A DNA stretch of 64,000 bases from Thermoplasmatales archaeon (GTDB taxonomy: Archaea; Thermoplasmatota; Thermoplasmata; Thermoplasmatales; Thermoplasmataceae): assembly GCA_016806715.1 (NCBI GenBank), contig CP060531.1, positions 248,001 to 312,000 of the forward strand. Direction: 5' to 3'. The notes under the pieces are model-generated. The model made no database searches. It saw only the letters and a program-made list of their open reading frames with translations, and was not told the origin of the DNA. The translations under genes and the position numbers were made by a program. Numbering within the stretch: the stretch's first letter is position 1; every line of letters begins with the position of its first letter. This document shows, piece after piece, positions 1 to 64,000 of the stretch.

Positions 1-531
1 CATACACAGTCATTATCGACAGTGAAGAATGAGAAATACAGAGAAGTTCCTTTATTCCCAAGCGTCAAGGATGCATTCCAGAAGTATCTCACATTCAGGC
101 AGGCTTTGATTGAGAAGACCAACAAAAACACCAGGTCATTGATGGTAACTCAATATGGAAAACCCGTAACGGATATTGGAGGCCATAACATCATTGACAG
201 GATCGCAAAGAGAGCTGGCATCCCATTTTCGCCACACAGGGCAAGGAGATTCTATGGGGGATATCTGTGGGAAAATGGTCTGAAGCCTGAGCTTATTCAG
301 CAACTCCTAGGTCATGAAAGCGTCGGAACCACAATGATTTTCATTCAGGCAGATGCTGAAGACGCATTTTCAGAGGTTAGAAAATACATGAAGAAACTGG
401 ATTTTAGAGTGCCCCAGGGAAAGGTGGTGAAAGAAATGGTCTGTTACAACCTGAACTACATTGTATGCTCCGGTCGGGCGTTAGACACCATGATGCACTT
501 CTCGGATGAACACCATGTTACCCCTGGGTGA
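1..531 (+). CDS. Tyrosine recombinase (integrase), C-terminal part, cut by window start
   Basis: The reading frame is open from base 1, so the N-terminal part lies outside the window. What remains is the second half of a tyrosine recombinase catalytic domain: a KNEKYREVPL strand (Lys region), the HRAR box II, and LLGHESVGTTMIF where the last catalytic motif should be. In the usual motif (LGH..ISTTQIYTHV) the nucleophile is Tyr; here the aligned residue is Phe, so the domain may be inactive. The last residues (CSGRA) are encoded by a fragment matching the 3' end of tRNA-Glu, which marks an attachment-site core. A second, shorter copy of this 3' end lies at 3501-3743. Belongs to the mobile-element debris at the tRNA-Glu gene. 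Confidence 0.75.
   Translation, partial: HTQSLSTVKNEKYREVPLFPSVKDAFQKYLTFRQALIEKTNKNTRSLMVTQYGKPVTDIGGHNIIDRIAKRAGIPFSPHRARRFYGGYLWENGLKPELIQQLLGHESVGTTMIFIQADAEDAFSEVRKYMKKLDFRVPQGKVVKEMVCYNLNYIVCSGRALDTMMHFSDEHHVTPG
271..478 (+). repeat. 208-bp direct repeat, left copy (integrase 3' end plus tRNA-Glu core)
   Basis: Matches 3501-3708 at a constant offset of 3230 bp with about a dozen mismatches and no gaps by eye. It covers the last third of the integrase gene and stops after gctccggtcggg, which is the acceptor/T-arm end of the tRNA-Glu gene at 3696-3770. This is the arrangement expected of attL/attR copies bounding an integrated segment of about 3.2 kb. Confidence 0.85.
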
Positions 532-973
532 AGCAGAAAAAAAGGCTTTTCTTTTACAATTTTGGAAAAAGAGTAAACTCGAACCACTGCCTGATGAAGT
601 TAGTTCATTGTTAGAGTTCTTCTTGGAGGAGAGCATAACATTTGGCAATACCGGTATGAATTCGTTAGAAGTTGCCGCATTAGCGGCCGTGTTTGCAGTA
701 ACAGATGCACTGGAGACAAATGATTTGATAAACCACCCAAATGGCCCCTCCTTTACCATGTACGATGAGTTTGGCGTTGATTTCACCAATACGCCTGCCT
801 GGGAATTTTGGGTAAGGCCACCGAACATTGGCTTTTATGGGGAATTTGGAGTCGAGGTGGGGATATCTTATAGCGGCGCGGGAGCTAATTTCTACTACCC
901 TGCGATAACAAGCTATTTGATTCCAGAGACACACACAACTTTCATGCCGTATTATCAACCGCCGTGGTATTGA
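506..973 (+). CDS. Hypothetical protein, 155 aa
   Basis: I do not recognise this protein. It begins just after the left attachment-like repeat. The translation is protein-like: a charged amphipathic N-terminal third (residues 1-45), an Ala-rich segment near residues 55-70, and a Gly/Tyr/Pro/aromatic-rich C-terminal half ending PYYQPPWY. An internal ATG at 515 is an alternative start, and no clear ribosome-binding site is seen. Two overlapping antisense frames are open as well, but their translations look random. It is probably cargo of the integrated element, and could also be a decayed gene fragment. Confidence 0.45.
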   Translation: MNTMLPLGEAEKKAFLLQFWKKSKLEPLPDEVSSLLEFFLEESITFGNTGMNSLEVAALAAVFAVTDALETNDLINHPNGPSFTMYDEFGVDFTNTPAWEFWVRPPNIGFYGEFGVEVGISYSGAGANFYYPAITSYLIPETHTTFMPYYQPPWY

Positions 974-1025
974 TGCTCTCTCCATTCTTTGAAACCAATA
1001 TTTTTTATATTTTTCTTAAGTATGT

Positions 1026-1033
1026 GAGGTGGG
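1026..1033 (+). promoter_or_regulatory. Strong Shine-Dalgarno before the small membrane protein gene
   Basis: The motif gaggtggg lies 6 bases upstream of the ATG at 1040 and is repeated identically before the ATG at 1978 (about 1964-1971). A TATA-like tttttatatttt lies about 25 bases further upstream. This supports the chosen starts for both paralogues. Confidence 0.6.
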
Positions 1034-1039
1034 AATAGA

Positions 1040-1558
1040 ATGTGCCTTCGAAAAGTTGGGTATCTTGTTATTGTAATCGGAATAGCTCTTGCTTTTTCGG
1101 GGGTTATGGTAAATCCAAATTTTCACAGTACTCCATCGACCACATTTTTGACTCCCAAATACACTGAATACAAGGAAGGATTCTACGAAACGCCCATCCC
1201 GTCTAATATGACAACACAAACCACAGACATCATGGTGGGTTTAAAAACTCTAGATAATGGTTCTCCGAATGTTTCCTTACTGGTCCCCATGAAATATCTC
1301 TCAAAAATAAATTCTACCAATATACGACAGTATGGTATAAATGAGTCAAGTAATGATTCAGCAGATGTGTGGTTCAACAATGTTCCAGCGGGCACTTATG
1401 CACTGGTCGAGTCTCAAAATGACTCATTAGTTGTCGTAGCATCACCTCAGATTCCGCTAGAACTCGGAGGCATCCTCACATTTGTAGGGGCGGCTTTGAT
1501 TGTATCTGGATTTGTTATCACTATACTTTCCGTTGCAATCAGGAGAAGAAATAGATAG
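1040..1558 (+). CDS. Small secreted/membrane-anchored protein, paralogue A (172 aa)
   Basis: Not a family I recognise. The protein has an N-terminal hydrophobic segment (residues 7-27, after MCLRKV), an extracellular-looking Ser/Thr/Asn-rich middle domain with many N-x-S/T sequons, and a C-terminal hydrophobic helix (about 140-165) closed by a basic RRRNR tail. This looks like a two-TM protein with an outside domain. It is the first of two tandem paralogues (partner 1978-2505, roughly 55-60% identical by eye); conserved stretches include the N-terminal LRKV, GFYET.IPSNMT, NVSLLVP and the C-terminal helix. It sits inside integrative-element debris at tRNA-Glu. The start is supported by a gaggtggg ribosome-binding site. 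Confidence 0.7.
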   Translation: MCLRKVGYLVIVIGIALAFSGVMVNPNFHSTPSTTFLTPKYTEYKEGFYETPIPSNMTTQTTDIMVGLKTLDNGSPNVSLLVPMKYLSKINSTNIRQYGINESSNDSADVWFNNVPAGTYALVESQNDSLVVVASPQIPLELGGILTFVGAALIVSGFVITILSVAIRRRNR

Positions 1559-1714
1559 GAGAGATAATAAAACAGAAGACATGCAAACAGGAATTTTTGC
1601 AAACATTTTCGTCTTTCCTTTTGAGCTGCAACAAGTTAATTTTTTTGGTAAAACTTAACGCCCTTTATATACATACAATCAGATTTTCAAATGTCAGTAT
1701 ATAAGGGACCATAA

Positions 1715-1937
1715 AAAACCATTAAGTCTTGACATAAACTTAACAGGCATTTTGAGAGCCATTGCAAGATCATCAGGAAAATTTTAAGCCAGGATCCTGA
1801 GGCCATCTGAGTGGGAAACACTGAGAGATAACCTGGACATTAACATGAAAAGGATATGCACATCTCTCCTGATAACTGGAATGAGGTATGCTGAATTGCA
1901 GAGATTCAGGGAGAATCCTGATTGGTTGAATGGAAGA
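1715..1937 (+). repeat. 223-bp repeat, copy 1 (integrase 5' fragment)
   Basis: Identical by eye to 2655-2877 at a constant offset of 940 bp. It includes the leader (cattaagtcttgacataaac) and the coding start of the recombinase up to a point after the box I motif GMRYAEL. In this copy the gene is truncated at 1937. Confidence 0.9.
1788..1937 (+). pseudogene. Truncated integrase N-terminal catalytic fragment
   Basis: Reading from 1788, the frame gives ARILRPSEWETLRDNLD followed by MKRICTSLLITGMRYAEL, i.e. the start of a tyrosine recombinase catalytic domain with the box I Arg (GMRYAEL, compare TGLRISEL). An in-frame TAA at 1785-1787 precedes it. The gene stops abruptly at 1937, where the sequence switches to the leader of the next small membrane protein, so only about 50 codons remain. 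A longer copy is at 2728-3252. Confidence 0.75.
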
Positions 1938-1977
1938 ATTTTTTATATTTTTCTTAAGTATGTGAGGTGGGAATAGA

Positions 1978-2505
1978 ATGCACCTTCGAAAAGTTTGGTA
2001 TTTCGTTATTGTTGTTGGCATAGTTCTCGTTGTTTCCGGGGTCGCAATAAACCCGTATTTTCATAACATCTCCTCCAGTACGATTACAACTGCAAAATTC
2101 TCGCAATTAACTCATTATGACAATGGATTTTATGAAACAATTATTCCATCGAATATGACAGCACAGATCACAAGTATAGATGTGGCAGTGAATCCAACTT
2201 CGAACGGACCAGGTAACGTATCTTTATTAGTTCCAGTTAAAGATCTTTCTAGTCTAAACTACTCAAATGTACAAAAGCTTGGAATAAAGCCCTCAAACAA
2301 TGATTCGGCGGATATATATTTCAATAGCGTCCCCGTAGGTTCGTATGCATTCGTTGAATCACAAAACAATTCGCTGGGTATGAGTATTGTACCGGAGATA
2401 CCTTTGGACATTGGAGGCACACTTACATTTGTTGGAACAGCTTTGATCCTTTCAGGTTTTGTTATCATCATTCTTTCATTTGCCATTGGGAGAAGAAATG
2501 GATAG
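1978..2505 (+). CDS. Small secreted/membrane-anchored protein, paralogue B (175 aa)
   Basis: Tandem paralogue of the 172-aa protein at 1040-1558, with the same architecture: N-terminal TM (residues 7-27), N-glycosylation-like Asn/Ser/Thr-rich extracellular domain, C-terminal TM (about 143-168) and a basic tail (RRNG). The sequences diverge mostly in the first 60 residues of the outside domain and around residues 70-100. The start codon follows a gaggtggg ribosome-binding site identical to that of paralogue A. Function unknown. Its position between two recombinase fragments suggests it is element cargo, possibly a surface or exclusion-type protein, but that is only inference. Confidence 0.7.
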   Translation: MHLRKVWYFVIVVGIVLVVSGVAINPYFHNISSSTITTAKFSQLTHYDNGFYETIIPSNMTAQITSIDVAVNPTSNGPGNVSLLVPVKDLSSLNYSNVQKLGIKPSNNDSADIYFNSVPVGSYAFVESQNNSLGMSIVPEIPLDIGGTLTFVGTALILSGFVIIILSFAIGRRNG

Positions 2506-2654
2506 AAGGAGGTAATAAGACAAGAAGAAATCCTGAAGCGTTCCTAAATTACAATTCTTTTCTAAATCGTTGTTAACTTTTAAGCTAAAACTTAACACCC
2601 TTTATATATAGCTATCTTTATGTTTTCAAAGGCCAGTATATAAACAGACAGAGA

Positions 2655-2877
2655 AAAACCATTAAGTCTTGACATAAACTTAACAGGCATTTTGAGAGCC
2701 ATTGCAAGATCATCAGGAAAATTTTAAGCCAGGATCCTGAGGCCATCTGAGTGGGAAACACTGAGAGATAACCTGGACATTAACATGAAAAGGATATGCA
2801 CATCTCTCCTGATAACTGGAATGAGGTATGCTGAATTGCAGAGATTCAGGGAGAATCCTGATTGGTTGAATGGAAGA
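2655..2877 (+). repeat. 223-bp repeat, copy 2 (integrase 5' region)
   Basis: Second copy of 1715-1937, identical by eye. Here it continues into the rest of the integrase gene rather than being truncated. Confidence 0.9.
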
Positions 2878-3252
2878 TTCATTTACCTTCCTCAAGGGTC
2901 CATGATGAAAGTCATGGCAAAACAGAAAGAGAGGGCCTTAAGGTTAAGTGATATCGGCAAAACACTAATTTCTGGCTTATTTCAGGCTCCGCATCCATTG
3001 CCGGGACTTCCTGCATTTGACATGAAGTTGAGACGGCTATCAAAAAGGATCCTTGACGGTCAACCGGCCAACAATAAGACTTTCAGGAAGACCGGGGAAT
3101 CCTGGTTAGTGTTTTACTATCCTGACAAAGCTTTGCAGATTGCTTTGAGTCAGGGTCATACAACAGTGACGCAGTATGAACACTATCTCAATATCCTCAT
3201 TGAAGAATATGATCGCAAGGAAATGAGAAAATGGGTTGAGGGATGGATTTGA
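2785..3252 (+). CDS. Tyrosine recombinase/integrase catalytic domain, 5'-truncated (155 aa from ATG)
   Basis: The translation holds a tyrosine recombinase catalytic domain: box I Arg in GMRYAEL (residues 12-18), a Lys-bearing KQKERALRL strand (about 47-55), an Arg in the box II position (TFRK, where the usual His is replaced by Lys), and QGHTTVTQYEHYL with the final His and Tyr(s) (about 130-142). Homologous reading continues upstream to 2728 (ARILRPSEWETL) but is cut by a TAA at 2725-2727, so the ATG at 2785 is probably not the ancestral start and the N-terminal DNA-binding domain is missing. This differs from the integrase at 1-531. It may be a remnant or a catalytic-domain-only protein. 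Confidence 0.65.
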   Translation: MKRICTSLLITGMRYAELQRFRENPDWLNGRFIYLPQGSMMKVMAKQKERALRLSDIGKTLISGLFQAPHPLPGLPAFDMKLRRLSKRILDGQPANNKTFRKTGESWLVFYYPDKALQIALSQGHTTVTQYEHYLNILIEEYDRKEMRKWVEGWI

Positions 3253-3322
3253 AAGAGAGAATACCCGATTCTGAGTTTAATAGCAATGTAAGAAATGCCC
3301 TGCAGCCGTTAATAGGTAAAAA

Positions 3323-3520
3323 TTGAAAGTAACTGTTAGAATAAACAAAAATAGAGAGTTGAAAACCTATGAAGGCACGCTCCAATCAGTAAATGACTAT
3401 ATATTTACTCTGAAAGATGATTATGGAAATGGAAGGTTTCTCGAGTTCGAGCTCATGGATATTCATTATTATGGATTACCTTATGAAAAAGAACCCTATG
3501 GAAAATGGCCTAGAGCCTGA
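3323..3520 (+). CDS. Small hypothetical protein (65 aa)
   Basis: TTG start at 3323; the protein is KVTVRINKNRELKTYEGTL... with alternating beta-strand-like segments and an acidic/aromatic C-terminus. No family recognised. The final ~7 codons overlap the repeat with the integrase copy at 271-478, so the natural C-terminus may have been replaced by recombination. No good ribosome-binding site. Possibly the damaged end of a small element gene. Confidence 0.35.
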   Translation: MKVTVRINKNRELKTYEGTLQSVNDYIFTLKDDYGNGRFLEFELMDIHYYGLPYEKEPYGKWPRA

Positions 3521-3708
3521 ATTTATTCAGCAACTCCTAGGTCATGAAAGCGTCGGAACCACAATGATTTTCATTCAGGCAGATGCTGAAGACGCATTTT
3601 CAGAGGTTAGAAAATACATGAAGAAACTGGATTATAGAGTGCCCCAGGGAAAGGGGGTGAAAGAAATGGTCGGTTACAACTTGGACTACATTCTATGCTC
3701 CGGTCGGG
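3501..3708 (+). repeat. 208-bp direct repeat, right copy
   Basis: Partner of 271-478 (offset 3230 bp). It covers the integrase 3' end and runs into the 3' end of tRNA-Glu at 3697-3708. Unlike the left copy, it is contiguous with the complete tRNA gene. Confidence 0.85.
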
Positions 3709-3743
3709 ATTTGGACCCGAGTCGAGGGATTGAGAGTCCCTAA
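3501..3743 (+). pseudogene. Integrase C-terminal fragment, second copy, ending inside tRNA-Glu
   Basis: The frame (open from 3417 but recognisable from 3501) encodes EFIQQLLGHESVGTTMIF and the following ADAEDAFSEVRKYMKKL region, nearly identical to the C-terminus of the gene at 1-531. As in that copy, the expected nucleophilic Tyr is Phe. The last ~15 codons are read antisense through the tRNA-Glu gene (CSGRDLDPSRG). The upstream boundary is fused to an unrelated small ORF, so this is a recombination remnant rather than a working gene. Confidence 0.75.
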
Positions 3744-3770
3744 TGCTTGACCTGGCTACACTACCGGAGC
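3696..3770 (-). tRNA. tRNA-Glu (anticodon CTC)
   Basis: On the minus strand the sequence folds as a cloverleaf: acceptor GCTCCGG/CCGGAGC (7 bp), D region GTGTAGCCAGGTCAAGCA, anticodon stem AGGGA/TCCCT with loop CTCTCAA (anticodon CTC), T stem TCGGG/CCCGA, discriminator A. The T loop reads TCCAAAT rather than TTCAAAT, so the usual T at position 55 is C. CCA is not encoded. The 3' end is the attachment target of the neighbouring integrase remnants, whose 3' end overlaps it antisense. Confidence 0.85.
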
Positions 3771-3926
3771 TTGCATTGCAGATTCCTAGGTTTAATTTAT
3801 TACTTTTGATAATTGCGAGGGGATTGTCGGTTTCTAAAAAATCCGGATGCTACCATTACACAAAACTCCATAAAATTATAAATGAATTCCGGGTAGACTG
3901 CATTACCTATTGTTCCAGTTTTAGTA

Positions 3927-4091
3927 TTAAATGGGCCAGAAAACCTTGGCGAGCTCAACGACCACTGCTATGGCAATACCAATGTAGATTACCAGTTTTG
4001 GGTCCAGGGCCGGGCCAGTTATTTCCTCTTCATCAAAGTATCTTATAAGACCTGCTCCAGACTGAAAACCTTCTCCCTTCTTCTCGGCCAT
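3927..4091 (-). CDS. secG: Preprotein translocase subunit Sec61beta/SecG (54 aa)
   Basis: Short gene found by translating the minus strand from the ATG at 4091. The protein starts MAEKKGEGFQSGAGLIRYF, continues with an acidic DEEEITGP stretch and PKLVIYIGIAIA, then a single C-terminal hydrophobic helix (about residues 32-48) before FWPI. The pattern (basic/polar N-terminus, SGAGLIRYFDEEE, P..DPK, one TM helix) is the archaeal Sec61beta signature and the length is normal for the family. It is the peripheral beta subunit of the SecYE channel, inserted in the cytoplasmic membrane with N-terminus inside. It is transcribed alone, next to and divergent from the signal peptidase gene, so two secretion genes share one intergenic region. 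Confidence 0.9.
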   Translation of the reverse strand: MAEKKGEGFQSGAGLIRYFDEEEITGPALDPKLVIYIGIAIAVVVELAKVFWPI

Positions 4092-4203
4092 TTGATTACT
4101 ATTGATTTTACTGATTTAAGCTTTTGTGTCGCATATGCATTCATCTTTTATGGCTTTGACCGGGTAATAAAATTGATGATGTGTTAAAAAGAAATGACAT
4201 GGC

Positions 4204-4213
4204 ATTATATATT
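4204..4213 (+). promoter_or_regulatory. TATA-like box of signal peptidase gene
   Basis: The sequence ttatatatta is centred about 29 bases upstream of the TTG start at 4238, which fits a leaderless or nearly leaderless archaeal transcript. Confidence 0.45.
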
Positions 4214-4237
4214 AAAAAAAAATTCCAGTAAGTTAAA

Positions 4238-5023
4238 TTGAAAAGAACTGACCAGATCTGGATTGCGGTGTTTGCTATCATACTTGTTTCGTTTGCAGGA
4301 GTAACTGTATATTCAGGCATGTGGCCTCCAGTCAGCGTGGTCGAATCCGGCAGCATGCAGCATTCAGATACATGGATGGCAGGAACCATAAACACTGGCG
4401 ACATAGTCTTTGTCAAGAAGGTGACTGATGCACCGAACCAGGTTGTTACTTATCTCCAGGGCAACAGCACCGGTTACTCAACCTACAGTGAATATGGAAG
4501 TGTCATCCTGTACAGGTCATCATCTGGAGCGGTCATCATCCACAGGGCGATGTTCTATCTCACCTGGCATGGAAGCAACCCTGTGGTGGTTGGCTATGAC
4601 AACCAGTCATGGGTCAAGGTTACGCAGGATTATGTTCTCATGAAAAATGTGGGATATTCGCACAGGAACCTGGTAGTTTACGTTTCGGGAATGGTAGGGG
4701 AAAGCGGATACATAACAGTGGGCGATCACAATCTGGCTTTATCATCCATTTACAATTCCACTCTAAACGCGTACGTTGCAGCTGACCAGAACATTGGCAT
4801 CACAGATCAGCCTGTACCCGCATCACATGTAATAGCCGTTGCCTATGGGGAGATCCCCTGGTTTGGGCTGATAAAACTCAACGTGCTGAGGGCATACGGC
4901 GAATGGCCCTATTACAAAGATGTTCCACAGAACAGTTACCTGTACCTTGATCTTTCCAGTGCCCTAATAGTTGCTGCAATAGTCATCCCTTACGCATACG
5001 CAAAGTACAGAAAGGGGAAATGA
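4238..5023 (+). CDS. Signal peptidase I, archaeal/ER type (S26B), 261 aa
   Basis: Membrane serine protease that removes signal peptides from secreted proteins. Residues 6-27 form an N-terminal TM helix, followed by the catalytic SGSM motif (Ser39), a His-containing IIHRAMF motif (His102, the His of the ER/archaeal Ser-His-Asp type rather than the bacterial Ser-Lys type) and GDHN (Asp163). A second TM helix lies near the C-terminus (about 236-256) with a basic tail (YRKGK). The total length is on the long side for archaeal enzymes because of inserted Ser/Thr/Tyr-rich loops in the outside domain. Start taken as TTG at 4238, about 25-30 bases downstream of a TATA-like box. Convergent with the mevalonate-3-kinase gene, whose stop lies only 6 bases beyond. 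Confidence 0.88.
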   Translation: MKRTDQIWIAVFAIILVSFAGVTVYSGMWPPVSVVESGSMQHSDTWMAGTINTGDIVFVKKVTDAPNQVVTYLQGNSTGYSTYSEYGSVILYRSSSGAVIIHRAMFYLTWHGSNPVVVGYDNQSWVKVTQDYVLMKNVGYSHRNLVVYVSGMVGESGYITVGDHNLALSSIYNSTLNAYVAADQNIGITDQPVPASHVIAVAYGEIPWFGLIKLNVLRAYGEWPYYKDVPQNSYLYLDLSSALIVAAIVIPYAYAKYRKGK

Positions 5024-5029
5024 AGCTGA

Positions 5030-6013
5030 TCAGCAGGTTGAAGCCCCGCCCGCGACCTTGAGAGGAACAGCCTCAACATTATGTTTTCTGGCTATCTGCA
5101 TGACATCTGGTATGTTCTTTCTGTCCACGGGAACAAAGACGTTTGTACCGCCTGTCACTATGTAACTTGCCCAGAATTCATTGCGCGCCTTCACGATATC
5201 TTCGATAAGTGACCTCATAGCAGGTGATATGACCGTCACCCCTACGCTCTCAATCAGCCTGTGATACTCCTCAGTATCTTTCATTGCAAGATCGAAAATC
5301 CCCTTTATGTTCTTGTCTTCCGCCATGATCCTTAGTTCTTTTCCTTTCTTATCAGCACTTGCAACTCTTGCGTTATATGCAGGGCTCTTGACAATATTTT
5401 CATGTATATCGTCTGATGGACGCCTTGATGACGAAAATTTGCATCCGATAATGGCATAATCCCTGAACGCAGTCTCGTCAAGGAGTTTCTCCGTGAAACT
5501 TGGCTTGCCACTTCCCTCAGTCAGTGTCATTCCGCCATAGATACTTCTTCCAACACTCTCTGAAATCATCCGGAGTTCATTCTCCATTCCATATATTGAG
5601 AAATCATATGGGAGGATTTCTTCAAGGCACTTTCCAACAGCTGCAGCTGCTCCGTCAGAACTTCCAGAAATTATTGAGCGATTTGTCGATGAAAAGGAAA
5701 TCGTTTCCCCATGCTTCATACCAAGTTTATCAGTGATCTTACCAGAATACCTGTTGATTATGGAAAATGGTGACCTATTGTCGTTGCTGTCAGGTAATCT
5801 GGATCCGTTAAGGTAACCCGTCTGTTTCCGGTCGCTAACAAGAAACGTAGTTTCTACGCGTATCTTTTCCTCTATGCCAGTATATGCTATCCCTGCAGAT
5901 GTGTGGAGTGGATATCTGTGCGTCTTGTCCGATACTCCGCCCAGCAGTATGATGCCCATGGTGGGAAAGGCTATTGATGAGGAAACAACTCTGCCAAGGG
6001 TCTCATTTTCCAT
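5030..6013 (-). CDS. Mevalonate-3-kinase (GHMP/diphosphomevalonate-decarboxylase-like), 327 aa
   Basis: The translation closely resembles, from memory, the Thermoplasma acidophilum mevalonate-3-kinase (Ta1305): FPTMGIILLGGVSD near residues 16-29, PLHTSAGIAY (35-44), the phosphate-binding-like SGSSDGAAAAVG (116-127), SESVGRSIYGGMT (151-163), DTEEYH (246-251) and YIVTGGTNVFV (284-294). That enzyme phosphorylates mevalonate at O3 in the modified mevalonate route of Thermoplasmatales, preceding the 5-kinase and the bisphosphate decarboxylase. Length fits. It is monocistronic, and its promoter region is shared with the divergent glycine decarboxylase genes. A paralogous mevalonate-3,5-bisphosphate decarboxylase is the main alternative, but the motifs favour the kinase. 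Confidence 0.82.
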   Translation of the reverse strand: MENETLGRVVSSSIAFPTMGIILLGGVSDKTHRYPLHTSAGIAYTGIEEKIRVETTFLVSDRKQTGYLNGSRLPDSNDNRSPFSIINRYSGKITDKLGMKHGETISFSSTNRSIISGSSDGAAAAVGKCLEEILPYDFSIYGMENELRMISESVGRSIYGGMTLTEGSGKPSFTEKLLDETAFRDYAIIGCKFSSSRRPSDDIHENIVKSPAYNARVASADKKGKELRIMAEDKNIKGIFDLAMKDTEEYHRLIESVGVTVISPAMRSLIEDIVKARNEFWASYIVTGGTNVFVPVDRKNIPDVMQIARKHNVEAVPLKVAGGASTC

Positions 6014-6120
6014 GTTCTGGTCATATCTATTCCCTAATTTATTTTTGCTTGAAAGGTCGGAAAACTATTACTGACAAACCTAAAATAAGCACCTACGATG
6101 TCACGCCAGAGGTAGATATT

Positions 6121-7452
6121 TTGCCTGATGAAAATTCTGCAATGATGGATTTTATAGGAATTAAGAGTGATAATGAACTGTTTTCTGACATACCATCCGC
6201 TATACGGAAAAGGGGGATTTCCATAAATAAGGGAATGAGCGAGTATGAAGTCGTTAAGCTAGCTGAAGAGATTGGTTCTGCAAATTCAATTGATAATTAT
6301 ACAAACTTCATGGGGTGTGGAATCTATGACCGCATCATACCATCTGCTGTAGATTCCATAATAGGGAGGACTGAATTTTTAACATCCTATACGCCATACC
6401 AGGCTGAATTTTCGCAGGGAATGCTGCAATCACTGTTCGAATATCAGAGCCTTATTTCCGACCTTATGGGAATGGACATGACCAATTCGTCAATCTATGA
6501 CGGTGCAACGGCCCTTGGAGAGGCGGTAAGGATGGCACACCGGATAAATGAGAAGACCGAGATACTCATCCCTGAGAACATTTACCGCTCCAAAATGGAT
6601 GTTATTCACAGTTATTCTGCCGGACTGAACCTGAAGTTTGTAACCTATTCTTTTGAGAAAGGCACTGGCTACCTGGATCTTAACGATCTCTCCTCAAAGA
6701 TATCGGCGAACACATCAGCAATAATCTGTGAAAACCCGAACTCGTTTGGCATAATTGATCCGAATGTCACGAAGATACAGGAAATCAAGGGAGATGCCCT
6801 GCTTATCAGCTACGTTGACCCAATATCATTGGGAACCGTGGTTCCGCCGGGATCGTATGGTGCCGACATATCTGTAGCAGAAGGCCAGCAACTTGGAATT
6901 CATCGCCAGTTCGGGGGGCCTCTACTCGGGCTGTTCAGCTTCAGGAAGGAATACCTTAGAAAATCTCCCGGAAGGATAATCGGGATGACATCAGACACCA
7001 AGGGAAAACGCGCCTTTGTCATGACTATTCAGACAAGGGAACAGCACATAAGGCGGGAAAAGGCAACAAGCAACATCTGCACAAACCAGGCACTGATGGC
7101 CCTTGCGTCTGCGGTTTACCTTTCTGTAGTTGGCCCTGATGGATTAAGAAAAATAGCAAAAGTAACCATATCCCAGGCAAAAAAACTTAGGGATGCAGTA
7201 TCAGGCATAAGAGGATATGATGCAAGAATTCTATCCGGTACGTCATTCTCAGATGTGCTCGTAAAAATGCCCAAGAACCCTGCTGATGTTCAGAAGGCGC
7301 TGTATTCCAGGGGGATTCTTGGCCCAGTTCCTTCATCTGCCCTGTTCTCTGAGGTTAAGGGACTCGGCAACACGGCTTTCTTTTCCGTTACGGAGAAAAC
7401 AACTGACGCGATGATAAAACACCTGGTCGATTCATTGGGGGCGATTCAATGA
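6121..7452 (+). CDS. gcvPA: Glycine dehydrogenase (decarboxylating) subunit 1, GcvPA (443 aa)
   Basis: One half of the two-subunit P-protein of the glycine cleavage system, which decarboxylates glycine with PLP and passes the aminomethyl group to GcvH. Hallmarks: FIGIKSDNELFSDIP near the start, YTPYQAEFSQGMLQSLFEYQ, YDGATALGEA, and the near C-terminal SEVKGLGNTAFF. The frame is open upstream into the divergent kinase gene, so the start had to be chosen: TTG at 6121 has an agaggt ribosome-binding site 7 bases upstream and gives the usual family length (~440 aa). ATG at 6141/6144 would trim a conserved LPDE...MMDF segment. Overlaps gcvPB by 4 bases (translational coupling). The genes for GcvT, GcvH and the lipoamide dehydrogenase are not nearby. 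Confidence 0.9.
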   Translation: MPDENSAMMDFIGIKSDNELFSDIPSAIRKRGISINKGMSEYEVVKLAEEIGSANSIDNYTNFMGCGIYDRIIPSAVDSIIGRTEFLTSYTPYQAEFSQGMLQSLFEYQSLISDLMGMDMTNSSIYDGATALGEAVRMAHRINEKTEILIPENIYRSKMDVIHSYSAGLNLKFVTYSFEKGTGYLDLNDLSSKISANTSAIICENPNSFGIIDPNVTKIQEIKGDALLISYVDPISLGTVVPPGSYGADISVAEGQQLGIHRQFGGPLLGLFSFRKEYLRKSPGRIIGMTSDTKGKRAFVMTIQTREQHIRREKATSNICTNQALMALASAVYLSVVGPDGLRKIAKVTISQAKKLRDAVSGIRGYDARILSGTSFSDVLVKMPKNPADVQKALYSRGILGPVPSSALFSEVKGLGNTAFFSVTEKTTDAMIKHLVDSLGAIQ

Positions 7453-8894
7453 GTTATCATCAAGCAACTTATGACGAGAGGCTCCTTAACGAGTTCAGGT
7501 CAGGAAGCACTTTCAAGATCCCCGGGGAAACCGGGGATGCCGACGCTCTAATACCAGAAGGTATGAACCGCAAGGAATTACCCCTCCCCAGCCTGGCAGA
7601 ATATGATGCGGTAAAGCATTTCACGCGATTGTCCCAGATGAATTACAGCGTTGATCTTGGAATCTATCCACTCGGATCGTGCACCATGAAATACAATCCA
7701 AAATATGCAGACAAGATCGCGTCGATGGAACATTTCTCCGAGATGCATCCACTCCAGCCGGAATATAGTGCTCAGGGATCCCTGAGGATTATGTATGAAC
7801 TTCAGGAGTACCTGAAAAAGATATCCGACATGGATGCGGTAACCCTGCAGCCTCTTGCCGGGGCACACGGGGAGTTCACTGGTATTCTCATTGTCAGAAA
7901 GTATCTGGAGGACACCGGGCAGCTTGGTACGAGGAGAGAAATCATTGTTCCGGACTCGGCACACGGGACTAATCCAGCCTCTGCAGCAATGGGGGGATTT
8001 GAGGTGGTAGAGGTGCCATCAGATAGCGGCGGAATGATTGACATTGGTGCACTGAAGGCCGCCTTGAGTGAAAAAACCGCTGCTCTTATGATTACAAATC
8101 CGAGCACACTTGGGCTGTTTGAAAAGAATGTAGTCGAGATCGCCAAGCTTGTTCACGATGCGGGTGCACTTCTCTATTACGATGGTGCCAATTTCAATGC
8201 CATTCTTGGAATCACCTCACCTGGAATAATGGGATTTGACATTGTACACTTCAACCTCCACAAGACCTTTGCGACGCCACATGGCGGAGGAGGGCCCGGC
8301 GCGGGTCCAGTGGCAGTCAAGAAACGGCTTGAAAAGTATCTGCCGGTTCCAAGGATAGGATTCGACGGAAATAAATATTTTGAGGATTATTCCTCGGAAA
8401 AGAGCATAGGCAGGATCTCTCCTTACTTCGGTGCATTCGGGGTATTGCTGAGGGCGTGGGCATACATAACATATCACGGTTCGGATGGGCTGGAGGCGAA
8501 TTCGCGAAAGGCAGTGCTGAACACAAATTATGTTTCCAGAAAGCTATCAAAATACCTTTCCGATCCATATGGTGGCGTAAAGAAACATGAAGTTGTCCTC
8601 TCATCGTCAAACACCGGAGAAAGGGCACTGGACATCGCGAAATATCTCATAGACAACGGGGTACACGCTCCTACGATATATTTCCCTCTTATTGTGAAAG
8701 AGGCCCTCATGATCGAGCCAACGGAAACCGTTAACAAGGACGACCTTGATGCATTCTGCAATACCATCATAGAGGCCACAAAAGCTGGGCATGAAGATCT
8801 CCAGCAGAGGCCTTTAAACCTCTCCGTTGGAAGAATAGACGAAATAAAGGCTGCCAGGGACCAGATACTTACGTGGTCCCTGCAGAAAAATTAA
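7449..8894 (+). CDS. gcvPB: Glycine dehydrogenase (decarboxylating) subunit 2, GcvPB (481 aa)
   Basis: PLP-bearing half of the archaeal-type P-protein. The Schiff-base lysine is Lys272 in HFNLHKTFATPHGGGGPG; other family blocks are GSCTMKYNPK (77-86), LQPLAGAHGEFTG (133-145), DSAHGTNPASAAMGGF (169-184) and YYDGANFNAI (243-252). It begins in the ATGA overlap with gcvPA, so the two are surely co-translated. Length is normal. No glycine riboswitch is visible. It links functionally to the threonine dehydrogenase and KBL genes later in the window, which make glycine from threonine. Confidence 0.95.
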   Translation: MSYHQATYDERLLNEFRSGSTFKIPGETGDADALIPEGMNRKELPLPSLAEYDAVKHFTRLSQMNYSVDLGIYPLGSCTMKYNPKYADKIASMEHFSEMHPLQPEYSAQGSLRIMYELQEYLKKISDMDAVTLQPLAGAHGEFTGILIVRKYLEDTGQLGTRREIIVPDSAHGTNPASAAMGGFEVVEVPSDSGGMIDIGALKAALSEKTAALMITNPSTLGLFEKNVVEIAKLVHDAGALLYYDGANFNAILGITSPGIMGFDIVHFNLHKTFATPHGGGGPGAGPVAVKKRLEKYLPVPRIGFDGNKYFEDYSSEKSIGRISPYFGAFGVLLRAWAYITYHGSDGLEANSRKAVLNTNYVSRKLSKYLSDPYGGVKKHEVVLSSSNTGERALDIAKYLIDNGVHAPTIYFPLIVKEALMIEPTETVNKDDLDAFCNTIIEATKAGHEDLQQRPLNLSVGRIDEIKAARDQILTWSLQKN

Positions 8895-8916
8895 GCCCAG
8901 AAAACTACTTCTGGAC

Positions 8917-9372
8917 TCAATCCACTTTTTTCATAACCGTTCCGAGAAATTTCAGGAAACTGAACATCACGGAAATTCCGGCCGCAACGTCAGGGTCTTT
9001 CATCATGGAGTAGAGCTTCATCATTGACATTCTGTCCTGGGTCTTTGCTGCCTCTACCATCCCCTCTGCCGCATCTGGCATATTGAACATAACGGCCTTA
9101 ACCAGGTCAGAAGTCCTCTCATCTGAAAGAGCATGAATCAAGCTAACTGCAGTATTAGCCGATTTTAGCATGCCATAAACCAGTTCCTTTGATGCAAAGA
9201 ATTTCCCAAGAAACTCTACGTCTGTCGGCAGATAGTCGTTAGCTATGTTATTTGCAAGATTCACTATCCCCGCTTCCTTCAACCGCTTCATGATGTTAAG
9301 CATTGCTTCCAGAAAATCGCTATCCTCGAGCATTTCCCGGATCAGTGGCTCTAACCTGTCATCGTTTTCCAT
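8917..9372 (-). CDS. DUF1641 family protein (151 aa)
   Basis: Acidic, alpha-helical protein with the DUF1641 signature near its C-terminus (SMMKDPDVAAGISVMFSFLKFLGTVMK, about residues 121-149), which in relatives reads LRDPDVQRALGFLL.FLKALG. The family occurs next to sulfide:quinone oxidoreductases, formate dehydrogenases and heterodisulfide-reductase-like genes in archaea and bacteria; its biochemical role is not established. Here it is the last gene of the DsrE-TusA-SQR operon, starting 9 bases after the SQR stop, which supports a role as an accessory or membrane-docking partner of the flavoprotein. No membrane segment or cysteine motif is seen. Confidence 0.8.
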   Translation of the reverse strand: MENDDRLEPLIREMLEDSDFLEAMLNIMKRLKEAGIVNLANNIANDYLPTDVEFLGKFFASKELVYGMLKSANTAVSLIHALSDERTSDLVKAVMFNMPDAAEGMVEAAKTQDRMSMMKLYSMMKDPDVAAGISVMFSFLKFLGTVMKKVD

Positions 9373-9381
9373 TTCAACACC

Positions 9382-10524
9382 TCACATTATCCCCCGGACC
9401 ATTCCGGAAAAGTAAGTGTCAGCTGATGTCCACTTGAGGAGAAAGTCAGACTTGCTGTGGAAGTTAGACCGTGGTGGTCTGTCATAACTGAAGAACAGCG
9501 TTATGGCATTATCCTTTCCAGTGACTGTTGTGCAGGCGCACTCTCCATTATACTGCTCCTCATATGCAGCTCCTCCAATGTCAGATGCTATGTGGTGCGA
9601 AAGATATCCTGACTGGAAGTGTGCTGCCGCTCCAGCTTTTGAAACCGGCAGATTTGTTGCATCGCCAATTACAAAGACATCGTCGTTACCTGCGTATGTC
9701 AGTCTGTGCCTGTCAACATCCACATACCCAAGCTCATCCGCAAGCCCAGATTCAGTTATGACTTTCTGACCTCTATGTGGTGGTACAAGTATGAGCATGT
9801 CGTAGTTCACCGACTCGCCCTCAATTGAGTTTACCCTCTTGTTCTTAGAATCGATGTTATCGACATTGAAGAGAGTATGCGTCATTATCCCCTTTTCCTC
9901 AAATAATTCATCAATGAATTTTGCAACGGTTGACATTGTGAATACCCTATTCAGGGGGTAAATATAGTGTATATTCGTCTTATCACGAATCCCGCGCTCC
10001 CGGAGATACTGGTCAAGGAGGAAAGTGAACTCATATGGAGCCGGAGGGCACTGAATCGGAATGCTGGACTGCCCAACAACAATGTCTCCACCATTGAATC
10101 GTGCGAGGTCCTCCTTCAGAGCCAGTGTTGGCTGCAGATCATAGAAATGTTTAGCTTCGCCCTCATAACCCGGGACATCCTCCGGCGTGAACCTGTTTCC
10201 CGTTGCGATTATAAGATAGTCGTAATCATACGATTTGCCTGACTTTACTGTAACAAATCGCTGGGCTATGTCGATCCTTATGACTTCATCCCTGATGTAA
10301 TTAATGCCTGAGTTGAACAGGAAAGCAGGGTTCTTCACACTCTTTCTGTATGGTTTCAGGCTGAACGGTATCTGGATTCCGTCAGGTTTGAAATAGTGCT
10401 GCCTTGAATTCCCTATAACGACGATTTCAAGTTCTTCCTTGTTCGTGAGAAGGCGCAACTTGTTTGATAAAATTGTTCCCGCTGCTCCATCTCCTAAAAT
10501 AAGGGCTCTCTTGGGATTAGTCAT
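9382..10524 (-). CDS. Sulfide:quinone oxidoreductase-like FAD protein (380 aa)
   Basis: FAD-dependent pyridine-nucleotide-disulfide-fold enzyme. Features: ADP-binding GDGAAG (11-16), IIATGN (105-110), conserved Cys159 in QCPPAPYEF, FAD-binding VIGDATNL (285-292), and Cys329/Cys331 in the Y-x-G-x-C-x-C-x3-TG motif near the C-terminus. Cys159 and Cys331 align with the pair that forms the sulfur bridge in SQR enzymes. The likely reaction is oxidation of sulfide (or a persulfide donor) with electrons to a membrane quinone; a peripheral membrane protein. It follows tusA by 7 bases and precedes the DUF1641 gene by 9, in one operon. A related NADH-type or CoA-disulfide-type oxidoreductase is less likely because of the CPPAP motif. 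Confidence 0.85.
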   Translation of the reverse strand: MTNPKRALILGDGAAGTILSNKLRLLTNKEELEIVVIGNSRQHYFKPDGIQIPFSLKPYRKSVKNPAFLFNSGINYIRDEVIRIDIAQRFVTVKSGKSYDYDYLIIATGNRFTPEDVPGYEGEAKHFYDLQPTLALKEDLARFNGGDIVVGQSSIPIQCPPAPYEFTFLLDQYLRERGIRDKTNIHYIYPLNRVFTMSTVAKFIDELFEEKGIMTHTLFNVDNIDSKNKRVNSIEGESVNYDMLILVPPHRGQKVITESGLADELGYVDVDRHRLTYAGNDDVFVIGDATNLPVSKAGAAAHFQSGYLSHHIASDIGGAAYEEQYNGECACTTVTGKDNAITLFFSYDRPPRSNFHSKSDFLLKWTSADTYFSGMVRGIM

Positions 10525-10531
10525 AGATTAT

Positions 10532-10786
10532 TCACTGCCTTGTTTTCTTGAGCACAATCTCGAAGTAGCCGTCCCTATCATACACTCCAATCAGCTCATT
10601 ACCGCTCTTCTTTATCCACGCAGGAGCATCGGTTTTGGTTCCACTGTCAGAGGAGTAAAGTGATATTACGTCACCGGTCTTTGCCTGCTTGTAATTCTTT
10701 ATAAGTTCCATGAGTGGTCCCGGGCAATAGCTGCCCCTTGCATCAATTATTTTTGTTGGTTTAGTTTCTTCTGCCATTTTTATCAC
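10532..10786 (-). CDS. tusA: TusA-family sulfur carrier protein (84 aa)
   Basis: Small sulfurtransferase/sulfur carrier with the signature CPGP motif (Cys21 in [15 protein letters not shown]). The Cys carries sulfur as a persulfide. The C-terminal part (about 50-80) has the expected [17 protein letters not shown] pattern of the family. In archaeal sulfur oxidisers TusA works with DsrE-type proteins; here it sits between a DsrE-like gene (2-base gap) and an SQR-like gene (7-base gap), so it probably hands sulfane sulfur between them. ATG at 10786 or at codon 4 could be the start. Confidence 0.92.
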
Positions 10787-10788
10787 CT

Positions 10789-11202
10789 TCAGATGAACAG
10801 CGTCATCTTTGAGTCTTTTGCCATCGCTACAAACTGCGAAACACCAATTATCTCGTCAATTATGGGATCAAGGTCGTCTTTCTTCAGGTCCATCAGATCA
10901 GCGAACATTGCACAGCCATATACCTTGACATTTCCAACCTCTTTTGCCTGCCTGATCATGTCGATCCATGAAGGGATCTTCTTCTGTGCCATTTTCTGCA
11001 GTACCTCCTTCTCTATGTCCTTCCCGTCGTAACTGAGTTTTACTTTACCTGCTGCACCTTTCCTGAACTCCATGAGCCCCCAGAAACTGACAAATATGTC
11101 AACGTCCATGTCGTTCGCAATTGCCCCTGACGCTATTATGGCACCAGCCATGAGCTTATCAGAAGTTCCGGAAACCAAAAGTAACGATAGCTTGTCTGTC
11201 AT
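10789..11202 (-). CDS. DsrE/DsrE2-like sulfur-trafficking protein (137 aa)
   Basis: DsrE/DsrF/DrsH-like fold, closest in feel to the DsrE2 type: N-terminal [35 protein letters not shown] (38-44), and a conserved Cys97 in [13 protein letters not shown], the site that carries persulfide in this family. The C-terminal segment [17 protein letters not shown] is also typical. First gene of the operon DsrE-TusA-SQR-DUF1641. The start at 11202 has a GGTGA ribosome-binding site 5-6 bases upstream; this site lies in one arm of an inverted repeat (11209-11230). No neighbouring TM anchor is present, so it is probably cytoplasmic. Confidence 0.85.
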
Positions 11203-11618
11203 TTGTTCACCAAATAATAAGTCATTTGGTCAATAATAAGTATTAGCCATATATGTGAGCGCTAAAGAACATAAGTTTTAAATATTTTGTTAACTCGTAT
11301 TTAACCGTACTGTTTGCGATAGATTGAATTACTTGGGGTTACGCTAAATATTGCAATTGAAATTATAACGTTGTCAAAATGGGGTTGCAGATAATGGACA
11401 GATTTTGATCTATGTGATGCAAGCTGACACCAAACCTGAAGTTACTACCTGGCCGAGCCATTGCACCAGTAGAAGAACCCTCACACCAGTTCCCCTATCT
11501 CAAAAGCTTCGAGATTTCTTTCCAATTATCTTGCACGATCCAGCATCATGCTTACACATGTCAGTTTGCTATTCAGGCTAGAAAGCTTGAACGGTTCGCA
11601 GAGCATTCGATATGGCAG
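11203..11618. other. 416-bp non-coding region upstream of the sulfur operon
   Basis: Besides the operon promoter and inverted repeat near 11209-11260, I see no convincing gene here. The half nearer 11618 is less AT-rich than typical intergenic DNA of this window and contains a short hairpin near 11501-11520 (ATCTC...GAGAT). Translations in all frames are broken by stops. It might hold a small RNA or a decayed gene, but nothing is specific enough to name. Confidence 0.4.
11209..11230 (-). promoter_or_regulatory. Inverted repeat over RBS/TSS region of the DsrE-TusA-SQR operon
   Basis: Perfect 7-bp arms, ACCAAAT and ATTTGGT, with an 8-base spacer, ending 7 bases upstream of the ATG at 11202. 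The arm next to the gene contains the GGT of the ribosome-binding site. A second AATAATAAGT motif follows at about 11232-11241. A TATA-like catatatgg lies near 11250, placing the transcription start close to the repeat. It could be a repressor operator or an RNA hairpin hiding the ribosome-binding site. Confidence 0.5.
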
Positions 11619-11966
11619 TTAGCCCACAAATTCTGCACCCTCCGTTCCGTTGGAGTTCTCCAGTCTTTCAAGTCTTGTCATCACCTGCTTCAGGAAGGCC
11701 TGGCCTGCATTGTCGAGATTCTGCGACATGGACATTATGGCGTTCAGGGTCTTACGGGTTTCAAATTTTGCCCTGAAAATCAGGTAGTCATAATTTGATT
11801 CCAGCAGCATCAGCCTGGATTTCTTGGCCATCATGTCTGAGAATTGCCTGTATTCCTTCATCAGTTCCTTAACCAGCGGTTCAAATTCTTCTGCATGGTC
11901 CTGGAGATCGTTGAGTTCTGGTTCATCCAGGTTCATGACCTTCCTAATCTCTTTCTGGAGGTTCAA
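11619..11966 (-). CDS. Hypothetical coiled-coil protein (115 aa)
   Basis: Unrecognised, highly helical and charged (MNLQKEIRKVMNLDEPELNDLQDHAEEFEPL...), with heptad-like spacing over residues 20-105 and a short flexible tail. Last gene of the group that includes RPA and the RPA-associated protein; its start overlaps the end of the 71-aa ORF at 11944-12159 by 23 bases. The conserved-looking order suggests a partner of the replication protein or an unrelated co-transcribed gene. No cysteines or enzyme motifs. Confidence 0.7.
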   Translation of the reverse strand: MNLQKEIRKVMNLDEPELNDLQDHAEEFEPLVKELMKEYRQFSDMMAKKSRLMLLESNYDYLIFRAKFETRKTLNAIMSMSQNLDNAGQAFLKQVMTRLERLENSNGTEGAEFVG

Positions 11967-12159
11967 TTCCCCTTACCCTCTGCATTTCTGCCAGTCTCTC
12001 AAAAATATCATCCGCTTCCTCCATCTCTGTTTCAACATCGATGAATTTCTGCTTCCTTATATCTACCTGCTTTTCAAGCTCCGATAATTCGGCCTTCAGC
12101 TTGCTATTCTGATCCCTGTAAAGCTGAATCTCTCTCTCGATCCTATCCCTTATGCCCAG
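11944..12159 (-). CDS. Small coiled-coil ORF with apparent CTG start (71 aa)
   Basis: The minus-strand frame between the RPA-associated gene and the 115-aa gene encodes an uninterrupted helical, charged protein (GIRDRIEREIQLYRDQ..., KLKAELSELEKQVDIRKQ..., ending RGIEPPERD). There is no ATG/GTG/TTG before residue ~48. A CTG at 12159 follows a GAGGGTG ribosome-binding-site-like motif with 6-base spacing, right after the stop of the upstream gene, so a CTG start is my best guess; the first ATG would give only about 24 residues. It fills the gap in the operon exactly and overlaps the downstream gene by 23 bases. Confidence 0.55.
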   Translation of the reverse strand: MGIRDRIEREIQLYRDQNSKLKAELSELEKQVDIRKQKFIDVETEMEEADDIFERLAEMQRVRGIEPPERD

Positions 12160-12170
12160 TGCTTACACCC

Positions 12171-12998
12171 TCAGATTGCCTTGAACCGCTTAAGCGATAC
12201 TTCATAAACTTCCCCTTCGGAACCTAATGTGTTCAGGATCTCATCAACCTGCACCCTTTCCACGCCATCTCTCAGCGTTGCGGATAAGATGTCTTCATAC
12301 TTGCATCCTTTTCCATCGGTATCATTTTTCCTGATCGCCGCCAGGATCAGCTCCTTAAGTTCTGCATTCTGGTTTTTCTCCTGGCTGAATTTCAGTACGC
12401 TCTCGGCAATTTTCGAGAATTCCTGGAAATCATAATCATGATAGTGTTTCTTCGCTCTTATGGCGCATTCCGCTTCCTCAGTCGAGTATCCAATACTCGT
12501 GAGATTGTTGACATCCGTGTCTTCTGCCTTTAATGCTTCCCGGATAGCATATATCTTTCTCAAGGCTATCCACACCGCTTTTGACTTCCACATTTCCAAT
12601 CCCATTGATTCTGTGCGAACCACCATTTCCGGGTTTATGTTGAAGTAGAAAACACCCTCTTCCGTCTTGAAAGGGTTTACCCTGCCCATCACCATCACTG
12701 CCGAATCCAGATCCATGGAGTCCAGTGCGAACTTTGCTTCAGCATTGTATCCGGACGAGAATGCACTGATGTAAAAAGCACCTGAATTGTCAGCTATTGT
12801 TGCTTTGGTAAGGTTATCGTCGACATTTTTTGAAGTGATCATTCCGGTGATTATGATGCGTTTCACCCTCGTTCCAAGCGGCGTGATAATGTAAGGCTTA
12901 GTTTGGTCTTCGCCGTGTGTATCCTCCATCACATTGGTGTCCTTAAGTTCCTTCGACAGGATCCACTTTGCGGGTTCCCTCTTCTTGCCTGTTATCAT
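12171..12998 (-). CDS. RPA-associated protein (COG3390-like), 275 aa
   Basis: Archaeal RPA-associated OB-fold protein. The N-terminal half (about 30-125) reads as an OB fold (TRVKRIIITGMITS, ATIADNSGAFYISAFS, DSAVMVMGRVNPF), and the C-terminal half is helical with a winged-helix-like end (KGCKYEDILSATLRDGVERVQVDEILNTLGSEGEVYEV). In haloarchaea and others the family is encoded next to RPA and binds it. Here it starts inside the last codons of the RPA gene (4-base overlap), which confirms the assignment. Acts in the cytoplasm in single-strand DNA protection and repair. Confidence 0.85.
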   Translation of the reverse strand: MITGKKREPAKWILSKELKDTNVMEDTHGEDQTKPYIITPLGTRVKRIIITGMITSKNVDDNLTKATIADNSGAFYISAFSSGYNAEAKFALDSMDLDSAVMVMGRVNPFKTEEGVFYFNINPEMVVRTESMGLEMWKSKAVWIALRKIYAIREALKAEDTDVNNLTSIGYSTEEAECAIRAKKHYHDYDFQEFSKIAESVLKFSQEKNQNAELKELILAAIRKNDTDGKGCKYEDILSATLRDGVERVQVDEILNTLGSEGEVYEVSLKRFKAI

Positions 12999-14077
12999 AA
13001 GTCGGCCTCCATGGCAGCTGCAATTATCTTAAGTTCCTGCTGGTCCACACGTTTCATTGAGTCTATCCTGAAAGAGAGATCATCCCTGAGTCTCCTGAAT
13101 TCACCCGATGCAAATATGGGCATTCCCAGTAAAGAATTCCTTATGCTCGCATGGATTTCATCCCTGCTCTTTGCATCTGCATTCGTTAAGGCCTCTTTTC
13201 CTATCTTCAGGAAAGAAAGAAGGTGATCAGATCCTGCACTGCACTGCATCACTCCAGTTCCGTCATCAATTGTAAAATATGCAAAAATATCCTCCACCTT
13301 CCTGGCATCCGGGTGATCTGGGCATGACCCGTCGGATATTGTCTTCGAACATTCTGCACAGCGGTATATAACGCCGCTCTTTTCACCAACGGAAACTACG
13401 AATCCCGCTATGGTTATACCTCCAACCGGGCCATTAATCTCCTGAAGCTGGTAAATCCTGTATTGCGGAATCTTAATCTCCTCAGCAGAGTCGATCCCGG
13501 TCTTGTCGTTTACTGACAGTGATATCCTTCCGTTAAATTCAGTGACCCTGGCTCCAACCAGCTTTAATGGTTTGTTCTCCACGATTTCCCTCCCGAAAGA
13601 GGAGATCCTCACTCTCGCTGTCTCGTCCTCCAGGAAGCCCTGGTAAACTTTCTGCTTCTTTCCATCCTTTTCGTATTCTCTTGCCCTGACGGAGCTTGCT
13701 ATTCCCCTGACATCAACATACTGATCCTTCAGCGAAAGATCCTTGATCTTGTATTCCCTGTATACTCTCTTAACCTCGAGATTAGTTGATGGGTCAAGAA
13801 TAATCTCTGACCTTGAATCGAGGTAGACCCTGATGGTATCGTTGTACTTCTTGGTGTACACATTTTTCATGTCCACAACGTCTCCCGCCTTGAGACTTGA
13901 TGGAAATGCCCATGCAGTGTATGGAATAGTTCCCGTCTCGTCACCCATGTAACCGTAAAAATAGGTGCTTTCTCCTCTCTCATTGCGAGTATTCCTGCTG
14001 GATATACTGACAATTTTTACTTTCATAGATATGTCTTTCATTTCCTCTTTCAGATCGTTTACTTTCTGTCTTGGCAA
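12995..14077 (-). CDS. Replication protein A-like single-stranded DNA-binding protein (360 aa)
   Basis: Archaeal RPA large-subunit-like protein with three OB-fold-like regions: about 17-95 (MKVKIVSISSRNTR, GYMGDETGTIPYTAW), 118-195 (VDVRGIASS, GFLEDETARVRISSFG) and 220-330. The third contains a zinc finger C240-x2-C243-x8-C252-x2-H255 typical of archaeal RPA. It coats single-stranded DNA during replication and repair. Overlaps the downstream RPA-associated gene by 4 bases; an unknown 200-aa gene ends 8 bases upstream, so it probably belongs to a five-gene operon. Confidence 0.9.
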   Translation of the reverse strand: MPRQKVNDLKEEMKDISMKVKIVSISSRNTRNERGESTYFYGYMGDETGTIPYTAWAFPSSLKAGDVVDMKNVYTKKYNDTIRVYLDSRSEIILDPSTNLEVKRVYREYKIKDLSLKDQYVDVRGIASSVRAREYEKDGKKQKVYQGFLEDETARVRISSFGREIVENKPLKLVGARVTEFNGRISLSVNDKTGIDSAEEIKIPQYRIYQLQEINGPVGGITIAGFVVSVGEKSGVIYRCAECSKTISDGSCPDHPDARKVEDIFAYFTIDDGTGVMQCSAGSDHLLSFLKIGKEALTNADAKSRDEIHASIRNSLLGMPIFASGEFRRLRDDLSFRIDSMKRVDQQELKIIAAAMEADL

Positions 14078-14085
14078 CTTAACAC

Positions 14086-14688
14086 CTACCTGTACATCCT
14101 TTCATTATCTTGATCATGTGGCATTATCTCGTTCATAATCATGTCGGATTCATCGCCACTAAGGCCGATTTCCTTAATCAGATAATCCCTGATCTCTACC
14201 CTCGATTTTCCTTCATTGATCATGCCCTGTATCATTATCATCATTCTTTCCGTTATCTGTTTGTTGAACTGTTCCTCCAGCTTCAGTGCCTTTACCATCT
14301 TGTACAGGGCGGACAGGAGCTTGTTGAAACTCTCATTCAGTTCGTTTTTTGTTAATGACTGTGTCTGGACGTCTGACCTGGCCACTATTTCTTCATTGGA
14401 TCCCTCAAGCATGAATTTCACGAGTTCTGCACTGCTGTTGAGTATGAGCAGGGAATGATACGTAGCCAGCCTTACTGTCTGATCTATGACTGCAGTCTCT
14501 ATCCCGGTTTTTACCTTTATGTGCAGCGTGTCCGGGTGAAACCCGATGTATATGGTAAACGGTACTTTCTCATTTACTAACTTGAGGCGTCCCTCCTCAT
14601 CTGTAACTACCCATTTCAGGTCAACTATGTTTGATGACTGGTTGTTCCCTGCGGATAGCCATCCCAGTATTTCTTCCTTAATGCCCAT
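14086..14688 (-). CDS. Hypothetical protein upstream of RPA (about 200 aa)
   Basis: No family recognised. N-terminal half looks like a mixed alpha/beta domain (MGIKEEILGWLSAG, VDLKWVVTDEEGRLKLVNEKVPFTIYIGFHPDTLHIKVKTG), followed by a helical half with Met-rich segment (ERMMIMIQGMINEG) and acidic end. The frame stays open to 14862, but the divergent MFS gene starts at 14828, so I chose ATG 14688, which has a gtgggg motif just upstream; ATG 14709 is another option. It ends 8 bases before the RPA gene and is likely its operon partner. The N-terminal half has the feel of a type III secretion-chaperone-like or YbjN-like fold, but I would not rely on this. Confidence 0.7.
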   Translation of the reverse strand: MGIKEEILGWLSAGNNQSSNIVDLKWVVTDEEGRLKLVNEKVPFTIYIGFHPDTLHIKVKTGIETAVIDQTVRLATYHSLLILNSSAELVKFMLEGSNEEIVARSDVQTQSLTKNELNESFNKLLSALYKMVKALKLEEQFNKQITERMMIMIQGMINEGKSRVEIRDYLIKEIGLSGDESDMIMNEIMPHDQDNERMYR

Positions 14689-14827
14689 ATCCCCACTTCC
14701 TATATGCATGAATCTTATATTACTTTCGAAGTGAGCCGTGGCCTTCACACACCCTTCGACGTTAAGGAAAAAAGACTCATGTAGGTTAAATATCCTCTTG
14801 GGTTCACGAAAAAGAATCGGTTGACAA

Positions 14828-15961
14828 ATGGCAAGAAGCATGTTTTCCGGCATAACGATCATGGCAGGCAGGTTATTTTATTCAATGAACTGGTATAATG
14901 TATCACCAGCACTTGGTGATATCAGCTCGACCTACCATATTCCATTTTCCCTGACCGGCCTGATCCTTGCGGTGTTTTTGCTGGGAGCAGGAGTCTTCCA
15001 GATACCTGCAGGAATAATTGCTACAAAGATAGGCAGCAGGAACACATCCGTCCTTGGCCTTGTCCTGATGTCACTTGCGGTTCTCGGGTCTGCGCTCTCA
15101 CCAACTTTTCTAATATTTGTTGTGATGCGCCTGATAACCGGCATAGGTGCGGCATTCTTCTTTTCATCAGCCATCGGCGTTCTGAGTGATATATACTATG
15201 ACAAACTGCCCGAGATGGTTGGCCTCTACAACGGCTTCTTCAGCATTGGTGCTGGTATAGGGATATTTGCGTTCATCCCTCTTATAGATATTTTTGGCTG
15301 GCAGAACAGCCTGCTCATTAGCGGCACAATTACCCTAGTGTCGGCCCTGGCTTTTTTCATCATAGTTCCCAAGGGTGAGCGTGGAGGCCAGTTTGATATT
15401 CACAAGATAAAGTCACGGATCCTTGACCGCAGGATCTGGTACATTTCGCTCGGGTTCTCGGGATTCTGGGCTCTTAATTTCACGTTGGCGGAATATTTCA
15501 AGACATTTGCAGAATCCTTTGGATTTTCCGGTATAGTGGCAGGCCTGATGGGCTCAGCCATAATGTTTCTCGGGATAGTAGGAGGTATATTGACCGGTTT
15601 CTTCAGGAGGGGCAGGCCGATTCGTACCTCCGTGGTACTCACACTCGTCCTCTCAATGTCTTTACTGCTGCTGATGTTCAACAGTGCCTACACTCTGTGG
15701 ACTGTTGTTGCACTTAACGGCGTATTTGCGGTTGTGATATTTTCCCTCCAATACACTGCTGTAATCAGGCTGGATAGCGACAGGCGCTACATTCCCCTGA
15801 ATGTCGGGCTAATGAATTCACTCCAGCTGGGGTTCGGTTCCCTCGTACCGCTTGTATTCGCATTCCTGATACCGTATGGTTATTCCATATCATGGGCATT
15901 CCTTGCACTGTTGTCCATAGTAACACTTCCGATGGTTTACATGTTCAGGATAAGAAAATGA
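14828..15961 (+). CDS. MFS transporter (377 aa)
   Basis: Twelve hydrophobic segments and the MFS pattern: YNVSPALGDISSTYHIPFSLTGLILAVFLLGAGVFQIPAG in TM1-2, GSRN (the short loop 2-3 motif), RLITGIGAAFFFS in TM4-5. Probably a proton-coupled transporter or exporter of the CynX/NarK-like groups, substrate unknown. Slightly shorter than the ~400 aa norm. It is divergent from the hypothetical gene upstream of RPA and convergent with the zinc-ribbon gene that ends 2 bases after it. Confidence 0.85.
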   Translation: MARSMFSGITIMAGRLFYSMNWYNVSPALGDISSTYHIPFSLTGLILAVFLLGAGVFQIPAGIIATKIGSRNTSVLGLVLMSLAVLGSALSPTFLIFVVMRLITGIGAAFFFSSAIGVLSDIYYDKLPEMVGLYNGFFSIGAGIGIFAFIPLIDIFGWQNSLLISGTITLVSALAFFIIVPKGERGGQFDIHKIKSRILDRRIWYISLGFSGFWALNFTLAEYFKTFAESFGFSGIVAGLMGSAIMFLGIVGGILTGFFRRGRPIRTSVVLTLVLSMSLLLLMFNSAYTLWTVVALNGVFAVVIFSLQYTAVIRLDSDRRYIPLNVGLMNSLQLGFGSLVPLVFAFLIPYGYSISWAFLALLSIVTLPMVYMFRIRK

Positions 15962-15963
15962 GT

Positions 15964-16302
15964 TCATTTTATCCAGTGTGCCTCAAGATTCTTTTTCAAC
16001 TGTTCAATTTTCTCCGGAGAAGGCTTGAGTTTTGGCTTCGTTGGGGGTTTTCTTGACTTGAATATATAACTTGGATTTGTTATGGTTACAAAACCGCACT
16101 TGAGGCACACAAGGCCGAAAGGCGTGAACCTCTGGTGCGTAATTGCATTCCTCATAACTCCGTCATACCGCTCCGGTGAAAGTGGTTCCTGCCGTGCCTT
16201 TTTGCCTGGCGACATTAATCTCAGATCTGTGACGCTCTCCCTGACATAGAGTGATTTTACATTTCGGCTCCTGCAAAGGGAACACATCTTTATTTTTTTC
16301 AA
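15964..16302 (-). CDS. Small zinc-ribbon-like protein (112 aa)
   Basis: Contains two CxxC knuckles, CSLC near residues 7-10 and CLKC near 66-69, consistent with one zinc ribbon, separated by a basic region with SPERYDGVMRNAITHQRFTPFG. The C-terminus is Lys/Pro-rich (KSRKPPTKPKLKPSPEK). Function unknown; could bind nucleic acid. Its promoter region contains two perfect 12-bp palindromes (16311-16322, 16329-16340), and it is divergent from the MFS gene at 16432. Confidence 0.7.
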   Translation of the reverse strand: MKKIKMCSLCRSRNVKSLYVRESVTDLRLMSPGKKARQEPLSPERYDGVMRNAITHQRFTPFGLVCLKCGFVTITNPSYIFKSRKPPTKPKLKPSPEKIEQLKKNLEAHWIK

Positions 16303-16310
16303 GTTTTATC

Positions 16311-16340
16311 TTAGTATACTAAATGTTTTTAGTATACTAA
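16311..16340. promoter_or_regulatory. Two copies of the palindrome TTAGTATACTAA
   Basis: Perfect 12-bp palindromes at 16311-16322 and 16329-16340, centres 18 bp apart, lying 9-38 bases upstream of the minus-strand gene (start 16302) and about 90-120 bases upstream of the MFS gene (16432). Tandem symmetric sites in a divergent promoter look like binding sites for a dimeric repressor. They may also overlap the TATA element of the minus-strand gene. Confidence 0.65.
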
Positions 16341-16431
16341 CATCTTTTGGTCGCTTTATTTTGCAAATTCGCTCCGGTCAAATAATTATTTTAATGCATA
16401 TTTTATCAGGTGAAGAGGCAGTGCCTGTTAA

Positions 16432-17697
16432 ATGAGCAGCAATAGAAAAATAATAGCACTTAGATCATTTGTGATTTCTGCAGGCGCAACTGCTGCGGCT
16501 TCTTTCGTGGGTGTCTATGGCGTGATGATTGGCGCCACGGCTGCGGAAATGGGATGGCTCCAGTCCAGTTCCAATGCCCTGACCAACGGTGGCCAGTTGC
16601 TTTGGGGGAAATTGAGCGACAAATATGGAAAGAGGCTTCCATTCCTGATCCTGGGAAGTATTATTCTAGCTGTGCTCTGGGCACTGATGGGGATGGTCAG
16701 GTCTCCGATCCAGCTTATTGTGATCTATGCTGTGCTATCGCTTATGTCTGCTATGATAACTGTAAACTGGTTTTCACTGATAGCCGAGATAGAAGATTCA
16801 GCAACTCGTGGGCATTTCCTGGCTGTAATAAACAACTTCTCTTCAATGGGTGCAATAATTTCTCTCATCCTGCTTTCCTTTCTCATGCATTCCACCACAG
16901 GAGATTTAATAATTGTTCCTTTTGGCATCGCAGCAGGATCCTACGTAGTATCTGCAATAATGCTTTCTGGCATAAGAGAAAAGAAGAGGGAAAAAGTCAG
17001 TATTGTAAGCAGGACCACGCTGAAGCAGATCAGGGAGCATAAGACATTCTTCAGTTACTTCCTGGCAATGAATGTTCAGGGATTCTTCTGGTCCATGGCA
17101 TGGCCAGTTTTTCCCATAACAATAGTACTTGTTATGCACTTTGACCTGTCAACAGTTGCGATACTAACCGCTGCTTCGCTCAGCGCAACGGTAATGATGC
17201 AGCTGATAGTTGGAAAGTACGTGGATAAAATAAGCAGGCCTCCGCTGATCTTTACAAACCGTATTCTGTTGAGCATGATACCGCTTTTTTATGCTGTATT
17301 TTCAACTTTCTATGAGTTTGTGGTACTCGAACTTTACAGTGGCATTGTTGGTGCAATTCAGAATGTTGTCATGAACTCATATGTCCTTGACATAGTACCT
17401 GATGATCACAGGGGAGAATACATATCTATACTCAATGGTTTCAACGGCATAATGTATTTTCTCGGTGCTCTTGCAGGAGGCTACCTCCTCCAGTTTTTTA
17501 TGGGGCGTTATGCACTCAGGGAAGCCCTGGCATTCACCTATTCATTTATAATAGCGGGCAGGTTCGCATCCTCATTTCTCTTCCTGAAGCTCAAGGAATC
17601 GGATAACAGGAGAGGAAACCGCGGTTTTGTATATTCGCTCCTGCTGAGGTTCAGGACACCCGGTGCTCCTTCGGGAGGGGTTGTAAAGCCAAGATAG
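16432..17697 (+). CDS. MFS transporter (421 aa)
   Basis: Twelve-TM major facilitator. Signature after TM2: GGQLLWGKLSDKYGKRLPFLILG (compare G-x3-D-R-x-G-R-R); the second half carries VGKYVDKISRPPLI. TM4-5 region VINNFSSMGAIISLILLSF. The basic C-terminal tail (LRFRTPGAPSGGVVKPR) is cytoplasmic. Substrate unknown; the family includes sugar and drug exporters. The start ATG is at 16432 with no strong ribosome-binding site. Divergent promoter shared with the zinc-ribbon gene. Confidence 0.85.
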   Translation: MSSNRKIIALRSFVISAGATAAASFVGVYGVMIGATAAEMGWLQSSSNALTNGGQLLWGKLSDKYGKRLPFLILGSIILAVLWALMGMVRSPIQLIVIYAVLSLMSAMITVNWFSLIAEIEDSATRGHFLAVINNFSSMGAIISLILLSFLMHSTTGDLIIVPFGIAAGSYVVSAIMLSGIREKKREKVSIVSRTTLKQIREHKTFFSYFLAMNVQGFFWSMAWPVFPITIVLVMHFDLSTVAILTAASLSATVMMQLIVGKYVDKISRPPLIFTNRILLSMIPLFYAVFSTFYEFVVLELYSGIVGAIQNVVMNSYVLDIVPDDHRGEYISILNGFNGIMYFLGALAGGYLLQFFMGRYALREALAFTYSFIIAGRFASSFLFLKLKESDNRRGNRGFVYSLLLRFRTPGAPSGGVVKPR

Positions 17698-17925
17698 AGG
17701 TTTTCTATCCCTCCTCAGTAAATATATTTGGCGGCCTCTTCCGGCATTTCCAAATGACCGTTCCGGTGTGTCGAATGATTGGAATAAGCGGACACTATTC
17801 GTGAAAATCTGTTCGACCGACTGAGATCTTCAGTGATCCATTCCGCAAATGCAGAATCAGAGTGTCCCCATTTGCTGCCCAATCTGATAAGGAGAGTTTA
17901 ATGTAAAGATGTGCGATATCGGATC

Positions 17926-18288
17926 ATGAAAGTAGCTATTCCGGTAACAGGAGATATGGTAAGTGGCCCCGGGGAGGGAATGGAAATCAAGATATACGAG
18001 ACCAAGGAGGGAGTGAAGTTGTTGGAAACATATGAAAATCCTGCACTGAAAGCCCAATCAGCAAGAGGTATCTGGATGCTCAGGTCCGTAATTGAAAGAG
18101 GTGCAGAGGCAATTATAGTTGCAGAAGCTGGGGCTCCTGCATTCAGCTATACAAAGGGGAAATTGAAGCTTTATCTGGGGAGAGGAATGACCGCAGATGA
18201 GGCTCTTGCATCTTTTAATACAGGAAAATTGAATGAACTTACTGTGCCAACTCATGAACATGGGCATCACGACCATGATGAGCACTGA
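17926..18288 (+). CDS. NifX/NifB-like dinitrogenase-cofactor family protein (120 aa)
   Basis: Single-domain member of the dinitrogenase iron-molybdenum cofactor family (MKVAIPVTGDMVSGPGEGMEIKIYE..., ARGIWMLRSVIERGAEAIIVAEAGAPAFSY, KLYLGRGMTADEALASF). Such stand-alone proteins in archaea without nitrogenase are of uncertain function, possibly Fe-S or Mo cluster carriers. The C-terminus is a His/Asp-rich tail (HEHGHHDHDEH), suggesting metal binding. ATG 17926 fits the family start better than the in-frame GTG at 17911. Transcribed alone. Confidence 0.82.
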   Translation: MKVAIPVTGDMVSGPGEGMEIKIYETKEGVKLLETYENPALKAQSARGIWMLRSVIERGAEAIIVAEAGAPAFSYTKGKLKLYLGRGMTADEALASFNTGKLNELTVPTHEHGHHDHDEH

Positions 18289-18484
18289 GATAGTATATCC
18301 AGGCAGAATTGTAATATGGAGAGTATTAACTCCACAATACAGTTTTCTTATGAAATTCAACTCCAACACTGAAGCAGGTCCAGAGTTACCATGATCATAT
18401 TTTTTTGGGTGAAGAGTAAGGGCGTTATAAACTAGAAATGAATATGAAGCTAGAAAAGAGATGAGTCCTGCGTACCCTTAGTAC

Positions 18485-19063
18485 TCAAATAGGCTGAATC
18501 ATTGCTATCACTTCTCTGGTGGATCTCACGCGCCCCATCCTCTTGAACACATACTGTATGACGACTCTGTGAGATTCTTCCGACAGGTCACCCATGGCAT
18601 CTTCAATGAAAACCTGGTTATATCCCAGTTCATAAGCGTAGCGTGCGGTGCTTTCTACACCATATGTTGTTGCAACGCCGCAAAGAACTATGGTCTCTAT
18701 TTTCCTCCTTCTGAGCTGAAGGTCCAGTTCAGTGCCATAGAATGCCCCCCACTGCCTCTTTGTAATAACAATGTCACGTTCCTGAACATCGATCTCCGGA
18801 ACAAATTCAGTCCAGTCATGGTCTGGGTCGGCAGGCATTGTGAACGTGGAGTCACTGATTGGGTGCAGTGCAGTTGCCTGATCCGATGCAACATGTACAG
18901 GAAAAACAGGCATGCCAAGTTCTCTGAATCTTTTTGCAACCAGAGAAGCATTTCCAATCACTGTTGCAGAGGGATAAGGTTTTGTATCCATTCTAGAAAT
19001 TCCTATCTGCAAATCTATAATGACAAGTGCGGTTGATTTTATATTCAGCTTCTCTTCATTCAT
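18485..19063 (-). CDS. Isochorismatase-like cysteine hydrolase (192 aa)
   Basis: Cysteine hydrolase fold with the catalytic triad Asp17 (VIIDLQ), Lys102 (ITKRQWGAF) and Cys128 (VLCGVATTYGVESTAR), including the cis-peptide-type GVAT segment. Members hydrolyse nicotinamide, isochorismate or other amides/ethers; the exact substrate is not evident. Length is typical. The gene is divergent from the disrupted drug-exporter gene starting at 19246. Confidence 0.88.
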   Translation of the reverse strand: MNEEKLNIKSTALVIIDLQIGISRMDTKPYPSATVIGNASLVAKRFRELGMPVFPVHVASDQATALHPISDSTFTMPADPDHDWTEFVPEIDVQERDIVITKRQWGAFYGTELDLQLRRRKIETIVLCGVATTYGVESTARYAYELGYNQVFIEDAMGDLSEESHRVVIQYVFKRMGRVRSTREVIAMIQPI

Positions 19064-19182
19064 TGGGTGAAGATATCAGCATCCAATAAAACCATGACTG
19101 TTCAGAAATATTCACATAAGAAACATTTTGTCGCAAAGAACTGATTTTATACAGCCATACAATTATGGTTATGAATTTCCCA

Positions 19183-19196
19183 CGCCGAGGCTCGGC
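19183..19196. promoter_or_regulatory. GC-rich hairpin between divergent genes
   Basis: GCCGAG and CTCGGC arms (19184-19196) around a single G in an otherwise AT-rich spacer upstream of the MFS exporter remnant. Could be a regulator binding site of the exporter. Only short, so weak evidence. Confidence 0.3.
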
Positions 19197-19413
19197 TGTG
19201 CTGGAACAGAAGCTGATAAACCATAAAGTTTTACAGGTGCGGAGGATGAAATAGACGGAGTATAAGTGGGTCGTGCTCAGCAACACTACGCTCGGCGTTT
19301 TGATGTCATCCATCGACACCAACATTGTACTCATAGCCTTGCCTACTATAGGCTCGCAGGTAAGCGGCATGACCACAATCGACCTGCTATGGATTTTACT
19401 TGGCTATCAACTA

Positions 19414-20626
19414 GATTATCGTTCGCTTAATTACTAGTCTATCTTTATATCTTCATTTACGTTATACTTGCGATATAAATGGTTTTTAAGAGAAAATATC
19501 CAAAGCCAGACCTTTCAGAAGAGGATCTGAACAAGCTCAGGAGAATCAGGTCATCGATGAAGGAGGAAAAGAGGAGAGTAACAAGGGCATCCATAATCCT
19601 CGATTATCTTGAGGATTACAGCGACGACAGGATTGCAGCAAGGAACGGCATGAACAAGAATACGGTGAAGAAATGCCTGTCAAAGCTGAGGGAATTTGGC
19701 ATGGAGGCTGCACTGAACGATCTTCCAAGACCTGGAAAGCCCAGAACGATTACAGATGATGATAAGTCATGGATCCTTAACCTTGCATGCACAAAACCAG
19801 CGGAACATGGATACCCGGACGAGCTCTGGCCCTATACCCTCTTGACCGGACACATAAGGAAGAACAGGTCATCCCTTAAGAATATAAGCAGATCCACAGT
19901 CTTCGAAATACTCAATGAGGCGGAGATAAAACCTCACAAAATCAGGTACTATGTGGAAAAGAGGGATCCTGACTTTGAGGGAAAAATGGCCACGGTACTG
20001 CACGTATACAAGGAGGTGGACATGATCAACAATGGTTTCATAATACCCGAGCTGAAGGACACAATAACCGTATCATTCGATGAGAAGCCGGGAATGCAGG
20101 CAATATCAATGACATCAGAGGAGCTCCCTCCCGTTCCCGGAAAGTATCCATCTGCCACGAGGGATTATGAGTATAAGAGGCTGGGCACCCTGTCCCTTCT
20201 GGCAGGCATAGACCTGCATTCCGGTATTGTTACGGAAACTGTGAGCAGAACACATAACAGCAATGATTTCATAGCATTCCTGAAGAAACTGGATTCGTCG
20301 TATCCCAAAGATAAGAGGATAAGGGTTATTCTGGATAATCTAAGGGTGCACACATCGGCGAAAACAAGGGAATTCCTGCTGACAGTGCCAAACAGGTTTG
20401 ACTTTGTTTTCACTCCAAAGCATGGATCATGGCTCAACATAGTGGAGACACTTTTCAGCAAACTGGCCAGGACCATGCTCCGTGAGATCAGGGTAAAAAG
20501 CATGGATGAACTGAAGGACAGGATTGATCAGTACTTCCAGGAAATTAACAAGTCTCCTGTCATCTTTAGATGGAAGTATAAAATGGATGATATCACAATA
20601 GCATAGGAATTAAGCGAACGCTAATC
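19414..20626 (+). mobile_element. IS630-family insertion sequence, 1213 bp
   Basis: Flanked by TA dinucleotides (19412-19413 and 20627-20628), the target duplication typical of IS630/Tc1-mariner elements. Terminal inverted repeats are gattatcgttcgcttaatt at the left and gattagcgttcgcttaatt (complement) at the right, 19 bp with one mismatch. It contains one transposase gene (19479-20606) and sits in the first membrane-helix region of a drug-exporter gene. Confidence 0.93.
19479..20606 (+). CDS. IS630-family transposase (375 aa)
   Basis: N-terminal helix-turn-helix domain (about 45-75, RIAARNGMNKNTVKKCLSKL) and a DDE catalytic domain: first Asp in SFDEKPGMQA (about 205), second Asp in VILDNLRVHTS (about 287), and Glu in PKHGSWLNIVETLFSKL (about 325), the last motif being diagnostic of IS630. 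The frame is intact and full length, so the element may be active. GC and codon use look like those of the surrounding genes. Confidence 0.95.
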   Translation: MVFKRKYPKPDLSEEDLNKLRRIRSSMKEEKRRVTRASIILDYLEDYSDDRIAARNGMNKNTVKKCLSKLREFGMEAALNDLPRPGKPRTITDDDKSWILNLACTKPAEHGYPDELWPYTLLTGHIRKNRSSLKNISRSTVFEILNEAEIKPHKIRYYVEKRDPDFEGKMATVLHVYKEVDMINNGFIIPELKDTITVSFDEKPGMQAISMTSEELPPVPGKYPSATRDYEYKRLGTLSLLAGIDLHSGIVTETVSRTHNSNDFIAFLKKLDSSYPKDKRIRVILDNLRVHTSAKTREFLLTVPNRFDFVFTPKHGSWLNIVETLFSKLARTMLREIRVKSMDELKDRIDQYFQEINKSPVIFRWKYKMDDITIA

Positions 20627-21950
20627 TAGTGGTGGCAAGTGTGCTTGTCAATTTCGGCAGACTCTCTGACATGTTCGGACGAGTCAGGCTTTACAACCTT
20701 GGGTTTGCCATATTCACAATCGGATCTGGATTGTGCAGCATAGCTCAGACCCCGGTTGAACTCATCGGTTTCAGGCTGGTACAGGCAACCGGGTCCGGAT
20801 TCCTCTTTTCAAATAGCGCTGCGATTATCACGGATACATTTCCCGTGGAGGAAAGAGGAATGGCTCTGGGAATAAACCAGATATCAATAGTTGTTGGATC
20901 AGTGACTGGATTGATAGCAGGAGGCTTCCTTACAACACTCCTCGGCTGGAGGTCCATATTCTGGGTAAACCTGCCCATAGGAATATTTGCAACAATCTGG
21001 GCTTACATGAAATTGAAAGAGCTGTCTTCACCTTCACACATTCATAAACTGGACATACCTGGAAATGTGACTTTTGCAGGAGGCCTTGTGTTGCTCCTCC
21101 TGGCAGTCACACTTTTCGCCATATCGGGGCTCGCTACCCTATACACGTCATTGCTGATAGCAGCTTCGGCATTGCTCTTCATACTGTTTATTTTCATCGA
21201 GAGAAAGCGCGATGACCCCATGTTCGATCTATCCCTTTTCAGGAATCATGAATTCACTGCGGGAAACGAGACAATATTTCTGAATGCGCTGGCACGAGGA
21301 TCATTCATCCTGGTGATGGTATTTTACCTTCAAGGTCCAATAATGCATCTAAATCCGCTTCAAGCAGGGATATTGCTTGTACCCTTGTCCATTTCCCTAT
21401 CCATAATGGGGCCAATCAGTGGAGTTCTTTCAGACAGGTTTGGGCCAAGGTTCTTTGTTATTACCGGACTTTTGCTTTCATCAGTTGGATTCATACTGAT
21501 GACAAGGATCGCATATGGCGTTTCCGAGTTGCAACTGCTCCTGCCTCTAGTTCTCATAGGAGCCGGTATGGGGATATTTGCCTCCCCCAACAGGGCATCA
21601 ATAATGAGTTCAGTTCCTGGTTATCGCCGTGGCTTAGCATCTGGAATTAGCACCACGCTGGTCAATGTTGGGAATACGATGAGCATTGGCCTTGCCTTCC
21701 TTTTAATGAGTGCAACTACAACAAGGAATAATCTAGACTCAATTTTTTCCGGCCTTCCATCCACCGGTGAGAGATTCTCTGCAGCCGGATTCATTTCCTC
21801 AGTTCACATTGTATTCTTTATGTCTACCGCGATGCTTTTGCTGTCGATTTTATTGTACCTTTACGGTGTGCGCAGAATATCGAAAAAAGTCTAGATCTGA
21901 TCAATGAAGTCAAGACAGCCTGGCCGTTGTATGGCAAATGATTCCTCTGC

Positions 21951-22553
21951 CTATGCCAGCCTACGCAAAATCCCCTTATCCATCATATATTCGTGATCGG
22001 AAAATTTGGCATCATCCCGGTCCTGAGTCACAAATATAAGATCCATTCTGGATTTCCCTGCAAAGTCTTTCAGGTTTTCGAGCACACGCTCCTTGTCATC
22101 AAGATTTGAGAGTGCTTCATCGATCGCAAGTACCTCCGGGCCCGATGAAAGAGCCGTGCCAATCGATACCCTGATTCGCTGTCCCATGCTGAGGTTTTTA
22201 ACCTTTCCGTCGAAATTAATTCCAGTAATTTCCTTGATCTCTGTGATACCGGTTCGAATATTGTCTTTCACTTTATTTCTAAAGGCTAAAAGGTGTTCAT
22301 CTACTTTCATTTCAGGGAAATAGGTATCCTGGTTAATGTAGACAGCCGATCTTTTCTGAGGTGGAAGAAACGTCACGTCCCTATTGTTTATAATTACATG
22401 TCCGCTTTCTGGCAGGAGAAACCCACAGATCATCAGGAGTGTTGAGGTCTTTCCGCTTCCGTTTTTACCGTGTATGCATATAGTCCCACTGTCACTTATA
22501 GTGGGAGCTATTGTGGTTGTCCCCAGACGTTTAGAAACCATGATATCAATCAC
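21951..22553 (-). CDS. ABC transporter ATP-binding protein, tungstate/molybdate type (200 aa)
   Basis: Compact ABC ATPase: Walker A HGKNGSGKTST (28-38), Q-loop VYINQDTYF, signature LSMGQRIRVS (about 120), Walker B EVLAIDEALSNLDD, and the switch region LIFVTQDRDDAKF where the usual His is replaced by Gln/Asp (TQD instead of T-H-D). It lacks the C-terminal TOBE-like regulatory domain of ModC, resembling short tungstate-type ATPases. It overlaps the permease by 4 bases. The missing switch His deserves note because it is normally needed for hydrolysis. Confidence 0.87.
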   Translation of the reverse strand: MIDIMVSKRLGTTTIAPTISDSGTICIHGKNGSGKTSTLLMICGFLLPESGHVIINNRDVTFLPPQKRSAVYINQDTYFPEMKVDEHLLAFRNKVKDNIRTGITEIKEITGINFDGKVKNLSMGQRIRVSIGTALSSGPEVLAIDEALSNLDDKERVLENLKDFAGKSRMDLIFVTQDRDDAKFSDHEYMMDKGILRRLA

Positions 22554-23371
22554 GTAACCCCCCTCCCGAGTAACTTTCCACTCTTCAGTATTCTTGTGAT
22601 CCCCAGAATTATCATCGACACTATAATCATCAGTGCTGCAGCTGTCACTGCCACTCCCGGTCCGTAATAGCCGTAATACTGGTATATGAGGACAGAAGCA
22701 GGCTCGACCCCCTTAAATGGTCCCTGGAGTATATAGTATACAAGAATTGCAATGGATCCAAACTCACTCATTGCTCGACTCATTGAGGTCAACGCTGCGG
22801 ATGTCAGGTCCTTTATGCACCCCGGTATGACCACTGAATAGAGGACACGCAGTCTTGATGCCCCCAGGGAATAACCGAACATTTCATGGTACCTGTTAAG
22901 CGAAGAAAAAACGGATTGGGCCGATCTTATATACACCGGAGCGGAGATGAATGAGAGTACAACTATCAGGCCCTGTATGCTGTCAAAGAAATTTATGCCT
23001 ATTGATGCAAGGAACCTCCCGAATGGCGTGATCGGGCTGCCGAGTATCAGAAACGCTATTCCCACTATGGGATGAGGTATGGATGCCGGAATATCGGTTG
23101 CGGTTTCCATTGCGTTACTCTGTTTCCTGGCGAGGTTGAATGCGAGAGGCGTGAAGACAACGAAAACGGTGAATGCAGATATAGCAGAGGATATAACCGT
23201 CAGTTCAATGGATTCGAAAACCGTGCTGCTGAATCCAAGTGCATTCCTGTATACTACAAAGCCAAAGTAAAGTATGAAAAGAATGGGAATTACGAGAAGT
23301 GCCACTGTAATCCATGATATTATGGAAACTGCATCAGGACTTCCCTTGAAACTATTCTTTTTCATTTCCAT
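22550..23371 (-). CDS. ABC transporter permease, tungstate/molybdate/sulfate type (273 aa)
   Basis: Six hydrophobic segments with the cytoplasmic EAA-like loop near residues 175-200 (YHEMFGYSLGASRLRVLYSVVIPGCIKDL), which has the consensus EAA---G spacing. The family is the ModB/TupB/CysT type. Ends in a short basic tail. Encoded between the solute-binding protein (8-base gap) and the ATPase (4-base overlap), so the three form one importer for an oxyanion. Confidence 0.88.
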   Translation of the reverse strand: MEMKKNSFKGSPDAVSIISWITVALLVIPILFILYFGFVVYRNALGFSSTVFESIELTVISSAISAFTVFVVFTPLAFNLARKQSNAMETATDIPASIPHPIVGIAFLILGSPITPFGRFLASIGINFFDSIQGLIVVLSFISAPVYIRSAQSVFSSLNRYHEMFGYSLGASRLRVLYSVVIPGCIKDLTSAALTSMSRAMSEFGSIAILVYYILQGPFKGVEPASVLIYQYYGYYGPGVAVTAAALMIIVSMIILGITRILKSGKLLGRGVT

Positions 23372-23379
23372 CTCTGTAA

Positions 23380-24417
23380 TTAGGACAATGAGCCCACTTC
23401 AATCAATTTTTCGGAACTTATCAGAGGCTCCAGCCAGGACGGCACAGGCACATTAGTGAAAAGCAGGGAGGTTTTGAGGGGAACAAGCCCAAATCTGCTG
23501 AGGTTGGAATTGTTTCCGACAACATATGTTACAAAGCCATTAGCAGATTCCGTGTTTGTATTATTGGCAAGAGCAGAAATGTAGAGGAATATTGGGCTTC
23601 CGTTGACTGCACCAGTAGTGAGGGTATAATTGAATCCTGAATAGAAGGCGGCAAGGGACTCATTTCCAAGGTTCAGTTCTGGTGGAAGTTGAATGAAGTT
23701 CAGACCCTTGGCAATGGCAGCCGATCTATAAATATACAGAAACTGGATGTTTCCTGTCTCAAGAGGAGAAACAAGGTCCGCAGCACTTGATGCGGAAACG
23801 TTCCCGCTATTGTTGATCATCCTGTCTTCAAAATAATTTTTATTCTCCCCATGATACAGATAGCCGGCAATCTCAAGGCTTATCCATGCTCTGAATCCGG
23901 CCGGATCCGAATTCGGGTTAGATATTCCGACCTTTACGTTACCTGAGGTAAGGTTCTCGAAAGCTTCATTGTAAAGGATGGAATTATTCGTTGCGCTTGC
24001 TTGAGAGAACTGGTTTAAAATAGGTTTAGAGGAGATATTATTTTCTGTTTCACTGGAATAGGCAATTACAAGGCTGTCGGATGCAAACGCTATAGCCCAT
24101 CCGCTAGATCTTTCACCAAGGTATGATTTATCATACGAATTGAGAGCCACGGATATGAAAACGTTTGCAGGGGCGTTCTGCGAAATTTCCCTGGCATCAG
24201 TATAGGACCCACCGCCCTTGGGAGGTGCGACGCTTACTCCGGACGCGTTATGGTATCCATCCAGAAGGTAATTTGCCTCCTGAACATAAGCGTCTGCTGT
24301 GTAAGTTATAAGTTCACCCGAGTTGTTGCCATAAAGTCCACCGTCCAGAATAACGACAGAAAACACAACAGCTGCAACAATCAACAGTGAAATCACTACT
24401 TTTGAAGTTCTTTTCAT
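23380..24417 (-). CDS. Substrate-binding protein of the tungstate/molybdate ABC transporter (345 aa)
   Basis: N-terminal signal/anchor (MKRTSKVVISLLIVAAVVFSVVIL). The rest reads as a type II periplasmic-binding-protein fold: GGSYTDAREISQNAPANVFISVALNSYDK, WAIAFASDSLVIAYS, LTSGNVKVGISNPNSDPAGFRAW; the last block is close to the DP-x-GYR motif of archaeal WtpA/ModA proteins. Many N-x-S/T sequons fit a cell-surface protein. The likely ligand is tungstate or molybdate, less likely sulfate. First gene of the three-gene operon; its upstream region now carries an IS5-family element. Confidence 0.85.
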   Translation of the reverse strand: MKRTSKVVISLLIVAAVVFSVVILDGGLYGNNSGELITYTADAYVQEANYLLDGYHNASGVSVAPPKGGGSYTDAREISQNAPANVFISVALNSYDKSYLGERSSGWAIAFASDSLVIAYSSETENNISSKPILNQFSQASATNNSILYNEAFENLTSGNVKVGISNPNSDPAGFRAWISLEIAGYLYHGENKNYFEDRMINNSGNVSASSAADLVSPLETGNIQFLYIYRSAAIAKGLNFIQLPPELNLGNESLAAFYSGFNYTLTTGAVNGSPIFLYISALANNTNTESANGFVTYVVGNNSNLSRFGLVPLKTSLLFTNVPVPSWLEPLISSEKLIEVGSLS

Positions 24418-24562
24418 CTATCCACCGCTTAATGAGTGTAGACATTTTCTAAAAACCCCCTCGCATCTTCAGTACCGTCTGACTCATGTTCACGGGTCAA
24501 TGTTCTTTGGAATGCCTATTTTGGAGGTAAATTTGCATAAATTTAGACCAGAAGGTTTATTC

Positions 24563-25666
24563 ATGCGATCCCGATCATTATGCATGGACATAATGAATTA
24601 CGGTCTCCGCGAGAAATATGAACAGTTGAAGAAGTTTGGAGACAGGCTTTCAGACATGAAGATAATAATCGATTGGGACCGGATCAGTCCCATGCTCAAT
24701 GACCTTTACAGAAATGACACTGAAAAGGGAGGCAGACCCAATTTTGATCCCGTATTCATGATCAGGATCATGTTCCTCCAGTCTCTATACGGCCTGGTTG
24801 ACGAGGCCATGGAGATCGAACTCTACTCAAATATAAGATTCATCAACTTCCTTGATTATCCAGATAGGGTACCGGATGCCAGAACCATATGGCTGTTCCG
24901 GGAACGGTTATCTGAAAACAGCAAGGACAAGAAGATATGGAAAGAGATATGGAATCAATTCCGGGAGAAGGGCATCACCATAAAGAAGGGAACAATACAG
25001 GATGCCACATTCATTGAATCCGATCCAGGCCATGGAAAGAGGAAGAAAGGTGACGGAACCACACCGATCGATCCTGTATTCCAGGAGAAACCGGCTGAAC
25101 AGGAAAAACAGGAAGCGGGGATGTCAAAGAAAGAGTTGAAAGCGGCAAAGAAGATCGAGAAGGAACGAAAAAAGAAAGAGAGATCAGAAGAAAGGAAGAA
25201 CGCAAGGACCCGTCGATCCAAAGACGGAACATGGACTGTGAAGAACAAGAAGTCGCACTTCGGGTACAAGCTCCACACGATCCAGGATGCAGGCAACGAC
25301 ATGATACTGAACTATGCCACGACCACAGCCTCCGTACATGATTCACAGATCGATCTTTCCATTCCAGGTATCGTGAATTACAAGGACAAGGGCTATTTCG
25401 GTGTCGATGGAAGGGGGATAGACGCAGCCATGGATAAGGCTGTCAGAGGGCATAAGCTTCCGATGAAGAGTATCCGCCGCAACCGGCGGATAACAAGAAA
25501 ACGATCAAGAGGTGAAAGACCATATTCTGTCATGAAGGGAATATTCCACGGCGGTCATGTATTCATTACTACGGTGCCGAGGGTGAGGGTCAAGAACATG
25601 TTCATGTGCCTGGGGCACAACCTGATCTGCATGGTAGGAATGAAAAGGAAGGGCGTGATAGGATGA
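24563..25666 (+). CDS. IS5-family transposase (about 367 aa)
   Basis: DDE transposase of the IS5 group: N-terminal FDPVFMIRIMFLQSLYGLVDEAMEIELYSNIRFINFLDY and RTIWLFRERL (the usual search pattern of the family), first Asp in TIQDATFIESDP, a Lys/Glu-rich insertion (about residues 185-225), SHFGYKLHTIQD, second Asp in VNYKDKGYFGVDGR, and Glu in SRGERPYSVMKGIF. The frame is open from 24500, but ATG 24563 (or 24584) is a better start. I could not define terminal inverted repeats or a target duplication with confidence. It lies between the oxyanion transporter and the Tfx-family gene and is probably a recent insertion. Confidence 0.9.
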   Translation: MRSRSLCMDIMNYGLREKYEQLKKFGDRLSDMKIIIDWDRISPMLNDLYRNDTEKGGRPNFDPVFMIRIMFLQSLYGLVDEAMEIELYSNIRFINFLDYPDRVPDARTIWLFRERLSENSKDKKIWKEIWNQFREKGITIKKGTIQDATFIESDPGHGKRKKGDGTTPIDPVFQEKPAEQEKQEAGMSKKELKAAKKIEKERKKKERSEERKNARTRRSKDGTWTVKNKKSHFGYKLHTIQDAGNDMILNYATTTASVHDSQIDLSIPGIVNYKDKGYFGVDGRGIDAAMDKAVRGHKLPMKSIRRNRRITRKRSRGERPYSVMKGIFHGGHVFITTVPRVRVKNMFMCLGHNLICMVGMKRKGVIG

Positions 25667-25900
25667 TCTCTATAAGACTCGTAAAAAATGATAAAAGATA
25701 AAGGACGGATTGAAAGAAATAACGATCCTTGACCAGCTTTATACATGAATTTATGATGTTTCAACCTGACAGGAAAACCCTTGACAAAATTAATAAGTTG
25801 TTAGAAATTGTCTGTAATGGAAGGAATGGTGTTAGACATTAAGTCATTTACTATCTTAAATAAGTAAACAAATTTATTTAACATATTGAGATAAACAGCC

Positions 25901-26335
25901 ATGTCAGGCAAAAAAACCAACCATAATAATTCCTTCCTAACTGCCAGACAGAGAGAAATCCTGAGCATGATCAGGCAGAATTACAAAAAATCAGAGATTG
26001 CAAGTATGTTGAAAATTACTCGCCAGGATGTTACAATACTGGAGAAAAGAGCCATTATGAACATTGAAAAGGCGTTCAACACCATACAGATGACTTATGA
26101 AGACGGAACATCCGTTCGGATTACTATTGATAAGGATACACAGATACTGGATGCTATCCGTGAAATTCTTTCAACCGGAGATAAAATGAACATTAAGATA
26201 AGGTCATCCATTCCGGAAATATTTACGCTCCTGCGTATTTGTCATGGAGAAAAGATAAAGAATGGGATCATGGGTGCAGGTACTGAGGTTAGTATACTCC
26301 TCGATGGCCGCCTCGTTCTAAGGGAAATTGCCTGA
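25901..26335 (+). CDS. Tfx family DNA-binding regulator (144 aa)
   Basis: N-terminal helix-turn-helix of the Tfx type (FLTARQREILSMIRQNYKKSEIASMLKITRQDVTILEKRAIMNIEKA, residues 13-60) followed by a C-terminal domain of about 75 residues. The Tfx prototype of Methanothermobacter binds downstream of the promoter of the molybdenum formylmethanofuran dehydrogenase operon. Here the gene lies beside the tungstate/molybdate transporter operon, from which it is separated by an IS5-family insertion, so a role in molybdenum/tungsten regulation is likely. TATA-like aatttattta lies about 25 bases upstream of the likely leader. Confidence 0.88.
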   Translation: MSGKKTNHNNSFLTARQREILSMIRQNYKKSEIASMLKITRQDVTILEKRAIMNIEKAFNTIQMTYEDGTSVRITIDKDTQILDAIREILSTGDKMNIKIRSSIPEIFTLLRICHGEKIKNGIMGAGTEVSILLDGRLVLREIA

Positions 26336-27023
26336 GGCAGACGGTTGAAATCAAATAGCTCTGGATATGAATGAAAAAGCGGTTTACTTTTACGTGAATT
26401 GGCAAAAATAAAATTTCCCATAATCGATGAGGTGTTTAGGGAACACATTCGAAAGATGGAATTATCCTCTTCTTACTGCATTAGAATGGTTTGACTTGCT
26501 GGTTTTGTTGTTAATAATCGGATAATTTCATTTTTATTCAATGTTTGCGATCGCCGATGGAATATGGATTTAGCCAGTCTTAATTACTCCAACAACTGTT
26601 ATATATGGTCATGTTGAAAATTCGTGGATTTGTCTTCCCGGAAGAGCCATATTATTTGCTATTTATGCATCTATATAACGTAAATCAAAACACTCCAAAT
26701 CTCAAATTATAATGCGCATAATAACCAAAGTTAGGGCCAATTTAATGCTATATACCTGCGCAGGATACGGCAATCGCAGCAAAAGATGTTATCTGTTGTC
26801 GCAGTGTTAGGCGTAAGTGATGTTTTTATCGTTGCAATTTTCTTTGGGTTGTTTTTCATTTCTAAATTGTTTGTTTCTAATGAGTTAGCTGAAAAATGAA
26901 TAATATATGGGGAAGAACAATAATTGCTCTTTACCAGTTCTCAGACGTTATAAAAAATACAAATATCTGGAATGCTGATTTTTATATTCTTTCGGTCATG
27001 GGCATCTCATTTCCACATTTATT
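26336..27023. other. Largely non-coding 690-bp region
   Basis: AT-rich. A stop-bounded stretch near 26385-26492 encodes LLRELAKIKFPIIDEVFREHIRKM on the plus strand but lacks a start, and looks like a gene remnant. A 37-aa hydrophobic ORF is at 26786-26899. No tRNA or repeat recognised. Confidence 0.4.
26786..26899 (+). CDS. Possible 37-aa single-TM membrane peptide
   Basis: ATG 26786, protein MLSVVAVLGVSDVFIVAIFF then GLFFISKLFVSNELAEK: one long hydrophobic helix and a charged tail. Small single-helix proteins of this kind include KdpF-like subunits, but no kdp genes are in the window. No strong ribosome-binding site. May be chance. Confidence 0.3.
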   Translation: MLSVVAVLGVSDVFIVAIFFGLFFISKLFVSNELAEK

Positions 27024-27743
27024 CTACTGTATTGGATTGTAATGTATCTTGGTTTTTTCCTGGTACATATATTTGTAAGCAAGTGCTCCGAGAGATCCGC
27101 CGAGAATCGGTGCAACCCAGTAAATCCACTGATAATACTGACCCTTCAACAGAATGCCAGATAACACTGCAGGTCCAAAAGATCTGGCCGGATTGATAGA
27201 TCCTCCGCTTATGGTTGCAAGCATAAAGATCATAATAGAAACATAGATCCCGATTGTCACAGCTATTATTGCCGTGTTTTGAGTTCTTGAAGTTACTCCC
27301 ATTATGGTCCAGAGGAAGAAAAATGTCATAATAAATTCACCTAAAAGGGCAATCCACGGTCCACGAATTCCTGGTATGGTTGCTCCGAACTGCACTGAGT
27401 TTGCCACATTGTATCCAAACATCAGCCCAATGGTCGCAGATGCAAGGACAGCACCCAAAAGCTGTGCCACGATATACTGGATTACATATTTTCCGGGAAA
27501 CCTTCCAGATATAAACATAGCCACAGTAACTGCGGGATTCACATGCCCGCCGGATATATTCGCTACTGCCATTATGCCTATAGAAATTCCCAGGCCAAAA
27601 GTTATGGCTGAGAAAAACAAAGTTGAAGAGTTCAGGGTTTGATTGAAAGCTGCTATGAAAGCCACAATACTACCCGGGCCGAACAAGACGAAAATATACG
27701 TTCCAATAAGTTCAGCCAAAGATGCCTTCACTATGTCAGCCAA
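27024..27743 (-). CDS. Aquaporin / glycerol-facilitator family (MIP) channel (239 aa)
   Basis: Six-TM major intrinsic protein with both NPA boxes intact: HVNPAVT (NPA 69-71) and SINPARS (NPA 184-186) with the selectivity-filter Arg187. The half-helix repeats and the N-terminal ELIGTYIFVLFGPGSI match bacterial/archaeal aquaporins. It probably passes water or small solutes such as glycerol, possibly H2S or metalloids. Length is typical. Transcribed alone; a 420-bp non-coding region precedes it. Confidence 0.92.
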   Translation of the reverse strand: MADIVKASLAELIGTYIFVLFGPGSIVAFIAAFNQTLNSSTLFFSAITFGLGISIGIMAVANISGGHVNPAVTVAMFISGRFPGKYVIQYIVAQLLGAVLASATIGLMFGYNVANSVQFGATIPGIRGPWIALLGEFIMTFFFLWTIMGVTSRTQNTAIIAVTIGIYVSIMIFMLATISGGSINPARSFGPAVLSGILLKGQYYQWIYWVAPILGGSLGALAYKYMYQEKTKIHYNPIQ

Positions 27744-28163
27744 TGTCTTTGGGGGAGCAGAAGAACTCTGTATTTAAATTAATCCTCACTACTATTTGAT
27801 ATCCTTGTTTCAATCCAGAATCATATGTTAAAGTAGGTTCTCTTCAGTTTGTAATGGGTAATTTAAATGGGTCTCTTTAACATACGGTGGGTAGATTTGC
27901 AAACGAGAACTACTCCAAGAACGCTGGATTTATGACGATATACGGGACTTTATTTTAAGATTCCTTGGGATAATATAAAATGTAGTTGAGATATGATTAC
28001 CCTCGTGGTTACGTGATTCAACAATGAAATCACATGAATGTTGAAATTCAACGGTTCAAAATACGTTATAGCTCATAATTATTTGGCATAAGCTGCTAAA
28101 CAGAATTGTACCCACAAATCTCGAAGAGATCAATTTTATAATGTCAGCTTAGTATATTCATAA
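27744..28163. other. Non-coding region between aquaporin and a 157-aa gene
   Basis: AT-rich, no long frame, no recognisable RNA. Presumably holds divergent promoters. Confidence 0.4.
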
Positions 28164-28637
28164 ATGGTAAATTATGGTGAAATCCTGACAATAGCTCAGA
28201 CTGTTGGAATTGTTGGAACTCTAATCCTGACACTCTATTTTTCAAGAAGACAGACAAGAACCTACTCAACTGACCTTGAAACGAGGATATTGACAGATCT
28301 GGACGATAAGATGCACAACCTGATAGAAATGTTTATTGCAAACCCGGAAAACATACGAATAATATACGATGTTCCAGAAAACTTGAGCAATGAATTGGCC
28401 TTATCTTACTACACCCAATTCATCTGTGCGCACATATTCCACATGAGGGAACGAAAGATACTAAAGGACAATGAATGGAGTGGTTGGTTCCAGTGGATGA
28501 AAAACGCCTTTACTTATGGGAGAATAGGAAGATACTGGGGACAGATGGAAATGCAATCGTGGTTTGATCCTGCGTTCGCTGGCTTTGTAGAAAAGAACCT
28601 GCTTCCGCTAGCTCCTGATATAAAAAAAGAGCGTTGA
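28164..28637 (+). CDS. Hypothetical single-TM protein (157 aa)
   Basis: N-terminal TM helix (residues 9-26, IAQTVGIVGTLILTLYFS) followed by RRQTRTYSTDLETRILTDLDDKMHNLIEMFIANPENIRIIYDVP and a Trp/Tyr-rich second half (WSGWFQWMKNAFTYG). This resembles the many small archaeal/bacterial membrane-anchored proteins of unknown function (DUF-type with TM plus cytoplasmic helical domain). It ends 15 bases before the leftmost copy of the tRNA-Thr 3' end and could be the last gene of the chromosome side or of an older element. Confidence 0.65.
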   Translation: MVNYGEILTIAQTVGIVGTLILTLYFSRRQTRTYSTDLETRILTDLDDKMHNLIEMFIANPENIRIIYDVPENLSNELALSYYTQFICAHIFHMRERKILKDNEWSGWFQWMKNAFTYGRIGRYWGQMEMQSWFDPAFAGFVEKNLLPLAPDIKKER

Positions 28638-28652
28638 CCAAGTAATAAAAAA

Positions 28653-28693
28653 GTCACTGGAGGGATTTGAACCCCCCGACCTGCTGATTACGA
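28653..28693 (-). repeat. tRNA-Thr 3'-end copy 1 (attachment-site-like)
   Basis: 41 bp matching the 3' half of tRNA-Thr at 34013-34085 (T arm, acceptor stem and part of the anticodon arm), with one extra C in the T-stem run and a mismatch in the acceptor. The rest of the tRNA is missing. Marks the left edge of a tRNA-Thr-associated island. Confidence 0.85.
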
Positions 28694-28949
28694 GCATCAT
28701 TTATTTGCCTCCTTGGCAATGATAATGCATATACGAAAATTGGCACTTCCCTGATTACATGATTCTTAAATATTAGTCAACGTAAAGGCCTGTACTGTGT
28801 TGATTGGTTTTAAATTACTTAAGTAAATTGACATTACTCCAATAAAAATAATTTGAGGCTATTCAACGATAAAACAGTCCTGGTTGCTAGAGAATTTTGC
28901 CCCCTGCAATGCTCCTTGGAAATAGTACAGTTTTGTAAATTGTCATGCG

Positions 28950-29240
28950 CTAGAGCAGGCCTTTTACCTTTTGAAAAGCCTCAAGAATTTCCGAAATAGG
29001 TACTCTTGTTGCATATCGAACCGAGAGATGGCCTTTCTGATTGAGTGATGGTACTTTCCATATGATTCCAGCTGTCTTGAGGATGCTAAGGTGCTTTTCA
29101 ATTGCGGATCTATGTGCATTTAATTTTTCTGCAATCTCTTTTGGATTATCTATACCCAAGGAAATGCATTTCAGTATCTCCAGTCTCCTAGTGGATGCAA
29201 GAGCAGAAAAGAAAGTTTCCTCATCTTCATAACTTTTCAT
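28950..29240 (-). CDS. ArsR-type winged-helix regulator (96 aa)
   Basis: ArsR-like HTH: STRRLEILKCISLGIDNPKEIAEKLNAHRSAIEKHLSILKTAGII (residues 16-60) followed by a wing. No metal-binding cysteines of the ArsR/SmtB kind, so it probably responds to something else. It is divergent from an unknown two-gene unit starting at 29366, which it may control. Situated inside the tRNA-Thr island. Confidence 0.82.
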   Translation of the reverse strand: MKSYEDEETFFSALASTRRLEILKCISLGIDNPKEIAEKLNAHRSAIEKHLSILKTAGIIWKVPSLNQKGHLSVRYATRVPISEILEAFQKVKGLL

Positions 29241-29365
29241 TTAAACGTTTCACCAAAAGGTATAATGGTGTACAATTTAGTTATTTTTCTTTCAATAAAA
29301 GGTAAAAATAGCCTGAAACAATTGGATAAGGCTTTTACTTAATACTTTATGTAAAGTTGGGAAAA

Positions 29366-29803
29366 ATGTTATACGAACAGAAAACTGATGAAATGCTAAT
29401 GGGGCTTAAATCCGAAAATTGGATTTACACCGCTTCACAGACCTTCTATAAACTGGAAAGTAAGCTTGTCTCTCTTAAGGGTCGGAGATTCTATGGTTTG
29501 ACAAGAGAGGAAGATGGAAGGGATGTCTACTATGCCTGTACTAGAATTGAGGATGGTGATATTCCAGAAGATATAGGTTTACTGAGGCTGACAATAGGAA
29601 GAGGCATGTACGACAGAGAATTACTGAAAGACTGGAATAGAAAATTGGCTGGAACTAACATCGAAGGTTTGGCTGAACTCTTTCAGACGATGTTTAAAAG
29701 AAACGCTGGAAAAATTGACCCAGATCGATGCTGTGTTGAATTTTATCGAAGCCAGAAGGAACTGTATGTAATGGTTCCAATAAAGGGTATTTACGTTAAG
29801 TAA
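29366..29803 (+). CDS. Hypothetical protein (145 aa)
   Basis: Unrecognised. Soluble alpha/beta protein (MLYEQKTDEMLMGLKSENWIY...FYGLTREEDGRDVYYACTRIEDG...CCVEFYRSQKELYVMVP). Two adjacent Cys (CC) near residue 126. An in-frame TTG at 29357 is a possible alternative start, but ATG 29366 follows aaagttggg. One base separates its stop from a 49-aa ORF. Divergent from the ArsR-type gene. Effector-binding-like folds are possible but not shown by motif. Confidence 0.6.
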   Translation: MLYEQKTDEMLMGLKSENWIYTASQTFYKLESKLVSLKGRRFYGLTREEDGRDVYYACTRIEDGDIPEDIGLLRLTIGRGMYDRELLKDWNRKLAGTNIEGLAELFQTMFKRNAGKIDPDRCCVEFYRSQKELYVMVPIKGIYVK

Positions 29804-29804
29804 A

Positions 29805-29954
29805 ATGGGCCTATTTAACAATTTTGGGGTAAAGATGCACATTGAACCGGATGGAAAATCCAGCAATTTCAGTATCACGAGTCCATCTCCCTCAGAAATT
29901 ACCCAATATCTACGGCAATATGAAGAATTTAAGCTATATTGTAAGATTCCGTAA
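29805..29954 (+). CDS. Small ORF coupled to the 145-aa gene (49 aa)
   Basis: ATG one base after the stop of the preceding gene (TAAAATG). Protein MGLFNNFGVKMHIEPDGKSS... to LYCKIP. Balanced composition and tight spacing suggest a real co-translated gene, yet its length gives little statistical support. No family recognised. Confidence 0.4.
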   Translation: MGLFNNFGVKMHIEPDGKSSNFSITSPSPSEITQYLRQYEEFKLYCKIP

Positions 29955-30391
29955 AAAATGAAGTCAATTGTGTGGGTCATTTAGGTCTTACAAAAAGAAG
30001 CTCTTGAAAGGAAATTTTGTGTCCACTGAAAAGTGTGAGTAATAGATTTTTATGACTTGAGGTACATTTTTCAGCATAAGTAAATGCTCAGTTCTCTTAA
30101 CAGAAAATTGGTTCAGTGTGTTAACATAATATTCAGTATAATTAAGGAGGAAAAATTGCAATGACAGTAATGTAAAATGGTTCTTCACACTTTAGTGTGG
30201 GGTAAACAAAAAGGATGAAAGTTGTATCTATCAAGATTCCCCTGTTGATTAGAAAGAGATTATCCCTTTCAGATGTATTTATTCATGGGAAGCTCATAAA
30301 GAAACTGGCTTTCCCGTTTTTCAAATCATAAGAACCCTCGTGTAAGCCAGCTAAACTGATATTTTTCAGTGCTACTGCTTCAGCGAATATT
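29955..30391. other. Non-coding region with a possible 38-aa ORF
   Basis: AT-rich. Contains an aaggagg motif near 30144-30150 followed by very short frames, a perfect CACAC/GTGTG hairpin at 30186-30199, and the ORF at 30215-30331. Nothing else recognised. Confidence 0.35.
30215..30331 (+). CDS. Possible 38-aa basic peptide
   Basis: ATG 30215 preceded by aaaagg; protein MKVVSIKIPLLIRKRLSLSD then VFIHGKLIKKLAFPFFKS. The start resembles ribbon-helix-helix antitoxin N-termini, and a VapBC pair is adjacent, so it may be a truncated antitoxin. Could be chance. Confidence 0.3.
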   Translation: MKVVSIKIPLLIRKRLSLSDVFIHGKLIKKLAFPFFKS

Positions 30392-30793
30392 TCAAATGAT
30401 AATTATCTCTAGATTCGTTATCTTTGCAATCTGCACAAAATCCCCGTCTAATGTGGCTATTTTATCAGTTCCTGTTGCGACGGCAATGCCAGCTATCAGA
30501 GTATCAAGTGCATTAACCGGGAGACCCAGCTTAAACAATCCTCCCATTATACGGGATGACTCTTCTGCAGCTTTCTGATCAAGCGGGTAGACAACAGATC
30601 GTCTGAGAAACGCTCTAATATTTCTTTCTTCAGACTTTAATCCCCTGTGATATACGGGAGTAAGTAGTTCATACTGGGAAATAACCGTAGTATATATGTT
30701 CTCCCTGTTTCTTTCAGTTTCCTCCACAATGGATTTGGTTTTCGGTCCGCCCTTTAAAAAATCTATTATGGCTGAAGTATCAAAGAGAATCAT
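30392..30793 (-). CDS. VapC-type PIN-domain toxin (133 aa)
   Basis: PIN-domain ribonuclease: N-terminal MILFDTSAIIDFLKGG with the first acidic residue Asp5, a Glu in the central helix (YELLTPV), and NALDTLIAGIAVATGTDKIATLDGDF carrying the last Asps. Type II toxin paired with the antitoxin gene just upstream (4-base overlap). Cuts RNA when released. Typical length. Confidence 0.9.
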   Translation of the reverse strand: MILFDTSAIIDFLKGGPKTKSIVEETERNRENIYTTVISQYELLTPVYHRGLKSEERNIRAFLRRSVVYPLDQKAAEESSRIMGGLFKLGLPVNALDTLIAGIAVATGTDKIATLDGDFVQIAKITNLEIIII

Positions 30794-31005
30794 GTTCTGA
30801 TCTTGACTCCATTTCGGATTGCATTCAAGTCCTCCTCAATCATACCTAAAGTCATGGACTCGGGCAATGAACCCCAGAGGGGCAAAAGACTTCCTCTCAG
30901 TTCCAACAACTCTTCAATTGCATCACTGAAGCTTTCTTCTGACCCTTTTACCTCCTTCAATTTTTTGTACACATCTTCTCTAAGTGCAATATTTTTTGTT
31001 GACAT
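30790..31005 (-). CDS. VapB-type antitoxin, DUF217-like (71 aa)
   Basis: MSTKNIALREDVYKKLKEVK-GSEESFSDAIEELLE is the DUF217/VapB signature of archaeal antitoxins; the C-terminus (about 40-71) would wrap the toxin. ATG 31005 is preferred over an upstream in-frame ATG (31023) because the former gives the family start and a leaderless transcript from a TATA near 31035. The gene overlaps vapC by 4 bases. Probable autorepression through the inverted repeat at 31004-31025. Confidence 0.87.
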   Translation of the reverse strand: MSTKNIALREDVYKKLKEVKGSEESFSDAIEELLELRGSLLPLWGSLPESMTLGMIEEDLNAIRNGVKIRT

Positions 31006-31025
31006 ATGTATATACCCATACATAT
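31004..31025. promoter_or_regulatory. Inverted repeat at vapBC start (operator)
   Basis: Perfect 8-bp arms ATATGTAT and ATACATAT, 6-base spacer, covering the start codon of the antitoxin gene at 31005 and lying about 10-30 bases downstream of a tttataga box. Fits autoregulation by VapB/VapBC. Confidence 0.65.
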
Positions 31026-31186
31026 CTACAGTCTATAAATCTCTGCCGGTATCTTTCTGGCGCTAATTCTCATCCAATTCTCGTGGTTTAAACTCGTGAA
31101 ACTCAATTTACGGCATATATTGTTGGTAGTCATCTTGATACGAAATCAAGGGAAAATTCAAGCAAAAATAAAAGGAGATAGAGAAA

Positions 31187-31309
31187 TTAATCGTCCTCAT
31201 CGCCCTCGTACTCGTCGTTGTTAGGGTTCGACTGGTCAGCGTGGTTATCCCTGTCGTATTCTTCCTTGCTCTTGTCAGGGTCACCATCTTTGTGTCCTGT
31301 TCCTCCCAT
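31187..31309 (-). CDS. Acidic micro-protein, 40 aa
   Basis: Read from ATG 31309 on the minus strand, preceded by a strong ggaggt ribosome-binding site 8 bases upstream. Protein MGGTGHKDGDPDKSKEEYDR then DNHADQSNPNNDEYEGDEDD: no hydrophobic core, 11 Asp and 6 Glu, probably intrinsically disordered. Codon choice is good and the stop falls at 31187. I have no family name. Situated between vapB and the second tRNA-Thr 3'-end copy. Confidence 0.7.
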   Translation of the reverse strand: MGGTGHKDGDPDKSKEEYDRDNHADQSNPNNDEYEGDEDD

Positions 31310-32111
31310 TTTATTTACCTCCAGAAGTTCAAAACCTCACTAAATATATACTTTGATACTTGAACAATAACGGCTTGAAACGCGGGGTCAGAAACCCCAA
31401 CGATAAGCATCATTCGGTTCTCATTTCTTTTGCCAGCGAGATACTTCTGTATTCTTCTGATTTTTAATCTGGCAAATAAACATTGAGATCCATCGATAAC
31501 CCCTGTAAAACCAATCTAACAGTATAATTATGATGATCGATGCTTCTTCGTAATATTTACCACAGTCGTCTTGGAACAGCCAACTTTTTCTGCATTAGGT
31601 AGAATCTGGTAAGAATAGGTATGGGGGAAATCAGTGTACTGATTGTGTGTAAAAATGTTTGAAAATAAAACGGAAATGTATTATTCGGCAGGTGAAAGCT
31701 TACAGGAAAGTTAAATCATCAATCACAACAAAAATCATACTGTGCGATATGGGAAAAACTCAGTATTTTGTTGATAAGCCACTGGAGGGATTTGAACACC
31801 TGACCTGCTGATTACGAATTACATTTGAGTACTTCTTTTAACAAGAAAAATAGTGAGTGAAAATGATCGTTTTCCAGATATACATATCAAGTCGGTCAGG
31901 AGTGGATATTCATGAGAGGTAATACCGTATTAGTTTGGATGAATGAGAGGAAGAGATGAAACTAGCATTGGCCTCTCTTGATACCTATTGGATATTGGGA
32001 TGATTATTCTTCTTCTAAATACTCGACACAAATAATGGGAAAAAACATACATCCTACCAAAGAGATAGAATGTGTGGAAAAATTTATGTATTCCTCCCAA
32101 ATATATTGATA
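31310..32111. other. Mostly non-coding 800 bp with second attachment-like repeat
   Basis: No convincing gene. The notable content is repeat A (31696-31819). Upstream is an AT-rich segment with no open frame of note; the segment 31820-32111 leads to the second toxin-antitoxin pair. Confidence 0.4.
31696..31819. repeat. 124-bp direct repeat A with tRNA-Thr 3' end
   Basis: Matches 33932-34055 without gaps and with about a dozen differences. Comprises about 80 bp of non-tRNA DNA (aagcttacaggaaag... cagtattttgttgataa) followed by the tRNA-Thr 3' portion from 31778 (gccactggagggatttgaac...). T arm is damaged (cacctg instead of cccccg). Confidence 0.9.
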
Positions 32112-32348
32112 ATGGGTGCAACCATTGTTAAGATGGACAAAGGTGGCAGAATCCACATTCCTACCTCGCTCAAGGATGATCTTGGACCGAGATTCATTAT
32201 CACTAGACTTGGAGACAAGTTGATTTTGACAAGTATTCCAGAAGACCCTGTTCAAGACTTGGAAGAGATTGGCAAAAGTATTCCCGATAAGACAATTAAA
32301 GAGTTGAGAAAGGAAATCCTAGAGGAAGCTTATAATGACATACGCTGA
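32112..32348 (+). CDS. AbrB/SpoVT-type antitoxin (78 aa)
   Basis: MGATIVKMDKGGRIHIPTSLKDDLG is a swapped-hairpin AbrB domain. The C-terminal half (about 47-78, EDLEEIGKSIPDKTIKELRKEILEEAYNDIR-like) is the toxin-neutralising tail. ATG 32112 is chosen because upstream codons are unlike the family. It overlaps the PIN toxin by 14 bases. TATA-like aaatatatt just upstream suggests a leaderless message. Confidence 0.85.
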   Translation: MGATIVKMDKGGRIHIPTSLKDDLGPRFIITRLGDKLILTSIPEDPVQDLEEIGKSIPDKTIKELRKEILEEAYNDIR

Positions 32349-32703
32349 TACTGATTTCTTCCTTGCGCTACTCAAACCAACTGATTGGCTAAAAGAAAAT
32401 GCTAGGAGAATTATGAGAGAGGAGCAAGGTAGAATTTACACGTCAGAAGCTACCTACATAGAACTAATGCTTCTAGCCAAGAGATACGGACTAGATCCCA
32501 TACGCATTGTGGTTGACGTGATGGCAATATGCAACGAGAAAAATGGTGAGTACCTAACAGCGGCCGAGCTCATAGCACGAGGTGTTGGGGTATTTGATTC
32601 CTTTCATGCTGCACACTCAAATGGGAAGATTATAAGCTCAGATAAAATTTACAAGAAAATAGGGCTAGAGCAAATTGAGCTATCGGACGATAAACCAGAT
32701 TAA
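32335..32703 (+). CDS. VapC-type PIN-domain toxin (122 aa)
   Basis: PIN domain: YADTDFFLALLKPTDW (Asp residues 5/7), EATYIELML with Glu in the central helix, GVFDSFHAAHSNGKIISSDKIYKKIG with the last acidic residues. Partner of the AbrB-type antitoxin with which it overlaps by 14 bases. Cargo of the rightmost tRNA-Thr element. Confidence 0.88.
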   Translation: MTYADTDFFLALLKPTDWLKENARRIMREEQGRIYTSEATYIELMLLAKRYGLDPIRIVVDVMAICNEKNGEYLTAAELIARGVGVFDSFHAAHSNGKIISSDKIYKKIGLEQIELSDDKPD

Positions 32704-32818
32704 CAGTAGCTTTGTTTAATCGCTTGAATCAATTGCAGGTAATTTGCTTCTTCAAGTTTGCGCCAGATAAAGTGGGAAATTATCTAAAACTTGGTGGAAT
32801 AGCTGACCTGGAGACTGC

Positions 32819-33793
32819 ATGACACGTATTTACGACATAACCATAAGACCCTATTCTGATAGTGACATATTAGTTCTCGAGAAGACTCTTGGGGATCCAT
32901 CTCAGATGATTCATCTCAACGGGCCGGAAAACCATTAGAAACTCAAGAAACGTAGTGAGCTATTCGCAAGAATGTCCATAGACCCTAGTGCCGGCTGCAT
33001 ATATACAATTACAATTGATAAAGGTTCAGTGTCCGTTGGTAAGGTTACGATTTCCGTTAACCATGTTAACTTCAACCTTTGGAAGTTATCATCCGACTGA
33101 TGCTTAAACTTCTTGGATATAACCCTATACCCTCTATCCCGTTCCCTTTCGGTTCAGGGATTGCGTTTTTGACGCTTAGCCTGACCTATTTTGCCTGTGT
33201 TTTACGGTAGGTCACCAACCCCATACACATCCATCTTCTCTTGCGCAGAAGACTTCATTATGTTCATCGCTTCCCGGCACCTTTGCCCAAATTCCAAGGA
33301 ATTGGACTAATGCAGTTATGCAGAAAAGCTCCCGGAAAACAAATATCTGCATGATATAAAAAATTGCGTATGCTGATGTGATTTTACAGACTCGTCGTAA
33401 TGTTCTATTTCGCTTTCATGATTAATTCCATACATACTATGAATACATATTGTTATCATTTTACTTGACCATACGGGAAATTGGGAAACAGAGTGGAAGG
33501 GGGAGAAGGGGTGGGAAACAGGCCGGTTTGTTATCCCTGAATTCCAGGGAAAGGGAATAGCAACTGCTGCAGTTAGAATACTGATAGGCCAATTGGCAAA
33601 ATTGAACCGAGATCCTATTTTCACCCATCCTTCTGTGAACAACGAGGCGTCAAATGCAATGTGCAAAGAACTCGGATTCACCCTGATCGAAGAGATGGAC
33701 TTTGAATATTCACCTAATAGTGGGCTATTATTGCGATGCAATGTGTGGAAACTTGATTTGGTAAAGTACCGTGAAAATAAGAGGGTCTTGTAA
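32819..33793 (+). pseudogene. GNAT acetyltransferase, broken by a nonsense codon and a ~420-bp insertion
   Basis: From ATG 32819: MTRIYDITIRPYSDSDILVL...GDPSQMIHLNGPENH, a GNAT N-terminus of the RimJ-like small-molecule type, then TAG at 32936-32938 (codon 40, probably from GAG), after which the same frame continues KLKKRSELFARMSIDP...SVSVGKV to about 33047. The C-terminal half resumes near 33467: HTGNWETEWKGEKGWETGRF, then VIPEFQGKGIATAA (acetyl-CoA loop Q/R-x-x-G-x-G/A), NNEASNAMCKELGF, to TAA 33791-33793. Between them lies unrelated DNA. Dead gene. Confidence 0.85.
33047..33466. mobile_element. Insertion of about 420 bp in the GNAT gene, possibly an IS200/IS605-type end
   Basis: Boundaries inferred from loss and resumption of the GNAT reading frame, to within a few tens of bases. 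No target duplication or terminal inverted repeat is obvious. Near its left edge is a hairpin (33082-33112: GAAGTT...AACTTC with inner CATC/GATG stem). Read on the minus strand, this hairpin would be at the 3' end of the insert, as in transposon right ends of the IS200/IS605 type, but no transposase or TnpB frame is left. Confidence 0.4.
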
Positions 33794-33931
33794 AACAATA
33801 CGCCTGAAGTTGATAATTTTTCTTGTATCGCTTTAGGTAAGATTCAGTAAAATTAGGTGTGGAAAAATCAAAGTGATAAAATAACGATGATGACTTCAAA
33901 TTAATGAAGAAATGAAAGGTATCGCATGGTT

Positions 33932-34055
33932 AAGCTTACAGGAAAGTAAAATCATCAACCACAACAAAAATTTCACCGTGTGATATGGGAAAAACTCAGT
34001 ATTTTGTTGATAAGCCACTGGAGGGATTTGAACCCCCGACCTGCTGATTACGAAT
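33932..34055. repeat. 124-bp direct repeat B, adjoining the intact tRNA-Thr
   Basis: Partner of 31696-31819. Its right 42 bp are the 3' part of the tRNA-Thr gene. Together the two copies bound 2.1 kb with the AbrB/VapC pair and the GNAT remnant. Confidence 0.9.
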
Positions 34056-34085
34056 CAGCTGCTCTACCAGCTGAGCTACAGTGGC
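34013..34085 (-). tRNA. tRNA-Thr (anticodon CGT)
   Basis: Minus strand cloverleaf: acceptor GCCACTG/CAGTGGC, D stem GCTC/GAGC, anticodon stem GCTGA/TCAGC with loop TTCGTAA (anticodon CGT), T arm GGGGG-TTCAAAT-CCCTC, discriminator T (as in archaeal tRNA-Thr). No intron and no encoded CCA. It starts 3 bases after the stop codon of the DUF1015 gene on the same strand. Its 3' end is the integration target repeated at 28653 and 31778. Confidence 0.95.
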
Positions 34086-34088
34086 AAT

Positions 34089-35276
34089 TTATGAATCCAG
34101 TTTATTGATTGCTATCCCTGAAGGAATTTTGGGATAAAAATATGTGGACTTCTGCGGCAGGATCTTCTTCTCGCTTGCAAGCCTGATAAACTCCTCCTTA
34201 TCCCACTCAGGCATCAAAACTGCAAATGCAGACCGCTTTTCATCTACATGCCTTATTGCTATTGACACGTCGTGGGTGTATCTTACCTCATTCTCTATGT
34301 CCTTTTCATTCATGTAGCCCAGCCTCTTGAATATGAATTCATTTACGATAACTGAGGTTGAAATATAGGAAGCGGGATCAACATTCCTGATTGTTTCCAG
34401 AGCCCTGTCGTCGGGCACAAGTTCAATGAATTTTCCGTTATAAATGGTAATGTGATTGATCCTATCGAGGCTAGAATGTTCTGAAATAGTAAAGAAATTC
34501 CTCAGGTTTTCAATGATTTTATTGGCATTAATGCTAGTTGAAACCATCCTGTGGACTCCTGAAATCAGCAGACCCCTCTCATAAACTGAAGTTATGTACG
34601 ACATCGTATAGCTCCAGAATTCCTTTTCCTTCCCTGTAGAGTTTTCAGCAAGGTATATGCTGGCTCTCAGCCTATGGTGACCATCTGCTACAATTGCCTT
34701 CTCCGGAAGCAGGGCTTCCCGTATTCTTGCGATGGAAACGGGGTCGGAAATGCAAAATATAGAGTTTGTAACTCCGGCCGGCTCATCAAAGGTCATCAAA
34801 TGTTTCGCGGAGGAAACCATTCTTTTGAGGACTTTCTCAAAATTTGGACTGGGGACGGTCAGGAATAATGGTTCAAGTTGTGCCCCGATCTCACCCATCA
34901 AATTTGCCCTTTCCCTGACAGGGCCTGGAAACGTTTTCTCATGCGGCGATATTGACCCATCTTCAGGAAAAACCTTGGCAAGCGTGATTATGCCGCTTCG
35001 TTGCAACTTCTCCCCGCCTATTCTAAATTCCTGCACCACGATTATGATTACGTCATCCGCTGAACGCACCAGTTCGCCATCCCTGATCCAGTTCGCCAGT
35101 TTTATCGACGATTCCAGAATACCGGATGTTCCTCTAGGAAGAGTCAGGTGCGTGATATTATATGGAAACGATTTCAGTTTTGCTTCCTGCTCCGTGGTTA
35201 TAGAATCAAATGGAGGAGACGTCACTGCATCCGAATTGCTGGAGAACATATAGGGCTTGAACGGCTTTATCTCCAA
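34089..35276 (-). CDS. DUF1015 family protein (395 aa)
   Basis: Matches the DUF1015 family: N-terminal IKPFKPYMF...VTSPPFD, HLTLPRG, and the strongly conserved ADGHHRLRASIYLAE near residues 197-211, which resembles the ParB/sulfiredoxin-like nucleotide-binding motif. Family members are of unknown role; related ParB-fold proteins include archaeal free-serine kinases, so a kinase-like or nuclease-like activity is conceivable. It starts 5 bases after the endonuclease IV stop; its own stop is 3 bases from tRNA-Thr. Operon order: regulator, nfo, DUF1015, tRNA. Confidence 0.85.
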   Translation of the reverse strand: MEIKPFKPYMFSSNSDAVTSPPFDSITTEQEAKLKSFPYNITHLTLPRGTSGILESSIKLANWIRDGELVRSADDVIIIVVQEFRIGGEKLQRSGIITLAKVFPEDGSISPHEKTFPGPVRERANLMGEIGAQLEPLFLTVPSPNFEKVLKRMVSSAKHLMTFDEPAGVTNSIFCISDPVSIARIREALLPEKAIVADGHHRLRASIYLAENSTGKEKEFWSYTMSYITSVYERGLLISGVHRMVSTSINANKIIENLRNFFTISEHSSLDRINHITIYNGKFIELVPDDRALETIRNVDPASYISTSVIVNEFIFKRLGYMNEKDIENEVRYTHDVSIAIRHVDEKRSAFAVLMPEWDKEEFIRLASEKKILPQKSTYFYPKIPSGIAINKLDS

Positions 35277-35281
35277 TCAGA

Positions 35282-36139
35282 TCAACTCTTAATCATAACT
35301 GAAACAACAGCAGCAATGTCTTGATCGTAACCTTCTTCGCCCTTTGGCGTTTCAAATACCATTGGAACACTATTGAAGCGAGCATCGTTTACAAAATTTG
35401 CTATACCTTCAACTCCAAGAGTGCCGAGCCCAATCTGTTCATGCCTGTCAACGTGGCTACCCATTCCTTTCTTGGAATCATTCAAGTGAAACGCTTTCAG
35501 TCTTGGCAGTCCTATAGCATCGTCAAACTCCTGGATCACTGCATCGTAGCCCTTTGCAGTTCTAATGTCGTAGCCAGATGCCCAGACATGGCAGGTATCG
35601 AAGCAGACCCCAATCCGCTCCTTTATTTCTACCCTATCTAATATCTCACCAAGCTGGCCAAAGGTATGTCCGATGCTTCCACCCTGTCCAGCTGCTGTCT
35701 CCAGCAGAACGTTGACGTGTTGGTTCCTGTTCATGACTGAATTCAGGGTTTCTGCCACATTTATGATACCCTGTTCCAAACTGGCTTTTCCTCTCGACCC
35801 TGGATGAAAAACCAGGTTGCTGATTCCCAGAGTATCTGCCCTATCTATCTCTACCCCGAACCCATCGATCACCTTTGACCTCAGTGCAGGATCTGAAGTA
35901 CCCGTGTTTAGGAGGTAGGATGCGTGCACCATGACTTTTTCCTGTGAATTCATTTCGTTTTTTTCCCTGAATTTCTCGACCTCTTGAGGATCAAGTGGTT
36001 TTGCATTCCACTGCATCTGGTTCTTTGAAAATACCTGAAAAGTCCTGAAGCCAAAAGATTTAGAGCGATCAGGTGCACTTGAAATTCCGCCAGAGGTCGA
36101 CACGTGACCCCCAAGAAGTATTTTGCTAAATTCCGCCAT
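35282..36139 (-). CDS. nfo: Endonuclease IV (AP endonuclease), 285 aa
   Basis: TIM-barrel AP endonuclease with three-metal site motifs: GGHVSTSGGIS (10-20), VMVHASYLLN (68-77), LVFHPGSRGKASLEQG, VLLETAAGQGGSIGHTFGQL (145-165), GVCFDTCHVWASGYD (183-197), AFHLNDSKKGMGSHVDRHEQIGLG (219-243) and VFETPKGEEGYDQDI. Cuts DNA 5' of abasic sites in base-excision repair. Normal length. 18 bases after the TrmB-type regulator gene. Confidence 0.97.
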   Translation of the reverse strand: MAEFSKILLGGHVSTSGGISSAPDRSKSFGFRTFQVFSKNQMQWNAKPLDPQEVEKFREKNEMNSQEKVMVHASYLLNTGTSDPALRSKVIDGFGVEIDRADTLGISNLVFHPGSRGKASLEQGIINVAETLNSVMNRNQHVNVLLETAAGQGGSIGHTFGQLGEILDRVEIKERIGVCFDTCHVWASGYDIRTAKGYDAVIQEFDDAIGLPRLKAFHLNDSKKGMGSHVDRHEQIGLGTLGVEGIANFVNDARFNSVPMVFETPKGEEGYDQDIAAVVSVMIKS

Positions 36140-36157
36140 TTTTACAGTTTCACCAGC

Positions 36158-36865
36158 CTAAATCCCGTTTTGTATAATCATATTTATGAACTGGTAAACG
36201 TGCAGAGCGAGTGATGGGTTATCGCTATAGCCACAGGCGCCGAGTTCTGGGTCTCCTATCAGTGCCCTGGTCTGGTCACTTACAACATCCGTTGCGATAA
36301 GCCCGTCCTTCCTGTACACTTCAGTATTCTGCGGTACTCTTTTGTTTGGCGGCGTCACGAAGACAACCCTGACCCCGCGTTTTATTGCATTGTCTATTTC
36401 CTTCTTCAGTTCCGTCCTTATTTCGCGTACTTTCGCTGTGCACACAAATATTTCAGTTTCAGTGAGGTTGAACATCTCCGCCAGTTTGTCAAAAACCTTC
36501 TGCGTTCCGTATATCGTGTAAATCAACTGCGGTTCGCCCTTTGATGGAAGCATGTCCTGCAGTCCCTTCAGATTCGTAAAGAGTTCCTGGAGTTTGGATT
36601 CAAATTCTGACCTGATCCTGTCCATGTCCTCCGGTTTAAACATTCTCGGTCTGCCATCGGTCTCTTTGGCAAATCCTTTCTGGACAAGTGATTCCATCAC
36701 CTTGTAAGCAGATGTCCTTGGTATTTTGGCAGTATCTGCAACCGTATCTGCGTTGGCGACCCCGTGGTAAACGAGAGCCGCGAATCCTTGTGCTTCGTAA
36801 GATGATAGCCCCAGTATCTTGAGCATTTCGTGAATCCTGCTCAACTGCTCTGTATTTGCCTCCAT
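36158..36865 (-). CDS. TrmB-family transcriptional regulator (235 aa)
   Basis: N-terminal winged helix of the TrmB type (RIHEMLKILGLSSYEAQGFAALVYHGVANADTVADTAKIPRTSAYKVMESLVQKGF, residues 10-65), a coiled-coil linker, then a PLD-like C-terminal sensor domain (YTIYGTQKVFDKLAEMF, ETEIFVCTAK, ELKKEIDNAIKRGVRVVFVTPP). ATG 36865 is the family-like start; the frame stays open upstream without coding appearance. Likely controls its own operon or neighbours. TrmB regulators often bind sugars; no sugar transporter is near. Confidence 0.87.
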   Translation of the reverse strand: MEANTEQLSRIHEMLKILGLSSYEAQGFAALVYHGVANADTVADTAKIPRTSAYKVMESLVQKGFAKETDGRPRMFKPEDMDRIRSEFESKLQELFTNLKGLQDMLPSKGEPQLIYTIYGTQKVFDKLAEMFNLTETEIFVCTAKVREIRTELKKEIDNAIKRGVRVVFVTPPNKRVPQNTEVYRKDGLIATDVVSDQTRALIGDPELGACGYSDNPSLALHVYQFINMIIQNGI

Positions 36866-37159
36866 AAAAAACGAATGTTGTCTGAGTTTAAATCGTTTTT
36901 CATTTTTTAATAAAATCTGTCGAGTAATTAATTCAAAAAAAGACAAAATTAGTGTTATATCAGTTTTAGTATTTAGCTATTTATTCGTTATTTTTACGGA
37001 CGGGATTTATTTCTTTAAATTCTTAAAATATGATTAATATTCGTGTTTACGAAAATATTTCCGGTTGAAAAGTTATTACCTTATAATGGTGCTAATTACT
37101 CTCAAATCACTGAATTAATGCCGCTCAATAACCAAATTACATATACAATCCATACATAC

Positions 37160-37178
37160 AACACTAATGCTTAGTGTT
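37160..37178. promoter_or_regulatory. 19-bp perfect palindrome over the thioesterase start codon
   Basis: AACACTAATGCTTAGTGTT: 8-bp arms around TGC, with the ATG at 37167-37169 inside. A TATA-like atatacaatc lies about 26 bases upstream, so transcription probably starts at or near the ATG. A repressor bound here would block initiation; as RNA it would fold the start codon into a hairpin. Confidence 0.6.
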
Positions 37179-37565
37179 GAAGATGCGTACAAGATTTTTC
37201 AGCTTGATGGATTCCTCAGGAACATCACCGTCTCAGACATTCGGCTGTCCCGGGGACATGCAGAGATTGAAATTCCACTGGAAAAAAACCTTCTCCGTGT
37301 TGGCGATATCATGAATGGAGGAGCCATAATGGCGCTTTCCGATGCAGTCGGAGGAATATCCGTAATGACCAATGAAGGAGTCCAGAATGAATTTACTGTA
37401 AACCTCAATGTGAATTTTCTCAGGCAGATATCCACAGGCCCGGTGAAATTTATTGCCACAACCGATAGAATCGGGGGTAAACTTGCTTTCTGCCGCATTG
37501 AAGTAGTGGATGGGAACCAGGAGCTGTGTGCCACATCGATAGGGACATGGTATATTGTGAGATGA
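37167..37565 (+). CDS. Hotdog-fold thioesterase, PaaI type (132 aa)
   Basis: Hotdog fold: DIMNGGAIMALSDAVGGISVMT (about residues 47-68) has the His/Asn-Gly-Gly and catalytic Asp positions of PaaI-type acyl-CoA thioesterases; the Asn replaces the common His in HGG. Remaining strands NLNVNFLRQI...GPVKFIATTDRIGGKLAFCRIEVVD fit. Probably hydrolyses an acyl- or aryl-CoA. First of a three-gene run with coaBC (10-base gap) and a nitrilase-fold gene. Confidence 0.85.
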   Translation: MLSVEDAYKIFQLDGFLRNITVSDIRLSRGHAEIEIPLEKNLLRVGDIMNGGAIMALSDAVGGISVMTNEGVQNEFTVNLNVNFLRQISTGPVKFIATTDRIGGKLAFCRIEVVDGNQELCATSIGTWYIVR

Positions 37566-37575
37566 GGTTGAGAAG

Positions 37576-38763
37576 ATGGAAACTTATGAATTTGCGCCGC
37601 TGTCGGGAAAGAAAGTTGTTCTGGGAGTTACTGCCAGCATATCCCTTTACAGGACACCCGACATTGTACGGGAACTGAGAAGAGAGGGGGCCGATGTAAT
37701 AGTAGGAATGAGCAGGGAAGCTACAGAACTGCTGAGTCCAAAGGTGCTGGAGTGGGCATCCGAGAATAGGGTTATAACGGAGATCTCAGGAAACATTGAA
37801 CACATAAAACTCTTCATGGGGCAGAGGGAAAAGCTGGTGTATCTTGTTTCACCCGCTTCATACAATACCATAGGAAAGATGGCTAACGGCCTTTCCGATG
37901 ATGTCCCCTCGTTATTCTTCTCTTTTGCCCTGGGACATGGTGTCAGAACGGTGATTTCACCGGCAATGCATGACGATATGCTGACCAATCCTATAAACAG
38001 GAGAAACATTGAGTTCCTTGAATCTGCAGGTGTAACCGTCATACCGCCAAGACGCGAAGATGACAAGGCAAAGCTTGCTGAAAATGTGATGATTGCAGAT
38101 TTCATCAACAGATCCTTCTACGGAAGTTACCTGGCGGGAAAGCGCATTCTCATAATAAGCGGAAGAGGAGAAGAGCCGCTGGACCCTGTCCGGACTATTT
38201 CAAACCACAGTACTGGAACTATGGGTGCAATGATTGCGAAGTATGCTTTCAGGATGGGTGCGAGCGTAACTCTCATAGGTAATTCAGAGGCACCATTGCC
38301 GGATTATGTGGAATTCCGCGAGGCACATTCAATGGGGCAGTATGAGTCTGAAACCAGCAAAAAATTGAGCGAAGGATATGATGCCATTATTGTCCCGGCT
38401 GCGCTGCCTGATTTCACGTCAGCGGAAAAGAGCACCACGAAAATAGCCGACTCAGAGGATCTTACGGTCAGACTTCATAAGTTGCCGAAACTGATCGAAA
38501 CCATCAGGAAGAATTACGGCGGGATAATCGTTGCTTTCAGGCTCTTTCACGAGGATGACACGGACTCACATTTTTCGGCTGCGAAACCTGACATTACGGT
38601 GTACAATGCCATAGGCGATGGGAAAACTCCCTTTGGAAAGGGAAAAGGTACGTATTCCATAAAATATGGACCAGGAAAGGTCGACTTTCCGGACAGGAAC
38701 AAGGCAGAACTGGCTCATGAATTGCTGAAGATAGTGGCTGAAAAGCTGAAGGGCGGAAAATAG
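37576..38763 (+). CDS. coaBC: Bifunctional phosphopantothenoylcysteine decarboxylase/synthase CoaBC (395 aa)
   Basis: N-terminal FMN flavoprotein domain (about 1-180): VVLGVTASISLYRTPDIVRELRREGADV, the catalytic-His region GNIEHIKL (His74), VSPASYNTIGKMANGLSDD, and SPAMHDDMLTNPINRRNIE. C-terminal synthetase domain (about 185-395): LIISGRGEEPLDPVRTISNHSTGTMGAMIAKYAF and KPDITVYNAIGDGKTPFGK. Makes 4'-phosphopantetheine in coenzyme A synthesis. The length is standard. The ACP...N motif of bacterial enzymes is altered, as in some archaea. Pairs with the pantothenate kinase gene at 53391. Confidence 0.93.
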   Translation: METYEFAPLSGKKVVLGVTASISLYRTPDIVRELRREGADVIVGMSREATELLSPKVLEWASENRVITEISGNIEHIKLFMGQREKLVYLVSPASYNTIGKMANGLSDDVPSLFFSFALGHGVRTVISPAMHDDMLTNPINRRNIEFLESAGVTVIPPRREDDKAKLAENVMIADFINRSFYGSYLAGKRILIISGRGEEPLDPVRTISNHSTGTMGAMIAKYAFRMGASVTLIGNSEAPLPDYVEFREAHSMGQYESETSKKLSEGYDAIIVPAALPDFTSAEKSTTKIADSEDLTVRLHKLPKLIETIRKNYGGIIVAFRLFHEDDTDSHFSAAKPDITVYNAIGDGKTPFGKGKGTYSIKYGPGKVDFPDRNKAELAHELLKIVAEKLKGGK

Positions 38764-38764
38764 A

Positions 38765-39559
38765 TTGTCTCCTGGAGACCCAATAGTGGCAACTGGATTC
38801 CAGACAATGCGCATGAGCATTGAGTCTGCTGTGAAGTACCTGGAAAAACGTCTACCTGAACGGGCGGAAGGCAGCATTGACCTCATGGCATTCCCTGAAA
38901 AGTGGATTGTGGACAGGATTGGGCAGGATGACAGGAATCTGGGGGTGCTAATGGAAATTTTTTGCAACATTAGCGAAAAGTATTCCTGCGTACTTGTTCC
39001 GGGCAGCCTTTCCATCGTTCGGGACGGCAAGGTCTTCAATTCCGCACCGGTTTTTGATTCCGGCAAGTTACTTGGATGGCAGGACAAAATTTCGCCATTT
39101 GGCAATGAAAAGGCAACCTATTCTGCTGGAAACAGTATCACCGTGTTCAGCACTTCTGCGGGTAAGCTGACTGTCCCGGTGTGCTATGACATAGATTTCC
39201 CTTATTTTCTCAAGGCATCGGTCAGGAAAGGGGCAGAATTTGTGGTTAATCCCTCACTCATAGATTCAGAATACCACGACATGTGGCACCTGTACATATC
39301 TGCAAGGTCCCTGGAAAACAGGATTCCGGTGCTATCAGTTAACTCCCTCTCGGCTCCATTCAACGGAAACAGCATAGCTGTGCAACCATATCTGCACTCC
39401 TATGGTTTCAAGATCAGGACCACTGATGCAGGTGCCGTAGAGACATTCACATCTGAACTCAACTTTTCCGGAATCAGGGAATACACGTTAAGGCGTGCAG
39501 AAGAAGATCCAGGTGTATACTCACTGTCCGGAAACAAAGGCATTGATGATGCCAGCTAA
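38765..39559 (+). CDS. Carbon-nitrogen hydrolase (nitrilase superfamily), 264 aa
   Basis: Catalytic triad of the superfamily: Glu45 (AFPEKW), Lys108 (GWQDKISPF) and Cys140 (PVCYDIDFPYF). TTG start directly after the stop of coaBC, so co-translated. Amidase of unknown substrate (omega-amidase-, carbamoylputrescine- or nicotinamide-type cannot be told apart). Its C-terminal end is convergent with and overlaps the 3' end of the alpha/beta hydrolase gene by 39 bases. Confidence 0.88.
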   Translation: MSPGDPIVATGFQTMRMSIESAVKYLEKRLPERAEGSIDLMAFPEKWIVDRIGQDDRNLGVLMEIFCNISEKYSCVLVPGSLSIVRDGKVFNSAPVFDSGKLLGWQDKISPFGNEKATYSAGNSITVFSTSAGKLTVPVCYDIDFPYFLKASVRKGAEFVVNPSLIDSEYHDMWHLYISARSLENRIPVLSVNSLSAPFNGNSIAVQPYLHSYGFKIRTTDAGAVETFTSELNFSGIREYTLRRAEEDPGVYSLSGNKGIDDAS

Positions 39560-40231
39560 CTCTTCCGGGCGTTCCACCTGGGGAACGTGCCCCGCATCTG
39601 CTATAACTTCCATTATGCTTCCCTGTATTGCGCCATGGAGCCTCTCGCCGACTTCCAGCGGGATTATCCTGTCAAGGCCTCCCCAAACAATGCAGGTTGG
39701 AACATTGACAACTGAAAGCTGATCTTTCGTTATTTTCTCCTCGGGTCTTGCATTGTTTCTCACAATGGCTTTCATGATTTTTTCATCGTTGTACCTGCTG
39801 ACGGACATGAGCCGCTTTAAAAATGACTCTTCATACTCGCCGCCAGTCTCTCCCACAGAGGTATTAATTCCTGCGCTATCTACTAGAATCAGTTTCTTCG
39901 CCTTCCTCCTGCTCGATGCATACCTGAGGGCTATCCATCCACCATAGGAATTTCCGGCAAGAATAAAGTCGGTAAGTCCCAGTTCCGAGACGAAGTCGTC
40001 CAGCGCTTCACACTGGTTTTCAATGGTGTATGGAATTTCCGGCCTGGATGATCTTCCATGTCCGATCAGGTCAATCATGTAAAGTCCAAGTTTTTCATCG
40101 AGAAGTCCATCCAACCTTATCCAGCTGTTGCCGGTTCCGCCCAGTCCGTGCAGGAATATGACAGGAATGGTTCCCGGACGGGAAAGATATGAAATATTTC
40201 CGTATCGAGTTTTGACTATTGATCTCCTCAT
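39521..40231 (-). CDS. Alpha/beta hydrolase (236 aa)
   Basis: Oxyanion motif HGLGGTGNSW (28-37), nucleophile Ser95 in GNSYGGW, acid Asp187 in WGGLDRIIP, His215 in DAGHVPQVE. Resembles the MhpC/esterase group; substrate unknown. Cytoplasmic. Convergent with the nitrilase-fold gene. Confidence 0.92.
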   Translation of the reverse strand: MRRSIVKTRYGNISYLSRPGTIPVIFLHGLGGTGNSWIRLDGLLDEKLGLYMIDLIGHGRSSRPEIPYTIENQCEALDDFVSELGLTDFILAGNSYGGWIALRYASSRRKAKKLILVDSAGINTSVGETGGEYEESFLKRLMSVSRYNDEKIMKAIVRNNARPEEKITKDQLSVVNVPTCIVWGGLDRIIPLEVGERLHGAIQGSIMEVIADAGHVPQVERPEELAGIINAFVSGQ

Positions 40232-40269
40232 ATTAATAGTTTATGCGATTATGACTAATAAAATCACAT

Positions 40270-40282
40270 CTATACAGTATAG
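40270..40282. promoter_or_regulatory. Palindrome in divergent promoter of alpha/beta hydrolase and ppdK
   Basis: CTATACAGTATAG, arms of 6 bp around A, about 40 bases upstream of the hydrolase start and 100 upstream of ppdK. AT-rich surroundings make short palindromes common. Confidence 0.3.
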
Positions 40283-40345
40283 TATTATGTATATACCTAT
40301 ATTATAAACAATACACTCATTATTTGTGCATTTGTTGAAAAAAAC

Positions 40346-40356
40346 TTATTTATACT
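40346..40356 (+). promoter_or_regulatory. TATA-like box of ppdK
   Basis: The stretch ttatttatact is centred about 21-26 bases upstream of the GTG start at 40372, suggesting a leaderless mRNA. Confidence 0.45.
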
Positions 40357-40371
40357 CTATAATAACAAATT

Positions 40372-43029
40372 GTGAAGAACGAAAATAAGTATGTGTATCT
40401 GTTCTCCGAAGGCAGCAAGGAAATGGTTGATATTCTGGGTGGAAAGGGGGCCGGACTGGCAGAAATGACCAGGATCGGTCTCAATGTTCCGCCGGGATTT
40501 ACAATAACTACAGAAACGTGCAGGACTTTCCTGAAGACTGGAAAAATCCCGGATGGAATGATGGATCAGGTGAACACTGCACTAAGAACTGTTGAAAAGT
40601 CAACAGGGAAGAAATTCGGTGATCCGGACAACCCACTGCTTGTTTCCGTGAGGTCTGGTGCTCCTGTGAGCATGCCCGGAATGATGGACACAGTACTCAA
40701 TGTCGGCCTGAATTCCGCTACGATGCAGGGACTTGCAAGGAAGACTGGAAATAAGAGGTTTGCGACCGATGCTTATCGCCGGCTGATACAGATGTTCGGC
40801 ACCATTGTCCTTGGCATAGGGGCTGAACACTTCAATGAAGCAATGAATGAACTGAAATCTGAAAGGGGAAAAAATCTTGACACGGACCTTGATGAGAACG
40901 ACCTGATGGACCTCGTGTCAATGTATAAGGACATCTATGCAAGAATGGGTTTCAAGTTTCCAGAAAGCCCGACCGAGCAGATGGAAATGTCCATAGAGGC
41001 TGTTTTCAGGTCATGGAACTCAGAAAGGGCAAAAGTTTACCGAGGGGAGAACGGCATAGATGAACAGATGGGCACTGCCGTCAGCATAGTTGCAATGGTC
41101 TTCGGTAATATGGGGAATGATTCAGCAACCGGCGTAGCATTCACCCGTAACCCTAACACAGGAGAGAAAACACTTTTCGCAGAATATCTTGTAAATGCAC
41201 AGGGCGAGGACGTAGTGGCCGGTATCAGGACTCCGCGACACATTTCTGACATGAAATCCCAGCTTCCAGATGCATACAAATCACTCACCGAGTCTGTGGA
41301 AAAACTTGAAAAGCACTATAAAGACATGCAGGACATTGAGTTCACCATTGAGAGTGGAACCTTCTATCTCCTGCAGACAAGGTCAGGAAAGCGGACAGCA
41401 AGGGCGGCAATAAGGATGGCAAGGGAGATGGTAGACGAGGGGCTTATAAACAAGGAAGAAGCCATCATGCGCATCACACCGAAGATACTGGATTCGCTCA
41501 TGCATCCGCAGGTCAAGAGGACCGGAAATGAAGTTCTTTTGGGGAAAGGCCTGGCTGCATCACCCGGGGCTGCCACAGGTGAACTGGTATTCTCTTCCGA
41601 GCGTGCAATAGAACTCTCAAAAAGCAAGAAGCCGCTCATCCTTGTCAGGCCCGAGACCACTGCTGACGATGTCAGGGGGATGGTGGTGTCAAAGGCATTC
41701 CTGACCCAGAAGGGTGGAATGACTTCACACGCTGCTGTAGTGGCAAGGGCAATGGGAAAACCTGCAGTAGTAGGGGCTGAGTTGATACAGGTCAACGCGA
41801 AGGAGAAGAAACTTACCTGCGGCAGCACAGTATTATCAGAGGGTGATGTGATTACCGTGGACGGAACATCCGGAGAATTCTATCTGGGCAAGACTCAGAT
41901 GGAGGATCCGGGAATAAGCCCCGATACCGATGTAGTACTCGAGTGGGCCGATTCTATCAGGAAAATCGGTGTACGGGCAAACGCTAATACTCCCGAGGAA
42001 GCCGTACTTGCCAGAAAGAACGGGGCAAAAGGCATTGGCCTTGCGAGAACGGAGAGGATGTTCCTGGGAAATGATCGCCTTCCGATTATGCGGGCTATGA
42101 TAATGAGCAGGGATGAGGCTGAAAGAAGGACCAACCTTGACAAGCTCCTTCCTATGCAGGTATCGGATTTTGTTGAGTTCTTCAGGACAATGGAAGGCTT
42201 CCCTGTGATCATACGGCTGCTTGACCCGCCATTGCACGAATTCCTCCCCGACAAGGAGGAGGTAATGAACGAATTATTCAGGCTGAAAAATTCGCCCGAT
42301 TCAGGAGAAAACAGGAAAAAACTGGCTGACCTCGAGATGATATTCGATACGATCAAGAACCTGGAAGAATTCAACCCGATGCTTGGGTTCAGGGGATGCA
42401 GGCTGGGAATCAGCTATCCCGAGATTTACGAAATGCAGGTCAGGGCAATAATCAGGGCAGCTTCCATTGTTATTAATGAAAAAAAGACAATATTCCCTGA
42501 GATAATGATCCCGCTGGTTGGTCATGTGAACGAGCTGAAGATACTGAGGGAGAGGCTGGAAGAAGTTGCAAAAGAGGAGGTAGGCAATAAGCACGTGGAT
42601 TATAAATTTGGAACAATGATTGAGATACCGCGTGCATGCCTTACAGCTGACAAGATAGCCCGATATGCTGATTTCTTTTCATTCGGCACCAATGACCTGA
42701 CCCAGATGACGTTCGGGTACAGCAGGGACGATGCAGAGGGAAAATTCCTTGCAAAATATATAGAAAGTGGCATCCTGGAGAGTGACCCTTTCAGTACCGT
42801 GGATGTTGAGGGTGTAGGGGAACTGATGAGAATAGCAGTTACCAAGGGAAAGAAGTCAAGGCCCGACATCGAGATAGGGATATGCGGAGAACACGGCGGT
42901 GACCCTGACACAGTTGCATTCTGCCATAAAATAGGACTCGATTATGTATCTGCGTCCCCATACAGGATACCGATTGCAAGGCTTGCTGGAGCAAGAGCTG
43001 AAATTGAGGAAAAGCGCAGGATGAAGTGA
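40372..43029 (+). CDS. ppdK: Pyruvate, phosphate dikinase (885 aa)
   Basis: Interconverts pyruvate + ATP + Pi and PEP + AMP + PPi. ATP-grasp domain (about 1-340; SEGSKEMVDILGGKGAGLAEMTRIGLNVPPGFTI, SVRSGAPVSMPGMMDT), central swivelling domain with catalytic His453 in KGGMTSHAAVVARAMGKPAVVG, and C-terminal PEP/pyruvate barrel (NPMLGFRGCRLGISYPEIYEMQVRAI, FSFGTNDLTQMTFGYSRDD, ICGEHGGDP with catalytic Cys about 840). Full length. GTG start after a TATA-like element. Acts in gluconeogenesis or glycolysis. Confidence 0.98.
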   Translation: MKNENKYVYLFSEGSKEMVDILGGKGAGLAEMTRIGLNVPPGFTITTETCRTFLKTGKIPDGMMDQVNTALRTVEKSTGKKFGDPDNPLLVSVRSGAPVSMPGMMDTVLNVGLNSATMQGLARKTGNKRFATDAYRRLIQMFGTIVLGIGAEHFNEAMNELKSERGKNLDTDLDENDLMDLVSMYKDIYARMGFKFPESPTEQMEMSIEAVFRSWNSERAKVYRGENGIDEQMGTAVSIVAMVFGNMGNDSATGVAFTRNPNTGEKTLFAEYLVNAQGEDVVAGIRTPRHISDMKSQLPDAYKSLTESVEKLEKHYKDMQDIEFTIESGTFYLLQTRSGKRTARAAIRMAREMVDEGLINKEEAIMRITPKILDSLMHPQVKRTGNEVLLGKGLAASPGAATGELVFSSERAIELSKSKKPLILVRPETTADDVRGMVVSKAFLTQKGGMTSHAAVVARAMGKPAVVGAELIQVNAKEKKLTCGSTVLSEGDVITVDGTSGEFYLGKTQMEDPGISPDTDVVLEWADSIRKIGVRANANTPEEAVLARKNGAKGIGLARTERMFLGNDRLPIMRAMIMSRDEAERRTNLDKLLPMQVSDFVEFFRTMEGFPVIIRLLDPPLHEFLPDKEEVMNELFRLKNSPDSGENRKKLADLEMIFDTIKNLEEFNPMLGFRGCRLGISYPEIYEMQVRAIIRAASIVINEKKTIFPEIMIPLVGHVNELKILRERLEEVAKEEVGNKHVDYKFGTMIEIPRACLTADKIARYADFFSFGTNDLTQMTFGYSRDDAEGKFLAKYIESGILESDPFSTVDVEGVGELMRIAVTKGKKSRPDIEIGICGEHGGDPDTVAFCHKIGLDYVSASPYRIPIARLAGARAEIEEKRRMK

Positions 43030-43320
43030 ACCGTCCCGGAAGATGCCAACGGATGAGGCATGCTTTTCCTCCTTCAACCGGAAAAGATTTGGTCGTTCAG
43101 GGTAGACTGCGTGCCTCACAATACGGTCTGTTGGTTTTACTCCTATCCTCAGACCCCTATTTTATTCCTGATTTTGATTCCATTTAACGATTATTTTAAA
43201 ATCCCAACAATCAATTTTTATAATTTATTTCCATAATGCGCTGAACTGTAAATAGAGAAATAACCGTGGTAGGTGGCATGTGCTTCAAACGGGAAACAAA
43301 ACAATTCAGGCTCACAAAAA

Positions 43321-44499
43321 ATGAATAAAAATGGCAGCATACTGTACACTGTACTAATCCTAACACTGATCACCATTACAAGCAGATCGACGAACAACAT
43401 GGTCCTGACCACAATACCGCTCTATTCACAGAATATCCTGGGCTTTGGCAGTCTTGATGTCGGTCTTGTAACAGCGGTGTCATATACGGCAACGCTATTT
43501 GCAAACTCCTTCCTGAACCCGCATTTCGAGAGTCGGCTAAGGAGGAAAATGTTTATCCTTTCCAATATACTGCTGGTTATTTCCCTCTTCTTCCTGAGTT
43601 CTGCGAATGGTTTGACCATTTTTATCCTATCTGCATTGGTCGGTCTGCTTTTTGGCTTCATTATGCCAAACATAATAACATCTGCGAGCCTGCATCCCGA
43701 CAGGAGGACTCAGGAGAGGCTTCTGGCGATATATGCTGTGAGCCTGAGCGCTAGCCTCATAATCGGCCCTGCTTTAGAGACATACCTGTTGCACTACTTC
43801 AACTATGGCTACATTTTTCTTTTCTTCATCCCCATTTCCATACTTGCAACCGCAATATCATTCCTGATACCTTTTCCGCAGAGTATGGCAGAACGGCACG
43901 GGGGCGGGAGCATAAGGAAGAATGCCGGATTCATCGCCTCTATAATCACCATAACGAGTTACAACGTACCATTCGCTGCAATTACAACCTTTCTTGCGAT
44001 CTTTGCTTCATCTCAATTTGGGGTATCGCGAGACGTAGCCTATTCCTCATTCATCTATTTCTTCCTGACTTCGCTGCTTACTAGGGGTTACATGGCAGTG
44101 AGGCCATTACGTAAAATAAAAAATCCCCTCATATTTTCAGTTGCATTGACGGTGCTTCCGCTGCTGTTCATTCCAATACTTCGCAATTACGCAGAATTCC
44201 TCGTGTTGGTGGCTTTCCTTGGAATACCACATGGAAGCGTATTTCCAATTTCTTCAGTTATGATCGCAAGAGGTACAGAACCGGCGGAAAGGAATACTGC
44301 GAATTCGTATTTCCTTGCATACAATAATGTACTGAGTATAGCAGTTCCTGTCATCTTCGGATACATGGCTATTTTCCTTGGCTACGGCTACAGCTTTTCC
44401 ATACTCACCATACCGGTTGTCATCGTTACCGTGATACTATTCAGGAAATACGGCAAAAACCCAAGGATATTTTATCAGCCTGAAACACGGGTTGCCTGA
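43321..44499 (+). CDS. MFS transporter (about 392 aa)
   Basis: Twelve-TM major facilitator; TM1 begins SILYTVLILTLITITSRSTNNMVLTTIPLYSQ. The loop 2-3 motif is poorly conserved (NPHFESRLRRKMFIL), TM4-5 LFGFIMPNIITSASLHPDRRTQERLLAIYAVSLSASLIIG. Frame is open from 43273, but ATG 43321 gives a normal MFS N-terminus. Substrate unknown. Confidence 0.83.
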   Translation: MNKNGSILYTVLILTLITITSRSTNNMVLTTIPLYSQNILGFGSLDVGLVTAVSYTATLFANSFLNPHFESRLRRKMFILSNILLVISLFFLSSANGLTIFILSALVGLLFGFIMPNIITSASLHPDRRTQERLLAIYAVSLSASLIIGPALETYLLHYFNYGYIFLFFIPISILATAISFLIPFPQSMAERHGGGSIRKNAGFIASIITITSYNVPFAAITTFLAIFASSQFGVSRDVAYSSFIYFFLTSLLTRGYMAVRPLRKIKNPLIFSVALTVLPLLFIPILRNYAEFLVLVAFLGIPHGSVFPISSVMIARGTEPAERNTANSYFLAYNNVLSIAVPVIFGYMAIFLGYGYSFSILTIPVVIVTVILFRKYGKNPRIFYQPETRVA

Positions 44500-44525
44500 G
44501 AAAGTGCAATACTCTCGGCAGATGA

Positions 44526-44816
44526 TCAGATGGTTTCATGTATTGTTATCAGGCTCTCCCCATTGAATGCCTCGCTTGGCAATTTTCCGTCTGAATGGGC
44601 CTTCCTGAATTGATCGCTCCCCATCCATCGGTTGAAATCGTCCAAGGTTTCCCAGTAAGTGGCAACGATATACTCTTCGCCTTTTATAGGTCTGAGAACC
44701 TCGTTCCTGACAAATCCAGGAAAACCGTCTACACTGTGGGCGCTGTTCCTGAAGGTGTTTTCAAAAGCTTCAGCATATTCTTTTTTTACCTTAAGGTGAT
44801 TTTGAACAAGTATCAT
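44526..44816 (-). CDS. Antibiotic-biosynthesis-monooxygenase/HmoA-like ferredoxin-fold protein (96 aa)
   Basis: Dimeric alpha/beta-barrel protein: MILVQNHLKVKKEYAEAFE, SVDGFPGFVRNEVLRPIKGEEYIVATYWETLDDFNRWMGSDQFRKAH. The Asn6, Trp (YWE) and His (KAH) positions match IsdG/HmoA-type heme-degrading enzymes, so heme oxygenase activity is possible; an ABM quinol monooxygenase is the alternative. Length fits. Confidence 0.85.
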   Translation of the reverse strand: MILVQNHLKVKKEYAEAFENTFRNSAHSVDGFPGFVRNEVLRPIKGEEYIVATYWETLDDFNRWMGSDQFRKAHSDGKLPSEAFNGESLITIHETI

Positions 44817-44952
44817 AAAACAATATTATGGCATAAGTGATAAAGTTTCACGGGCGCTATAAGGCGACCTTCCCCGGTATGTGTGGTCCTTTCGAATAAT
44901 AAACTTAAATTCATCAGTTCCCGAAGATTGATGCTTTCCTGCTAAAATTCTT

Positions 44953-46431
44953 CTAATCCTGCTGAGTGGGTACTGAAAAGAGTGAATCCAGATAGTTGGC
45001 CAGTTGACGGACGTTTTGCTTCAGTTCCTCAATTCCTATCCTTACCTGCTTAGTGCTGTCTCTCTCCCTTACCGTAACCCTGTGATCCTCGCGTGATTCA
45101 TAGTCGACAGTGATGCAGTAAGGCGTTCCTATTTCATCCTGCCTTGCATATCGTTTTCCTATGGACCCGCTATCATCATATTGAATCCTGCTCTCTCCGG
45201 CAAGCAGTTCTAAAAAGAGGGTTTTTGTGAAGGTATCAATACCATCCTTCTTCTGCAGCGGAAGTACAGATGCCAGGAATGGGGCTACCTTAGAGTTAAG
45301 CTTCAGCACCTTGAATCCGTTTTCCCTGACATACAGAGAAGACATGATGACGGAAATTACGGTTCTGTCTATCCCGAACGATGGCTCAATCACCGACGGA
45401 ACAAATTTCCTATCACCATCGGAAACAAGCATGTTCTCTCCTGAATACTCTGCGTGGCGCTTCAGATCGTAGGAATCCCTGTCAGAAATCCCGACTACCT
45501 CAACCCATTCATCCTCAAGTTTTGCCTCTGCATCCCAGCAGTCCGATGAATAGTGTGCAAGTTCATTTTTCTCATGCTGGCGGAACCTTATGAAATTTTC
45601 ATCAAGACCAACATCCAGGAGTATCTTCTGGGTCTTGAAAACAAAATAGGCCAGCACAGGGTTTTTTATGAGCCCGGTCTTGTTTGCTTCCCTAACTGTA
45701 ATCCTCCTTTCGGTGTGATCCTCCGGCACAAACGTAGTTTCCTGAAAATCAGGGATTTCGTCAAATTCAGGCTTTTCCGGATCGTAGAACACCTCAACCT
45801 CACCCTGGTAGAATTCCCTCAACCTGATCAGGGCATTCCGGGGCGAGATCTCATTCCTGAAGCCTTTTCCTAGTTGTCCCACAGCCATTGGGAGCTTTCC
45901 CCTGAAGTAATTGTTCAGGAGCCTGAAGTTTATGAAGATTCCCTGTGCAGTTTCAGGACGCAGGTAAAGGCGCGAGACTTCCTTCTCGTTCTTTTCCAGA
46001 GAAAACATCAGGTTGAAATCGTAAATTTCCCTGATCTCTGATCCGCATTTCTCGCACCTGATACTCTGTGTCTCCAGCAGATCCTGTGCCTGTTTCACCG
46101 TTGTGGGGATCTCTCTTATCCCTGCTTTCTTCAGAAGCGACTCAAGTTTGTACTTGGATCCGCATTTTAAGCATCTTGCCGCAAGGTCCGAGAATTTCTC
46201 CAGGTGCCCGGATGCCCTGAAAACCATTTCCGGGCTCAGGTTAGGCGTGTCTATAAAAATGGCGCCGGATCTCAGGTACTCATCTCTCCAGACCCTGACT
46301 ATGTTATCTTTGAGCAGTACTCCGAGAGGACCGTAATCGTAGAATCCTGACTGCCCACCGTAAATGGAAAATGATGGCCAGAAAAACCCCCTCCTCTTTG
46401 CAAGTTCTATCGCTTCATCGTAACTCGTCAT
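44953..46431 (-). CDS. glyS: Glycyl-tRNA synthetase, class II (492 aa)
   Basis: Archaeal/eukaryotic-type dimeric GlyRS. Class II motifs: GFFWPSFSIYGGQSGFYDYGPLGVLLKDNI (N-terminal), motif 2 region GKGFRNEISPRNALIRLREFYQGEVEVF, motif 3 SFGIDRTVISVI. A zinc ribbon is encoded by CLKCGSKYK...CEKCGSEI (about residues 85-130). C-terminal anticodon-binding domain about 385-485. Slightly short because of reduced insertion domains. Its first codons overlap the CBS gene by 4 bases. Confidence 0.97.
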   Translation of the reverse strand: MTSYDEAIELAKRRGFFWPSFSIYGGQSGFYDYGPLGVLLKDNIVRVWRDEYLRSGAIFIDTPNLSPEMVFRASGHLEKFSDLAARCLKCGSKYKLESLLKKAGIREIPTTVKQAQDLLETQSIRCEKCGSEIREIYDFNLMFSLEKNEKEVSRLYLRPETAQGIFINFRLLNNYFRGKLPMAVGQLGKGFRNEISPRNALIRLREFYQGEVEVFYDPEKPEFDEIPDFQETTFVPEDHTERRITVREANKTGLIKNPVLAYFVFKTQKILLDVGLDENFIRFRQHEKNELAHYSSDCWDAEAKLEDEWVEVVGISDRDSYDLKRHAEYSGENMLVSDGDRKFVPSVIEPSFGIDRTVISVIMSSLYVRENGFKVLKLNSKVAPFLASVLPLQKKDGIDTFTKTLFLELLAGESRIQYDDSGSIGKRYARQDEIGTPYCITVDYESREDHRVTVRERDSTKQVRIGIEELKQNVRQLANYLDSLFSVPTQQD

Positions 46432-47270
46432 TTGAATACGCTCAGTAATTCAATATCGTACAGCATCCCCACAAGCTTCTGTGAACCATCCAGCAGGGGG
46501 AGCTGGTTGAAATTCTTCGTAGACATTATCTTTGCTACCCTGCCAATGTTGTCATTTACATAGGCAACAGCAGGTGTCTTTATCATTACATCTGCAGCCG
46601 GTATATTGGGCAGCTGGATTTTGTTCTTTTCCAATATATATGTCACTATATTCCTTATGCCGGTCCATGACCACGGATCCTCGTCATCGGCCATGCCTGT
46701 CTGAGACAGCACTTCATTCTGTTTCAGGTCGACTTTCTCAAAGATATCCCTATCGGTTATTAGGCCCAGGAAATCCCCATTCTCGTTAATGACCGGAAAT
46801 GAGTATATCCTGGATACACGCATCATAGTGTAAATAGCTCCAAGTGGGGTTCCGTACCATACAGGCATTGCTGTCGTCCTCAGTATGGACTTCACCAGCA
46901 GCTCGCCATATTCACGGGACAGGATATCGAGAAAATTCTGTGGCGTCAGTATTCCGACCACCTCACGGTCGCCGTTAATAACCGCGATATGCCTCCTGTT
47001 CTGGGATACAAGTTCCTTGGCAGCTATTTCCAGGGGATCGGTGTCAAAGACCGGGTTTGCCCTTCTCATTACAAGAGCAGTCTGGGACTCCTCCGGATTA
47101 TCGAATATATCCCTCCTGCTGAGCATTCCGACATACTTATTTTTAGAATCGATAATGGGCAACCCTGTTATATTCTCCTTGATAAGCGTCTTTATAACTT
47201 CGCTGATTGAGCTTGGTACTCTGCCTGTAACAGGTGTACGGGTCATTATGTCAGAAACAAGGGCTGCCAT
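46428..47270 (-). CDS. Four-CBS-domain protein (280 aa)
   Basis: Two Bateman modules, i.e. four CBS motifs: VSDIMTRTPVTG...ITGLPIIDSKNKYVGMLSRRDI (1-55), ANPVFDTDPLEIAAKELVSQNRRHIAVINGDREVVGILTPQ (70-115), VKSILRTTAMPVWYGTPLGAIYTMMRVSRIYSFPVINENGDFLGLITDRDIF (125-180) and AADVMIKTPAVAYVNDNIGRVAKIMSTKNFNQLPLLDGSQKLVGMLYDIEL (225-277). CBS pairs usually bind adenine nucleotides or SAM and act as sensors. Directly upstream of glyS in an overlapping pair; target unknown. Confidence 0.92.
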   Translation of the reverse strand: MAALVSDIMTRTPVTGRVPSSISEVIKTLIKENITGLPIIDSKNKYVGMLSRRDIFDNPEESQTALVMRRANPVFDTDPLEIAAKELVSQNRRHIAVINGDREVVGILTPQNFLDILSREYGELLVKSILRTTAMPVWYGTPLGAIYTMMRVSRIYSFPVINENGDFLGLITDRDIFEKVDLKQNEVLSQTGMADDEDPWSWTGIRNIVTYILEKNKIQLPNIPAADVMIKTPAVAYVNDNIGRVAKIMSTKNFNQLPLLDGSQKLVGMLYDIELLSVFK

Positions 47271-47331
47271 AAGAGGTTATCAAATTACCATATTAAATCA
47301 TTTTCTGATATTTCGGTTTACAGCCAGTTTT

Positions 47332-47706
47332 TTATTCATAGGGTTTAAGGGCTTTCATTAAGGTATTATACGAAAGGAGTGCACACTTTTCCCTTGCTGG
47401 ACCTAATTCGATGCCGATCATTTCCAGCACAAACTCCGGTTTCAATTTTTTTATCCATGAAACTTGTTTTCCCTTCACGGATTCTGTCAGCATTGATGCA
47501 GAAGACTGGCTGATTGAGCATCCCTGTCCCATAAATTTTATGTCAGCAAGTATGCCGCCTTCAATCAGCAGGGAGAAATGAAGGGTGTCACCGCAGACAG
47601 GGTTGGCTTCAGTGATTGATACTGTCTCATTCTTAATTTCCCCATAATTCCTTGGTTCTTTGTAATGGTCAAGGATTACCTGGATCTGCATTTCACTGTC
47701 AGTCAT
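47332..47706 (-). CDS. sufU: SufU-type Fe-S scaffold/sulfur acceptor (124 aa)
   Basis: IscU/SufU fold with three conserved cysteines, Cys38 (NPVCGD), Cys63 (GQGCSIS) and Cys108 (REKCALL). The 18-21 residue insertion between the second and third Cys (MLTESVKGKQVSWIKKLKPEFVLEMIG) and the lack of the His before the third Cys (Lys in REKC) place it with SufU. It overlaps the sufS gene by 4 bases. Accepts sulfur from SufS and passes it to SufBCD. Confidence 0.92.
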   Translation of the reverse strand: MTDSEMQIQVILDHYKEPRNYGEIKNETVSITEANPVCGDTLHFSLLIEGGILADIKFMGQGCSISQSSASMLTESVKGKQVSWIKKLKPEFVLEMIGIELGPAREKCALLSYNTLMKALKPYE

Positions 47707-48992
47707 TTTGCGTATACCTCCTCTGTCATCCTGATCCCATCAAAAAGACTTTCCACATCACTCTTGTCATTGTAAATATAGAATGAAGCTCTCGATGTCG
47801 CCGCTACGCCGATCTCATTCATTAGAGGCATAGCGCAGTGGTGACCGGACCTCACCGAGATGTTTCTATGGTCAAGCGATTCGGCCACGTCGTGGGGATG
47901 GATTCCATTTCCGGAAACGTGGATGCCCTTCGACATCATCTTCATCTGTAGCTCAAATGCTGGAACCTCACCTATATTGAAAGTATAAACTCCGCCTCTG
48001 ACAGCAGTATTCCTGGGCCCGTACGATCTAAGACCAGGAATCTTCAGTTCCTCCTCCATCTTCAGTGCGTATTCTATCAGTTCCCTTTCGTGGGATCTTA
48101 CCGCATCCATGCCAAGGTTCTTCAGGTAATCAACTGCAGCCGAAAGGCCTATAGCTCCTTCTATGTTCGGAGTACCCGCCTCGAATTTCTGTGGCACATC
48201 ATTCCAAGTAGCGTGATCTTTCCAGACTTCCTTGATCATCTCGCCGCCTCCCATATACGGGTGCATCCTCTCAAGTTCGTCCTTACCTGCATACAGGCCG
48301 CCTATGCCGCTTGGACCAAGCATCTTGTGCCCGGAGAAGGCCATGAAATCGCACCCTATGCTGGATACGTCAACGGGCATGTGTGGTACACTCTGTGCCC
48401 CGTCCAGGACAAATTTTGCAGAGTTTTCATGTGCCAGTTTTGCTATATCCCTGATCGGATTAATTGTTCCAAGCACATTGGACACGTGAGTTATTGAGAT
48501 AACCCGTGTCCTGTCAGTGATCAACTCCTTCATCTGTTCCATGTTGAGTTCCCAGTCGCTCGTAAAATCCACAAATTTCAGCTTTACTCCTTTTTCCTGC
48601 AAAAATTGCCATGGAACAATGTTCGAATGGTGCTCCATAGTGCTCAGTATTACCTCATCATCCCGCTCAAGGTTGCGTGAGTACTCTGAGGCAACCAGGT
48701 TGAGTGCCTCGGTTGCATTCCTGACAAAAACAACTGTACCGTCACCGGGTATGCCGATGAATTTCCCGACATTCTCGCGGGATTTCTCATACATGTCGGT
48801 AGCTTCTTCACTAAGCCTGTAAATTCCGCGGTGTATATTGCTGTTAAAATTATAATAATAATTGACTATTGCCTCAACGACACTCCTGGGTTTCTGGGTC
48901 GTAGCTGCATTGTCCAGATATATGATCGGCTTTCCAGCTATTTTCCTGCTCAAAATCGGAAAGTCTTTCTTGATCTCTGCAGCATCAATCAT
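47703..48992 (-). CDS. sufS: Cysteine desulfurase SufS (429 aa)
   Basis: PLP enzyme releasing sulfur from cysteine as enzyme-bound persulfide. Landmarks: IYLDNAATTQKPRSV (24-38), the PLP-Lys in CDFMAFSGHKMLGPSGIGGLY, and the active-site loop SVRSGHHCAMPLMNEIG with catalytic Cys. Class II (SufS-type) because of RSGHHCA. Overlaps sufD by 8 bases and sufU by 4. Confidence 0.97.
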   Translation of the reverse strand: MIDAAEIKKDFPILSRKIAGKPIIYLDNAATTQKPRSVVEAIVNYYYNFNSNIHRGIYRLSEEATDMYEKSRENVGKFIGIPGDGTVVFVRNATEALNLVASEYSRNLERDDEVILSTMEHHSNIVPWQFLQEKGVKLKFVDFTSDWELNMEQMKELITDRTRVISITHVSNVLGTINPIRDIAKLAHENSAKFVLDGAQSVPHMPVDVSSIGCDFMAFSGHKMLGPSGIGGLYAGKDELERMHPYMGGGEMIKEVWKDHATWNDVPQKFEAGTPNIEGAIGLSAAVDYLKNLGMDAVRSHERELIEYALKMEEELKIPGLRSYGPRNTAVRGGVYTFNIGEVPAFELQMKMMSKGIHVSGNGIHPHDVAESLDHRNISVRSGHHCAMPLMNEIGVAATSRASFYIYNDKSDVESLFDGIRMTEEVYAK

Positions 48993-50214
48993 CTATGACA
49001 ATACCTTCGGAATATCTTCCCACAACTTCCGTTAAAATATCGTCTCCAGACTTCTCGACAAGCGAGCCCACGAATCCTCCGGTTATGAGGTTCTTTGCAA
49101 GATTCCTTGGTATGCCACGTGACTGCATATAGAATATCTGTTCATCATCCACGCTGCTTATCGCTGAAGAGTGCTTTGACCTTGTGTTGTTATTCTTTAT
49201 GAGCAGTGCGGGTTTTGTGTTGGCAAAACCATCTTTGGACATCAAGAGTATCTTTGAATCGTAATAGCCGGTTGACTTTATGCTTTCCAATTCTATGTCT
49301 ATGTTCCCCCTGTGCATGGTTGAACTCTTCCCGAGAACAACGCCCTTTACATGCACGTCGGCACTGGTCGCAGTCCCGATCTGGAAACTACTATCCCTTA
49401 TGTCCATTTTCTGGTTCCCGTCGCTAAAGTTAATACCATAGGTCCGGAAATCTGATCCATCTCCCCTTTGAATGGACTCGTTGCTGAAGAGTACCTTGTT
49501 TCCACCATGGTTCACGTGGTAGATTGAGAATTCAGAATATTCTGAAAGGAATGACTTTATGAACGTAATGTCCACAGTTCCTATGTCTTTGTCCTGAAGA
49601 TAATCATACTGCACCTTGGATCTTATTCCCAGGAACAGGTATATGTTCTTTCCCTGGATTCCATCTCCTTCATGGGTGCTCTCGTACACATCGGTAATCT
49701 TCACGTTGGAATCGTCACCGCACAGTATCACCGACTTGAAAGCAAAAGACAGGCCGGAATCCGATCGGTTGTGTATTTTTATCTCACCGCTGAATCCAGC
49801 AGGAACGTTTATGAATAAACCCTTTTGCCAGGTGGAGTTTATGAGGAATTCAATCCTGTCGTCTCCTTTCTCTGCAAGAAATTCCGGCTTAAATCCAGAT
49901 CCTGGATCTCTCGCAGCCTCAAGAAGATCCATCACCCTTATCCCTGCCTTTTCCTTAGGAGCCCGGTATATTTTTCCGTTTATCATGGAAATATCGAATT
50001 TTTCAGGTGCCTCAGAGATTTCAGTCTCTTCAGGAACAAGTCCAAGCGACATTCTCTCGAGTTCCTTCTCCGTGATCTCGACATAATCCTTTACTGTCGG
50101 GCTTTCCTTGTAATTTCTAACCGGAGACTTAAGGAAGGAGAGAAGGGAATCTCTCCTGCTGTCATAGGTAGGGCCATCGAATCTCGATTTCATCAATTCA
50201 GGATAGTTTTCCAT
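48985..50214 (-). CDS. sufD: Fe-S cluster assembly protein SufD (409 aa)
   Basis: Beta-helix scaffold partner of SufB. Conserved C-terminal block HRGNIDIELESIKSTGYYDSKILLMSKDGFANTKPALLIKNNNTRSKHSSAISSVDDEQIFYMQSRGI with the His of the SufB/D core domain, and a divergent N-terminus (unlike SufB). 6-base gap after sufB. Confidence 0.95.
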   Translation of the reverse strand: MENYPELMKSRFDGPTYDSRRDSLLSFLKSPVRNYKESPTVKDYVEITEKELERMSLGLVPEETEISEAPEKFDISMINGKIYRAPKEKAGIRVMDLLEAARDPGSGFKPEFLAEKGDDRIEFLINSTWQKGLFINVPAGFSGEIKIHNRSDSGLSFAFKSVILCGDDSNVKITDVYESTHEGDGIQGKNIYLFLGIRSKVQYDYLQDKDIGTVDITFIKSFLSEYSEFSIYHVNHGGNKVLFSNESIQRGDGSDFRTYGINFSDGNQKMDIRDSSFQIGTATSADVHVKGVVLGKSSTMHRGNIDIELESIKSTGYYDSKILLMSKDGFANTKPALLIKNNNTRSKHSSAISSVDDEQIFYMQSRGIPRNLAKNLITGGFVGSLVEKSGDDILTEVVGRYSEGIVIDD

Positions 50215-50220
50215 GTGACT

Positions 50221-51672
50221 TCATCCAACCGCGCCAAGTTTTCCCATTTCCATCTTGATCAGCCGGTTCATTTCAACCGCAAATTCCATGGGTATCTCCT
50301 TCATCACATCATCGAGGAATCCCAGCACTATCATGGAACTCGCATCCTCCTCGCTCAATCCCCTGGACCTAAGATACGTCAGCTCCTCGGTACCTATTCT
50401 CCCGACAGTGGCTTCGTGGGCGAATGTTGCGGTCGGGTCGTATATTTCATCGTGTGGGTAAGTGTACGAGGCGGACTCATCGTTAATGAGAAGTGCATCA
50501 CACTGGACATGGCTCTTGGCATATTCAGCGCCTTTGTTGATTCTTAGCAATCCACGGTATATGGCCTTGCCATCTTCAACGCTTATGCTCTTTGCAATTA
50601 TCTTGGAGGTGGTATGCGGAGCAAAGTGCAGAGCCTTGGCCCCAGTATCCTTGTAAGTACCTGCTCCGGCAAGAGAGACGTTAAGGTTGGACGCTGATGC
50701 ATATGCCCCTCTCAGATATGATGATGGGTACAGCATGGTAACCTTCGATCCAAGCGAACCTCCAACCCATTCCATCTGTGCGTTTTCGTCTACCCATGCA
50801 CGTTTTGTCGGCATGTTATAAACGCTTTTTGACCAGTTCTGGACGCTCGTGTACCTTGCCTTGGCATTCTTCTTGACATATATCTCAACAATGGCACTAT
50901 GAAGGGAATTTTTGTCATATCTGGGAGCAGTGCAGCCTTCCACGTAATGCACCTTTGACCCCTCGTCAGCTATGACTATGGTGTGCTCAAACTGCCCGGT
51001 AGATTCGCCGTTCATCCTGAAATATGTCTGCAACGGCATATCTATCTGTACGCCCTTTGGAACATACAGGAACGATCCACCGCTCCACACAGCACCGTTC
51101 AGCGCAGCAAATTTGTTATCCGTGAACGGAACTGCCCTGCATAAATAGTCTTTCACCAGGTCAGGATAATTCTTCACGGCAGAATCCAGGTCCATGAAGA
51201 CAACGCCCTTGTCCTCCCAGACTTTCTTTAGATTGTGATATACACCCTCGCTGTCATACTGTGCAACAGACCCTGCGAGATATTTCTGTTCCATCTCTGG
51301 TATTCCAAGTTTAGAGAACGTATCCTTGATCTGGTCTGGAACTTCGTCCCAGTTATTTGTCTTTGTCTCTCCTGGTCTGTTGTAGTATCTTATGTTTTCC
51401 CAGTCTATTCCTGAAAGGTCTGGTCCCCAGGTAGGAACAGGCTTCGAGTTGAATACTTCCAGAGCCTTGAGCCTGAGTCTCCTCATCCAGTCCGGTTCCT
51501 TCTTTACCTCAGATATCTCCTCTACAACTTCCCTGTTGAGTCCTTTTCCAGTGGAATAGTCTGAATTATCCGGATCATGGAACTCAAAATCCTCACTCTT
51601 GACATTCTTCAGGTCGTTCAGCAGTTTTTCCAGTTCATCATCATTCTTATATTCTACTTCCATTTTATTCAC
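50221..51672 (-). CDS. sufB: Fe-S cluster assembly protein SufB (483 aa)
   Basis: Scaffold of the SUF system. Typical blocks: WMRRLRLKALEVFNSKPVPTWGPDLSGIDWENIRYY (about 60-95), VPKGVQIDMPLQTYFRMNGESTGQFEHTIVIADEGSKVHYVEGCTAP with Cys (about 248), YTSVQNWSKSVYNMPTKRAWV, and HVQCDALLINDESASYTYPHDEIYDPTATFAHEATVGRIGTEELTYLRSRGLSEEDA. Normal length. sufC lies 2 bases upstream. Confidence 0.98.
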   Translation of the reverse strand: MNKMEVEYKNDDELEKLLNDLKNVKSEDFEFHDPDNSDYSTGKGLNREVVEEISEVKKEPDWMRRLRLKALEVFNSKPVPTWGPDLSGIDWENIRYYNRPGETKTNNWDEVPDQIKDTFSKLGIPEMEQKYLAGSVAQYDSEGVYHNLKKVWEDKGVVFMDLDSAVKNYPDLVKDYLCRAVPFTDNKFAALNGAVWSGGSFLYVPKGVQIDMPLQTYFRMNGESTGQFEHTIVIADEGSKVHYVEGCTAPRYDKNSLHSAIVEIYVKKNAKARYTSVQNWSKSVYNMPTKRAWVDENAQMEWVGGSLGSKVTMLYPSSYLRGAYASASNLNVSLAGAGTYKDTGAKALHFAPHTTSKIIAKSISVEDGKAIYRGLLRINKGAEYAKSHVQCDALLINDESASYTYPHDEIYDPTATFAHEATVGRIGTEELTYLRSRGLSEEDASSMIVLGFLDDVMKEIPMEFAVEMNRLIKMEMGKLGAVG

Positions 51673-51674
51673 CC

Positions 51675-52412
51675 TTATGCCCTAATCCAGTCGTATCCTT
51701 CGTCCTCAATCTTGAGGGCAAGATTCTTGTCCCCATTCTTAACTATAACGCCGTCCATCAGCACATGGACAAACTGTGGGTCTATACTCTTCAGAATCCG
51801 CTGATAATGCGTTATTATCAGGAAGCCTACATCGCTGCTGTAATATTCCCTGATCTCGTTTGCAACTAACTTAAGAGCGTCTACGTCAAGTCCAGAATCA
51901 ATTTCGTCAAGTACAACTATCTTCGGCCTGAGAATTACCATCTGGAGTATCTCAATCCTTTTTCTTTCCCCTCCAGAGAAGCCGTCATTGACTGATCTGG
52001 AGATAAAAGACTCATCGAGCCCCACGTTTCGCATGTGTTTCTTCAGCAGATCATAAAACTGTGAAATGGTAAGCTTCTCATTTGGATGAAGCTGGTTGTA
52101 AGCATTCCTCAAAAACGAGGAAAGCTTGACTCCAGGTATTGAGACTGGGCTCTGGAATGCAAGGAAAAGTCCGGCTCTTGCCCTTTCTTCTGGCGTCTTG
52201 TGTGTCAGGTCAATTCCATCAAGGGTAATTGACCCACCCTCAATGACATAATTTGGATGGCCTATCAGTACATTCCCGAGAGTACTCTTCCCGGCGCCAT
52301 TGGGTCCCATAAGGGCATGAATTTCTCCGCCACGGATAACCAGCGATACATCTTTCAGTATCTTCTTGTTTTCCACGGACGCGGCGAGATTGCTGATAAT
52401 CAGTTCACTCAT
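51675..52412 (-). CDS. sufC: Fe-S cluster assembly ATPase SufC (245 aa)
   Basis: ABC ATPase: Walker A MGPNGAGKST (36-45), Q-loop AFQSPVSIPGV, signature FSGGERKRIEI (about 142), Walker B IVVLDEIDSGLDVDALKLV, switch His in IITHYQRIL. Energises SufBCD. First gene of the sufCBDSU operon, transcribed away from the SufR-like regulator at 52517. Confidence 0.98.
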   Translation of the reverse strand: MSELIISNLAASVENKKILKDVSLVIRGGEIHALMGPNGAGKSTLGNVLIGHPNYVIEGGSITLDGIDLTHKTPEERARAGLFLAFQSPVSIPGVKLSSFLRNAYNQLHPNEKLTISQFYDLLKKHMRNVGLDESFISRSVNDGFSGGERKRIEILQMVILRPKIVVLDEIDSGLDVDALKLVANEIREYYSSDVGFLIITHYQRILKSIDPQFVHVLMDGVIVKNGDKNLALKIEDEGYDWIRA

Positions 52413-52516
52413 TTTATCTATACACCTAACTAATGATAGTTTTGACCTATTTAAACACTTTCTTGTGTGTAAATTGACTAAATTATATATACCCTCAAGT
52501 ATTGTGTTATTGTAAC

Positions 52517-53200
52517 ATGGAAAAACAATTCTTGGAAAATCCTGATACCGTAGACGATATTTCTGACATTCTTGGAACAGTGCGTGGAAGGATAATCAAC
52601 GAACTAAGCATAAACGAGAAGAGCATGGATGAGCTCGCCGAAATTCTTTCTATCAACAAGAATGCCGTGAAGGAGCATATGGGTTCCCTGGAAATGAAGG
52701 GATATGTGAGGTCGTTCTTCCGCGGGGGGAAGTCGGGAAGGCCAAGGAAATTCTACGAGCTTACTGAGAAAGGCATGTCCCTTTTTCCAAAGAAGTACAT
52801 TACGCTAGCCACATACCTTTTTTCCGAGATTGAGAAGGAGGTTGGTACTGAAAGAATGAACCTGATCCTGGGAAGAATGGCAGACAGGATGATCAAGGAC
52901 ATGGGAATGAAGGTCAGTGACGAGCCGAGTGTCAACAGGGAACAGAAGATCAGGGAACTCAATGAATTCGTCTCAGCCCTGAACAGGCTTGGATACTATG
53001 CCAGGCTGGAAGTGTCCGAAGACACCGTGAGAATTGTCAGGCACAACTGCATCTTCTACGATCTGGCGAAGAATAACACGAATATCATATGCGGAACCCT
53101 GGAAAACCAGCTCATTAATAAGTCGATCGACGAGAAATTCACCATAGTGGAGAAATTCACAGACGGTGCGAAGAAGTGCGTCGTTGAAGTAAAAATATAG
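52517..53200 (+). CDS. sufR: SufR-like iron-sulfur transcriptional regulator (227 aa)
   Basis: N-terminal winged helix (GTVRGRIINELSINEKSMDELAEILSINKNAVKEHMGSLEMKGYV, residues 20-64; wing GGKSGRPRKFYELTEKG 70-86), then a C-terminal sensing domain with Cys178, Cys192 and Cys221. The spacing C-x13-C-x28-C corresponds to the C-x12/13-C-x13-C-x14-C ligand pattern known for SufR with the third Cys replaced (Glu206 at that place), so Fe-S binding with an altered ligand is plausible. Divergent from sufC across 104 bases, as expected for the operon's Fe-S-dependent repressor. ATG 52517 chosen; the start could be 15 bases further up. Confidence 0.88.
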   Translation: MEKQFLENPDTVDDISDILGTVRGRIINELSINEKSMDELAEILSINKNAVKEHMGSLEMKGYVRSFFRGGKSGRPRKFYELTEKGMSLFPKKYITLATYLFSEIEKEVGTERMNLILGRMADRMIKDMGMKVSDEPSVNREQKIRELNEFVSALNRLGYYARLEVSEDTVRIVRHNCIFYDLAKNNTNIICGTLENQLINKSIDEKFTIVEKFTDGAKKCVVEVKI

Positions 53201-53340
53201 TCAGCGGGAAGGTATTCTTTCTTATGCCCAGCCAACCATGATCAACCAGAATAATTCTATACAAGCGCACAAGGTCTATGAATATTTGCCGAAATGCTCA
53301 ACAGTAGCCAAGTGTTATATACCCAAAATATATCTTTTGT

Positions 53341-53371
53341 GATAGCTGCTATCGGAAAAGTCCGAAGCGGA
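53341..53371 (+). promoter_or_regulatory. Overlapping hairpins upstream of pantothenate kinase
   Basis: GATAG-CTG-CTATC at 53341-53353, then TCCG at 53361-53364, which can pair with CGGA at 53353-53356 or with CGGA at 53368-53371. A TATA-like aaaatatatc ends near 53334, so the start of transcription would fall near 53353 and the two alternative stems would lie in the short leader. Confidence 0.35.
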
Positions 53372-53390
53372 AGCATTATGGTAATTCAAA

Positions 53391-54350
53391 ATGATTGACC
53401 CGCATGAAAATAGGCTCAGATCGCCATACCTTGCATTCAACCGAAAGCAATGGGCTGAGAAGAAAGGTAATCTTTCTGTATCTGTCTCCGATGAAGAGAT
53501 CGCTGCGGTGAAATCCCTGAACGACCGCATAGCTAGAGATGAAGTGGAAGACTTTTATTTTCCTATTTCCCGGCTTATTGATTTGTATATCACTGCCAGC
53601 TTGAAACTTCATGAAGTCAGGAACGAGTTCCTTAGCGAGAATGGCACAAAGGTGCCATACATTGTCGGAGTTACAGGAAGCGTTGCTGTCGGAAAGAGCA
53701 CAACATCCAGGATCCTGAAACTTCTCCTGGAAAGATTGCCATGGAAACCTAAGGTTGATCTCGTAACCACGGATAATTTCCTCTATCCAAACAGAATCCT
53801 GGAGGAAAAGGGGATCATGAACAGGAAAGGTTTCCCGGAGAGTTACGACATCAGGAAACTGATCAATTTTCTCAGTTCAGTGAAGTCAGGAGAACCAGCG
53901 ATGTCGGTACCGGTTTACTCCCACCTTGAGTACGATATTCTTTCAAACCAGTCGCTGAAGGTCGAGAAGCCAGATGTACTCATAATCGAGGGGCTTAATA
54001 TACTGCAGATCGGTGATGGCATAAACCACGGTATGCCAAAGCCGGTCTATGTTTCAGATTTCATTGATTTTTCAATTTTCGTTGATGCACCTGAAGAATG
54101 GATAAGAGAGTGGTTTATTGAAAGATTCCTTCTCCTGAAAGAAAATGCATTCGTTAACCCGAAGTCATACTTCAAGAAGTACAGAGACCTTTCCAGGGAG
54201 GATGCGGTGAATATCTCCTCAAGGATATGGGACGAGATAAATGGTCTGAACTACAGGGAAAACATTATGGGAACAAAGTGGAGGGCCCACCTCATCCTTG
54301 AAAAGGGCAGGGACCACTCAATCCAGCAAATACTCATGAGAAAAATCTGA
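53391..54350 (+). CDS. coaA: Pantothenate kinase, bacterial type I (CoaA-like), 319 aa
   Basis: P-loop kinase of the PRK/PanK-I group: P-loop [15 protein letters not shown] (93-107), [11 protein letters not shown] (about 122-132), [15 protein letters not shown] (about 143-157), [10 protein letters not shown] (172-181), [10 protein letters not shown]. The length and motif order match E. coli CoaA rather than the pantoate kinase route of most archaea. Thermoplasmatales have been reported to carry PanK homologues, so this fits the order and may be an old transfer from bacteria. Phosphorylates pantothenate, the step before CoaBC (37576). Confidence 0.93.
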
Positions 54351-54352
54351 GA

Positions 54353-55669
54353 CTAAAGTTCTATTACATCTCCTCCACGTTTTTCGTAGCTCCTGCTCAG
54401 AAGGAGTCCCGATACGAGAAGTGCGCTCGCCACATACAGTTCTACGATCCAAAGGAGTTTAAGGTTTACCAGCTTGGCAGGTGCAGTGAGCAGTACTATG
54501 GCAGTACCTCCAAAAATGGCGCCTCCATTGTAGACAAGACCCACAGCAGTGGACCTGTATTTCTTGCTGAAAGTTTCCGCCAGGAACGCTGGAAGCGCAG
54601 AGAAGATCATGGCCTCTATAAATGCCTGTATTGAGAACACAAACGCAAAGACGAATATGTTGGAGCTATACCCGAATATCACGAAGGCTGCAGATGGAAC
54701 GGTAAAAATCAGCGAGAAAATCAGCATCGGGATTCTTCTGCTCCCACTTTTCCTGGCAAGGTATCCGCCCGACCACACTCCTATAAGTGAGACGAAGTTT
54801 ATGAGGAGGAGTGCATCCAGAAGCCCGGACCCGAGGTTAAGGAAGCCTGCTCCGCCAAGGATAGGGTAAAAAGAGAATGTTGCAGTGTTTATAAACAGCA
54901 GCCCTGTGGTTATCATCAGTCCATAAATCAGCTTCACGTGAGAGTCCCGGAACATTGAGGCAGCAGGCGATTTGACGATCTCCTTATCCTCCTTCATTTT
55001 CTTGAAAACCTTCGTCTCCTTTGAAAATGCTCTTATGACGAATGTGAGAGCACCTGGTATTACTGCTGTGAAGAACAGGAATCTCCATCCATAGGCCGCA
55101 AAGTTGGCCGGACCAAATATTCCTGTAAGCAGAAGGTCCACAAAAACTATCAGGAAATAACCAGTCCCGTATCCGCTCTGCATAAATGCACCGACAGGCT
55201 CTCTCTTAGCAGGAGGTACGCTTTCCATCGCAAGAGCAGCACCACCTCCATATTCTGCACCGGCAAAAAGGCCTTCAGTGAATAGAATTACGTAGAGCAG
55301 GACTGGGGCAAATATTCCTATTTGGCTATACGACGGTATTAGTCCCTTTGAAGCCGAGAATAGGGTAAAGCCGATAATGGACATCGTAAGGAGTGTCTTC
55401 CTTCCTATTCTGTCACCCAGGAAATTTCCAAGTACAAGAGATCCTACAGACCTTGCAACTGCTCCAAAGGTCACCGGAAGCAGAGTCAGTATGAGGGCAG
55501 CATAACCCAGGCTGGCCGGGAAGAATATCTTGCTCATGTCAACGGCAACAAGAAGATAAGCTATTGACGTGTATCCGTCTATAAGCCAGCCTCCCCAGGC
55601 CGCAAGCACCTGTGATAGTTCCCTGAAGGTCAGTCCCATCATGGCAATTCGAGATTTTTCACTTTCCAT
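54353..55669 (-). CDS. MFS transporter of the metabolite:H+ symporter/sugar-porter type (438 aa)
   Basis: Twelve TMs with sugar-porter/MHS hallmarks: GGWLIDGYTSIAYLLVAVDMSKIFFP in TM1, FLGDRIGRKTLLTMSIIGF (motif A with D-R-x-G-R-K), EGLFAGAEYGGGAALAMESVPPAKREPVGAFMQSGYGTGYFLIV (TM4-5), and SGGYLARKSGSRRIPML. Probable carboxylate or sugar:proton symporter. Convergent with coaA, 2 bases between stops. Confidence 0.9.
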   Translation of the reverse strand: MESEKSRIAMMGLTFRELSQVLAAWGGWLIDGYTSIAYLLVAVDMSKIFFPASLGYAALILTLLPVTFGAVARSVGSLVLGNFLGDRIGRKTLLTMSIIGFTLFSASKGLIPSYSQIGIFAPVLLYVILFTEGLFAGAEYGGGAALAMESVPPAKREPVGAFMQSGYGTGYFLIVFVDLLLTGIFGPANFAAYGWRFLFFTAVIPGALTFVIRAFSKETKVFKKMKEDKEIVKSPAASMFRDSHVKLIYGLMITTGLLFINTATFSFYPILGGAGFLNLGSGLLDALLLINFVSLIGVWSGGYLARKSGSRRIPMLIFSLIFTVPSAAFVIFGYSSNIFVFAFVFSIQAFIEAMIFSALPAFLAETFSKKYRSTAVGLVYNGGAIFGGTAIVLLTAPAKLVNLKLLWIVELYVASALLVSGLLLSRSYEKRGGDVIEL

Positions 55670-55889
55670 ACAAACACCATATTTTTCTTATCCAAACCAG
55701 CTTTTCTAAAGTTAGATTGGGGATGTGGATACCAGACCTTAATCAGTCGAGGTTACTAAATAACGCAAAAGTACAACCGATTAATCCATGCAATTATATA
55801 ATAATTCTGTTTCTTATCTTTAGAATGTCCAGAAACAGATTGTTTTTAACACAATAGACATTGAGTTTCAGGCATTTCTTGGAACCGGA

Positions 55890-57503
55890 TTAATGAGATT
55901 CCTTAATCATGTAATACGGATTCTTGCTTTCCCCTAGGTCATAGACTATCGTGTTTGAGGTGGCCAAGGCTTCCTCAACTTTCGCGCCATCGAGGATCAT
56001 CTTATTCTTGTTATTCCAGTATGTATCATATGTTTTTAGGAGGAATTTCGGAAACATAAAGAAATCTCTGACATACATTGGCATCATCTTTCGGATGAAT
56101 CTTGTTGCATTGTCGATAAGCTTCTGTTTTGTCTCTGTAGCTTTCAAGTGTTTAAGTCGATCGAGAACAAACTTGAAAATGTAAAAGCTGTAATAAGCAT
56201 AGAACTGTGCAATCTGGCTTCCGACCGGTCCGACTCTTGTCTTCATTACCGGAGTCAGCACATCATACCTGTCCCAGTCCATTGTAAACAGTTTTCGGTT
56301 CCTCAGAGCGTCATCGAACACCCTGGTACCCGGAAGAGGAGTATATATAGAGAACTGTATGGCATCGGCACCAGCCTCCGCAAGTTTTCTTGAGAATTTC
56401 ACAGTAGATAATATGTCCCTGAATCTCTCGTATGGTGCTCCGACCATCATTCCGATGAGCGTTATGATGCCGTTACGCGTGAGTAATTTAACCGCTTCAA
56501 CAGACTGTGGAGTAAACTCGCCCTTATGCATTTTTTTCAGGATCTCTTCACTTCCGGACTCAACTCCCAAAAAGGAGATTTGCATGCCGGCCTTCGCACC
56601 CTTCTCGATCAATTCCGGGTTTCTTGATGTCACATCAGCCCTCATCTGCACTATCCATTTCATGTCAATTTTCTGCTCAATTATGCTGTTGAACAGATGA
56701 TCACGCTGTTTTATGTTCGGATACACCACAAAAATGTCATCAGTGAAAAATATCCAGTTGTAACCAAATTTCTTCGCCATTTTCATCTCTGCAAGAATTC
56801 TGTCATTAGACTTATTTCTCCATTTGTTTCCCCATGTCGGTGTCACAGAACAGAAATCACATGCATAGGGGCATCCACGCGATGTTTCGAGGCACATTAC
56901 CTTATCCGTGTCTCCGAAAACGCTAAAGGTATACTTTTTGCTATCAAGCAGTTCCAGTGGAGGCATAGGCAGAGAGTCAAGGTCTGATATTAACTTCCGG
57001 GGTTTTGTCCTTATAAATTTTCCACCTCTCCTGAACACTATGCCATCGATGTCGTCAAAACCTGTGTTATTTTTCACAGCCAATCCTATCTCATATATTG
57101 TCTCATCGCCCTCACCTAGAACGGAAATATCAAATCCTGATCGTAGAATCTCGTTTGGCAGGAAAGTTGCATGGTGGCCTCCGGCGACCAGTACCGTCTC
57201 AGGCAAAGCTTCCTTTATCTTTCTGGCAATATAGCCAGCATTGTTGTGTGCCGCCGTGGCATGCAGGGTTATACCGACTAATGACGGTTGAATTTTCAAT
57301 ATCTTCTCTACTGCCTGATCCAGGGTCAGGTTGTCGCCTTCCATGTCTATGATTTCAACAGTGCATCCAGGAATGCGCAGAAGTTCACCGGCAAGTGCAA
57401 GGAGTCCCAGGGGAGCAGGAAGAAATCCCCACTTTGTCATATAAGCGCTGCCTGTCCTGTTGCTCGGTCTTAGGAGAACAACCTTGAATGGCATGTTTTT
57501 CAA
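55890..57503 (-). CDS. B12-binding-domain radical SAM protein (537 aa)
   Basis: Cobalamin-binding domain (about 1-140; PAPLGLLALAGELLRIPGCTVEIIDMEGDN..., VAGGHHATFLPNEILRSGFDISVLGEGDETIYEI), then the radical SAM core with C211-x3-C215-x2-C218 (ETSRGCPYACDFCSV), and a basic helical C-terminal part. This is the organisation of class B radical SAM methylases/cyclases and of archaeal lipid enzymes such as GDGT ring synthases (GrsA/B), calditol synthase and tetraether synthase. As the organism is probably a tetraether-lipid thermoacidophile, a lipid-tailoring role is attractive, but the sequence alone does not say which. Transcribed alone from a tatataaatta promoter. Confidence 0.85.
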   Translation of the reverse strand: MKNMPFKVVLLRPSNRTGSAYMTKWGFLPAPLGLLALAGELLRIPGCTVEIIDMEGDNLTLDQAVEKILKIQPSLVGITLHATAAHNNAGYIARKIKEALPETVLVAGGHHATFLPNEILRSGFDISVLGEGDETIYEIGLAVKNNTGFDDIDGIVFRRGGKFIRTKPRKLISDLDSLPMPPLELLDSKKYTFSVFGDTDKVMCLETSRGCPYACDFCSVTPTWGNKWRNKSNDRILAEMKMAKKFGYNWIFFTDDIFVVYPNIKQRDHLFNSIIEQKIDMKWIVQMRADVTSRNPELIEKGAKAGMQISFLGVESGSEEILKKMHKGEFTPQSVEAVKLLTRNGIITLIGMMVGAPYERFRDILSTVKFSRKLAEAGADAIQFSIYTPLPGTRVFDDALRNRKLFTMDWDRYDVLTPVMKTRVGPVGSQIAQFYAYYSFYIFKFVLDRLKHLKATETKQKLIDNATRFIRKMMPMYVRDFFMFPKFLLKTYDTYWNNKNKMILDGAKVEEALATSNTIVYDLGESKNPYYMIKESH

Positions 57504-57632
57504 TTAATTCAATAATCATAACCCTAAGGTAAATAATTTACAAACGAATAATTTATATACCGTGATATACGGAACAGTCCAATAGCCCAAAATCTGCCTT
57601 GTTTCCTTAAAATCAGACACAAATTTGGGAAA

Positions 57633-58595
57633 TCAGAGTTTGCCTGATTTTTGGAGGCGTTCTCTTAGATGGGCTATCATATCCCTTACTGTATGATCTA
57701 GATCGTAACTCAGCTTGAATCCCCAATCTTTTTCCGCATCCGCACTGTCAAGGCTGGCTGGCCACGAGTCTGCTATTTTCTGCCTGAAGTCAGGTTCATA
57801 GCTGATCTGCAGGTCTGGAATATACTCTCTAATCACATGGAAAAGGGTCTCCGGGTCAAACGTGAAAGCGGAAATATTGTAGTCCATGGAGAACCTGAGC
57901 TTAGACCTTGGTGTTTCGGAGAGTTTCAGGAAAGCGCCGATCGCATCCGGCATGTACATCATCGGAAGCCTGGTGTCTCCTTTCAGGAAGCATTTGTATG
58001 GTTTCCCGGCTACAGCATGGTAAAATACATCGACGGCGTAATCCGTTGTTCCAGCTGTTGGAGCGGTTTTGTAACTTATCAGTCCAGGGTATCTCAACCC
58101 TCTTACATCAAGGGAATATTTTTCAAAGTAATAGTTCCCGAGAAGTTCTGCACCGTACTTGGTAATACCGTACATGGTCCTTGGTTTTATGACCGTCAGA
58201 ATGGGAACATTCTCCTTTGGAGTCTCGGGACCGAAGACACCTATGGTACTCGGAATCATTACCCTCTCAACAGAATTTTCATATGAACTTTCAAGGATGT
58301 TGAATGTTCCCTGCATGTTCACAGAGAAAGCCAGGGAGGGATTCTTTTCGCCATCGGCAGAGAGGATGGCTGCAAGATGAAATACCGTATCGATGCCGTA
58401 ATCCTTCATGATCGAGTCGATCTTTGTTCTGTCTAAAACATTAAGGGAGACAAAATCAACACCATCTGGAAGAGTGCACGGCTTGATGTCCGTGGCAATA
58501 ATACGTCCAGCCCCATATTTCGTTGAAAGTTCAGAGATAAGTTCGCCTCCTACCTGTCCGCCTGCTCCAGTTACTAGAATGTGCTTGAATGCCAT
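57633..58595 (-). CDS. tdh: L-threonine 3-dehydrogenase, SDR (epimerase-like) type (320 aa)
   Basis: Extended SDR fold: NAD motif GAGGQVGG (10-17), catalytic Ser116 (MIPSTIGVFG), Tyr142 and Lys146 (TMYGITKYGAELLGNYYFEKY). GLRYPGLISYKTAPTAGTTDYAV is the characteristic segment of SDR-type threonine dehydrogenases such as the T. volcanium enzyme. Oxidises threonine to 2-amino-3-ketobutyrate. Divergent from kbl with 81 bases between the two starts, so the pathway genes share one promoter region. Confidence 0.93.
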   Translation of the reverse strand: MAFKHILVTGAGGQVGGELISELSTKYGAGRIIATDIKPCTLPDGVDFVSLNVLDRTKIDSIMKDYGIDTVFHLAAILSADGEKNPSLAFSVNMQGTFNILESSYENSVERVMIPSTIGVFGPETPKENVPILTVIKPRTMYGITKYGAELLGNYYFEKYSLDVRGLRYPGLISYKTAPTAGTTDYAVDVFYHAVAGKPYKCFLKGDTRLPMMYMPDAIGAFLKLSETPRSKLRFSMDYNISAFTFDPETLFHVIREYIPDLQISYEPDFRQKIADSWPASLDSADAEKDWGFKLSYDLDHTVRDMIAHLRERLQKSGKL

Positions 58596-58676
58596 ACAGA
58601 CGTTATCGTTTGGGAAATTAAATATCTATGTGGGAATGATAGGCAAAAATTATAAGAAAAATAAGGCTACTATATC

Positions 58677-59861
58677 ATGAATAGAATGAGTTGGGTAGCT
58701 GATGAGATTTCACAACTGAAAGCCAGCGGGAGATATGTCCCAATACGTGTTTTGCAGAGCGCACAGGGAGCCTGGGTAAAGATTGACGGCGTCAGGAAAC
58801 TGAACATGTGCTCTAACAACTATCTTGGGCTGGCAAATCACCCGGAAACTGTTAAAAGCGCCATGGAAGCGCTCAAAAATTATGGAGTTGGTGCCGGAGC
58901 AGTCCGGTCTATAGCTGGAACTGATGATATTCACATCTCGCTGGAGAAGAAGATAGCTTCATTCAAGCATATGGAGGCGTCTGTGGTATTCCAGGGAGGG
59001 TTGCTGGCAAATACAGGCACTATCCCGGTAGTAGTGGGCAAGGACGATATAGTTTTCAGCGAGGAGCTGAACCATGCAAGCATTATTGACGGTGTAAGGT
59101 TGAGTTCTGCAAAGAGGGTTATGTACAAGCACATGGATATGGAAGACCTGAAAAAGCAGCTCAAGGAACACCGGGCAGAAGGTAAACGGGCGCTGATAAT
59201 AACGGATGGTGTATTCAGCATGGATGGCGATATTGCACCACTCCCTGAGATTGTTGATCTTGCGGACGAGTTTGATGCCATGTCTTACGTCGATGATGCA
59301 CACGGCGAAGGAGTTCTTGGAGATCATGGCAGAGGAATTGTGGATCATTTCAAGCTTTCAGACAGGATTGATGTTGAGATGGGAACCTTTTCCAAGGCCC
59401 TGGGAGCTGTTGGAGGTTTCTCCGCTGGATCGTCAGAGCTTGCAGACCTTATCAAGCAGAGATCCAGGCCATTCCTGTTCAGCAGCGCAATGAACCCGGC
59501 GGATGCCGCTGCGGTCCTGAAATCAATAGAGATTCTCGAGAGGGACGATACATTGCTTAAGAAACTCTGGAGCAATGCTGCATACCTGAAGAAGGGTCTG
59601 GGAGACCTTGGCTTCAATACGGGCACAAGCAAAACTCCAATAACTCCCGTAATTGTTGGAGACGAGAAGAAGACCCTCGATCTAAGCAGGCAGCTTTTTG
59701 AAAACGAGAACGTTTTCGCATCACCAATAGTATTTCCCACAGTGGCAAAGGGTACTGCAAGAATCAGACTGATGCCATCGGCAGTGCACAGCATGGATGA
59801 CCTGAACATCGCTATTGAGGCCTTCAAAAAGATAGGGACGAACCTGAAGATCATCGGGTGA
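58677..59861 (+). CDS. kbl: 2-amino-3-ketobutyrate coenzyme A ligase (394 aa)
   Basis: PLP-dependent alpha-oxoamine synthase: NNYLGLANHPETVKSAMEALKNYGVGAGAVRSIAGT (47-82), YVDDAHGEGVLGDHGRG (204-220), PLP-Lys240 in MGTFSKALGAVGGF. Splits 2-amino-3-ketobutyrate with CoA into glycine and acetyl-CoA. Paired with the divergent tdh gene; glycine can go on to GcvPA/PB. First gene of a run kbl-sfsA-cutA-nth. Confidence 0.95.
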   Translation: MNRMSWVADEISQLKASGRYVPIRVLQSAQGAWVKIDGVRKLNMCSNNYLGLANHPETVKSAMEALKNYGVGAGAVRSIAGTDDIHISLEKKIASFKHMEASVVFQGGLLANTGTIPVVVGKDDIVFSEELNHASIIDGVRLSSAKRVMYKHMDMEDLKKQLKEHRAEGKRALIITDGVFSMDGDIAPLPEIVDLADEFDAMSYVDDAHGEGVLGDHGRGIVDHFKLSDRIDVEMGTFSKALGAVGGFSAGSSELADLIKQRSRPFLFSSAMNPADAAAVLKSIEILERDDTLLKKLWSNAAYLKKGLGDLGFNTGTSKTPITPVIVGDEKKTLDLSRQLFENENVFASPIVFPTVAKGTARIRLMPSAVHSMDDLNIAIEAFKKIGTNLKIIG

Positions 59862-59868
59862 TTCCTCC

Positions 59869-60573
59869 ATGGCGTTTACCGGACCCTTCGTACAGCGTGA
59901 CGTGGGATTTCCGGTATACACTTTCCCTGAGGACCTCTTTGAATGCAGGGTCATTGACAGGCCGAACCGGTTCATCGTAAACGTATCCTGCGGCAACCTG
60001 CAACTTGTATGTCATCTGCACGATCCCGGAAGGCTCAAGGAACTGATTTTTAAGGGGAACAGGGTGCTGGTAAGGCCAACAACCGGGAAGATGACTAAGT
60101 ATTCTATTACTGCAGCATGGGAGAACTCGAGGTGGATACTCACAGATACTCGCATACATTCCCAGATAGCCTCACTTTTCCTGGACAGTAAATCCAGGAG
60201 GGAAGTCGCAGTTGGGAGGAAGAGGATTGACTTCATGCATGAGAATCATTTCATAGAAGTCAAGGGGTGTACCCTCGTTGTCGGAGGCATTGCAAAGTTT
60301 CCAGATGCGCCGACCAGGCGAGGCAGGGAGCATCTTGATCTACTCGCTGATCTCGTTAAAACCGGACATGAAGCTACTGTGCTGATTCTGGTGATGAGGG
60401 ACGATGCAATATGTTTCGTGCCTAACGAAAGCACAGACCCGGATTTTACTCACTCTTTCTTCAACGCATTGAATGCTGGAGTGAAGCTTAAAATACTGAA
60501 ATTTGCGTTGAATCAAAATTCAGTCGTGTTCATGGGCGAGATCAATCTTTGCTCGGGGACGATGCAAATTTAA
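59869..60573 (+). CDS. sfsA: SfsA family protein (234 aa)
   Basis: SfsA/DNA-binding-nuclease-like protein: RVIDRPNRFIVNVSCGNLQLVCHLHDPGRLKEL, IHSQIASLFLD, GRKRIDFMHENHFIEVKGCTLV, FPDAPTRRGREHLDLLADL, VLILVMRDDAICFVPN. Contains a PD-(D/E)xK-like core (IDF...EVK). In E. coli linked to sugar fermentation regulation; molecular role not firmly known. 7 bases after kbl. Confidence 0.95.
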   Translation: MAFTGPFVQRDVGFPVYTFPEDLFECRVIDRPNRFIVNVSCGNLQLVCHLHDPGRLKELIFKGNRVLVRPTTGKMTKYSITAAWENSRWILTDTRIHSQIASLFLDSKSRREVAVGRKRIDFMHENHFIEVKGCTLVVGGIAKFPDAPTRRGREHLDLLADLVKTGHEATVLILVMRDDAICFVPNESTDPDFTHSFFNALNAGVKLKILKFALNQNSVVFMGEINLCSGTMQI

Positions 60574-60597
60574 TTATGCAGACAGCATGAAGTCTTC

Positions 60598-60915
60598 ATG
60601 GCTTCAATAATCCTGTCGACGGTCTCGAAGATGGAAGATGCAGAGAGGATAGCAGAAATATTGGTTACAGAACGACTGGCGGCATGTGTTAACATAATCG
60701 GCCCCATCAGCTCAGTCTACAGGTGGAAGGACAAGATCGAGAAAAGAACTGAATTAACACTATTGATAAAGACATCGAGGGAGAGGTCTAAGAGCGCGAT
60801 GTACAGGCTTACGGAGATCCACCCTTACGAAGTTCCCGAAGCAATTTCACTGGATACATCCGATGGAAGCTCAAAATACCTCAAATGGATCGAGGACAGC
60901 ACAGTAGTGCGGTAA
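60598..60915 (+). CDS. cutA: Divalent-ion tolerance protein CutA (105 aa)
   Basis: CutA1 ferredoxin-like trimer: VLSTVSKMEDAERIAEILVTERLAACVNIIGPISSVYRWKDKIEKRTELTLLIKTS and HPYEVPEAISL. Complete; copper-tolerance annotation is historical. Gap of 24 bases from sfsA and 4 bases to nth. Confidence 0.96.
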   Translation: MASIILSTVSKMEDAERIAEILVTERLAACVNIIGPISSVYRWKDKIEKRTELTLLIKTSRERSKSAMYRLTEIHPYEVPEAISLDTSDGSSKYLKWIEDSTVVR

Positions 60916-60919
60916 TACC

Positions 60920-61564
60920 ATGAGCAGGAAAGTTGTAGAGCGTAACATAATTGAGATATATCGCAGGATCAAGGAGCAGAGCCCTCCGCATCATTTTGAA
61001 TTCGTTGATCCTTTCTGGGTACTGATCACAACAATGCTCTCCCACAGGACAAAAGACGAGGTTACGGATGCGGCGTCCAGGTCACTTTACAACAGGTACA
61101 GGAATTCCAAGGGTCTTGCATCCGCCAGCTATGATGACGTAAGGAGCCTGATATCGAGGGTAGGATTTAGCAAAGTAAAGGCACAGAGGGTCATAGACGT
61201 TGCCGGAATAATCGAGGACAAATACGGCGGAAAAGTCCCGGGGGATATTGAAAAACTGGTCGAGTTGCCCGGAGTTGGAAGGAAGACAGCAAACGTTGTG
61301 CTGGCAGATTCATTCGGTATACCTGCCATAGCTGTCGATACCCATGTCCAGAGAATTGCTACCCGGCTTGGAGTGACAAAATCAAAGAACCCGGAGGATA
61401 CTGAACATATTCTGGAGAAGATAGTTCCAAGGGAATTGTGGCTTGGATTCAACCCCACCCTTGTAGAGTTTGGAAAAAAAATCTGTCGTCCCATAGGACC
61501 CAGGTGCACAATTTGCGGCATTTCCGAATTTTGTGATTATTATGTCAAGCAGAAAAAGCGATGA
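60920..61564 (+). CDS. nth: Endonuclease III (DNA glycosylase/AP lyase), 214 aa
   Basis: Helix-hairpin-helix-GPD glycosylase: LPGVGRKTANVVLADSFGIPAIAVDTHVQR with Lys122 and Asp140, and a [4Fe-4S] cluster C189-x6-C196-x2-C199-x5-C205. Removes oxidised pyrimidines and nicks the strand. Length standard. With nfo at 35282 it gives two base-excision-repair genes in the window. Confidence 0.97.
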   Translation: MSRKVVERNIIEIYRRIKEQSPPHHFEFVDPFWVLITTMLSHRTKDEVTDAASRSLYNRYRNSKGLASASYDDVRSLISRVGFSKVKAQRVIDVAGIIEDKYGGKVPGDIEKLVELPGVGRKTANVVLADSFGIPAIAVDTHVQRIATRLGVTKSKNPEDTEHILEKIVPRELWLGFNPTLVEFGKKICRPIGPRCTICGISEFCDYYVKQKKR

Positions 61565-61656
61565 AGTTTCATTGTACCCTGTATATTTATGGCAGCCGGG
61601 AATAAATTCAAGACTTTCCGAAAGCGACAAAAACCCGCAAGATTTTTAATATAGTT

Positions 61657-61676
61657 GTCTATCTGCACACATAGAC
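61657..61676. promoter_or_regulatory. Inverted repeat at the promoter of the geranylgeranyl reductase gene
   Basis: GTCTAT and ATAGAC arms with an 8-base spacer, directly downstream of a TATA-like ttttaatata (61644-61653) and 10 bases upstream of the ATG at 61687. Could be an operator at the transcription start. Confidence 0.4.
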
Positions 61677-61686
61677 GCTGATTTCT

Positions 61687-63126
61687 ATGAACGGTGATGA
61701 AAACTTTGATGTAGTGGTAGCTGGGGCGGGATTGTCCGGCAATCTTGCAGCGACGATGGCGGCCAGAGCTGGTCTGAATGTCCTTATGGTTGACAGAAAC
61801 CCCTCCGATGAAGTCGGAAAGAAAACTATCTGGGGTTGGACATGCGGTGATGCAGTCGCTGGGAGTCACATTGACTTCATTACAAAAAAGACAGGTGCAA
61901 CATTCGCCCATCCTGAACTGGACCGGAGGGTTGATGGAGTTTATGCACTTTCTCCCGATCTTGAGACAAAATTCATGTTTGACGGAGTGGGTTATACACT
62001 TGATCGTCCCGAGTTTGAAGCGAAGCTGCTCGGTATTTCATTGAAGAGCGGAGTGCACTACCTCCCGGAGTTTGAAGTGGAGGCACCTGTAATTGAAAAT
62101 AACTTTGTTACCGGTATAAAGGGAAGAAACAAGCTAAAAGAGACAAAGACGTTCACAGGCAAAGTTGTCATTGATTCACTGGGAGTATCGACCGTAATAA
62201 GACGCAAATTGCCTGAAAACCCATATGTGGACAGAACAGTTGACATAGACGATATTGAGTCGACTGGCAGGTATATCTATGAATTTGAACTTGACCACGA
62301 AGACCTGAAATATTATGATCCTGAAAATGCACTTATACACCTGAACAACGATCTTGCGCCAGGAGGATACGGGTGGGTCTTCCCAAAAAGTGGAAACCGT
62401 ATAAACATAGGTCTTGGCGTACAGAAGAGAAGCCTGGATATAAAGAACAAGAAAACAGGCAGGAATGATAACCTTCAAACCCTCATTGACAGATACGTGA
62501 AGTGGTGCACCGTTTTCAAGGATCTCAAGCTTTTCAACAAGAATAACAACGGGAAGGGCAACTGGTCCGTGGCTGTCAGAAGGCAGATGGAATCCCTCGT
62601 TTTTAATGGTTATATGGGTGCTGGAGACAGCATGGCGATGCCCAACCCAATCAGTGCCGGAGGAATAGGTCCAGCACTCATTTCCGGGGTACTTGCAGGT
62701 GAGAACGCAGTCAGGGCTATAGAAAACAACGACGTGAGCCTGAAAGGACTCTGGCAGTACAACGTAGACTATAACGAAGCATACGGCAAGAGGACGGCAG
62801 GGATGGAAGTCTTCAGGATATATCTCCAGTCATTGGACAATGATGTCCTTAATTATGGAATGAAGAACTTCCTGACAAGAAAAGAAGCCTCGGATATAAC
62901 GCTGGGACTCATACCCGAACTTAGCATGGCATCCAAATTTAAGATGGTCATGAAGGGAGCAAGGAACATTGGTGCATTCAGGAACCTTATATTCGCGGTC
63001 AAAAAGATGCAGAAAATGAACCAGATATACGACAATTACCCAAAAAATCCTGAAGATTTCATGAAATGGAGGCCTCTGGTTACCGAGGAGATTGAGGAAG
63101 CCAAGAAGCGATTTCCTCTCTCATGA
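61687..63126 (+). CDS. Geranylgeranyl reductase family flavoprotein (479 aa)
   Basis: FAD-dependent reductase that saturates geranylgeranyl chains of archaeal lipids. FAD motif VAGAGLSGNLAATMAARAGLNVLMVDRN (10-37), PS-type WGWTCGD, second FAD site GDSMAMPNPISAGGIGPALISGVLAGENA (about 313-340). Longer than the ~400-aa average because of an extra C-terminal helical region. Downstream is a 29-aa Cys peptide (ATGA overlap) and another family member, so this looks like a small lipid-saturation operon. Confidence 0.92.
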   Translation: MNGDENFDVVVAGAGLSGNLAATMAARAGLNVLMVDRNPSDEVGKKTIWGWTCGDAVAGSHIDFITKKTGATFAHPELDRRVDGVYALSPDLETKFMFDGVGYTLDRPEFEAKLLGISLKSGVHYLPEFEVEAPVIENNFVTGIKGRNKLKETKTFTGKVVIDSLGVSTVIRRKLPENPYVDRTVDIDDIESTGRYIYEFELDHEDLKYYDPENALIHLNNDLAPGGYGWVFPKSGNRINIGLGVQKRSLDIKNKKTGRNDNLQTLIDRYVKWCTVFKDLKLFNKNNNGKGNWSVAVRRQMESLVFNGYMGAGDSMAMPNPISAGGIGPALISGVLAGENAVRAIENNDVSLKGLWQYNVDYNEAYGKRTAGMEVFRIYLQSLDNDVLNYGMKNFLTRKEASDITLGLIPELSMASKFKMVMKGARNIGAFRNLIFAVKKMQKMNQIYDNYPKNPEDFMKWRPLVTEEIEEAKKRFPLS

Positions 63127-63212
63127 TGAACGGCGAATGCGCGTCAGCAACATGCAAAGGACGTAAACCGTGCCCTTACGGCCATCCGGGTCGTGACAAA
63201 TCTTCCGCTTGA
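63123..63212 (+). CDS. Cysteine-containing micro-ORF between two reductases (29 aa)
   Basis: ATG overlaps the TGA of the upstream reductase (ATGA, 63123-63126), a classical coupling signal. Protein MMNGECASATCKGRKPCPYG then HPGRDKSSA: three cysteines (C-x4-C-x5-C), a nearby His and Gly/Pro, consistent with a metal or Fe-S knuckle. Its stop overlaps the ribosome-binding site of the next gene. Too short for a firm gene call by composition, but position and cysteine pattern argue for reality. Confidence 0.55.
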   Translation: MMNGECASATCKGRKPCPYGHPGRDKSSA

Positions 63213-63223
63213 AGGTGTATTGG

Positions 63224-64000
63224 TTGTACGACGTAATTGTAATTGGCAGTGGACCGGCGGGATGTGCAGCATCAAAAAAGTGTGCTGAACTTGGCTTGAG
63301 AACCCTGATGGTGGATCGTAGGCTCGAGATAGGTGCACCGCTAAGGGACTTTGAGATCGTTTCACGAGACGGCCTGCAATCACTGGGAATTGATATAGAG
63401 AAGCACTGGCTGGACCTGTCATTCAGAAAAATACAGATAATTTTTGGGAACGTACGGTCAACTGTAATCCTTGACGATATGGAAATATGCAGCATTGAAG
63501 CTGATAAATTTGAAAAGCATATCGCAGCCCTCTCATCTCGTGCGGGTGCAGACATCATGATTAAGACAGAGGCAGTATCATTCGTTATGGAGAGGGGGAC
63601 GGTATCAGGAGTCAGGCTGCGATCAGGGAATGCCGAAAATGAGGAGAAATGCCGCATTGTCATATTCGCTGGTGGTGTCGATTCACCCATTCTTCACGGC
63701 ATTCCCGAACTAGTATATTCCGGAGATAGAGTGGTTGCCAGAACTTTACAGCGGAGGGTGGTGGCTGACTTCGGCAAGCTGGACTCAATTGACCTTTACC
63801 CAGGTGATAACCTGCGACACATATTTGCCGTTATTCCCAAGGGGGACAACCTGGCAAATGTAGTGCTTGTCTCCAGGGATGCCAGCATTGATGCAGTACG
63901 TTACATGAATGATTTTATGGATAATGTTCTGAAGCTGAAAAAATGGGGGAGCCTGCAGGATGTGTCTTCTGAAGTTCATAGCGGAAAAATCCCTCTGAAG
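63224..64000 (+). CDS. Geranylgeranyl reductase family protein, cut by window end (259 codons seen)
   Basis: FAD motif VIVIGSGPAGCAASKKCAELGLRTLMVDRR near the N-terminus and APLRDFEIVSRDGLQSLGI match the geranylgeranyl-reductase/flavin-monooxygenase group; about 259 codons are visible and the frame is open at 64000. TTG 63224 is chosen as start because gaaggtg lies 6 bases upstream; GTG 63215 is possible. Only distantly related to the reductase at 61687, so it may act on a different double bond or quinone. Confidence 0.85.
   Translation, partial: MYDVIVIGSGPAGCAASKKCAELGLRTLMVDRRLEIGAPLRDFEIVSRDGLQSLGIDIEKHWLDLSFRKIQIIFGNVRSTVILDDMEICSIEADKFEKHIAALSSRAGADIMIKTEAVSFVMERGTVSGVRLRSGNAENEEKCRIVIFAGGVDSPILHGIPELVYSGDRVVARTLQRRVVADFGKLDSIDLYPGDNLRHIFAVIPKGDNLANVVLVSRDASIDAVRYMNDFMDNVLKLKKWGSLQDVSSEVHSGKIPLK

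Follow-up and report, generated by a model that had tools for sequence, protein, structure and literature searches.

A conserved palindromic element at an orphan zinc-ribbon protein gene in one genus of Thermoplasmatales, probably an operator dedicated to that gene

The metal box of DtxR/MDR1-type regulators reads TTAGG...CCTAA. In one review, MDR1 of Archaeoglobus fulgidus is cited for interference with RNA polymerase recruitment, TrmB-type regulators are described as binding downstream of the TATA box, with repression by keeping out RNA polymerase being possible, and the TrmB operator of Pyrococcus furiosus is given as TACT-N3-AGTA, with its half-sites inverted and located in the BRE/TATA region (PMC4158304). 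A review of the Lrp family describes, for P. furiosus LrpA, a palindrome adjoining the TATA box on its downstream flank, where binding prevents RNA polymerase recruitment, and notes that Lrp sites usually form clusters and are imperfect (PMC2995911). The element analyzed here was found in a window of 64,000 nucleotides (the whole stretch of DNA studied, positions 248,001 to 312,000 of contig CP060531.1 of a Thermoplasmatales archaeon) as two exact copies of TTAGTATACTAA at 16311-16322 and 16329-16340, with centres 18 bp apart. An element of this kind is well known and ordinary; what is new is the target gene and its putative regulator. The element resembles the site of LrpA autoregulation in being an archaeal palindrome near the TATA box in the control region of one gene, but here the target is a zinc-ribbon protein gene and the sites are exact, whereas Lrp sites are described as imperfect; an Lrp-type gene was not seen among the six immediate neighbours scanned. 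With the TrmB operator it shares short TACT/AGTA half-sites arranged as an inverted repeat in the BRE/TATA region of one promoter; however, AGTA abuts TACT within each box, the element reads TACT-N10-AGTA across the spacer instead of TACT-N3-AGTA, and no sugar transporter operon follows it. It is likewise similar to the DtxR-type MDR1 site as a palindrome with TTAG/CTAA ends, but it lacks the GG/CC core of the metal box as generally known. The literature listings searched named no regulator with this site; the literal motif occurred in two papers, one listed under frog taxonomy and the other under a Borrelia phage.

The preliminary description had reported two identical perfect 12-bp palindromes with an 18-bp centre distance, and both the exactness of the copies and their positions were confirmed. 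It had also proposed a genome-wide search, in which a motif scattered at random, including inside genes, would have spoken against an operator. In this search (one contig, 1,959,588 bases), the pair proved to be the only matches to TTAGTATACTAA with at most one mismatch, compared with 11 matches for a reversed control pattern; therefore, the motif is not scattered. At up to two mismatches, the window contained five matches, the three beyond the pair having two mismatches each (mean of 1.85 in shuffled sequences). Perfect 12-bp palindromes numbered 14 in the window versus a simulated mean of 16.3, and a lone palindrome of this type is therefore ordinary. An identical 12-bp palindrome pair separated by no more than 500 bp occurred in none of 100 first-order Markov simulations, and among the 61 10-bp palindromes in the window the TTAGTATACTAA pair was the only identical two within 200 bp.

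Comparison of four genomes of the genus, namely, the studied genome (G000), G001, G002 and G003, with columns aligned from the start codon of the zinc-ribbon gene, revealed the element at an equal place and with equal spacing in all four. Invariant columns made up 24 of 30 in the pair and 13 of 97 upstream of it (column-wise Fisher p = 2e-11, relatedness ignored), and the initial codons of the gene had 36 invariant columns among 60; since G001 and G002 are close relatives, the effective comparisons are fewer than four. Between G000 and the most distant member, G003, identity was 25/30 in the pair and 27/97, which is near random, in the upstream flank. All 12 bases of the proximal palindrome were invariant in the four genomes, while GTATACTAA was the sole conserved part of the distal one, whose copy was imperfect in each of the three relatives (TTTGTATACTAA in G001, ATTGTATACTAA in G002 and TATGTATACTAA in G003). 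In the distal box, the three outermost bases differed (TTA, TTT, ATT and TAT), so the wording "two identical perfect palindromes" is true of the studied genome alone. The conserved unit is GTATACTAAAA-N3-TTTAGTATACTAAG (16310..16337, minus strand; 25 of 28 bases invariant), which consists of a 24-bp inverted repeat, GTATACTAAA-N4-TTTAGTATAC (16314-16337), and an extra conserved TAAG on the gene side. On our reading, three half-sites (TACTAA, TTAGTA and TACTAA) would be fixed and the fourth loose. The repeat with the 18-bp period, GTATACTAA-N9-GTATACTAA, was exact in four of 77 genomes of the family and in three of 389 genomes of the phylum, a set that does not list G002; all of these belonged to the same genus. 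Eight others of the 77 family genomes had the repeat at two mismatches only, and such matches mean little because the control pattern also gives them in many family genomes, though not in the four genomes of this genus. Twelve stretches with an 18-bp-period repeat in viral contigs were rejected as unrelated, their boxes being palindromic in none of the 12. The locus consequently holds a dyad-symmetric site more conserved than its surroundings, with a promoter position inferred from the distance to the start codon, and the operator-like signature that had been proposed earlier is supported by conservation in all four genomes of the genus.

The gene adjoining the element is an orphan zinc-ribbon-like protein gene (15964..16302, minus strand, 112 aa, TTG start) and is likely the regulated one. 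Its start codon is placed at the TTG at 16302, a correction made because the G003 orthologue has ATG at this position and because an internal ATG of the studied genome is not kept in the three relatives, where it is GTA or ATA and is no start codon. Counted from this TTG, the proximal palindrome (16311..16322, minus strand) occupies -20 to -9 and the distal one (16329..16340, minus strand) -38 to -27, close to where a TATA box is normally found. TATA-like 8-mers, agreeing with TTTATATA at seven or more positions, were scored in 68 upstream regions of the window and of related loci; of the 12 positions scored, 11 had the 8-mer beginning at -41..-28. This is a weak guide to the TATA position because the number of scored positions was 12, the starts were picked mechanically and one identical 40-bp stretch is shared by two regions. 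This stretch, ATTTTTTATATTTTTCTTAAGTATGTGAGGTGGGAATAGA, is located at 1000-1039 and 1938-1977, directly upstream of the ORFs 1040-1558 and 1978-2505, and its two copies are perhaps a duplicated promoter and leader. A bacterial-type scan of 15900-16500 was uninformative (one promoter-like site, 1.3 expected; no terminator-like site, 0.7 expected). The distal box presumably lies on the TATA box of the zinc-ribbon gene and the proximal box between the TATA box and the start codon. Such positions also suit a core promoter alone, with duplicated TATA-like elements and without a specific regulator, as TATA is present inside each copy and the distance of the distal copy is roughly as expected. However, recognition as a TATA box would not require both half-sites of the proximal box to be invariant, as they are. 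With a TATA box at -20 to -9, transcription would begin inside the gene, where the internal ATG of the studied genome is no start codon in the relatives. A general promoter element would moreover be expected elsewhere in the genome, whereas the motif has no further match there at up to one mismatch; this explanation is considered quite improbable.

Also decidedly unlikely is an RNA hairpin in the 5' leader of the zinc-ribbon transcript that would control translation or mRNA stability. In the studied genome, the region folds into a stem of 13 bp closed by a 4-nt loop (z = -6.6, -14.7 kcal/mol), and those of the three relatives fold too (z = -5.4, -3.9 and -4.1), but two identical palindromes always give such a fold, as would any DNA operator of this type. 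No Rfam match was obtained at the gathering score. A stem kept through compensatory changes, as in an RNA hairpin regulator, was not observed: the four sequences contained no compensatory change, the ten inner pairs never varied, and of the outer three pairs one was broken in all three relatives and the other two in one of the three each. Every break came from a change in the left arm, the right arm being invariant, and this pattern favours a sequence-specific DNA site. In addition, the start codon 8 nt past the element and the TATA-like 8-mers beginning mostly at -41..-28 suggest that the element is untranscribed.

The pair is thus read, with fairly good confidence, as the operator of the zinc-ribbon gene for a dedicated dimeric repressor, and a protein switch that serves this one gene probably docks at the element. 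A putative dimeric regulator remains the best guess. A dimeric, possibly two-dimer, DNA-binding protein would occupy the 24-bp inverted repeat together with the extra proximal half-site. Its binding over the distal and proximal boxes, of which the first overlies the presumed TATA box and the second is situated between that TATA box and the start codon, would exclude TBP/TFB and/or RNA polymerase, and the zinc-ribbon gene would be repressed as a result; repression rather than activation is suggested by position alone. Candidates for the regulator are a different protein of the winged-helix or ribbon-helix-helix type and the basic zinc-ribbon protein encoded by the gene itself. An orphan archaeal gene is hereby tied to a sharply defined putative control element of 28 bp that is conserved and offers a one-step bait for the regulator.

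On the other side of the element, at 16432..17697 of the plus strand, lies a divergent MFS transporter gene (Pfam MFS_1), which had been taken in the preliminary description as an exporter sharing the promoter and is probably not the target. The placement between the two genes holds for the studied genome, G001 and G002, that is, for the three of four genomes in which an MFS gene diverges from the same intergenic region, and this arrangement would agree with an operator of the MFS gene. Sharing of the operator is not supported: in G003, the element stays at the zinc-ribbon gene, the upstream neighbour being a co-directional alpha/beta-hydrolase gene 177 bp off. The MFS orthologue of G003 (57%) is found on a different contig, at a locus that lacks the exact motif. 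Among 30 MFS loci, the exact motif was detected in three, all with an adjacent zinc-ribbon gene, and in none of the other 27. The element belongs to the zinc-ribbon gene because it is kept in G003 and because MFS loci without this gene lack the motif. It is moreover 92-121 bp from the MFS start (-121 to -92 of the ATG), and its identification as the operator of the divergent transporter is very unlikely. A separate palindrome, AAATAATTATTT (16380..16391, plus strand), is included in a stretch common to G000-G002 in the alignment, AATAATTATTTTAA, which probably serves the MFS gene as its core promoter, a role inferred for it. Elsewhere in the window, a DDE-type transposase gene (19479-20606; Pfam DDE_3, HTH_32), flanked by inverted CGTTCGCTTAATT ends, sits inside an MFS gene, the larger remaining part of which is 20629-21894; the uninterrupted orthologues are 477 and 485 aa long (L053, L055).

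The zinc-ribbon protein was identified in four of 61 genomes of relatives, the studied genome included; its orthologues in three other genomes, all of the same genus, had identities of 71, 71 and 53%. A class-wide search detected relatives in three of 400 genomes, likewise all of this genus. In 16 genomes outside the genus, no zinc-ribbon relative was found within about 1.5 kb, as far as the sequence extended, on each side of the orthologues of the other neighbouring MFS gene (14828-15961); a frame with two CxxC motifs beside such an orthologue in locus L118 was judged spurious rather than a distant relative. The protein has 112 residues and exactly four cysteines, which form two CxxC pairs separated by 55 residues, and the members are basic (pI 10.2-10.6, net charge +13.7 to +19.5). 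Searches of Pfam and NCBIfam assigned it to no family at cut-off; weak matches to A2L_zn_ribbon (E = 0.048) and DUF5720 (E = 0.086) were each obtained in one of the four members. A PDB profile search yielded two Tet4-variant chains (whole-sequence E = 8e-6) and a proteasome subunit (E = 0.088). The former were rejected as chance matches, consisting of three copies with an i-Evalue of 27 each that cover only the C-terminal 34 residues (a helix) outside the CxxC pairs, and the latter was also taken as chance. The AlphaFold model built from four sequences was unusable (pLDDT 48). Judging from these features, the product could be a regulator or an RNA- or polymerase-associated protein.

Since the zinc-ribbon protein is, in the samples searched, an orphan of this genus, autoregulation is possible as a special case of the operator reading, with the protein binding the element and repressing its own gene; we regard it as a tentative proposition, on the doubtful side. 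The gene and the element occur together in all four genomes of the genus, and neither was found outside it in the samples searched; there is one exact pair per genome, and the protein is small and basic with its cysteines arranged solely as CxxC pairs. On the other hand, no helix-turn-helix or ribbon-helix-helix domain is recognisable in it, the low-confidence model lends no help, and a basic zinc-ribbon protein may equally be RNA-binding or an accessory of the ribosome or polymerase. More specifically, a lineage-specific protein without a helix-turn-helix that binds its own promoter through the 24-bp repeat and the half-site, and so represents a new archaeal family of autorepressors with a single target, is an unlikely outcome. 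If the zinc-ribbon protein were the regulator, archaeal transcription control would gain a new DNA-binding family; if not, the operator reading would add one more locally dedicated operator.

The number of targets was evaluated using the relaxed motif TTWGTATACWAA with at most one mismatch, which gave 12 sites in G000, two of them being the pair, against 31 for the control pattern. In G000-G003, respectively, the sites and control matches numbered 12 vs. 31, 9 vs. 14, 9 vs. 13 and 11 vs. 19, i.e., each genome had fewer relaxed sites than control matches. Ten sites of G000 and seven of G001 were examined (pair excluded, ORFs of at least 80 aa; for L079, one of the ten G000 sites, the position checked was 7 bp off the site), the sites of G002 (seven) and G003 (nine) being outside this set except for G002:C56:3140 in L106. 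Ten of the 17 lay over an ORF (6/10 in G000 and 4/7 in G001). Four sites of G000 were outside ORFs, two of which (L080 and L085) were no more than 150 bp from an ORF start, as were three of G001, two of them (L086 and L091) near an ORF start. Comparison of the ten G000 loci with the seven G001 loci by blastn gave no match at E = 1e-10 and hence no site at a shared locus. A second target, a VIT1/rubrerythrin-type gene, was considered and rejected: a site precedes it in G001 and in G002, where it is the one in L106, and is absent upstream of it in G003 and the studied genome, and this gene was the sole iron-related lead. In the search of the studied genome for a multi-target regulon, no further promoter site was found at up to one mismatch. 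With one such site in the genome, the regulator is therefore probably dedicated to the zinc-ribbon gene, and a one-gene dedicated regulator is the simplest reading. Upstream of the VIT1/rubrerythrin-type gene itself, no dyad of the form TACGA-N3-TCGTA was seen in the 170 bp preceding the G000 copy. This dyad is common to G001, G002 and G003 (L105, L106 and L108), where it is situated about 90-115 bp before the start codon and is possibly another operator.
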